A stretch of DNA of 33,603 nt from Prochloraceae cyanobacterium. Lineage in GTDB: Bacteria; Cyanobacteriota; Cyanobacteriia; Cyanobacteriales; JASJDA01. Shown one piece after another: positions 1 to 33,603 of the stretch. The first letter of the stretch is position 1. Every line of letters begins with the position of its first letter. A program made the translations under genes and the position numbers. The notes beneath the pieces are model-generated. The model saw only the letters and a list, made by a program, of their open reading frames with translations, was not told the DNA's origin and searched no databases. Location: the NCBI GenBank assembly GCA_030065755.1, contig JASJDA010000032.1, positions 1 through 33,603 on the forward strand, written 5' to 3'.

Positions 1-18
1 AAGTCAGAATCTAAAAAA
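1..18 (-). CDS. tnpB: TnpB, second exon (partial, runs off left edge)
   Basis: These 18 bases follow the predicted 3' splice site of the group II intron. Joined to the first exon (which ends with two bases of a codon, AG), they read Ser-Phe-Leu-Asp-Ser-Asp. This completes the TnpB-family motif YTS-x-x-S-F-L-D-x-D. The other nearby joins I tried gave a stop or a poorer match. The zinc-finger and last RuvC motif of TnpB should lie further left, outside the window. Confidence 0.7.
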
Positions 19-59
19 ATTAAAGTCAGTGAAGAGGTCGCCCCCTCCACTGCTCTCCA

Positions 60-93
60 AAACCGTGCTTGATACTTTCGCATCACACGGCTC
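60..93 (-). ncRNA. Group II intron domain V
   Basis: A 34-nt hairpin on the minus strand starts GAGCCGUGUGAUGCGAAAGU and ends CACGGUUU. It has the AGC catalytic triad at the base and a GAAA tetraloop, the hallmarks of domain V. A domain VI stem (CAGUGGAG pairing with CUUCACUG) follows at about 52-27, with an unpaired A just after it as the candidate branch point. Confidence 0.9.
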
Positions 94-123
94 CTCAATG
101 AAACAGCGCTTGTCATGCGCACG

Positions 124-2192
124 TCAATCAGAAAATTTGTACATTATGTACTCATTTCCGTCAGGATTTCTCCCCCAAATTCGACCAAATTTATCGGCTG
201 TGTAGGGAACATCGTCAACCCAAATGAAGTTAACTTTATCCCATGCCCTTGAGAACTTTTCGCCCCATTTCTGTGACTCATAATTCTTGATTTTTATTAA
301 GTCTAATTTGGTCTTTTCGTCGTGACAATGTCGATGAAGAAGTTGCCAGTTTTTATACTCATCCTTGCCGCCAATGGCTTTTGGGTTGATATGGTCTAAC
401 TCTATTAAATCTTCATCCATAAAGAACAATCCGCAGTGGGTACATTTCCCTTTTTGCTTCTTGAGCAATGATGCTGTTCGCATTGGCATCTCAGGGTGTT
501 CTCCCATTCTTGTACTCCAATATGTGAGATTTCCTTCATATAGGCTGGCATTTCCTTTTATTTTGGTATGAATTTTGGCTTTGAATGAGCCATATTCTAA
601 TAAGGCAAATGCGTTTTTCTCACTTCTTGTGGAGAATACCCAATTTCTATTTCCTATTTTGTGAAAATATTTATTGGAAATCCAGTGTTTTCCTTTATTA
701 GGGTGTCTTCTCCTTGCCCATCTTTGTAACTTCCAATATATTTGGAAATCCATTCGATAGAATACCTTAGAGGGGCATCCTATAGAAAAGTAATTGCACC
801 ATCCTCTGATTATGGGGTTTAGGTTTTTGATTAACATATATTGCGGTTTGGCTCTATGTTTATCAATGACCTCTTTTATTTTCTGGTAATGTGCTTTTTG
901 GCTTTCTTTTGATGGGGTTATAATCGTGCTGAAACCTAGCAGTTGACCATTTGTATTCTTTCCAGACGTATATTTCCCTGATTTGAATTGTCGGATGTTG
1001 AAGCCAAGAAAATTTAGTCCTGCTTTTTGTCCTTCATATTCGTTTAAGGTGTGTATTAGTCTGGTTTTACTAGGTTTGATTTCTAATCCCATGTCTTTTA
1101 ACCATTCCGAGATAACTTCCTTACATCTTTGAACAACGGCTAGACTTTCGTGAATGATTACGAAATCATCGGCATATCGTATCAGTGAGACTGACCTTCT
1201 TCTTAATGAGATGCTTAAAAGGTGACCCTTTTTGTTTCTCATGTTGAATTCTTTTGCCAGTTCCTTTATACGATTTTCCATGCCGTGGAGGGCGATATTT
1301 GCCAATAGAGGTGATATCACGCCTCCTTGTGGTGTACCCTCGAATGTTTCGGAGAACTCTTTCTTATCCATAACACCAGCTTTTAGCCATGCTCGGATTT
1401 GTTTCCGTAGGGTTGGATAAGTATTTAATTTTTCTAAGAGCCGTTTATGGTTGATTTTATCAAAGCATTTGGCTATGTCGGCATCCAATACATATTTAGG
1501 TTTGTATCTGATGGCGTTAAAAATTGCTCCGATAGCGTCGTGACATGAGCGTCCTGGTCTGAAACCGTATGAGTTTGGTTCAAATTTGGCTTCCCATTCT
1601 GGTTCTAGTGCCAGTTTGACAAGAGCTTGTGTTGCTCGGTCTTTTATTGTGGGTATACCTAGCGGTCGTTTTTCATCCTTCCCAGGTTTGGGAATCCATA
1701 CCCTCCGAGTCGGATTAACCTTGGTATTCAGTGTTAGTTTACTCACCAGGGACAGTCGTTGCTTGGGGGTTAACGATTTGACACCGTCTACTCCTGCTGT
1801 CTTCTTTCCTTGGTTATCCTGAGTAACTCGACGAACGGCTAGGCATTTTGCCGCCCAGGATTTAGTTAGCAATTTTTGGAGTCTGCGAACCGTCTTGACA
1901 TCACCACGACGTGACGCTTTGTATATTCGTTTTTGAAGCTTAAATACGCTTCTTTCTAGCTGATGCCAGGGCTACAAAAAAATATGACAAAGTAGGACAG
2001 TCTTGGACAAAATTACCCTCTTTTTTACTTATATTTTAGTACTTATGTATTGAAAAGAGGGTAATTTTGTCCCCCCTCACGAAAAAACTCCTAGTTTCAA
2101 ACCTATAGCTGGTAAAGACTGTCCTACTTTGTCCAATATTTCTCTCGGGGAATTGTATTCCATTTATACTCTGGTTTTTCAACCTCATTCAT
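124..2192 (-). pseudogene. ltrA: Group II intron reverse transcriptase/maturase (LtrA-like, HNH), split by a small element
   Basis: The gene begins at ATG 2192 and encodes 15 residues (MNEVEKPEYKWNTIP). It is interrupted by a TIR element at 1972-2147, and resumes at 1968 as WHQLERSVFKLQKR. Removing the insert and one copy of its GGG duplication gives one frame of about 629 residues. The remainder has the RT-0 motif (VRRVTQDNQGKKTAG), the TPQGG motif, the YADD active site, the maturase X region (IRGWCNYF) and a C-terminal HNH domain with CxxC and HxxC. As it stands, the first frame runs into a stop inside the insert, and the second has an in-frame stop just upstream. Only a 582-residue product from a TTG at 1872 is open, lacking 47 N-terminal residues. 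I therefore call it broken, with the caveat that an internal start could give a partly active protein. Confidence 0.85.
1972..2147. mobile_element. MITE-like element with nested inverted repeats, inserted in the maturase gene
   Basis: The outer arms GACAAAGTAGGACAGTCTT (1986-2004) and its exact complement (2115-2133) enclose inner arms GGACAAAATTACCCTCTTTT (2005-2024) and its exact complement (2053-2072). The left arms are adjacent, and the right arms are 42 nt apart. The outer ends are imperfectly repeated (CTACAAAAAAATAT / CGAGAGAAATATT). GGG flanks both sides (1969-1971 and 2148-2150) and is the likely target duplication. No coding capacity is seen. Excision restores the host reading frame exactly, which sets the boundaries independently of the repeats. 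Confidence 0.8.
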
Positions 2193-2855
2193 AACGTATT
2201 TACTTCTACTTGAGACTATACATTCCATCTCACCGTGAGTCTGTCTGCATATCCTTATCATTACAATAAGGCTTTGGCTTCTGACCCAATCTTTCCCAAC
2301 TGCTGCCTATCTATTTAGATAGAGTTTTGCGTCTTGGATGACTACTTACCGAATCGACCTTGGGTAAGAGTAGACAGTTGGGTTACTTCGTTCCTAACAA
2401 CCATTGTTTTGTTTCTTTAGGATGGTACTTTCCGCCTTATGTTTCGGGTGACACATATCCGATTGGGAGCAGACCCCTCGGATACCCTTAGTTTTTGACC
2501 TTTTGGTACTCCCAGTGTTTCAGCCTTTTTTCACTGGTTCTCAGTCAAGACGGTTCAAACGTACCTTTGTCTTCCTATCCATAGAAACCTGCTCAGGTGG
2601 CATTGACTTAAGGCTAAGTTAACCTTTACCCTTTCATCCCTGCTTCACGGATTGATGTCCATTCTCTACCGTGAGGGAAGCGCTTTCATCCTTGTGTCTA
2701 GAAGGTTGGGTTTGAATTTTCTAGGATACTCATTCTCACCAACATGGTTATTAAGTTGTCATCTGTTGAGGATTAAAGTGCGAACTCTACCTTATGGTTA
2801 CTCAACAGAAGCCAGTTTTCCCCCTGTTTCCAGGTTTAAACTGAACGAATCGCAC

Positions 2856-3943
2856 CTACTGATTGAGGTATAAGATTCTTCGGTTTCAGTAAAAATAATT
2901 CCTGCTGATTCTGCTAATTCTTTTATTCTGTTTTTTAGTCGAGCTGTGGGTATTTGTACAAAATTTTGATTGTTGCGTTTACCTAAATTTGATTCGTTTT
3001 TTACTCCTTGTCCCCAACCAAATACTATATTACCAATATGGTGATTTAGACAATAGTTAATGATAAACCGTGCAGCTTTATTAACCGCATCTCTCATTTG
3101 ACAGTTACGTTTATGGGTTATCTCATCTAAATACTTGTCCCAATAAAAGTCAGATTTGTTTTTCTTATACTTGGCTACTGCTTTGTTATATCTTTGATTA
3201 ATTGACTTAATTTTACGACCGCAGACGATGAAACTTTTACCAAAACTACTAACAGTAGTTAGCCAGTTAGTACCCCCTGGATCTATACCAATAGCTTGCT
3301 TGTAATCTAACTGTTTTGTTGTCAAGAGTTCAGTTTTATAAACATATTCAGCCCAAACTTTTCCGACTGCTGGAACTATTCTAACTTCTGCTAATTGAGA
3401 GGAACTAAAACCAGAACCTGAAGAAATATTGATTTCCTTGTTAACAAGTTCTGAGTTACATTCTCTGCTAATAGCCAACTTACAAAATCCTTCGTACTCG
3501 TTATACTTGACTGCTTGAGCTGGAAAAACAACTTGATACAATCCGAGCTTCCTGCGATAGTTAGGTATTCGCGGTTTTTGTTCGATTTCACCTTGCCAAT
3601 ACTTTTTGAGCAATTGGTTATAACTAGTTATTCCTTCTACTATACTTTTAAGACATTGCTGTGCTTGTTGTCCTCCTATGCCTATATAATGTTTATTACT
3701 TTTAAAATCCTTGCATAGTTGAGCATAACTAGCTTTGACATATCGGCTTTTAAAAGCACTCCTGTATTGGTCGTCACGGTCAAAAAAAGTACGAGTTTCA
3801 CATTGCTCGAAGTGAGCTTGTCTAACTGCGAACAAAGCCGAATTATAGAGACTATTTGATTGATAGCAGCACCATAGCAAATAGGCTTCGGCTTCATCGT
3901 CTATGTTTCCTGTTAATAGTATCTTCTGGGTATGATATTTCAT
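2856..3943 (-). CDS. tnpB: IS200/IS605-type TnpB, first exon
   Basis: TnpB is the RNA-guided, RuvC-fold nuclease carried by IS200/IS605-type elements. This exon gives 362 complete codons plus two bases. Residues 1-210 are the usual basic N-terminal half. RuvC-I is GIDPGGTNW with the catalytic Asp at 221. Further on come NLGKRNNQNFVQIP and TETEESYTS. The glutamate normally found in a V-x-E-D-L motif is replaced by VFGWGQG. Acid residues in TEESYTS could take its place, as in TnpBs reported to have a rearranged active site. The open frame continues 19 codons into the intron (to 2798), but that tail is intron sequence. Start is ATG 3943, and an RHH gene is divergent 38 bp away. No TnpA (Y1 transposase) is in the window. 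Confidence 0.88.
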
Positions 3944-3981
3944 GTTAATATCATACCATAGCGTACTAACAATGTATATAC

Positions 3982-4128
3982 GTGAGTAAGAAAATTTTTA
4001 GCATTAGATTAAGTCCTAGAAGATTAGAAAAACTAAGACTATATGCCGCGCAAAAAGATAAAACTATGACTCAGCTAATAGAAGATTGGATAGACAGATT
4101 AAAACTAGAAGAGGATACGCGAGGCTAA
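3982..4128 (+). CDS. Small ribbon-helix-helix protein next to tnpB
   Basis: A 48-residue product begins at GTG 3982. An ATG at 3972 meets a stop after five codons, so it is not the start. The N-terminal strand-like stretch KIFSIRLSPRRLEKLRLYA, followed by a helix with TMTQLIEDWIDRL, fits the RHH/CopG DNA-binding fold (arginine-rich beta strand, then two helices). It is divergent from tnpB with a 38-bp spacer and ends at the foot of a hairpin typical of IS605 ends. A second copy of the same arrangement, without tnpB, sits at 6560-6691. Likely role: an accessory or regulatory protein of the element. That is inference. No strong ribosome-binding site is visible. Confidence 0.55.
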   Translation: MSKKIFSIRLSPRRLEKLRLYAAQKDKTMTQLIEDWIDRLKLEEDTRG

Positions 4129-4236
4129 AGCCTAGTTCTTGTTTTCATCCTACGGTTTCAAACCTTAGCCTCTCAACTGCAACATTTTACGGTAGATTAT
4201 TTGTTGACCTACTCCCACGGCTGAAAGCAGGTGGGA
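4121..4236. repeat. IS200/IS605-type end hairpins
   Basis: GAGGCTAA (4121-4128) pairs with TTAGCCTC near 4164-4173. Inside lies a short palindrome around GGTTTCAAACC, and CTCAACTG follows. A second hairpin, TCCCAC (4213-4218) with GTGGGA (4231-4236), has the loop GGCTGAAAGCAG, a form common at IS605-type ends in cyanobacteria. Together they look like one end of the tnpB element plus the remains of another end. The exact cleavage site is not determined. Confidence 0.45.
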
Positions 4237-4264
4237 TTTGAGGCGTGTTTGAGAGATTGCAACC

Positions 4265-4454
4265 CACCTTCCGCACGTCAAGTTGTCATATGCCTTGTAG
4301 TATATTTTTAGGCTATTTTCGCCCACCGCTACGCCGATCCCTTTGGGATCGCCAACTGAGTAAAATGCGGGAGCGCAAGCGCTGCTGCAAGCAGTTCGCA
4401 AAATAGCCCCAAATAGGCAATCTTCATATATTACATTTTGACGTGCGCAAGGTG
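4265..4454. mobile_element. 190-bp repeat element with terminal inverted repeats (copy 1)
   Basis: The left end CACCTTCCGCACGTCAA and the right end (complement) CACCTTGCGCACGTCAA are terminal inverted repeats. Similarity continues inward to the GGCTATTTT blocks at about 4311 and 4401. The centre holds GGGATCGCCAACTGAG and the GCGCAAGCGCTGCTGCAAGC block. A 78-codon open frame across it (4401-4165) is an accident of the GC-rich centre. The right end touches the stop codon of the next gene. Non-autonomous, MITE-like. The same sequence recurs inverted at 6420. Confidence 0.7.
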
Positions 4455-4456
4455 AA

Positions 4457-4828
4457 TTACTCGTAAAACTTATGATTTGAGTTAAGAGAGGCGAGTTCTT
4501 TTTCTAAGTTTTGATTAGAGGGAGGGGTCAGATGAGAATTAACAGTGTTTTGTGGGTCAGATTTTGGCTTAGATTTTTGTGAAGAAGATTTCTGTTGGTC
4601 TTTTAGAGATAGTCCAGTACCTAGTAAGACTCCTGCTCCAGTGATAGCGACAGTTACTACCACTAGTGTATCGACTAGATGTTGGGGTAAAGAATCTCTA
4701 ACTTGGGGAAGCTTTTCGATCTGAGTTGGAGCTTCATTAGGAGCGGCTAGAGTTGCACTTTGGCTGAATACGTTAAGGAGCAATCCTAATGCTGTAGCGG
4801 TTAATAATTTAAGAGTATTTGATTTCAT
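4457..4828 (-). CDS. Small exported or membrane-anchored protein, unknown
   Basis: 123 residues. The N-terminus (KLLTATALGLLLNVFSQSA, then LAAPNEA) is a good Sec signal peptide, probably cleaved after about residue 28. A second hydrophobic helix at about 53-75 (TLVVVTVAITGAGVLLGTG) would anchor the mature protein. The C-terminal half is polar and rich in Ser, Lys, Gln and Asn, so it is probably disordered. I do not recognise the family. Its stop codon overlaps the edge of repeat element copy 1. Its upstream region (4878-4914) shares a 38-bp block with the HAD gene at 5800, suggesting common control. Confidence 0.6.
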   Translation of the reverse strand: MKSNTLKLLTATALGLLLNVFSQSATLAAPNEAPTQIEKLPQVRDSLPQHLVDTLVVVTVAITGAGVLLGTGLSLKDQQKSSSQKSKPKSDPQNTVNSHLTPPSNQNLEKELASLNSNHKFYE

Positions 4829-5286
4829 TTTATTTAATTTTGTTAGGGGAATTTTTGCGGGGATTTACTTATGTATATATATTAAGTTATGTTGATATAT
4901 ATAATCAGTGATCTGTGCAACAGAAATGTGAGGATCTCTCTTGATAATAAATAGAGATCTGGTATGAAAAACATCTAAGATAATCAAAAAGATTAAGTTA
5001 ATAGAAAAAAAATATTAATATTGATTATAGTTCTGATGAAGAAAGCTTTATTGATTAAAAATTTAAATAATATAAATAAGAAAAAAATCTGGACAAGAAA
5101 GATTGTTCAGACCTCATACTTTGCACCAGAGCGATCGCCAACAATTATCTCCACCAATAAGTATTTACAACTAAAATCCTGACTTATATAAAGTCCAGGA
5201 TGTATAAATAACTTTTAAGTCAAATAATATATTTTAATAGTGACAACCAGTAACAGTTGTGAATAAAAAACTTTTAAGGTAACTGT
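4829..5286. other. 458-bp AT-rich spacer
   Basis: Contains the conserved 38-bp block (4878-4914) upstream of the gene at 4457, and one HIP1-type GCGATCGCC at about 5132. I see no ORF, tRNA or clear terminator. Most of it is A/T-rich sequence with simple hairpin potential. Confidence 0.5.
4878..4914 (-). promoter_or_regulatory. 38-bp upstream block shared with the HAD gene
   Basis: On the minus strand the block runs from CAGATCACTGA to AACTTAATAT. It matches 6334-6371 without gaps at about 30 of 38 positions by eye. It lies about 50-86 bp upstream of the start at 4828, where a promoter or operator would be expected. Confidence 0.45.
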
Positions 5287-5718
5287 TCAAGGGGACAAAA
5301 CAGTTGTATTGGGAGAGTGAGATAATTGGACTTCAAGAGATAAGATTTTAAAAGCATCAATAGTCTTGAAAACGAGTCGATCGCTTAAATTTTGTTGTTG
5401 ATAATCTTGGAGAAAAGTTTCAAATAAGTTGAGATAATTGTAAAGTTTTTCAATCCAGTACTTTTCTTGAGGTTGACGTTTACGCAGATGCAAAAAACTG
5501 ACAATTTTCTGAATTAAGATCAGGAGATGTCTTGCAGTATTTAATTCGATGGGAGTAGTTTGAGAGTCAAGTTGATTTTGATTTTTAAGACTTAAGATTC
5601 TGACGTGTGCGGGGAGGTCGAGTAGCATCGAGTCCGTATGATTAGATAAAATAAGGGGGTAAAATTCCTTAATCTCCCTAGCGAGATAATCATTGAGTCT
5701 TCTGCCAATGTTAGACAT
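5287..5718 (-). CDS. Unknown 143-residue protein
   Basis: A soluble, mostly helical protein with Leu/Ile-rich amphipathic stretches (ARHLLILIQKIVSFLHL and LYNYLNLFETFL). No signal peptide, cysteine motif or domain that I recognise. It lies 81 bp downstream of the HAD gene on the same strand and may be cotranscribed with it. A perfect 7-bp palindrome with a 5-base loop (5735-5753) sits just before its start, in a good position for an operator. ATG at 5718 is the only sensible start. Confidence 0.55.
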   Translation of the reverse strand: MSNIGRRLNDYLAREIKEFYPLILSNHTDSMLLDLPAHVRILSLKNQNQLDSQTTPIELNTARHLLILIQKIVSFLHLRKRQPQEKYWIEKLYNYLNLFETFLQDYQQQNLSDRLVFKTIDAFKILSLEVQLSHSPNTTVLSP

Positions 5719-5734
5719 AAATAAGAGTTTGTGA

Positions 5735-5753
5735 TGGTATGGTAATCATACCA
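5735..5753. promoter_or_regulatory. Palindrome upstream of the 143-residue gene
   Basis: TGGTATG-GTAAT-CATACCA, a perfect 7-bp inverted repeat, ends 17 bp upstream of the ATG at 5718. It is not followed by a T-run on the minus strand, so an operator or RNA hairpin is more likely than a terminator. The half-site CATACCA also occurs as TCATACCAT at about 3950, upstream of tnpB. Confidence 0.35.
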
Positions 5754-5799
5754 GTGGCTGTAAATGGAAAGATCTCACCCTAGACAAATAGAGATGTAA

Positions 5800-6297
5800 T
5801 TAAAGAAGACAAAGGGCGAGGTTGTCTTTTTTCAATTCAGATAAATATTGTTTTAAATCCGATGCGGCACGGAGATCGAAACCATTATAACTATCGGTAA
5901 CAATAACATGAGTATGAGGTGGATAATAGTCTCTAGAATCATCAATGGCCAGCCAAGAATCAGCAGATGCGTTATGAAGTCGTAAGAATTCAATAACCTC
6001 TTGATAGCGGAAGTATTGGGATGGCTCAGTAGTTTCGGTATCTAATAAAGGAGTAAATCCCACGACACGATTGACAATGGTCGGGGAAAAAAAGTTACGA
6101 ACCACTTCTAATGGAAACAGGTCACGCCAGGAGGAGGAAATTCCCACTCTTAGATCTGGATATTGTTGTAAAACATCTTCAAATAGCTGCAAACAAACGG
6201 GGTCAAATTTTAAAAAATATTCAGTGTGAATTGAATTTTCAAATTTCTTTTCAGGAACGAGAACTCCGTCGATATCGAGAAAAACCCACATGGCCAT
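5800..6297 (-). CDS. HAD-fold phosphatase-like protein (HAD_SAK-like)
   Basis: About 165 residues. The N-terminus WVFLDIDGVLVPEKKF is HAD motif I (DxDGV, nucleophile and acid Asp). GISSSWRD is motif II (Ser) of the kind seen in the HAD domain of 'Swiss Army Knife' RNA-repair proteins and related stand-alone cyanobacterial proteins. SWLAIDDSRDY supplies the late Asp pair that binds magnesium. All catalytic residues are present, so it is probably an active phosphohydrolase of unknown substrate. The TTG at 6300 is only an in-frame near-start. ATG 6297 (or 6291) is preferred. It heads a three-gene minus-strand cluster lying between inverted repeat elements. Confidence 0.75.
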   Translation of the reverse strand: MAMWVFLDIDGVLVPEKKFENSIHTEYFLKFDPVCLQLFEDVLQQYPDLRVGISSSWRDLFPLEVVRNFFSPTIVNRVVGFTPLLDTETTEPSQYFRYQEVIEFLRLHNASADSWLAIDDSRDYYPPHTHVIVTDSYNGFDLRAASDLKQYLSELKKDNLALCLL

Positions 6298-6333
6298 CAA
6301 ATATTAATTTTTAATTAAATTTATTTCTATCAA

Positions 6334-6371
6334 CATATTAAGTTAAGTTAATAAAACTTTTCAGTGATCTG
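6334..6371 (-). promoter_or_regulatory. 38-bp upstream block shared with the gene at 4457
   Basis: Second copy of the block at 4878-4914: ATATTAAGTTA and CAGTGATCTG are identical, with the same spacing. It is 37-74 bp upstream of the HAD start. Likely promoter or operator; no factor can be named. Confidence 0.45.
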
Positions 6372-6419
6372 ATGTAGGGGAGTTGGAAAAATTGTTAAAG
6401 TTGCTTTAAAGTTGAAATT

Positions 6420-6557
6420 CACCTTCCGCACGTCAAAATGTAATATATGAAGATTACCCGATCGGGGCTATTTGACGAACTGCTTGCAGCAGCGCTTGCG
6501 CTCCCGCATTTTACTCAGTTGGCGATTCCTTTGGGATCCGCGTAGCGGTGCGCCAAA
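6420..6557. mobile_element. Repeat element copy 2 (inverted, truncated)
   Basis: Begins CACCTTCCGCACGTCAAAAT and continues through the same centre as copy 1, in opposite orientation. It stops after GCGTAGCGGTGCGCC, where RHH-coding sequence begins, so the second terminal repeat is missing. Similarity to copy 1 covers about 135 bp with few differences. Confidence 0.65.
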
Positions 6558-6559
6558 GT

Positions 6560-6691
6560 TTTAGAATCTCAGATGAAGAAGACAAGATAATTAAAGCATA
6601 TTGTCAGTCTCTAGAAAAGACAGAAAATCAAGTAGTTAGAGAATTAATAGCAAAACTTAAAAATAAGAAGGCATCCAAAGGTGCTGTCTAG
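6560..6691 (+). pseudogene. Ribbon-helix-helix gene remnant
   Basis: An open frame without a start codon reads FRISDEEDKIIKAYCQ, then TENQVVRELIAKL, and ends TAG at 6691. This is the same strand-helix-helix layout as the RHH gene at 3982 but a different sequence. The 5' end is lost at the junction with the truncated repeat element. It is followed at once by an IS605-type hairpin (6700-6718) and CAACTGAG, just as the first RHH gene is followed by CTCAACTG. Confidence 0.5.
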
Positions 6692-6699
6692 TTTTCATA

Positions 6700-6718
6700 C
6701 CACGGGTAAACCACGTGG
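6700..6718. repeat. IS605-like end hairpin
   Basis: CCACG pairs with CGTGG around the loop GGTAAACCA, followed by GCTTTCAACTGAG. Position and flanks parallel the hairpin after the RHH gene at 3982. No transposase gene is nearby, so this is a solo end or relic. Confidence 0.4.
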
Positions 6719-6854
6719 GCTTTCAACTGAGTCGATGACTGTAAGTTTTAAGTCGTTATTTTTAATCTAATATTAAAACAAATTATTTAGGCAAGAAGTG
6801 TATTATACAATCGTGTTTCTTACATTATTGCGATAGATATTCTTCTTTGTTGAC

Positions 6855-7244
6855 ATGAAAAACTTCATCATATCGACTTTAACCATAATCACTTTAGCAG
6901 TAGTTCCTTTTTCTGCATCAGCACAGATAAATCGAAATCGAACCGAGCCAAACTACGAAAACTCTAAGGTTATGACGATTTCTCCGGTCGAACTCAATCG
7001 AGCCAAAAATTGGGCGCGTCAAGCTGCAGAACAAGCTAATGGCGGTCTGAACCGATATCGTGCTGAACAAATGATGCACCGAACTTTGACTCCATCTGAA
7101 TACACAAATAATGGCGACGGCAGTCTCACATTTAATTTTACGGGGAGAACTCCTTACTCTTCTACTTATACGATCGAGAGTGTAGTTACAGTAGACCTCA
7201 ATAATAATGAAGTCACTGTAGATTACAACGGTCCAATTCGTTAA
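6855..7244 (+). CDS. Secreted protein of unknown function
   Basis: 129 residues. A clear signal peptide (FIISTLTIITLAVVPFSASAQ) is cleaved after about residue 23, so the product goes to the periplasm or outside. The mature part has a helical stretch (NRAKNWARQAAEQANGGLNRYRAEQMMH) and a beta-rich C-terminus ending TVDYNGPIR. I believe this is a conserved cyanobacterial type, but no function is known to me. No cysteines in the mature chain. It converges, with a four-base overlap, on the PstS fragment on the other strand. Confidence 0.65.
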   Translation: MKNFIISTLTIITLAVVPFSASAQINRNRTEPNYENSKVMTISPVELNRAKNWARQAAEQANGGLNRYRAEQMMHRTLTPSEYTNNGDGSLTFNFTGRTPYSSTYTIESVVTVDLNNNEVTVDYNGPIR

Positions 7245-7489
7245 GGCAAAATATTTGCACTCGTTATCTTGTGGATCGTATCAGTCCGCATGGGGATTGC
7301 CTCTATCTTCATAATTTGCTCCTGTCCTTCCGTAGAAAGAAGCAAGTTGGCATAGGCTTTCCCCGCTTCTTCTTCGATATCTCCATTTTGTTTGATAATG
7401 AGGAATAAAGTGCGGGTTAGTGGATAATCCTTGTTCTTAAATATATATTTGACATTGCTAGCTAATTGTTCCTCAAATAGAACTCTCAT
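7241..7489 (-). pseudogene. PstS-like phosphate-binding protein, C-terminal fragment
   Basis: 82 codons match only the C-terminal end of PstS/PBP-like-2 phosphate-binding proteins. YPLTRTLFLIIKQNG, EEAGKAYANLLLSTEGQ and EAIPMRT correspond to the family's YPLxRxLFxxVK..., AYANLLLTxEGQ and GFVPIR segments. The signal peptide and first three quarters are absent, and no matching sequence lies upstream, where the spacer to 7588 starts. It is probably a decayed leftover. A short independent product cannot be excluded, since the frame is open and starts at ATG. Confidence 0.6.
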
Positions 7490-7587
7490 ACAACACTAAG
7501 AATAGAATCGAAATTTTCTTCAGATTTTCTTTATATTATTGGTGTATGCTGTAAACAGTTGATAAATTAGAGATGACATAAAAAACA

Positions 7588-7800
7588 ATGAATCCCTACA
7601 CTTTACGACAACTGTGGTCTTTAATTGAAGACACTCAAACTATTACTTTACTGGATCTTAGCGATATCGATTTGGTCGTGTACTTACTTACACAAATGGA
7701 AAATAGGCAGCCACTTAGCTTACAAGAAGTAGATCTAGTTAGCAATTACATTCACTCTAAAATATCATTAATTCGCGACCTAGCAGATGTACGCTCTTAG
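7588..7800 (+). CDS. Small conserved cyanobacterial protein
   Basis: 70 residues, soluble and acidic, mostly predicted helix (TLRQLWSLIEDTQ, LSDIDLVVYLLTQM, VSNYIHSKISLIRDLAD). No membrane segment or metal motif. It resembles small cyanobacterial hypothetical proteins but I cannot name a function. The ATG at 7588 is preceded by A-rich sequence without a clear Shine-Dalgarno. It lies 101 bp upstream of the reductase gene on the same strand. Confidence 0.6.
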   Translation: MNPYTLRQLWSLIEDTQTITLLDLSDIDLVVYLLTQMENRQPLSLQEVDLVSNYIHSKISLIRDLADVRS

Positions 7801-7901
7801 CAGCAAATTTTATCTTATTCCTATCAAGGGTAAAAAATAGAACTAAAAAAGTCAAATATTGGGGATTTATCGCTTTTATCTCTATTTTATCTTCGTTGGC
7901 A

Positions 7902-8777
7902 ATGAAAAAAATCTTAATTACGGGTGCTAGCGGCTTTCTAGGCTGGAATATTTGCCACCTAGCTAGACAGGAATGGGAGGTTTATGGGACTTATTTTTCT
8001 CATCAAGTAAAAATTCCTGGTACTAAGACTGTCAAAGTTGACTTGAGAGATTTTCAGACACTAAAGCAAATTTTCAACGATATTAAACCGGTCGCAGTTA
8101 TTCATAGTGCGGCTCAATCTAAACCTAATTGGTGTCAACAAAATCGAGAGGAAGCATATCCGATTAATGTAACCACTACGATCGATCTAGCTGGTTTATG
8201 TGTCGATCGCTCCATACCCTTTGCATTTACTTCTACCGATTTAGTTTTTGACGGTTTAAATCCTCCTTATAAAGAGACAGATCCGGTGTGTCCGATTAAT
8301 TATTACGGAGAACAAAAAGCGATCGCAGAACAAAAAATACTGGAACTTTATCCTCAAAGTGCTATTTGTCGAATGCCTTTAATGTTTGGAATAGCATCGC
8401 CAACTAATAACAGTTTTATACAGCCAATGCTCGAAGCACTTAGAAAAGGACGAGAATTACGTTTATTCACTGACGAATTTAGAACTCCTGTCAGCGCTTC
8501 AACTGCTGCAGCAGGACTTTTATTAGCACTAGAAAAAGTTAATGGATTACTACATCTTGGTGGTAAAGAGCGAATTTCTCGCTATGAGTTTGGTTGTCTG
8601 CTTGCAGAAGTACTGCAACTACCTCAAGACCAACTCAAACAATGTCAACAAAAAGATGTTGAAATGGTTGCTCCTCGCTCTCCTGATGTTTGTTTAGATA
8701 GTTCCAAAGCTTTTGCTTTAGGATATCAACCTTTGTCTCTACAAAAAGAATTAGAAACTCTACAGCAAGAGATTTAA
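7902..8777 (+). CDS. RmlD-like NAD(P)-dependent sugar reductase/epimerase
   Basis: Extended short-chain dehydrogenase of the dTDP-4-dehydrorhamnose reductase (RmlD_sub_bind) type, about 291 residues. The N-terminal Rossmann motif is GASGFLG (residues ~9-15), followed by VIHSAAQSKPNWCQ. The active-site STD and YYGEQK (Tyr-x-x-x-Lys) are present, and FRTPVSAS is the usual substrate-side motif. ATG 7902 is preferred over an in-frame TTG six bases earlier. No rhamnose-pathway genes are nearby, so the sugar-nucleotide substrate is unknown. Stand-alone RmlD-like proteins in cyanobacteria are often annotated only as SDR family oxidoreductases. Confidence 0.85.
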   Translation: MKKILITGASGFLGWNICHLARQEWEVYGTYFSHQVKIPGTKTVKVDLRDFQTLKQIFNDIKPVAVIHSAAQSKPNWCQQNREEAYPINVTTTIDLAGLCVDRSIPFAFTSTDLVFDGLNPPYKETDPVCPINYYGEQKAIAEQKILELYPQSAICRMPLMFGIASPTNNSFIQPMLEALRKGRELRLFTDEFRTPVSASTAAAGLLLALEKVNGLLHLGGKERISRYEFGCLLAEVLQLPQDQLKQCQQKDVEMVAPRSPDVCLDSSKAFALGYQPLSLQKELETLQQEI

Positions 8778-9022
8778 ATTGTTCGAGCAGGTGTTACGAT
8801 CTCGGTTTTTATGAACTTAAATTAAAATAATTATCGAATTATTTATATAAGTAAAAATATTTGTATAAGCGTGGCGTTTCTTAAAGAAAATCGAGGGAAT
8901 AAATTACAAGATATTTAGTGAGTCCATACTTCAATTGTAGTCCTTTTTAGAATTAAATTGAGTCGAGAATTGTCGATCGAGTTTGAGTTTCGATTCAATT
9001 GTCTTTTGAGAGCGTTCTGAGC

Positions 9023-9028
9023 TAGGAG
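9023..9028 (+). promoter_or_regulatory. Ribosome-binding site of psbA
   Basis: TAGGAG about 10 bases before the ATG at 9039, a clear Shine-Dalgarno that fixes the start. The 261-bp upstream spacer is AT-rich. I could not assign -35/-10 boxes with confidence. Confidence 0.55.
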
Positions 9029-9038
9029 CTATAAGATT

Positions 9039-10109
9039 ATGACTAGCTTTATTCAACGTCGCCGCGAACTAGGTTTTTTCGAGCTGTGGGAAAACTTTTG
9101 CCAATGGGTAATCAGCACTGATAATCGCATCTATATAGGCTGGTTTGGCTTGCTAATGATTCCTACACTCATCGCTGCTACTGTATGTTTCGTCATTGCT
9201 TTTATCACCGCACCTCCAGTAGACTTAGATGGCATTCGCGAACCAGTCTTGGGTTCCCTAATGAGTGGTAATAATATTATTACCGCTGCTGTCGTTCCCA
9301 CTTCTGCAGCTACCGGCTTGCATTTCTACCCTATTTGGGATGCTGCGTCAGTCGATGAATGGCTTTATAATGGCGGGCCATACCAATTAATTATTTTCCA
9401 TTTCCTGATAGGCATTTGGTGCTATCTAGGTCGTCTGTGGGAACTGAGCTATCGTTTAGGAATGCGTCCTTGGATTTCCGTAGCTTTCTCAGCACCAGCC
9501 GCCGCAGCTACTGCTGTATTCTTAATTTATCCGATCGGTCAAGGTAGCTTTTCCGAAGGAATGCCTTTGGGAATTAGCGGTACTTTCCACTTTATGATGG
9601 CTGTCCAAGCACATCACAATATTTTGATGCATCCATTACACATGTTAGGAGTTGCTGGTATATTTGTGGGAGCTTTGTTAGCTAGTTTGCACGGATCTTT
9701 GGTAACTTCGAGTTTGATTGAAGAAACCAGTAACAAAGAATCTATAAACGATGCTTACAAGTTCGGTCAACAAGAAGTAACCTATAATTTGTTAGCTGGA
9801 CACTGGGGATATTTTGGTCGTCTTCTCTTCCCCAGTCTCGGTATGCGCAACAGCCGTTCAATTCATTTCATACTAGCCGCACTGCCAGTTATAGGTATTT
9901 GGTGTGCTTCTCTTGGCATTGGGGTAATGGCATTTAATCTCAACGGGTTCAACTTCAACCACTCCATCCTCGACAGTCAAGGGGAAGTAATTCGCAGCGA
10001 TGCGGATCTGATTAACCGCGCTAACTTAGGTCTGCAAGCAATGCACTCGCCTAATGCTCACCACTTCCCATTAATTTTGGCAGGAGGCGAACCTATTCCC
10101 GTTAGTTAA
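9039..10109 (+). CDS. psbA: Divergent photosystem II D1 protein ('rogue'/sentinel type)
   Basis: 356 residues, D1 throughout, but with key oxygen-evolving residues changed. In standard D1 numbering, Tyr161 (TyrZ), His190, His198 (P680 ligand), His215 and His272 (iron), His332, His337 and Asp61 are kept. Asp170 is Glu, Glu189 is His, Glu333 is Ser and Asp342 is Ile, so most carboxylate ligands of the Mn4Ca cluster are gone. Position 130 (Gln/Glu) is Leu and Tyr147 is Phe, both near pheophytin. In the QB pocket Ser264 is Gly, and Trp is inserted after His252. The C-terminal tail past Ala344 is only eight residues, against about 16 normally. This fits the rogue/sentinel D1 group, thought to form a photosystem II unable to evolve oxygen. 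Position 130 is Leu, arguing against chlorophyll f synthase. Confidence 0.92.
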
Positions 10110-10134
10110 GTTATGCTTTTTGACCAAAACAGTT

Positions 10135-10173
10135 AATAGCTCTTTTTCTTAAGAAAGAGAGCTATTATTATTT
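10135..10173 (+). terminator. Terminator after psbA
   Basis: AATAGCTCT (10135-10143) pairs with AGAGCTATT at 10158-10166 around a TTTCTTAAGAAA-type loop, followed by a short T-rich run. It lies 26 bp past the psbA stop. Confidence 0.6.
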
Positions 10174-10197
10174 GATGGCGATCGTCGCGGGGGCACA

Positions 10198-10992
10198 ATG
10201 AAAGCAAATCTCGTTAATTTGTTTATCTATCCCATTAAATCTTTAGATCGAGTCAGAGTTGAAGAAGCTACTATTCTTGAAAGTGGAGCGCTAAAACACG
10301 ATCGAGAGTGGGCGATTTTTGACGATCGAGGAAACTTCGTCAACGGCAAGCGCAATGCTAAAGTACATTTACTTCGCACAAAATTCGACGATCGATTTTT
10401 ACAAATTTCTATACAAATTCAGGGGAGCGATCGATCTGTTACTTTTCATATCGAAGAAGAGCGAAACGATCTCGAAAAGTGGTTGAGCGATTATTTTGGT
10501 TTTCCGGTCAAATTGGTGCAAAATGCGATCGCTGGCTTCCCAGATGATACCAAAGCTTCAGGCCCTACCATAATTAGTACCGCCACAATTAATGAAATTG
10601 CTTCTTGGTTTCAGCTAGATGCTGAAGAAATACGAATCCGCTTGCGAGCTAATTTAGAGATAGATGGAGTGCCAGCATTTTGGGAAGATAGATTATTTGC
10701 TGCATCTCAACAGTGCGTTCAGTTTAAAGTAGGAGAGATTATTTTTGAAGGGATACATCCCTGTCAGCGTTGCGTGGTTCCCACCAGAGATTCTCAGACA
10801 GGAAAAGCAACAGCCAATTTCCAGAAAATCTTTTTAGATCGGCGAAAAAACACTTTACCTTCTTGGACAACTAAAGATCGTTTCAATCACTTCTACAGAG
10901 TGAGCGTAAATACAAATGTGCCTCCACAACAAAGTGGGAACATTTTACGTATAGGAGATGAAATAGAAATTATCGGTGTAAAATCGAATTGA
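10198..10992 (+). CDS. MOSC-domain protein (mARC/YcbX-like)
   Basis: 264 residues. The N-terminal beta-barrel (MOSC_N; FIYPIKSLDRVRVEEATI and HDREWAIFD) is followed by a C-terminal MOSC domain. The C-terminal motif HPCQRCVVPTRDSQTG contains the conserved cysteine that ligates molybdenum in mARC and YcbX enzymes. It is thus likely a molybdenum-cofactor sulfite-oxidase-type reductase that reduces N-hydroxylated compounds, though the substrate here is unknown. Start at ATG 10198, directly after a G-rich stretch. It follows the psbA terminator, so it is transcribed separately. Confidence 0.85.
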   Translation: MKANLVNLFIYPIKSLDRVRVEEATILESGALKHDREWAIFDDRGNFVNGKRNAKVHLLRTKFDDRFLQISIQIQGSDRSVTFHIEEERNDLEKWLSDYFGFPVKLVQNAIAGFPDDTKASGPTIISTATINEIASWFQLDAEEIRIRLRANLEIDGVPAFWEDRLFAASQQCVQFKVGEIIFEGIHPCQRCVVPTRDSQTGKATANFQKIFLDRRKNTLPSWTTKDRFNHFYRVSVNTNVPPQQSGNILRIGDEIEIIGVKSN

Positions 10993-10995
10993 AAT

Positions 10996-11046
10996 GGCAC
11001 GCAACTGTGCCGAGTTGCCCTAACCCACGCTTAAAAGACGTGGGTT
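10996..11046. repeat. Two hairpins of IS605-end type
   Basis: GGCAC (10996-11000) pairs with GTGCC (11007-11011). AACCCACG (11022-11029) pairs with CGTGGGTT (11039-11046), and GTTGCCC occurs on both sides as a direct repeat. The second hairpin resembles IS200/IS605 ends. It could also serve as terminator for the MOSC gene, though no T-run follows. Confidence 0.4.
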
Positions 11047-11094
11047 TGCGGGTTGCCCGTGTTAGCTGTCAAATTTGACAAACAGCAAACAACA

Positions 11095-11574
11095 ATGTCG
11101 ATCGCAGAAAATATGTATATCAGGGAAGCAAAGACCGAGGAAGATTCTCTCATCGCCGAACATTTTTATCAAATGTGGCTAGATATTGGCTTTCCTGAAG
11201 ATTCTATTGACTCCAACTGGCTGAATATTACTCTTGAATATATAGACTATGCGCGCCAAAAACTTTACTATCAAGCTTATGTCGCACAAGTAGACTCTAA
11301 AATAGTCGGTTCTGGGAGTTGTCAACTATTTGCCGGTCTTTATCCTCTTATCCTTGAAGAAAAATACCGCAAATACGGATATATCTGGGGGATTTATGTA
11401 GAAAAAGCTTTTCGCGCTCGCGGAATTGGCAAAAAACTAACAGCTCAAACAATAGACTATCTCAAATCCCTGGGCTGTACTAGAGCCATTCTAAACGCTT
11501 CGCCACAAGGAAAACCCGTATACGATCGCCTCGGGTTCCTCACCAGCAACCAAATGCACTTAGATTTATCTTAA
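11095..11574 (+). CDS. GNAT-family N-acetyltransferase
   Basis: About 159 residues from ATG 11095. An in-frame TTG at 11053 lies beside a repeat hairpin and is unlikely to be used. The GNAT fold is shown by YIREAKTEED at the N-terminus, IVGSGSCQLF (beta-4) and the acetyl-CoA loop YVEKAFRARGIGKKLT (R-x-x-G-x-G/A). The C-terminal LNASPQGKPVYDRLGF is typical of acetyltransferases that act on small molecules or amino groups. Substrate unknown. The stop is one base before the next gene, so it is probably cotranscribed with rbgA. Confidence 0.85.
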   Translation: MSIAENMYIREAKTEEDSLIAEHFYQMWLDIGFPEDSIDSNWLNITLEYIDYARQKLYYQAYVAQVDSKIVGSGSCQLFAGLYPLILEEKYRKYGYIWGIYVEKAFRARGIGKKLTAQTIDYLKSLGCTRAILNASPQGKPVYDRLGFLTSNQMHLDLS

Positions 11575-11575
11575 C

Positions 11576-12418
11576 ATGTCAACTCCTCCTATTCAATGGT
11601 ATCCAGGTCATATTGCCAAAGCAGAAAGGCAACTCAAAGAACAACTCAAAAACGTAGATGTGGTATTGGAAGTGATTGATGCCAGAATTCCTTTGGCTTC
11701 TCAGCATCCAGAAGTACCAAATTGGATCGGAGAGAAACCGAGAGTATTAGTCTTTAACCGCGTAGATATGATTCCTGCTTCAGTTTGTCAGCAGTGGTTG
11801 GGATGGTTTAAAGCGCAGGGAGAGATGCCTTATGTTACTAATGCCAAACAAGGTAAAGGGATTAAGGCAATAAGTAAAGCCGCGCAAGAAGCAGGGACCC
11901 AAATGAATAAGCGCAGGATCGATCGCGGTATGCGTCCTCGTCCCGTTCGTGCTGTTGTCATGGGCTTTCCTAATGTGGGTAAATCGGCTCTGATTAATCG
12001 TTTGGTGGGTCGTAAAGCAGTGGTAAGTGCCCGTCGTGCGGGGGTAACTAAGCGACTAAAATGGGTGCGCATTTCCCCTACTATTGAGTTGCTAGATGCT
12101 CCTGGGGTAATTCCTGGCAAATTAGAAAATCAAAAAAATGCAGTGAAATTGGCTATTTGTGAAGATATTGGCGAAGCTGCATACGACAATCAAAAGGTAG
12201 CAGGGGTTTTAGTAGATTTGCTAGTGGAGTTGGCTTACGATCGCATACTTCAGTCGCGCTATGACCTCGATCCTATTTGTATAACTGGGGAAGAATACGT
12301 ACATACTTTGGGAAATAAAACTTATAAAGGGGATGTCGAACGTGCTGCCTGTCAGCTGCTCAATGATTTTCGCAAAGGATTAATGGGTGCGATACCTTTA
12401 GAATTTCCACCTGCTTAG
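11576..12418 (+). CDS. rbgA: Ribosome biogenesis GTPase RbgA/YlqF
   Basis: 280 residues. Circularly permuted GTPase: the G4 motif NRVDMIP (residues ~62) comes before G1 GFPNVGKSA (~127) and G3 DAPG (~182). The N-terminus IQWYPGHIAKAERQL is the family signature. It acts in late assembly of the 50S ribosomal subunit. The C-terminal domain (YDLDPICITGEEYVHTLG) is complete. Start is ATG 11576, right after the stop of the acetyltransferase gene, which indicates translational coupling. Confidence 0.93.
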   Translation: MSTPPIQWYPGHIAKAERQLKEQLKNVDVVLEVIDARIPLASQHPEVPNWIGEKPRVLVFNRVDMIPASVCQQWLGWFKAQGEMPYVTNAKQGKGIKAISKAAQEAGTQMNKRRIDRGMRPRPVRAVVMGFPNVGKSALINRLVGRKAVVSARRAGVTKRLKWVRISPTIELLDAPGVIPGKLENQKNAVKLAICEDIGEAAYDNQKVAGVLVDLLVELAYDRILQSRYDLDPICITGEEYVHTLGNKTYKGDVERAACQLLNDFRKGLMGAIPLEFPPA

Positions 12419-12870
12419 CTGTTGGTTAGTGGTTAGTTGTCTCCCCCTCTCTCCCCCTCTCCCCACACTCCTCAAATGTCACGATCCCCTGACATTAAGA
12501 TCCCGAAGTGCTTATAAACTCGTTATTCTGCGTAAAATCAACTATTAAAACCCTTGACCCAAATAGGAATATTGCTGTTACATAAACATATAAATCGATC
12601 CCAAGCGATCCCAAAAATAAAACATTAGTTCGCTGTATTTTAGCGATCGAGTTTATTGACTTTGTATTGCAATACAGAGAAAAAGGAGCCCTGAGGTGAG
12701 ATCGATCGAAACGGGTAAATCCTGGCGGATCTCAATGAGATCGAAGCTGTATAAACGGTTAACCGAATAGCAGCAATAGAAACCCAAATTAAAAATAGAC
12801 CATAAAATTAACTAATTTTTCAATTCTGCCAGGATCTATTTGCGGTGGAAATAACTCGGAGACCAGAGTA
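12419..12870. other. 452-bp leader of the DUF4912 gene
   Basis: Starts with short tandem pyrimidine repeats (CTCCCCCTCT, CCCCACACTC). Further on are a perfect 14-bp palindrome TGTATTGCAATACA (12663-12676) and a hairpin GATCTCAATGAGATC (12728-12742). No ORF of note. The second half is probably an untranslated leader with a promoter or operator. No known riboswitch is recognised. Confidence 0.4.
12663..12676. promoter_or_regulatory. 14-bp perfect palindrome, candidate operator
   Basis: TGTATTGCAATACA, two-fold symmetric, about 195 bp upstream of the DUF4912 start. The size and symmetry suit a dimeric regulator's site, but there is no named match. Confidence 0.3.
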
Positions 12871-14085
12871 ATGGCAAAAGAACGCCCACCCTTAGAAGAA
12901 ATGACCTTACGGCAACTGCGAAAAGTTGCCAGCGAACTAGGTATATCTCGCTATAGCCGGATGCGCAAAGCGCAATTATTAGCGGCAGTACAAAAAGCAC
13001 AAAGAGAAAAACTCTCTCGAAGTCAATCTCTAAATCAGGAGGAGCAACAAGTGGAAGCAGCAAAATTTGAACTCGGTCAAGAAGATCGTACTGGCGGACC
13101 TTTAGCATCTGTTGATGAAGATCTCGGGGAACTCCCTGGAGGTTATGGGGAAAGCAGAATTGTTTTATTACCCCGCGATCCTCAATGGGCGTATTCTTAT
13201 TGGGATATTCCTAACGAACATAAAGAAGAATTACGCCGTCAAGGAGGACAACAGCTAGCTGTCAGACTGTACGACGCTACCGACATCAACTTAGAATATC
13301 AAGCACCCCATAACGTACAAGAATATCTTTGCGACGAACTAGCAAGAGAATGGTATCTACCCGTTCCCGTGAGCGATCGCGATTACGTAGTAGAAATTGG
13401 CTATCGCTGTGCTGACGGTCGCTGGCTTGGTCTAGCCCGTTCAGCCCCAGTGCGTGTTCCTCCCGTCTATCCCTCTGACTGGGTTGAAGAAAATTTCATT
13501 ACTGTTGGTTGGGAACAAGATTTGCGAGGCAAAACAGTTTACGAACTCGTTCCACCCAGCAAGAAAGTTGCAGCAGCGAAGACCAGCCCTATCTACGAAG
13601 AAATCTTCGATATGGCTCAATCTGCAGAAGCTCAAAGACTTGCTGGTTCTGTATTCGGTTCCATGCAACACGTAGCTGGTTCCGTACCTGCTTCACTTTA
13701 CGGTCAGCAAGCAATCAGTTCCTACGTCTTCCCTTCTGGTATAGGTATGTGGTCTGGTATAGGAATGTCTGGTGTTGGCTTCTCAGCCTCCGTACCAGCT
13801 GTTCGTCCCCGCAAGTTCTGGTTAGTTGCCGATGCTGAGCTAATTGTTTACGGTGCAACCGAACCTGACGCTACCGTTACTATTGGCGGTCGCGAGATTC
13901 AACTAGAGCCTGACGGTACTTTCCGCTTCCAGATGTCCTTCCAGGATGGATTAATTGACTATCCGATCGTTGCTGTAGCTTCCGACGGAGAACAAACTCG
14001 CTCGATTCACATGAAATTTAACCGCGAGACACCATCCCGCAATACTAACACCAAGGAAGAAGCAAAAGAAGAATGGTTCGTGTAA
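12871..14085 (+). CDS. Rho_N / DUF4912 protein
   Basis: 404 residues. Residues ~9-45 (LEEMTLRQLRKVASELGIS, then MRKAQLLAAVQ) form a Rho N-terminal/SAP-like helix-extended-loop-helix, usually nucleic-acid binding. Residues ~85-225 are DUF4912 (IVLLPRDPQWAYSYWDIP, REWYLPVPVSDRDYVVEIGY, APVRVPP). A Gly/Ser/Val-rich linker follows, then a C-terminal beta domain (AELIVYGATEPDATVTIGGR) that looks like an Ig-like repeat. The role is unknown. The fold mix suggests a DNA/RNA-associated or scaffolding protein in the cytoplasm. Start at ATG 12871 after GGAGACCAGAGTA. It ends in a strong terminator. Confidence 0.8.
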   Translation: MAKERPPLEEMTLRQLRKVASELGISRYSRMRKAQLLAAVQKAQREKLSRSQSLNQEEQQVEAAKFELGQEDRTGGPLASVDEDLGELPGGYGESRIVLLPRDPQWAYSYWDIPNEHKEELRRQGGQQLAVRLYDATDINLEYQAPHNVQEYLCDELAREWYLPVPVSDRDYVVEIGYRCADGRWLGLARSAPVRVPPVYPSDWVEENFITVGWEQDLRGKTVYELVPPSKKVAAAKTSPIYEEIFDMAQSAEAQRLAGSVFGSMQHVAGSVPASLYGQQAISSYVFPSGIGMWSGIGMSGVGFSASVPAVRPRKFWLVADAELIVYGATEPDATVTIGGREIQLEPDGTFRFQMSFQDGLIDYPIVAVASDGEQTRSIHMKFNRETPSRNTNTKEEAKEEWFV

Positions 14086-14112
14086 CTCGCAATTAATTAC
14101 ACTTTCCCCGAT

Positions 14113-14154
14113 GTAAAGACGTTCCGTGGAACGTCTTTACAATTGTTTGGGGTT
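14113..14154 (+). terminator. Terminator after the DUF4912 gene
   Basis: GTAAAGACGTTCC and GGAACGTCTTTAC form a perfect 13-bp stem (14113-14140), followed by GGGGTTTTTTT. Similar hairpins are a dispersed repeat in many cyanobacteria, so it may double as a repeat. Confidence 0.7.
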
Positions 14155-14330
14155 TTTTTGTTATCCTTCGGGGAGGCTTTTTTCTCTTATACCAAATTGA
14201 TAAATTATTGCTACATATCTTTCTCCCCACACTCCCCACACTCCCTTTCAAAATCATTTGTAGCAAACATAAAAGAAATTGGTATTACCCGTTCCCTTTT
14301 CCCTGTTCCCTCTTTATTAACAGTTGTCAG

Positions 14331-15869
14331 TTAACCGCCAATACCCAATTGTCCTGCGAGGCTAGGACTCAAAGGAATGAGAGTAGCAAGCATCAAAAAT
14401 AGTGCTAATAAACCCCAGGCTGCCCTAGTATCGTCTGGTTCAGTAAGTTCGTTGAGGCAAGGACGTTCTAAATCTCTTTGCACGAAGAGAATCAAAAGAG
14501 CCCAATAAAGAGGAATTGGATTAGCTGGATTAATGATACAGACGATACCCAATACGGCTAAACTAGCAATTGTGGTGCGCCTAGCTGTTTTGCGCCCGTA
14601 AATAGCTTGTACGATCCTGCCTCCATCTAACTGTCCTGCGGGGAGCAAATTCAAGGCTGTAATTACTAAACCCAACCAACCGATAATAGTTAAAAGGTTA
14701 AGATCGACTAGAGTGTTAGTCATCTGGGAACCCAAAACAACTTTAGCTAAACTCCCTACTAAAATAGAGCTTTGAAAAAATTTGGTCGGTACCTCAAATT
14801 GACTTCCTGGATGAGAAAGAATCAATCCAGCAACTAGCATAAATAACGAGACAATACCGCCAAGAGCTGGACCTGCTAAAGCTACGTCAAAAAGTGCCTG
14901 TCGCTTAGGAATCACAGACTCAAATTTAGTAATTGCTCCAAAGGATCCAATCTGAAAACTGGGTATGAGAAAAGGAATGCTCAAACGCAGATCGTAATTT
15001 TGAGCTTGCCAACGATGACCGATTTCGTGGGCTGCTAGCACCACCCACAGCCCCAAACTCAAGGGAATAGCTTCTTGATATCTACCCAGATTGTTAAACA
15101 GATCGAAGTTTAGCAGCAAGCCTGCTGTTTCTAGGGTGGTAGCGATGGTTGTCACTAAAAGAACTAGAGCTAAATTTTTTTGTGCCAGGGTTAAAGGTTG
15201 AGGGTCGTTGCTAGAAGGAAGAACAATGACAACTGGTTTTCCTTCAGGGCTTTCGACTAAAAACAGGCGATATTTGTCCCCTAATGCTTTTTTTAAGTTC
15301 TGGGAAAGTTTAGAGTAGGCAATTTCTGGTTCTCCTCGCAGATTTCCCCTAAAAATTGCTCCTTCTTGATAGGAAATAGTTTCAGTGGCAAAAAAAGTAT
15401 CGACACCAAAAATATTTTTGATAATTTTGAGGTCTTCTTCTTCAATGGGAAGTATTTCGGGTGTCAGGTTGGATTTGTCTGCCAGAAAAGTTTCAGTAGT
15501 TCGATCGGATTGGGTCTCTGAAACTTCAGCTTTTTCCAAATTAGTTGATTCTTGTCGCTCCTTAATTTTTTCGGCAGTACGTTGGCGCAAAAGAGCATCT
15601 AGACCTTCAGCTCGCAGGCGATTGCCGATAATAATGTAACCGGCTGTTGAGGTGACTAGCAGAAGAAGAATTAAGGCGATATTGAGATAAATTCCTAGAG
15701 CGAAGCAGGCAAAGAAAACTAGCCAAGGAGCCATCAGGAAAAGAGATTGCAACCAGGCTAAAATTCCTGGTTTTCCGTATTCTTTGGCTCGATTGTAGCT
15801 CCAACCTACAATACCTATAGCGACTAGAAGAATTAGCAATATTGCTGTATTCTCTGATGGATTAAACAT
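14331..15869 (-). CDS. Site-2 protease family metalloprotease (EGY1-like, M50)
   Basis: 512 residues. Two N-terminal membrane helices are followed by a charged segment. The GNLRG motif (~175-179) is typical of EGY proteins. Next comes a multi-helix M50 domain with zinc motif HEIGH (281-285) and the second zinc site NLLPAGQLDGG (407-417). All catalytic residues are present. An intramembrane protease in the thylakoid or plasma membrane; chloroplast EGY1 affects chlorophyll-protein accumulation. The substrate in this organism is unknown. It lies 14 bp after murQ on the same strand, last gene of a three-gene operon. Confidence 0.88.
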   Translation of the reverse strand: MFNPSENTAILLILLVAIGIVGWSYNRAKEYGKPGILAWLQSLFLMAPWLVFFACFALGIYLNIALILLLLVTSTAGYIIIGNRLRAEGLDALLRQRTAEKIKERQESTNLEKAEVSETQSDRTTETFLADKSNLTPEILPIEEEDLKIIKNIFGVDTFFATETISYQEGAIFRGNLRGEPEIAYSKLSQNLKKALGDKYRLFLVESPEGKPVVIVLPSSNDPQPLTLAQKNLALVLLVTTIATTLETAGLLLNFDLFNNLGRYQEAIPLSLGLWVVLAAHEIGHRWQAQNYDLRLSIPFLIPSFQIGSFGAITKFESVIPKRQALFDVALAGPALGGIVSLFMLVAGLILSHPGSQFEVPTKFFQSSILVGSLAKVVLGSQMTNTLVDLNLLTIIGWLGLVITALNLLPAGQLDGGRIVQAIYGRKTARRTTIASLAVLGIVCIINPANPIPLYWALLILFVQRDLERPCLNELTEPDDTRAAWGLLALFLMLATLIPLSPSLAGQLGIGG

Positions 15870-15883
15870 TTTTATTAGTTGAG

Positions 15884-16810
15884 TTATTTTTTATCTAGGG
15901 TAGATTGATTTTCTAGTGCAGCGCGCAGATTGCCTTGATGTTTTTGGAGAAGGCTGCGGGCTGCTGAGGCATGTAATCCCTTCCAGTGCATCAGTAAAGC
16001 TAGTTTGACCTGTCGATCGCTGCTCTCTAATAAAACCTTTGCTCTTTCCCGATCGAGATCGGTAAGATCTTCTATAATCCGCAAAGCGCGATCGGTAAGT
16101 TTGCGATTGGTAACCGCAACGTCTACCATGCGATTGCCGTAAACTTTGCCCAAGCGCACCATGACCCCAGTCGAGAGGATATTTAATGCCATTTTAGTCG
16201 CTGTTCCGGCTTTGAGTCTGGTGGAACCTGCTAAAATTTCTGGTCCAGTTACCAAGCGTATATCTACGTCTGCTTCTATTTGAACTTGTTCGGTGGGGAC
16301 GCAGCTTATGAAAATGCTAGTAGCTTTTCGCTCTCGCGCTGCTTCTATTGCTCCTCGTACGAAGGGAGTGGTCCCTCCTGCACTAATACCGACAACTACG
16401 TCTAACTGGGAAACTTTCGCCCGCGCGATCGCCTTGGCTCCATCTTCTTTTTTATCTTCTAAGTTTTCCGAACTCTTAACCAATGCTTCAAATCCCCCCG
16501 CAATTATGCCCTGTACCATTTCAGTAGGAGTACAAAAGGTGGGGGGACATTCAGCCGCATCTAAAACTCCTAAGCGTCCGCTAGTACCCGCACCAACGTA
16601 AAATAATCTGCCACCTTTGCTGAGGGCTGAGCTAGAGATGTCGATCGCTTTGGCTAAATCCGATCGCGCTTTGGCTATGGCTTCTATGGTTTTAATGTCT
16701 TCTCGATTGAATAGGTCTACTAATTCTACAGAGGAGAGCCTGTCTAGATCTTGGCTGTTTGAGTTGATTTGCTCTGTCAGTAGATAACCTCTTTGCTCTA
16801 GGTAATTCAT
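15884..16810 (-). CDS. murQ: N-acetylmuramic acid 6-phosphate etherase
   Basis: 308 residues. Cleaves the lactyl ether of MurNAc-6-phosphate to give GlcNAc-6-phosphate and D-lactate, a step in cell-wall recycling. The SIS domain has GAGTSGRLGVLDAAECPPTF (~73-92) with the catalytic Glu in AAECPP, and VGISAGGTTPFVRGA for sugar-phosphate binding. The conserved TRLKAGTATKMALN follows, and a C-terminal helical part. The start lies two bases after the DUF3110 stop, so it is cotranscribed. The membrane protease downstream has no obvious metabolic link. Confidence 0.94.
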   Translation of the reverse strand: MNYLEQRGYLLTEQINSNSQDLDRLSSVELVDLFNREDIKTIEAIAKARSDLAKAIDISSSALSKGGRLFYVGAGTSGRLGVLDAAECPPTFCTPTEMVQGIIAGGFEALVKSSENLEDKKEDGAKAIARAKVSQLDVVVGISAGGTTPFVRGAIEAARERKATSIFISCVPTEQVQIEADVDIRLVTGPEILAGSTRLKAGTATKMALNILSTGVMVRLGKVYGNRMVDVAVTNRKLTDRALRIIEDLTDLDRERAKVLLESSDRQVKLALLMHWKGLHASAARSLLQKHQGNLRAALENQSTLDKK

Positions 16811-16812
16811 TT

Positions 16813-17232
16813 CTACAACAGCCCTTCAAGCCGACGGCGAATTTTTTCTAACTCTTCATTTGACATCTGGGACTCTGTTTCTTGTGGCTCTGGCTCTTGT
16901 GGCTCTGGCTCTTGTGACTCTGGCTCTTGTGACTCTAGCTCTTCTGGCTTCCAATCGGTTTCTGCGACATTTTTTTCTGGGGGTATTTCCAGCCTTCCTT
17001 CTTCTATTATTTCCCAGTCGTAATCGTTTGATTGGCAGAATGCTTCTATTTCTTCTGAGTCCATTTCCTCTACTGTTGGGCTTGGTAAATCTTGGGCTTC
17101 CAACATTAGGGCGTAACGAGTAGCATCGTCAAATGATTTAAACATTAATATTTTTTGGCGATCGCCAATTTGTATGGTATGGATGCCTTCGTTGTCTGTT
17201 CTAGCATTGAACAATAATATAAACACGCGCAT
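16813..17232 (-). CDS. DUF3110 protein with Glu/Pro/Gln repeat tail
   Basis: 139 residues. Residues 1-75 are DUF3110 (MRVFILLFNARTDNEGIHTI, MFKSFDDATRYALMLEAQDL), a small domain found in cyanobacteria and plastids. The region ~95-122 is a 5-residue repeat, E-P-E-S/P-Q, made of about five units. At DNA level it is a 15-bp near-perfect tandem (16870-16932), so it may vary in length between strains. First gene of the operon with murQ and the protease. Confidence 0.82.
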   Translation of the reverse strand: MRVFILLFNARTDNEGIHTIQIGDRQKILMFKSFDDATRYALMLEAQDLPSPTVEEMDSEEIEAFCQSNDYDWEIIEEGRLEIPPEKNVAETDWKPEELESQEPESQEPEPQEPEPQETESQMSNEELEKIRRRLEGLL

Positions 17233-17363
17233 AAGTACCAGCCAAATAAAAATCGTTTATTACTACAACTGACGGTAATCGACCTTAAATTAACTTGCCT
17301 GCGTTACATTTACAAGTTATATGCTCCTATTAAATATTGTTTTTTTTTGACCGGCTATTTTTA

Positions 17364-17430
17364 TAATAATTAAGCCCGCTTTAGCCAGAGTTCGATCGCC
17401 TCTTTAAGTGCTTGCAGCGGGCTAATTATT
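17364..17430 (-). terminator. Long stem-loop after the DUF2996 gene
   Basis: AATAATTAaGCCCGCT (17364-17380) pairs with AGCGGGCTAATTATT (17416-17430) with one bulged base. On the minus strand it falls 28 bp after the stop at 17458 and is followed by AT-rich sequence. Likely terminator. The 35-base loop is long for one, so it may be a small repeat. Confidence 0.5.
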
Positions 17431-17457
17431 GTCTTTTAAGGTTCGATAACTTTTGAG

Positions 17458-17913
17458 TTAATTTCTCGTCAACCACTTTTGACTGTTGAGCCGCTGTATA
17501 GTATACATCACCATCAAGTCCAGGGTGATTTTGCGCTCGTCTATCATGAAAGACTCTATAGTGCTTGGTTTACCGCCATTGGTAGAGTAGGAAAAGGCTT
17601 TTTGTCCTTTGATACTTTCATCGATAAAATAGAGATTAAACTGGCGCTTTCCATTATCCCAGTTCCCTTTTAGTTGCCAGCACTCTTGGGAACCTGAGCT
17701 AGCTATTGGCAGTTTTTCCTTAACTAAATTTAACTCTATCTCTTCTATACCCTCTTTACCGAGTGCTTCCTTCAATGCAGGGTTGAAATGTTGCTCCATA
17801 AATTCGGAAAAGGGTTTATCTTCAACTGCTGGGGGTTTTTCTTTTTTGGCTTTGGCAGGTTTAGCCGCAGCTTGTTCTTCAGTTGCGTTTTTAGGTGTTG
17901 TTTCTTCTGCCAT
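17458..17913 (-). CDS. DUF2996 cyanobacterial protein
   Basis: 151 residues. An Ala/Lys/Pro-rich low-complexity N-terminus (~1-35) precedes the DUF2996 core: FSEFMEQHFNPALKEAL, CWQLKGNWDNGKRQFNLYF, FSYSTNGGKPSTIESFMIDERKITLDLMV. Found in cyanobacteria and plastids; the plant and algal relative LPA3 is linked to photosystem II assembly. I infer a similar thylakoid role without direct evidence here. It has its own promoter: 225 bp separate it from DUF3110. Confidence 0.82.
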   Translation of the reverse strand: MAEETTPKNATEEQAAAKPAKAKKEKPPAVEDKPFSEFMEQHFNPALKEALGKEGIEEIELNLVKEKLPIASSGSQECWQLKGNWDNGKRQFNLYFIDESIKGQKAFSYSTNGGKPSTIESFMIDERKITLDLMVMYTIQRLNSQKWLTRN

Positions 17914-18561
17914 TTTGGCTCTTTATAATTTTTAATGGGTTTTATGCTTACTGTCTGTATCCAGAAAATACCTATTCCGGACAGCATTGATATTTAGCAA
18001 CGCTATTTTTAGTATATCTTGACACTCGACTAGCTCAAAACTTGAAATTCATAGATCTAACACGGCTTCAATGATAAAAGAAATATTAAAAAAAGTGATG
18101 GGAAATACTGTATACTTCATCTTTACCTTAAACTACTTCTGCTTTTAAACAATTGAAAAGAAATTAATCGAACTGTAACAAAACTGCTTGTTTGATTCTC
18201 GCGATCGCCGAGTTCGTGCGAGAATAACATTGAAGGTAAAAAACCAACAGACTTATCATAAAGAATTTGAAAAGTCAAGCAAAAATTCGCTCTAAGACAA
18301 AAACTTGCTAATAACCTACACAATTCAAAACATAAAGAAGTTTTGAAATTAAAAAGTTTAATCGGTCAAGAAATAACTTTTCTTTACAGCTTTTGTTGAA
18401 GTATGTGGAACTTTAAGTAAATGTAAATCGTGTTAGATTTTGTGAAAAACATTAAGTTTACAAATAAATGACAAAAGTAATTTTAAAGTTAGCAAGTAAG
18501 ATAAAATTCGATTTCTTTTTTCGTTACACGGCTTAACATTTAGCAAAACAAAGGGTAATAT
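17914..18561. other. 648-bp divergent promoter region
   Basis: Lies between the divergent genes at 17913 and 18562. AT-rich, with GCGATCGC at about 18201 and several TTGACA-like and TATAAT-like words I cannot rank. No convincing ORF, tRNA or repeat is seen. Long A-rich stretches near 18300-18480 could hold an unrecognised small RNA. Confidence 0.4.
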
Positions 18562-19068
18562 ATGCTTCTGTACACTACCAGGGAAAAACTAGAACTACAA
18601 AGTACTCCTGGAAATGCCTCCTCTCAAATCATCTTTCAGGATAAGCTTTTAACAAGAGGGCCAGATTTTGCTAAAAATCTCAAAGAAGCAGCCATTGGAT
18701 TTTGTAAACTGTACAGTCAGTCAAAGTCTTTATGTTTGTTGGTAGAAAATTCCTCATATCTATCAATTTGGAAAGAGGAATTTAAGAAAGATGCAAAATC
18801 AAAACAAAACAAGCAAACTCAAAAAGAAAAGTTAGCTACCCCTACAGCTAACCCCTTACAAGGAAATGATTTACCCGTTAATTTAGAATTTTTCGCTCGC
18901 TGCCAACAAGAATTAACGGAATTGATTGGACCAATTGCTGCTGTTATCTGTAAGGAAACTTTCTATGACAATCCTGGGATGAAACAAATAGAATTTGTGA
19001 AGGCTCTAGCCGAGGAGATTTCTTGCTCCGGAAAAGCAATGGAATTTGAGAAACGTTTGCTATCGTAG
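18562..19068 (+). CDS. Unknown cyanobacterial protein with C-terminal helical domain
   Basis: 168 residues, soluble. A beta-rich N-terminal part (YTTREKLELQSTPGN) is followed by a Lys/Gln-rich linker (~78-98). The C-terminal helical module contains CQQELTELIGPIAAV, ETFYDNPGM and FVKALAEEIS. A similar module occurs at the C-terminus of other cyanobacterial signalling or regulatory proteins, so a role as a protein-interaction domain is possible. I do not recognise the gene. It follows a long AT-rich promoter region and converges with hemJ. Confidence 0.6.
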   Translation: MLLYTTREKLELQSTPGNASSQIIFQDKLLTRGPDFAKNLKEAAIGFCKLYSQSKSLCLLVENSSYLSIWKEEFKKDAKSKQNKQTQKEKLATPTANPLQGNDLPVNLEFFARCQQELTELIGPIAAVICKETFYDNPGMKQIEFVKALAEEISCSGKAMEFEKRLLS

Positions 19069-19179
19069 AAGAAAAAGATTTAGTCAGAAACGATCGCGAT
19101 CTGGCTTTTGTAGAGAGAGACGTAAAAAAACCGCTTATCTATTATCTAGAACTGTAAGCGGAATGTTTTTGTATTTTAA

Positions 19180-19773
19180 TTATTCGGCAGAAGTAGCGAT
19201 CGTAGCTGTTTCGGTACTGACTTGCTCTTGTTTTTCTTTGTCTAGTCTGCGCTTTCTAGCATAAAGTTGGATTCCTACTGCCATTAGCACTACTAGAGCA
19301 GCAATTAGCCAGGTAGTCAGATCTAGTGGTAGATTGTTTTTGAATACAGCTAGCAAAACAATTGATATTAGTAGGACTGTGGGAGCTTCATTAAAAACTC
19401 TAAACTGCTGACCAGTCCACTGACACTCATCTTTGGCTAACTTTTTCATTATCCCCTTACAGTAATGATGGTATCCAATTAACAGGAGAACTAGCCCTAG
19501 TTTGGCGTGCAACCACCACGATTTTAAAATCTCCGGTTCAGTTGAAATCAACCCGATCGCCATCACCACTGTCACGTACATCCCTGGAGTAGTGATAATG
19601 TTATAGAGCCGTTTTTCCATCAGTTCGTACTGACTTTTGAGAATTGATTTAGCTGGTTCGGGCTGCAAAGAGGCTTCTGCGTGATAAACAAATAGGCGAC
19701 CCATGTAAAACAAACCAGCAAACCAAACTACAACACCAATCAAATGAAATGCCTTAAACCAAGAATAAGCCAT
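19180..19773 (-). CDS. hemJ: Protoporphyrinogen IX oxidase, HemJ type
   Basis: 197 residues. Oxidises protoporphyrinogen IX to protoporphyrin IX, the last shared step of heme and chlorophyll synthesis, in the membrane. The N-terminal helix WFKAFHLIGVVVWFAGLFYM holds the conserved His10. Further helices are at ~60-80, 88-105 (KLGLVLLLIGYHHY), 130-148 and 155-175. The C-terminal 20 residues are a charged tail longer than in many HemJ proteins. ATG 19773 gives the classic N-terminus. Confidence 0.9.
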   Translation of the reverse strand: MAYSWFKAFHLIGVVVWFAGLFYMGRLFVYHAEASLQPEPAKSILKSQYELMEKRLYNIITTPGMYVTVVMAIGLISTEPEILKSWWLHAKLGLVLLLIGYHHYCKGIMKKLAKDECQWTGQQFRVFNEAPTVLLISIVLLAVFKNNLPLDLTTWLIAALVVLMAVGIQLYARKRRLDKEKQEQVSTETATIATSAE

Positions 19774-19878
19774 ATATTGTGTTTGTTAAATTTTGGGACT
19801 TCTTACAACATTAAAATTTTTCTAGCGTTTAATTCTCCTAATTACATAAAATCTTAAAATTAAAGACTAGATCTAATT

Positions 19879-20772
19879 TTATCTGTCAACTTGTTTGACT
19901 CTACTGCCATAAATTGTCGGTCGGTCAAAAGTTGCCAGATTTGTTTCTCCGTTGAGATCCACGGACAAAACGGGCCATTCTTCTTCTCCTATTATGCCTG
20001 CGCGAAATAGTACTCGCTCGGGATTAGTCTGACTCCAACCCAGCAAAACAGCATGAGTGTGAGAAGCTGGAGCGGGACTTAGAACAATAGTACTGTTATT
20101 CTCTCTTTCCCAGATTGCAGCAGAGTCGGAAGCATCTGAAGTGCTAAATATACCTTCAAACTGTCTTGAGAGAAGGCGATCGCCATCTTCCGACCAAGAG
20201 ATGGGAATCAAAATGGCTATTTCCCCTGGTGGCGCAACTATTTCTTCTTCAGAATTGTTACTTAAAATAGATAATGAGTTGAGAGTTTGTAAATCGCCAG
20301 TTTGTAAATTCTCTAGAAACATGACGCTGGTAACGCGGCTGTGGAACAATTCAGGTTCTACCTGCATCTGTATGCGGCTGTAGGCTGCAAATTGTCCGTC
20401 TGGAGAGATTAATGAGGGCGTGCGACAGTAACGTAAATTTCTTTCCCCTTTTTGACTAAATTCTGAATGAGTGTTCATTATCCAATTCCAGGGAATTGGA
20501 TGGGGACTCCCGATAGGATCGTTTTGGGTTGCTGCGAGATCGGCGTTATTTTCTGATTGAGACACTGTTATTGTTTTCTCCCAACAGGTAAAGTAAGGGA
20601 TAGATTCAATAACCTTAGTTGCATTGTCTGTATTAGCCAAACTGGATTGGCTATAGCTAATTAACAATGCTAGGGACAAAGTTAATCTCTGGCTCCATTT
20701 TCGTAAAAATGAATTTTTTAGTAACATTGGTAAGCTGGTGTAGCTGCCACACAGCCACTGCTTTAGTGGCAT
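19879..20772 (-). CDS. Exported beta-propeller-like protein
   Basis: 297 residues from ATG 20772. An in-frame ATG at 20727 would give a cleaner signal peptide (RLTLSLALLISYSQSSLA, cleavage near AN). The mature part has repeated segments of the sort seen in TolB/WD40-like proteins: LISPDGQFAAYSRIQ, PISWSEDGDRLLSRQ, VLLGWSQTNPERVLF. Two cysteines near the start (FTCWEKT and LRYCRTP) could form a disulfide. I recognise it only as a conserved cyanobacterial hypothetical. The divergent pyrF-pyrE gene starts 100 bp away. Confidence 0.65.
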   Translation of the reverse strand: MPLKQWLCGSYTSLPMLLKNSFLRKWSQRLTLSLALLISYSQSSLANTDNATKVIESIPYFTCWEKTITVSQSENNADLAATQNDPIGSPHPIPWNWIMNTHSEFSQKGERNLRYCRTPSLISPDGQFAAYSRIQMQVEPELFHSRVTSVMFLENLQTGDLQTLNSLSILSNNSEEEIVAPPGEIAILIPISWSEDGDRLLSRQFEGIFSTSDASDSAAIWERENNSTIVLSPAPASHTHAVLLGWSQTNPERVLFRAGIIGEEEWPVLSVDLNGETNLATFDRPTIYGSRVKQVDR

Positions 20773-20872
20773 ATCTTTTTATATATTTATCATCTAATCG
20801 CTAAAATTTTTAAGACACTTTATCAGTTTGATGTAAATATTAATATTTCTTGATTATATTCAATACAAAATT

Positions 20873-22288
20873 ATGAGTTTTTTTGAGAAACTAAATCAGG
20901 CGATCGCGCGCAATCGAAGTTTATTGGTTATTGGACTAGATCCAAATCCAGAAATAATGCCACAACAGTGGGATGAGGTATTGGATTGGTTGCGAGGAAT
21001 TATTGCTCAAACATCGGATCTGGTTTGTGCTTATAAACCAACCCTGGGTTTTTACCAAGTTTTAGGCGCTCGGGGATTAACGTTATTGTTAGAGGTCTTA
21101 GCTTCTATTCCCCAAGACATTCCTGTAATTCTAGATGCCAAACACGGAGATCTAAATACCAGCACTATCTTTGCTCGTACTATTTTCCAACAGTGGCAAG
21201 TAGACGCTGTTACCTTAAGTCCCTATACTGGACAAGATAATATTGCGCCTTTTTTAGTTTATCCAGACAAAGCAGTGTTTGTACTTTGTCGCAGTTCTAA
21301 TCTAGGTGCAGTTGCCATACAGGAATATCCTAACGCCGATTCTCCCTTTTATTTACGACTTATTGAGGAAGTTAAAACCTGGGGAACCCCAGAACAATTA
21401 GGCTTAGAAATAGGAACTAGCGATCGCTCAGTCTTAGCTAAAATTCGAGAAATTGCTCCTGAAAGAATTATCCTAGCTAGGAGTATTTGGGGAGGAAATA
21501 GCAACCTCCAGGAAATTCTCGCAGCCGGATTAGATAAAAATGGAGAAGGTTTGCTCGTACCCGTTCCTATTGACTTGTTAAAAGCTGAAAATTCAAAAGA
21601 GAAAATTCTCTCTTTAAAAGAAGAAATTAACCAAATTAGAAATAAACTCAGGGAAGAAGATTCTAGTTGCCAACTGTGGATGCCAGACGTTTGTCTTCTC
21701 AACAAACACCCTTATCAAGAGTTGATTTTACAACTTTACGATATTGATTGTCTGCTTTTTGGCGAGTATACTCAAGCTTCAGGACAGATTTTTTCTTACT
21801 ATATAGACTTGCGGAAAATTATTTCTAATCCACAAATTTTTCACCAAGTACTCCAAGCTTATGCAGATATTCTCAAAAATTTAACTTTCGATCGCATAGC
21901 TGGAATTCCCTATGGTTCTTTACCCACTGCTACTGGGTTGGCTTTAAACTTAAATTGTCCCATGATTTTTCCTCGTAAAGAAGTAAAAGCACACGGAACT
22001 CGTCGCGCGATCGAAGGTAATTTTAATCCTGGAGAAAAAGTTGTGGTAGTAGACGATATTCTCATTACTGGTAGAAGTGTAATGGAAGGAGCTGCAAAAA
22101 TCGAGGGAGCGGGTTTAATAGTTGAGGATATTGTGGTGTTTATCGACCACGAACAAGGAGTTAAAGATCGTTTACAAGAAAATGGCTATCGAGCTCATTC
22201 AGTGTTAAATATTTCTGAAATTACAGCAACCCTTTACGAAGCAGGTCGCATTAATGAAGAACAATATCGTTGTTTAACAAAAAATTAG
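20873..22288 (+). CDS. pyrFE: Bifunctional OMP decarboxylase / orotate phosphoribosyltransferase
   Basis: 471 residues carrying the last two steps of UMP synthesis in one chain. Residues ~1-240 are the decarboxylase (PyrF, subfamily 2): GLDPNPE, then catalytic DAKHGD at 88-93 (Asp-Lys-Asp). A helical linker of about 40 residues follows (SKEKILSLKEEINQIRNKL). Residues ~275-471 are the phosphoribosyltransferase (PyrE): FSYYIDLRKI, RKEVKAHGT, and the PRPP loop VVVVDDILITGRSV at 390-403. The domain order is the reverse of animal and plant UMP synthase. The gene stands alone. Confidence 0.94.
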   Translation: MSFFEKLNQAIARNRSLLVIGLDPNPEIMPQQWDEVLDWLRGIIAQTSDLVCAYKPTLGFYQVLGARGLTLLLEVLASIPQDIPVILDAKHGDLNTSTIFARTIFQQWQVDAVTLSPYTGQDNIAPFLVYPDKAVFVLCRSSNLGAVAIQEYPNADSPFYLRLIEEVKTWGTPEQLGLEIGTSDRSVLAKIREIAPERIILARSIWGGNSNLQEILAAGLDKNGEGLLVPVPIDLLKAENSKEKILSLKEEINQIRNKLREEDSSCQLWMPDVCLLNKHPYQELILQLYDIDCLLFGEYTQASGQIFSYYIDLRKIISNPQIFHQVLQAYADILKNLTFDRIAGIPYGSLPTATGLALNLNCPMIFPRKEVKAHGTRRAIEGNFNPGEKVVVVDDILITGRSVMEGAAKIEGAGLIVEDIVVFIDHEQGVKDRLQENGYRAHSVLNISEITATLYEAGRINEEQYRCLTKN

Positions 22289-22374
22289 CGATCGCTCTGT
22301 ATTTAGACTCATTGCTGATAAAATCGTTCGGCATATACGAATCGCCGTTTGAGAAACGGTATTGATGAGGAGTT

Positions 22375-22827
22375 ATGAATAAATTCGATCGAGTCAACAT
22401 ATTGACCCTAAGCATTATTGGTTTGCTCAGTCTTGCTATTTCAGGTATTGCCACTACAGTCAAAGCTCAACAAGAGTCAAAATGTTTTATGGTTGACTCC
22501 TCCGGAAAAGTTAGAGATCTATCTCATCTGTGCGAGTATTCCCGTACTCAAGAAAGTCAACCTCTAGATCCACCTGCTGTTTCTGAGGAACTTACAAACA
22601 CCGAAGGGCGATCGGATACAGCAACCCCCTATATCCCCTACTCTGAAGATGGATTTATATATCTAGAAGCCACGCCAAAAAGTTCCCACAACAAATCCCA
22701 AACAAGACAATTAAATAACAGCCAAACTCAAGCAGGAGAAAGTATTTCAGAAGACCAGCATTATTATGAATATATGAGATATTTGAGATATTACTTAGAA
22801 AATCAAAATAATGGGAATAGAGAATAG
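22375..22827 (+). CDS. Small secreted protein, unknown
   Basis: 150 residues. The signal peptide (ILTLSIIGLLSLAISGIATTVKA) is cleaved near residue 31. The mature N-terminus has a short cysteine pair, CFMVDSSGKVRDLSHLC, a motif I associate with small exported cyanobacterial proteins. The rest is polar and low-complexity, and the C-terminus is Tyr-rich (YYEYMRYLRYYLE). Strong Shine-Dalgarno GAGGAG just before ATG 22375. Function unknown. Confidence 0.65.
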   Translation: MNKFDRVNILTLSIIGLLSLAISGIATTVKAQQESKCFMVDSSGKVRDLSHLCEYSRTQESQPLDPPAVSEELTNTEGRSDTATPYIPYSEDGFIYLEATPKSSHNKSQTRQLNNSQTQAGESISEDQHYYEYMRYLRYYLENQNNGNRE

Positions 22828-23025
22828 GGAATAGGGAACAGAGAGATTTGAGCTTTTTTTATTAATAAAAAGTATTTCTTATCTCTTCAGTTACTTTTGA
22901 GAAATGGTAAAATCTCGATCGACGTTGAAATTAGCGATCGAATTGCCCAGTTATTGCCATACAATGAGTTCATTTGTCTGCATCTTTCTTCGCTCGGCAA
23001 GATATTGGGGGTCAAAAAATAAAAA

Positions 23026-23613
23026 ATGTCTTTAGCACCGTGGCGATCGCCTCTTTCTCGCGCTTTACATCTGGGTCGTTCTCAACCTCATTCTCGCTAT
23101 TTACAACTAGCAACTGTTACCAAAGAAGGAAAACCAAGCAACCGCACTGTTGTATTTAGAGGCTTTTTTCCCGATACTAATCAATTACAAATAGTCACAG
23201 ACGATCGCAGTGAAAAAATTGCTCACATTGAGTCTCTACCTTGGGGAGAAATTTGCTGGTATTTTACTAAAACTCGCGAGCAATTTCGGATATCAGGAAA
23301 GATAACTATTGTCAAGGAGAGTTGTAGGGATCCAGACCTACAAAAAGCGCGTCAAAATGTTTGGCAAAACTTATCTGAGGCTGCTAAAGTACAATTTGCT
23401 TGGCCCGCTCCAGGACAACCGAGAACAGAAGATAAAGAGGCTTTTTTATCTAGAGAAGTGATAGCAGAAGAGCCCCCAGCAAATTTTTGTTTGTTATTAC
23501 TAGATCCGGAGCTTGTCGATCGCTTGGAATTAAAAGGAGAACCGCAAAATCGTTGGCGATATCTTCTGGATCGTCAGTCTCAAAATTGGACAATTCGATC
23601 GATAAATCCTTAG
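23026..23613 (+). CDS. Pyridoxamine 5'-phosphate oxidase-like FMN-binding protein (Alr4036 family)
   Basis: 195 residues. APWRSPLSRALHLGRS and SRYLQLATVTKEGKPSNRTV open the FMN-binding split barrel of the Alr4036/Npun_F5749-type family (Pyridox_oxase_2). GFFPDTNQLQIVTDDRSEK follows, and WRYLLDRQSQNW ends the chain. It lacks the full PdxH C-terminal signature, so it may not make pyridoxal phosphate. The substrate is unknown and it is probably flavin-dependent. Start is ATG 23026 within an A-rich leader; an alternative upstream TTG frame is a different reading frame. Confidence 0.85.
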   Translation: MSLAPWRSPLSRALHLGRSQPHSRYLQLATVTKEGKPSNRTVVFRGFFPDTNQLQIVTDDRSEKIAHIESLPWGEICWYFTKTREQFRISGKITIVKESCRDPDLQKARQNVWQNLSEAAKVQFAWPAPGQPRTEDKEAFLSREVIAEEPPANFCLLLLDPELVDRLELKGEPQNRWRYLLDRQSQNWTIRSINP

Positions 23614-24137
23614 ATTTTTATACTTTTTCTAACCTTTTTGTATACTTTTTCATACTTTTTCTCAGTGACAAATTAAAACAGGAGGTCAATAATAAGAGTT
23701 AATAATTTAAGTAATATATCTAAGAAACCAAAGAGGAAATATGGTTCACATATCAAGGTTTTTGCTCAATAGTGCTGATTGTGCTGCTAAAAAATTTAAT
23801 AGCAAAAAATTGCCAAAAATGGTAAGGAAGTTAGAGGGTGAAGACTTCACTTTTTGGGAAATTTCACTCGCCAAAGATTAAGGAAATTGAAAGGGGATTT
23901 TGTCTGAATATATAATCAATCAAGGCATTTTACAGGCCAGATTGAGACGCTTGAATGATTTAGCAACGCGTTGGAAATTACAGTTCTCTACAAATCCGGA
24001 ATAGCAAGCCTTTCAAGACTTATAGATAAAGCATAGATTAGGGCAGGGCTTTAGAAATATTGATAATTTTGGCTCTTAAAGTTTCTTGAGTTGATTTAAG
24101 CTTGATAATATATCTACAAAAAGGAAAATTTTTAGTA
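23614..24137. other. 524-bp spacer with small open frames
   Basis: Holds a 46-codon frame at 23741-23881 and a short frame around 23895-24004 (reading QARLRRLNDLATRWKLQF). Neither matches a family I know. The region looks like decayed coding or element sequence. No clear terminator follows the gene at 23026. Confidence 0.35.
23741..23881 (+). CDS. Possible small protein (46 residues), doubtful
   Basis: ATG 23741 is preceded by AGAGGA four bases away. The product is basic (MVHISRFLLN, then KLPKMVRKLEGEDFTFWEI). No family recognised. It could be the tail of a lost gene rather than a real one. Confidence 0.2.
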   Translation: MVHISRFLLNSADCAAKKFNSKKLPKMVRKLEGEDFTFWEISLAKD

Positions 24138-25520
24138 ATGGCAATACCCTCTTCTTCAAAAGAAAAAAAAATCCTTGATGGCCCGAAAACATCTGCTTTT
24201 ATCCAAACAATTAAAAGTTTTTTTTATCCTTTTAAATCCTTAAAAATTAATTATCGAAAATATGGCGATATTTTCAGTGCTAAAGGAATAGGAGACCCCC
24301 CTTTGGTAATTTTAAGTAATCCGCAAGCAATTGAACAGGTATTTACCAGAGACCAGAACTTGTTTGAAGTTGGGAAAGGTAATCTTGCAGCCAAACCTTT
24401 ACTGGGAGAAAACTCTTTAGTTTTGTTAGATGGCAAAAAACACCAAAAAAACCGCCAGCTATTAATGCCACCTTTTCATGGTGAAAGAATGAAAAGTTAC
24501 GGTCAACTAATTTGCCAGATCGCTGAAAAAGTGATAAGTGACTGGGAAATTGACAAACCTTTTATTATTCGTGACTACACTCAAAAAATTTCCTTACGAG
24601 TTATTGTTCAAGCTGTTTTTGGAGTGAACAAAGGGAAAAAATACGAGGAGCTTATTAAACTAATAGCTGATTGGTTAAATATATTTAACTCTCCTTTAAA
24701 GTCAGCTTTTTTCGCTTTCCCTTGGTTGCAAAAAAATTTAGGATTTTTAACCCTTTGGGCTCAATTCTTGCAACAAAAACAGCGTATTCGTACTATCTTA
24801 GCTGAAGAAATTAACGAAAAAAGAAATAATCCTGAATTGTTGGGAGAAGATATCTTAAGTTTAATGATTTCTGTAAAAGATGAAGATGGGGAACCCATGG
24901 GAGATGAAGAGATAAAAGATCAATTAATGACAATCTTATTTGGAGGTCACGAAAGCACTGCTAGTAGTTTAGCGTGGGCATTTTATTGGATTCATTTTTG
25001 TCCAGAAGTCAAAAAAAAATTAATGGAAGAATTAAATGCCATCGAAGATTTTAAGGACACAAATGCTATTACTAAACTTCCTTATCTTAGTGCTGTAGTT
25101 GCTGAAAGTTTACGAATTACTCCAGTGAACTTATTTACTTTTGCTCGCCAATTAAAAGAACCACTAGAAATACTAGGATATAAATTTGACCCAGGAACTA
25201 TGTTAGTTCCTTGTATTTATTTAACCCATTATCGAGAAGATATTTATCCAGAACCCCATAAATTTAAACCAGAAAGGTTTATCGAAAAACAATTTTCTCC
25301 TTATGAATATTTTCCTTTTGGTGGTGGAAATCGTCGCTGTTTAGGATCTGCTTTTGCTTTGTTTGAAATGAAATTAGTTTTAGCAACTGTTTTATCTAAA
25401 GTAGAATTACAACTACTCGAAAAACGTCCTGTAAAATCTTCTCGTCGCGGTATGACTTTTACTCCCTATGGTGGAGTAAAAATGTCTTTAGTTAGAATCA
25501 GAAATGGTGTTCTATCCTGA
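24138..25520 (+). CDS. Cytochrome P450 (CYP110-like)
   Basis: 460 residues from ATG 24138. An in-frame TTG at 24102 adds 12 unlikely residues. Key P450 motifs are all present: I-helix FGGHESTAS, K-helix ESLR (ExxR), the region around FKPERF, and the heme loop FPFGGGNRRCLG with Cys401 as thiolate ligand. The N-terminus (GPKTSAFIQTIKSFFYPF) has no membrane anchor. It fits the CYP110 family of cyanobacteria, whose characterised members oxidise fatty acids, alkanes or terpenes. No redox partner or terpene cyclase gene is adjacent, so the substrate is open. Coding sequence is A-rich compared with its neighbours. Confidence 0.88.
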   Translation: MAIPSSSKEKKILDGPKTSAFIQTIKSFFYPFKSLKINYRKYGDIFSAKGIGDPPLVILSNPQAIEQVFTRDQNLFEVGKGNLAAKPLLGENSLVLLDGKKHQKNRQLLMPPFHGERMKSYGQLICQIAEKVISDWEIDKPFIIRDYTQKISLRVIVQAVFGVNKGKKYEELIKLIADWLNIFNSPLKSAFFAFPWLQKNLGFLTLWAQFLQQKQRIRTILAEEINEKRNNPELLGEDILSLMISVKDEDGEPMGDEEIKDQLMTILFGGHESTASSLAWAFYWIHFCPEVKKKLMEELNAIEDFKDTNAITKLPYLSAVVAESLRITPVNLFTFARQLKEPLEILGYKFDPGTMLVPCIYLTHYREDIYPEPHKFKPERFIEKQFSPYEYFPFGGGNRRCLGSAFALFEMKLVLATVLSKVELQLLEKRPVKSSRRGMTFTPYGGVKMSLVRIRNGVLS

Positions 25521-25614
25521 ATTTATGGTCAGGTCGAAGAGTGGGCAATGGTCAGTTAAAAATTGAGTTCTTTTGAGGAAAAAATTGTCCGATTTATCTA
25601 ACTGCGTTCAAATC

Positions 25615-25779
25615 CTATTGTCCGGTTAAATCTGCCAGTGCATTTTCTTTCTGCCAATGGGTAGACAAGCGGACGTATAAAATTATTTCTCTAGTATCAG
25701 AACTTTCTGTGGCTAATTCTTCAAGAAGAGAAGAGAGTAAATAACGTCTATTTTTAGTGCCATTCCGGCTATCAAAACT
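25615..25779 (-). pseudogene. Coding remnant without start
   Basis: On the minus strand a 54-codon frame reads RRYLLSSLLEELATESSD, REIILYVRLSTHWQKEN, and ends LTGQ then TAG. Composition is protein-like, but no start codon precedes it and a stop lies directly upstream. I cannot name the family. It abuts the inverted-repeat element at 25789, which may have cut off its 5' end. Confidence 0.35.
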
Positions 25780-25788
25780 CTATTAAAA

Positions 25789-25905
25789 CAGTTATCAGTT
25801 ATCAGGTCTCAAGCTTTGGTTTAAATCCAAAGCTTGAGACGTTCTACCTATAGAGGTAGGGGACTCTGACTCCCACAGAAAAACCTAACTGATAACTGAT
25901 AACTG
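25789..25905. repeat. Snap-back element with nested inverted repeats
   Basis: The outer 17-bp arms CAGTTATCAGTTATCAG (25789-25805) and its exact complement (25889-25905) enclose a perfect 14-bp hairpin GTCTCAAGCTTTGG (25806-25819) / complement (25827-25840) and a small ACCTATAGAGGT palindrome. The whole segment could fold on itself. No coding capacity. MITE-like dispersed repeat. It lies 18 bp past the cysE stop, so it may also end transcription. Confidence 0.6.
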
Positions 25906-25922
25906 TTCACTGATTACTGATG

Positions 25923-26690
25923 TTAAATACCTGTTCCATCTAAAAACTCTCTAATTTCCTTATCTTGAAGGTTACAACACTCTCCGGTTGGAATTGAGCT
26001 TTCTCGCGAAGTAGATTGGGAGCATCCAGCAGTAACTAAAGCCGAGTTTTGAGATTGGGATTGCTGCAACTGTTCTACTTGTTTTTCTAGTTCCTCAATG
26101 CGATCGACGAGGGAACGAATTACCGCAGCTTCTGAGTCAGGTAGATTGCCGTGTTCTAGAGGGTTAACCCTTACTCCAGAACGATAGACAACTCGACCAG
26201 GAATGCCAACTACAGTACATTCAGAGGGTACGTCGCGCAAGACCACCGATCCAGCACCAATGCGAACGTCATTGCCGATTTGGATATTTCCCAAGACTTT
26301 GGCACCTGCACCGACGACCACGTTTTTTCCTACAGTTGGATGGCGTTTGCCAGTTTCTTTTCCAGTACCGCCGAGAGTTACTCCTTGATAAATTAGGGAA
26401 TAATCTCCCACAATAGCAGTTTCACCGATAACAACTCCCATACCGTGATCGATAAATACACCTGTGCCAATTTGCGCTCCTGGGTGGATTTCGATTCCTG
26501 TGAGAAAACGGGCAATGTGTGAAATTAATCTAGGAATTAAGGGTATATTTAGTTTATATAACTGATGAGCGAAACGATGCAAAAGGAGTGCTTGTAAACC
26601 AGGGTAGCAGAATAAAACTTCTAACCAGTTACGAGCTGCAGGGTCTCGTTCAAAAATGACACGAAAGTCAGCAAACAGTGAGGATAGCAC
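25923..26690 (-). CDS. cysE: Serine O-acetyltransferase
   Basis: 255 residues. Makes O-acetylserine from serine and acetyl-CoA, the committed step of cysteine synthesis. The N-terminal helical part includes [19 protein letters not shown]. The left-handed beta-helix of hexapeptide repeats spans ~70-175 and includes the active-site stretch [13 protein letters not shown] and [17 protein letters not shown]. The C-terminal tail is longer than in E. coli CysE: a coiled-coil stretch ([16 protein letters not shown]) then a Ser/Cys-rich end with two CC-type pairs nearby. The start is GTG 26690; the sequence after it ([16 protein letters not shown]) matches the family N-terminus. Confidence 0.92.
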
Positions 26691-26786
26691 GAGTAAATTC
26701 CGTCTTCGCTTTCTATAGGTCTTTGACTATCTTAGCTTTCAATAGGCTAGGAGCAAATTAAACTAACCAGAGTAAATTCCGAACAA

Positions 26787-27278
26787 TTATCTTGCGTATA
26801 AACTATAATCCCAATTTTGATTGGGATTAATAGAGCCTACCCAGACTCGGTAAGTACCAACTTTCCAGTTATTGTCTCCAATATTGGCATCTTTGTTGTT
26901 ACCAGTATCGTCGCCACAACGAATGATATTATCTGGTCCTCGCACAATGATGGTAGTGTCTTTACCCTTAGAATCTACTTGTAGAGTTAGTTTGGCTAAG
27001 TTTTCTTCTAAAACTATAATATGATCGGGGTCAGGATCTCCATAACCAATGCAGGGTCTATTTTTATAATCTCTGTTAGCAATTGATGACAAAGAATAGG
27101 AACCACCCGTGTGACCGTTAACTACAGAGGTGGCTCTGTTAAAATCTCGTGCTAAAGTTAGTCTGTCAAAGTTAGCTCTCTGGGCGATCTCTGAGGCTAT
27201 TGTGCGAAAGGCGATCGCGGGCCAGCTATTCAAGACCATTACTATAACTAGGAAAGTTCTATGTTTGAACTTCAGCAT
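26787..27278 (-). CDS. Secreted protein with PPC-like domain
   Basis: 163 residues from ATG 27278. The longer frame starts at a TTG (27323) and spoils the signal peptide. The signal peptide is FLVIVMVLNSWPAIA. The mature part has GHTGGSYSLSSI, then PCIGYGDPDPDHIIVL. The C-terminal beta-strand series is LTLQVDSKGKDTTIIVRGPDN, IRCGDD and GTYRVWVGS. This resembles bacterial pre-peptidase C-terminal (PPC) beta-sandwiches, which are extracytoplasmic. Two cysteines are likely disulfide-bonded. The binding partner is unknown. Confidence 0.65.
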   Translation of the reverse strand: MLKFKHRTFLVIVMVLNSWPAIAFRTIASEIAQRANFDRLTLARDFNRATSVVNGHTGGSYSLSSIANRDYKNRPCIGYGDPDPDHIIVLEENLAKLTLQVDSKGKDTTIIVRGPDNIIRCGDDTGNNKDANIGDNNWKVGTYRVWVGSINPNQNWDYSLYAR

Positions 27279-27462
27279 AATTTTAACTGTCTTAAAATAT
27301 TCCGATCTGAATATACCCCCCAAGATAAATTTAATTGCTAGGTATTTTTATCTTATTTTTCTGCTATATAAATGTAGTTTGTACTGACTACATACGACGA
27401 TCGAATCGATTTGGAGATAATCTAGAAATTGGCTTTCTTATCCTACAGAATACCGATAAATT

Positions 27463-27627
27463 ATGCCTTTACTTTTTTTGTTAGCTGTGCTGTTAATTAG
27501 CAACTGGTTTTTCTCAAAAATTTTAGTATTCATACCTCTATATTTATTAGAAAATTTAGGGTTAATTAGCTGGTACGGAATACTAATAATATTGTTGCTG
27601 TTCGTAATTTGGTGTTTTGGAAATTAA
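27463..27627 (+). CDS. Small two-helix membrane protein
   Basis: 54 residues. Helix 1 is PLLFLLAVLLISNWFF and helix 2 is YGILIILLLFVIWCF, with a short polar break between (LENLGLISW). Start ATG 27463, stop TAA 27627. I believe small proteins of this shape recur in cyanobacteria at similar length. It points towards the mscS gene (convergent, 30 bp apart). Function unknown. Missed by ORF callers with a longer minimum length. Confidence 0.5.
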   Translation: MPLLFLLAVLLISNWFFSKILVFIPLYLLENLGLISWYGILIILLLFVIWCFGN

Positions 27628-27657
27628 ACTATTGCTTTACTCATCTGTCTAGCCAAG

Positions 27658-29271
27658 TTAGGAGGGCTTACTTGGAGGCTTCGAGCGATCTTGGTGTTTT
27701 TGAGAATAAAACTCAAATAAAGCCTTTTCTAGCTCTGGGGACAGTCCAACAGGCAAAGATCCAGAGCGCAGGTGCAAGTCTCGCTGAGGAAAGGGAATCT
27801 CTATTTGATATTTTCTTAGTGCTGCTTCGATCGAGAAATAAAGATTGCTCTTGATAAAAGGTTGCTTACTGGGGTCAGCAATCCAAACTAGCAGCTCAAA
27901 CTCGATCGCACTGTTGCCAAATCCTATAAACAAGACTTGAGGTGGGGGATAGGACAAAATATCAGAACAATTCTCAGCCACCTCTAGTAGAGCAAGTCGG
28001 ACTATATTTACATCAGAATGATAAGCCACGCCTACAGATAAGTGAATCCGAGAAACAGGATTGCGGTGACTCCAGTTAATTACTTCCGTTTCCAGAAAAC
28101 GCGAATTAGGCACGATGAGCGAAACTCCATCGAGGGTTCTAATTTCCGTGCTGCGCCCTCCAATGTGCTCCACCGTACCCATATACTCGCACACTTGTAC
28201 GAAATCCCCTACCTGAATCGGGCGCTCGAAGATTAAAACTAACCCGCTACCAAAGTTTCTGGCAATGTTCTGTAAACCAAAACCTATTCCAATACTTAAA
28301 GCACTGGCGAGAATAGTTAAAGAACTTAACTCCAATCCCCAAAGCTGTAGCAGCACGATCGCGCCAATGAAAATGAGGATATATTTGCTGACAATAGCAA
28401 TGGCTTCCTGAACTCCTAGATTAATCCTTGTCGTGCTTAAAACTCGCGCTCGCAGCCAATGAGTCGCAATGCCAGAAAATACGATCAGTCCTAAAAATAA
28501 GCCCATCAGAATCAGTAAACTAATTACGGAATAGGAATTGCTGCCGAGAACAACAAAAGGAGAAGTTAAACTAGCAATCAAAGTATTGGCGAGCGTATAA
28601 CTCCACCGTCTAGTTAAGGGAAATAAATTAGTTACATATAGTGCTACTGCTACCCACAGGATTGCTCGCACCAGTAACAGTGTTAAATTGAAAAATAGTT
28701 TAAATGCCCATAACGAGTTTTCTGTTTCGTCTCCTGAACCAATTTTATTGGTTGCCGAGCGCTCAAAGCGCCGCCACAACCATCTCAAACCCCAGTGCAA
28801 TAAACCAGCTAAAAGAACAGCCGCAGCAGCTAACAGCACTCCTCGCCAGAAAAACTCAATGCTCCTTTCTTTTTGTGCTACCTCTACTGCTTGGCGGATT
28901 TCTTCAGCCCAGATTTCTGCTTGTTCTTGCGGGGTTCTTTCCCCGAACGCATCCTTTTGGGTTACAGTGAACAGATAGCGATCGTTAATCAGAATAATTG
29001 GAGAATAATTGCGTAATTCTACCCTAATGTCGGGAGATTCCTCAGATTTGACCGCTTCTTCCAATTGGCGCGAGATAAAGTTCGCCCGCGATTTAGCGCT
29101 CAGGGGTTCGTAACTGCTGATTTGAAAAATTTGCCGCCCGTCTAGCACTACAGAAGCCTTCTCGGTCAATTCTGCCCTTACTGGGGTTAAGCTTAAGACT
29201 AGGATAAAAAATAGACTCAACCACAACCAAGGACGCGATCGGTACTGTGCCTTATGTCTTTTTCTTGCCAT
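27658..29271 (-). CDS. Mechanosensitive ion channel, MscS family
   Basis: 537 residues from ATG 29271; the preceding in-frame TTG at 29277 is less likely. A signal peptide or first helix (WLWLSLFFILVLSLTPVRA) is followed by a ~110-residue periplasmic domain. Four further membrane helices lie between ~145 and 330. The pore-lining helix and beta domain are SIGIGFGLQNIARNFGSGLV, then FERPIQVGDFV and TLDGVSLIVPNS. The C-terminal alpha/beta domain is FPQRDLHLRSG. Likely opens on hypo-osmotic shock to release solutes from the cytoplasm. Larger than E. coli MscS (286 residues), nearer to the extended YbdG-type forms. Confidence 0.9.
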   Translation of the reverse strand: MARKRHKAQYRSRPWLWLSLFFILVLSLTPVRAELTEKASVVLDGRQIFQISSYEPLSAKSRANFISRQLEEAVKSEESPDIRVELRNYSPIILINDRYLFTVTQKDAFGERTPQEQAEIWAEEIRQAVEVAQKERSIEFFWRGVLLAAAAVLLAGLLHWGLRWLWRRFERSATNKIGSGDETENSLWAFKLFFNLTLLLVRAILWVAVALYVTNLFPLTRRWSYTLANTLIASLTSPFVVLGSNSYSVISLLILMGLFLGLIVFSGIATHWLRARVLSTTRINLGVQEAIAIVSKYILIFIGAIVLLQLWGLELSSLTILASALSIGIGFGLQNIARNFGSGLVLIFERPIQVGDFVQVCEYMGTVEHIGGRSTEIRTLDGVSLIVPNSRFLETEVINWSHRNPVSRIHLSVGVAYHSDVNIVRLALLEVAENCSDILSYPPPQVLFIGFGNSAIEFELLVWIADPSKQPFIKSNLYFSIEAALRKYQIEIPFPQRDLHLRSGSLPVGLSPELEKALFEFYSQKHQDRSKPPSKPS

Positions 29272-29412
29272 AATCAAAAGAATTGTTAGATCGTCACTGG
29301 GGACTCGACATAAATAGTTGGTTCTTACATGGCATTCAGCTATAGCTTCTTGTGTCAGCTTTTTAGAGATTTTGCTAGCTCTTTAATTCTATTCTTTAAT
29401 CGGCTTTGAATC

Positions 29413-31305
29413 TTATACAACCAGGGCTGGCATGGAAATTTCTTGTACCTTGGGTAGCTTCTCTAGACTAAGGCGAGTAGTGCTGACACCGGAGAGTTGG
29501 TTGAGGAGTTTGGGTTGAGGATTTTGTAGCAAACAAATAATGCGATCGCCGCTCGACCATGGTTGTCCAGCCTGTACTATTTGCAGCTGGTTTTGTCTTT
29601 CTAGCAACAGAGGAATTAATTTTCCCGAATCAATTAAAGCTTGTAAATAAATCTGCTGATAAATAAACCCAGGATTATCTAATACTGTTTCGATTAACCT
29701 CACATTGCCATTATTCAAATACTCATTCCACATCTTCAAAGGCAGATCGAAAGTAAGGGCTGGTTTAACGTTAGTACGAGGGCTCGACTTGCCATCGCGT
29801 GAATTTTGAGAATATACAGCTAAAACTCGTGGGGTTTCAAATTCTTCGGATGCTCGCTGTGCTAAAACAAAGTTGACCTCGCCATTTTTGGTCATCGCCA
29901 AAAAACTACCCATAGAATCTAATCCTGCCTCTTCTAAAACTTCTGCATCTAGAGCACTATTCAAAAAAACTTGTAGATTTTCTTGTTGTGCTTCTTTAAC
30001 TGCTTGAGCGTTAGTATCTATCAGTACTACTGATTGGTCTCGCTCTTGCAATAAGCGGCCAATTAGACGGGCTAAAGGATTGGAACCGACAATTACAGCA
30101 CCTTTGAGTTTAGCCGCACTAAGATTGAGAATATTAGCAAGTGCCTGAGCGGTTAATCCTTGAATTCCTACTGTCATCATTATGGTTAGGAAGACCAAAG
30201 CTTTAATACTCTCGCCGCCGTTTATGCCTTCTTCTGCTAGTAAAATAGCGAATAAAGAAGCTACCGATGCCGAAACAATACCTTTAGGCCCGATCCAACT
30301 AATAAATAGTTTTTGCTGCCAGTTAAAATCGCTGTTAGTGGTGGAAATCCAAATATTGAGGGGTCGCACCACTAACATGAGAATCAAGACGGTTACTACA
30401 CTACCCCAACCGAGAGCAACAATACTTCCCAAAGACAAATCTGCAGCTAGCAGAATAAATAATACAGATACATTTAAAATGGTCAGCTGACCTTGAAAGC
30501 GACGCAACAAGCGTAACTCAGGTACTCCCACGGCACTTATAACTATACCGGCTACAACCACAGCCATCAGTCCTGACTCGTTCTCGATGTATTGAGCAAG
30601 GCAATATAAACCCCAAACACCCGCTAAGACTAGCAAATTTTTCAGGTCAGAAGAAAGAAAATCAGCTCGTTTGAGAAACCAACCCAATAACAAGCTTCCT
30701 GTACCGCCGATCGCCGTACCAATTGCCAAACGGATAGTTAAATCTGCTACTAGCTGTACTGGTTCTGCAGAGCCACTTAAAACTATACCCAGTACTAATA
30801 CAGCTATTATCGCTCCTACTGGATCGATCAGCACTCCTTCAGATTCGAGCAAAGTAGCCACTTTTCGTTCTACCTGTACTTGTTTGAGCAATGGCCCGAT
30901 TACTGTTGGCCCAGTTACAATTACCAAAGATGCGTAAAGTAAGGCTAGTTCCCAAGGTAAATCGACTAAAAAGTGGGCAGCAATTCCACCGACTATTAAG
31001 GTAATTAGGGTTCCAAAAATAACTAAATTGCGCAGAGTGCCAGAAATTTTGATTAAGTCTTTAATTTGGATGCTCAGTCCTCCTTCAAATAAAATTAGTG
31101 CGACTGAAAGAGAAACTATTACTTCTAAACCGTATCCGAGTAACTGTGGATCTATAAAACCTAGACCGTCTCTTCCTAGAAAGATGCCAAAAAATAGCAA
31201 AAACACAATTCCAGGAATTTTCAGATATTTGCCCAATACTTGAGCGCTAATGCCTGCGATGACCGTTACAACCATTAGTACTGTAATTTCAAAAGGTGTT
31301 TCCAT
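29413..31305 (-). CDS. Cation:proton antiporter with RCK/TrkA-N domain
   Basis: About 630 residues from ATG 31305; a TTG six bases earlier is in frame. Twelve or so membrane helices (~1-395) carry the Na+/H+ exchanger motifs: LFFGIFLGRDGLGF, FEGGLSIQ, ASLVIVTGPTVIGPLL and WIGPKGIVSASVASLFA. From ~403 a Rossmann RCK_N (TrkA-N) domain starts, GAVIVGSNPLARLIGRLL then VVLIDTN, which in relatives gates the transporter in response to nucleotide. A C-terminal ~100 residues may be a second ligand-binding part. CPA1-type, probably Na+ or K+ for H+. The paralogue cannot be named from sequence alone. Confidence 0.88.
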   Translation of the reverse strand: METPFEITVLMVVTVIAGISAQVLGKYLKIPGIVFLLFFGIFLGRDGLGFIDPQLLGYGLEVIVSLSVALILFEGGLSIQIKDLIKISGTLRNLVIFGTLITLIVGGIAAHFLVDLPWELALLYASLVIVTGPTVIGPLLKQVQVERKVATLLESEGVLIDPVGAIIAVLVLGIVLSGSAEPVQLVADLTIRLAIGTAIGGTGSLLLGWFLKRADFLSSDLKNLLVLAGVWGLYCLAQYIENESGLMAVVVAGIVISAVGVPELRLLRRFQGQLTILNVSVLFILLAADLSLGSIVALGWGSVVTVLILMLVVRPLNIWISTTNSDFNWQQKLFISWIGPKGIVSASVASLFAILLAEEGINGGESIKALVFLTIMMTVGIQGLTAQALANILNLSAAKLKGAVIVGSNPLARLIGRLLQERDQSVVLIDTNAQAVKEAQQENLQVFLNSALDAEVLEEAGLDSMGSFLAMTKNGEVNFVLAQRASEEFETPRVLAVYSQNSRDGKSSPRTNVKPALTFDLPLKMWNEYLNNGNVRLIETVLDNPGFIYQQIYLQALIDSGKLIPLLLERQNQLQIVQAGQPWSSGDRIICLLQNPQPKLLNQLSGVSTTRLSLEKLPKVQEISMPALVV

Positions 31306-31687
31306 CCTCAATGGTCTCTCTTGAGTTTTTATTGTGAGTTAGTTAGTAAAATGCTTGTCTAGCAAGAATTTTACTTGGTTTCGGTAGCGCTGGCGCGGCT
31401 CGCCGTGCAATTCCCATTCCTTCGGTAAAATATTTAATTTTGATGCGTTATACGGATCGCCATCAGGAGGATACGGTAGAGTTACGAAAGACGATCGCTA
31501 TAATCAAAAAGCGATTGAGCGATTTTGAAAAAACTTTGCAATAATTTAAAATTACCAAATATGGCATCGAAGTCAGTCCGCCTTTGACTGGATTGGAAGG
31601 AATTGCGAGCGGAGATTTAGTCAAGACGGACGCGCAGTAGTTAAGGTGGCAAATATCGATTCAGACTAATTATTAGCGATCGCGAGT
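31306..31687. other. 382-bp spacer with degenerate coding traces
   Basis: A 34-codon frame from ATG 31442 (MRYTDRHQEDTVELRKTIA) and a frame with GIEVSPPLTGLEGIASGDL near 31570-31640, shifted before VVKVANIDSD, look like remains of one or two genes. No family can be named. GCGATCGC sites occur at the end. No terminator is clear. Confidence 0.3.
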
Positions 31688-32245
31688 TCATTGCGAGGGT
31701 TCGACTATTGTAATCTCTACGCGGCGGTTCTGCGCGTTAGAACCTTCTGGGCTCGATTTAGTTTCTCCGTAACTGACAATCGATAATCTAGCCGAATCAA
31801 CTCCAAGACTTTCTAAAAACTCTTTTACTGCTTCGGCACGTCTGGTTGCTAACTTCAGATTATACTCGTAAGACCCTCTTTTATCGGTATAACCTGCAAT
31901 TTCAATTTTTCGATCGCTATTTACAAGCTTTTGTGAGATTTGTTTGAGTTTTGCTTTTGCTTCCTCATTCAGATCGGCGCAATCGAAATCAAAATAGACA
32001 ATATTTTCACTTTCTATGAATTTTGCTGACTTCTCGAGCGCTATTTCTTCGATCGCAGCGCTCCGATCGTCTCTATTTTTTGGAGTTAACTTGCTATCTT
32101 TGTCTTCTTCAGTAATCTCGCTTTTTGGGTCTAAAACGGGCTGCTGTTGCTCTTCGGTTTCTGAAGCGCATCCTACTGGCAAAATTGCCAATATACTTAT
32201 TAAAAACAATTGACAGCCAATTAAATTAATCGAAGTATTTTTCAT
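31688..32245 (-). CDS. OmpA-family (Pal-like) lipoprotein
   Basis: 185 residues. The N-terminal lipoprotein signal (LFLISILAILPVGC) has a lipobox ending in Cys26, so the protein should be lipid-anchored. A charged linker (~30-75) is rich in Glu, Asp and Lys. The OmpA domain (~80-182) has YFDFDCADLNEEAKAKL, IEIAGYTDKRGSYEYNLKLA (the Asp and Arg that bind diaminopimelate) and RRVEI. It most likely tethers the outer membrane to peptidoglycan. Whether it is Pal of a Tol-Pal set is unclear, as no tol genes are next to it. Confidence 0.85.
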   Translation of the reverse strand: MKNTSINLIGCQLFLISILAILPVGCASETEEQQQPVLDPKSEITEEDKDSKLTPKNRDDRSAAIEEIALEKSAKFIESENIVYFDFDCADLNEEAKAKLKQISQKLVNSDRKIEIAGYTDKRGSYEYNLKLATRRAEAVKEFLESLGVDSARLSIVSYGETKSSPEGSNAQNRRVEITIVEPSQ

Positions 32246-32934
32246 TTTTCTTCGCGAAGGAAACTTTCGCTACCTCTACGAAAGATCTTCGCACCTCTAC
32301 TTATATATTTTACATTTAATGGGATTTTTTTAAGAGTTTAGGGTTAAATAGTTTGAATTTCTTCATACTTAATATCGAACAACAATCTAAGCTTAAAATG
32401 TCTTAAGTACCAGCTTGCCTGACATTGATTTTATTGATTTTTACTCAACTTATTGCTGACAAAAAAAACGTTCGATCTTTCGAGATATATTGCCAATGAA
32501 AGGTTGAAATCTTTTCAAATAAGATTCTATTAGCTTTGCTTGTAAAAATAATCAATATTTTGCCCTTTGTGTGCAATAAATAAAGGTATCATATGAATGA
32601 AAAAAATCAAAATTTAACTGATATAAATCTAATTATGGGGAAGTAAATAAACATATATAACTTAATTTTTATTTCCAAAAAAAATATGACAGCTAAAAAT
32701 CACTTTCACTATTATCAAAGCTGAAAGTAACCAAGGAGATTCATAAAAGATTCTCGCTCTATTTTTAGCCGCATTAATAAAAAGTTTTCGGACTAGCTTC
32801 ATTATTTTGAAGCTTCAGAAGTTTTTCCCAAATGAATAGCAAACAACAGCTTCAACTGCCAACATTATTGTCAGTATCTCGAAGTTTAGTGTGCTTTCAA
32901 ATCATTGATTTTAATTTATCTGGAGGAGCAAACA
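32246..32934. other. 689-bp AT-rich spacer
   Basis: Includes short repeats near 32250-32300 (CTTCGCGAAG palindrome; TACCTCTAC, CACCTCTAC) just upstream of the lipoprotein start. A meaningless 18-codon frame is at 32593. The rest is AT-rich sequence with GAAGCTTCA-type small palindromes around 32808-32820. No RNA gene is recognised. A strong Shine-Dalgarno (GGAGGA at 32922) marks the start of the broken gene that follows. Confidence 0.4.
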
Positions 32935-33285
32935 ATGGTATACAGTAGTCTGTGGCAAAGTATTTCTAGCATCTTTGAATCAAATATAGTATCTCTGAGC
33001 AAAGTGCTGTTATTAGGTGCGGGTGCTAGTTACTAATGAGTAATAGTACCATGGCTACCGAAATTATCGAGCTTAAATACAAAGGTTAATCTGCTTCTGT
33101 TACTACCATTGAATTAAAGCTGTTTGCAGAAAATGGAAACATCGCTCAAAAACTACAAAACCTCTTTGAAATTGACGATCGAGCTACTAATATCTTGAGA
33201 AATGTACTTAGCAGAGAAATTCGGATTAGCCCGCAATATATCAAAAAGATTCTCGACAGCACTACGGGAGAATTTTTCTTACCAA
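32935..33285 (+). pseudogene. Broken DUF1400 (alpha/beta-hydrolase-associated) gene
   Basis: ATG 32935 with TGGAGGAG before it opens a 33-codon frame ending LSKVLLLGAGASY then stop (33036), which looks like a signal-peptide region. A frame overlapping the stop (ATG 33036) reads MATEIIELKYKG, then TAA. Past that stop the same frame continues SASVTTIELKLFAENGNIAQ, TNILRNVLSREIRISP and KILDSTTGEFF. This is the pattern of DUF1400 domains, which sit before alpha/beta hydrolases in cyanobacteria. There is a frameshift, a nonsense codon and loss of everything after the first ~100 residues where it meets murE. It is a dead gene. Confidence 0.6.
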
Positions 33286-33603
33286 TTACCCTTTCCAACG
33301 CACAGCTAAAGCTTCTCGTGCTTGTTCTCGATCGTCAAAATGGATTTTTTCAGTACCGAGAATTTGATAATCTTCGTGACCTTTACCAGCAATTAAGACC
33401 CCGTCTCCTGGTTTTGCATCCCTAATAGCAGCGTGAATTGCAGCTGAGCGATCGATCTCGACGATCGGGTTTACCGAGTCGGGAATTCCTGTCAAAATAT
33501 CTTCTAAAATCTGTTGCGGGTCTTCAGTACGAGGGTTGTCAGATGTTACTACTACCACGTCAGCCAACTGAGCGGCTATTTTACCCATTAAAGGGCGTTT
33601 AGT
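33286..33603 (-). CDS. murE: UDP-MurNAc-tripeptide synthetase MurE, C-terminal part (runs off right edge)
   Basis: About 106 C-terminal residues of the ligase that adds meso-diaminopimelate to UDP-MurNAc-L-Ala-D-Glu. [13 protein letters not shown] carries the DNPR motif specific for diaminopimelate. [11 protein letters not shown] and [13 protein letters not shown] are the usual C-terminal signatures. The open frame continues to the window edge ([15 protein letters not shown]), so an ATG at 33588 is internal. Cytoplasmic, peptidoglycan synthesis. The stop at 33286 abuts the broken DUF1400 gene on the other strand. Confidence 0.93.

What the first reader, a model, noticed from the sequence alone, without database searches (positions are those of the whole stretch)
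1..3943. Group II intron inside tnpB, with both splice junctions readable
The tnpB frame is interrupted by GTGCG at 2855, and the intron ends CTTTAAT at 19. Joining base 2856 to base 18 gives YTS-I-S-S-F-L-D-S-D, the conserved TnpB motif, in frame. The intron lies between the RuvC-II region and the zinc-finger part of an RNA-guided nuclease. The nuclease, and any omega RNA made from the 3' end of the gene, would then depend on splicing. Nesting of introns in transposons is known; this exact reading of the host protein is from the sequence here.
Basis: partly seen in the sequence, partly recalled or inferred. Interest (0 to 1): 0.75.

Follow-up and report, generated by a model that had tools for sequence, protein, structure and literature searches.

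The report
Group II intron splitting a tnpB gene

Summary
Confirmed. A 2,837-nt group II intron (2855..19, minus strand) interrupts tnpB. Both ends agree with Rfam (3' end exactly at 19), with 89 aligned relatives (5' end), and with an uninterrupted same-genus tnpB whose sequence (TCAAAAAGTAG|TTTTC) matches the predicted join without gap or overlap. EBS1/IBS1 and EBS2/IBS2 pairings covary across the family (z = 14.5 and 21.7). The same intron occupies the same motif in two other tnpB copies of this genome, one only 32% identical, whose target pairs perfectly with the intron's EBS1 core and EBS2.

Two corrections. First, the intron's own protein is broken by a 176-bp palindromic MITE (1972..2147), so splicing of this copy may need a maturase from elsewhere. 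Second, the omega-RNA region lies wholly in the 3' exon, so dependence on splicing is not supported. This TnpB also lacks zinc-finger cysteines; its probable RuvC-II glutamate is the alternative one, six codons before the junction.

New here: relatives of this intron interrupt tnpB unusually often (36 of 106 scored; 19 of 28 scored in the window's clade), in frame, at many conserved motifs. Other intron lineages in the same tnpB-rich genome hit none (0 of 11). No paper found describes this.

The parts
2856..3943 (-). tnpB 5' exon, 362 codons plus 2 nt; RuvC-I motif GIDPG; ends EESYTSIS
   Evidence: Pfam OrfB_IS605 E 6.7e-10; 79% identical to an uninterrupted same-genus TnpB, itself NCBIfam guided_TnpB 110.7 bits, cut-off 100
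19..2855 (-). group II intron, 2837 nt, GTGCG...GACTTTAAT
   Evidence: Rfam RF00029; 5' and 3' end profiles over relatives; matching empty site in the same genus
1..18 (-). tnpB 3' exon, first 18 nt (SFLDSD), cut by the contig edge
   Evidence: continuation seen in the C29 copy
2467..2472 (-). EBS1 (CTGCTC), pairs with IBS1 CAGTAG with 5 of 6 pairs including one G-U
   Evidence: covariation with IBS1 over 83 introns, z 14.5
2540..2545 (-). EBS2 (ACTGAG), pairs with IBS2 CTCAAT, 5 of 6 pairs
   Evidence: covariation with IBS2 over 88 introns, z 21.7
2856..2867 (-). IBS2 plus IBS1 (CTCAATCAGTAG) in the tnpB exon
124..1872 (-). intron-encoded protein as listed from the first in-frame start: RVT_N (partial), RVT_1, GIIM maturase, HNH; the frame stays open back to 1971
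   Evidence: NCBIfam TIGR04416 348.7 bits
1972..2147 (-). 176-bp palindromic MITE inserted in the start of the intron-encoded protein (MNEVEKPEYKWNTIP | WHQLERSVFKL), CCC on both sides; brings in a stop
   Evidence: many genome copies at 88-99% identity; closest relative L080 lacks it; ssDNA fold z -8.4
19..95 (-). intron domains V and VI
   Evidence: Rfam full-length match; bulged A eight nt from the 3' end read by eye
3982..4128 (+). small divergent ORF (48 aa) inside the transposable element, 92% identical in copy C390; function not identified
   Evidence: no NCBIfam match
4198..4204 (.). approximate left end of the tnpB element (similarity to three other copies stops here)

Best explanation
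A mobile group II intron encoding a reverse transcriptase/maturase with an HNH endonuclease inserted by retrohoming into the tnpB gene of a tnpB-only IS200/IS605-like element. Its EBS1 and EBS2 pair with codons of the conserved ESYTSxxS motif. Splicing would restore an intact TnpB and so hide the insertion. Within this genome it reached at least three tnpB genes, including one only 32% identical in protein, by recognising that motif; the EBS loops fit the C51-type target best, which suggests the intron came to the window's gene from a C51-like gene. A MITE has since damaged the intron protein of this copy, so it is probably splicing with help in trans or is decaying. Related introns across cyanobacteria have repeatedly moved to new sites in tnpB genes by changing their EBS sequences. 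Shown by sequence: anatomy, empty site, pairings, repeated occupation of tnpB. Inferred: retrohoming as the route, splicing in the cell, direction of spread, trans help.
For: Rfam domain V-VI match ending exactly at base 19. Intron protein domains. Same-genus empty site. C390/C29 copy in frame. C51 copy at the same motif with 27-point pairing, reached by 1 of 259,076 positions in pooled own-genome loci. EBS/IBS covariation. Closest relatives L080 (81%) and L081 (78%) interrupt the homologous codon of other tnpB genes, YTSQN^CSQC and PTSQI^CSNC, with Pfam TNB-domain matches running across the join. TnpB label clustered on two intron-protein trees. Other intron lineages in the same genome, which holds over 110 TNB domains above cut-off, show no tnpB host among 11 scored sites.
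Against: No RNA evidence. The intron protein is interrupted. The window's own pairing is moderate: 20 of 67,182 positions in the window score as well. Some close relatives are not in tnpB (L099, L106, L116, L192). The 3' exon beyond 18 nt is not in the window, and the pairing of C390 with C29 is inferred from matching type and frame.
Confidence: 0.88

Rival explanations
1. A dead intron: the copy no longer splices because its maturase is broken, and the tnpB is simply a disrupted pseudogene.
For: MITE with a stop near the start of the intron protein. Other copies in this genome are decayed: C51 and C242 show internal deletion joins at contig ends.
Against: The ribozyme parts seen (ends, EBS1, EBS2, domains V-VI) and both exons are undamaged. 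Related cyanobacterial intron proteins splice and mobilise other introns in trans (PMC2882425), and the genome holds other group II introns.
Confidence: 0.4
2. The tnpB bias is only abundance: tnpB genes are common and dispensable, so introns that land there survive.
For: The own genome has over 110 TNB domains above cut-off, roughly 1.5-2% of its DNA by my estimate. Insertion in tnpB is likely neutral.
Against: About a third of scored relatives are in tnpB against the roughly 2% expected from share of DNA. 11 scored introns of other lineages in the same genome have no tnpB host. The label is clustered on the tree (0 of 500 shuffles as low).
Confidence: 0.2
3. Assembly artefact: the tnpB-intron join in this contig is a chimera made at repeats.
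For: Short-read assembly of 455 contigs; base 1 is a contig end; C51 and C242 show odd joins at contig ends.
Against: The 5' junction lies inside a 33.6-kb contig. The same junction recurs in C390 and C51 and the same 3' junction type in C29. Relatives in other assemblies, including closed chromosomes, have intron-tnpB joins. The empty site matches.
Confidence: 0.03

Closest known systems
Thermosynechococcus elongatus TeI3/TeI4 introns (PMC2882425)
   Same: Cyanobacterial group II introns that spread inside one genome by EBS changes; twintrons near the start of the intron ORF; one intron ORF (TeI4g) broken by an IS element; proteins acting in trans.
   Different: The passages read do not mention tnpB or transposase genes as hosts. 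Here tnpB is the main host gene found, at conserved motif codons.
IStrons (PMC4227781)
   Same: A self-splicing intron joined to an IS605-type element.
   Different: IStrons use a group I intron that moves as part of the IS. Here the intron is group II, has its own reverse transcriptase, and sits inside the tnpB coding frame.
Alternative-glutamate TnpBs and pro-Fanzors (PMC10711439)
   Same: DPG at RuvC-I and a glutamate six residues before the zinc-finger position; cyanobacterial.
   Different: No CxxC cysteines here, and no adjacent tnpA seen, so not filed as a pro-Fanzor.
Group II introns nested in other mobile elements in general (PMC8919778, citing Waldern 2020)
   Same: Insertion into mobile elements is a known habit of group II introns.
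   Different: A clade in which most scored members occupy RNA-guided nuclease genes is not described in the papers found.

Membership tests
Group II intron | 5' end GUGYG and 3' end AY | tested here: met
   GTGCG at 2855, AT at 20..19
Group II intron | domain V-VI structure with branch-point A | tested here: met
   RF00029 55.2 bits, full length; bulged A by eye only
Group II intron | EBS-IBS pairing with the exons | tested here: met
   covariation z 14.5 and 21.7 over the family; 10 of 12 pairs in this copy
Group II intron | intron-encoded RT, maturase and endonuclease domains | tested here: met
   RVT_1, GIIM, HNH; N-terminus interrupted by the MITE
Group II intron | splicing activity | not testable with these tools
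   needs RNA or in vitro splicing
Group II intron subclass IIB / CL | subclass-specific domain I features and RT phylogeny | not tested
   class only guessed from the protein layout
TnpB (RNA-guided nuclease) | sequence family membership | tested here: met
   PF01385 on the 5' exon; NF040570 above cut-off on the uninterrupted same-genus orthologue
TnpB (RNA-guided nuclease) | RuvC D-E-D triad | tested here: inconclusive
   DPG and an alternative-position Glu (132 residues apart) are in the 5' exon; the third Asp (SADANGAAN) is seen only in other copies
TnpB (RNA-guided nuclease) | zinc-ribbon CxxC (present in many, not all) | tested here: not met
   no Cys from ESYTS onwards in L170; none in the C29 3' exon translation
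pro-Fanzor TnpB | DPG plus alternative Glu plus CxxC fingers | tested here: not met
   first two met, cysteines absent
IS200/IS605 element | TnpA transposase in the element | tested here: not met
   only tnpB and a 48-aa ORF up to the left end at about 4200; tnpB-only elements are common (own knowledge)
IStron | group I intron | tested here: not met
   the only Rfam match in the window is group II

The most novel reading that the evidence does not exclude
A cyanobacterial lineage of group II introns has become specialised on the genes of RNA-guided nucleases (TnpB, occasionally IscB), retuning its EBS sequences to codons of their conserved catalytic motifs, so that two selfish elements are nested and travel together.
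Probability: 0.5. Interest if true: 0.75.

Novelty: new variant of a known kind. Interest (0 to 1): 0.6.

Why it matters
TnpB is the ancestor of Cas12 and is carried by very many transposons. An intron lineage that repeatedly occupies its catalytic motifs links two mobile systems. It offers a clean test of how group II introns choose and change hosts, because the target gene family stays the same while the site moves. It also warns that many broken or truncated tnpB genes in cyanobacterial genomes may be intact once spliced.

Tried and rejected
Omega RNA depending on splicing: rejected as unsupported, since the gene's 3' end lies wholly in the 3' exon. C371 as a clean empty site: rejected, it carries a 50-bp insert; G386 used instead. 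Phylum-wide pattern search for the exact site (386 genomes): the only exact-site matches are the window and C51; two other pattern hits in G121 and G320 were not examined. Plasmid-borne relatives: none of six were in tnpB. First tree gave 13 of 16 clade members in tnpB; a larger sample lowered this to 19 of 28 scored, and the lower figure is reported. L087, L090 and L158 are counted as tnpB on weak similarity only (L087 and L090 had no Pfam match; L158 was not scanned). PDB sequence search with the same-genus TnpB found nothing. Literature search found no report of group II introns in tnpB, but the library lacks most subscription papers.

Full report
What was checked. The window is a complete contig (C314) of an 8.46-Mb cyanobacterial draft genome in 455 contigs. 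On the minus strand a tnpB reading frame starts at 3943 and is interrupted after base 2856. GTGCGATTCG begins at 2855; GACTTTAAT ends at 19; 18 nt of 3' exon remain before the contig edge. Rfam RF00029 matches 95..19 over its full length.

Is the join right? Three independent checks agree. First, a genome of the same genus (G386) holds an uninterrupted tnpB, 79% identical, with TCAAAAAGTAG|TTTTCTTGAC at the site; the predicted join reproduces this with no gap or overlap. Second, a second copy in the same genome is split over two contig ends, C390 and C29; joined at the equivalent ends they give one open frame of 465 codons (461 aa from the ATG) through the C-terminal ISADANGAANI motif. There the intron sits one base further downstream on both sides, so the frame still holds. 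Linking C390 to C29 is an inference from matching type and frame. Third, the intron's EBS1 and EBS2 loops were located by covariation: across 89 introns the match between each intron and its own exon beats re-dealt exons by 14.5 (EBS1) and 21.7 (EBS2) standard deviations. In the window EBS1 CTGCTC (2472..2467) pairs with CAGTAG and EBS2 ACTGAG (2545..2540) with CTCAAT, ten of twelve positions.

Other copies in this genome. The same junction occurs in C51, in a tnpB only 32% identical. Its target CTCAGTAAGCAG pairs with all of EBS2 and the five-nt EBS1 core, a score reached by 1 of 259,076 positions in pooled own-genome loci. The window's own target is weaker (20 of 67,182 window positions do as well). 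The likeliest history, inferred, is spread from a C51-like gene to the window's gene through the shared YTS motif. Uninterrupted relatives of the C51 gene (C65, C414) carry good targets too. C51 and C242 show joins between tnpB and inner intron sequence at contig ends; these may be real deletions or assembly joins.

State of this copy. The intron protein has reverse transcriptase, maturase and HNH domains and matches TIGR04416, but a 176-bp palindromic MITE at 1972..2147 splits it after about 15 codons and introduces a stop; the closest relative L080 has the uninterrupted sequence. The MITE has many near-identical copies in this genome and folds strongly as single-stranded DNA, z -8.4. Related cyanobacterial intron proteins can act in trans (PMC2882425), so splicing is possible but not shown.

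The host protein. The same-genus orthologue is NCBIfam guided_TnpB. RuvC-I reads DPG and a glutamate stands 132 residues later, six residues before the junction position. This matches the alternative RuvC-II glutamate with DPG that PMC10711439 uses as the Fanzor-type fingerprint, but the zinc-finger cysteines are absent, so it is not filed as a pro-Fanzor. The element's left end is near 4200 and its right end about 330 nt into the C29 3' exon, some 36 nt after the stop. No tnpA lies between the tnpB start and the left end.

The wider pattern. The 80 nearest intron-protein relatives in GTDB genomes are all cyanobacterial. Joining their exons at the profile-defined ends shows many in tnpB, usually in frame: YTSQN^C (L080), PTSQI^C (L081), DR^D of RuvC-III (L082, L084, L085), RuvC-I (L083), RuvC-II (L096), other RuvC-III positions (L086, L098), EES^YTS (L143), GEKP^E (L145), the N-terminus (L105, L113), the C-terminal side (L112, L118) and mid-gene sites (L104, L114, L132). 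Pfam TnpB domains were found in the joined proteins of L080-L086, L096, L104, L105, L112, L113, L114, L118 and L143; L083 and L118 fall below the curated cut-off, L114 just below it. L098 and L145 rest on BLAST to known TnpBs, and L087, L090 and L158 on weak similarity. Two relatives sit in IscB-type genes (L107, L147; RRXRR domain), and a Calothrix/Richelia group sits in other introns' reverse transcriptase at YGFRPG^R.

How strong is the preference? In the first tree a 16-member clade (SH-aLRT 99) around the window has 13 in tnpB. I then took a second sample from 245 genomes of the same order, which overlaps the first in a few loci that were removed. In the combined FastTree the window's 29-member clade (support 99) has 19 in tnpB, 9 elsewhere and one tandem copy next to a tnpB site; over all scored rows 36 of 106 are in tnpB, and the label is clustered (18 changes against about 30 when shuffled, 0 of 500 as low). 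The own genome holds over 110 TNB domains above cut-off, by my estimate about 1.5-2% of its DNA, yet 11 scored introns of other lineages there have no tnpB host. Six plasmid relatives had none in tnpB. So the preference is real in this sample, is not absolute, and belongs to particular lineages. Its cause is unknown; candidates are conserved targets that recur in new genomes, shared use of single-stranded DNA at replication forks, and carriage by the transposon.

Verdict. The single case is an ordinary kind of event, a group II intron in a mobile element. The repeated, in-frame occupation of RNA-guided nuclease genes at conserved motifs is the interesting part and was not found in the papers searched.

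Noticed in passing
L003:2452-2501 and 13 more places in G000 (C31, C64, C89, C120, C143, C147, C171, C253, C270, C291, C296, C371, C401, C415): A 50-bp palindromic element with 14 copies; 12 lie within or at the end of tnpB genes at four different sites, in frame in all but C401, where no long frame was found. It may be a small element tolerated as peptide inside TnpB, or it may have been amplified with the transposons.
   Followed up: partly
window 1972-2147: Palindromic 176-bp MITE inside the intron-encoded protein, with many near-identical copies in the genome.
   Followed up: yes
L107 and L147: Related introns interrupt IscB-type genes (RRXRR domain), another RNA-guided nuclease.
   Followed up: partly
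L084, L096, L132, L225/L194: Two introns in one tnpB gene, or introns in direct tandem at one tnpB site.
   Followed up: partly
L088, L089, L091, L094, L095: Introns inserted in another intron's reverse transcriptase at YGFRPG^R (twintrons) in Calothrix and Richelia.
   Followed up: partly
L047 (C299), L048 (C249), L054 (C141): 57-112 nt of the intron's 3' end, 98-95% alike; in C299 and C249 followed by the same unrelated sequence (ACTGGATGCGACGGGG...); looks like a 5'-truncated copy duplicated with its surroundings.
   Followed up: no
window 3982-4128 (+): Small divergent 48-aa ORF within the tnpB element, 92% identical in copy C390; no family match.
   Followed up: partly
L012 (C51) and L018 (C242): tnpB or intron 5' sequence joined directly to inner intron sequence at contig ends: internal deletions or assembly joins.
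   Followed up: partly
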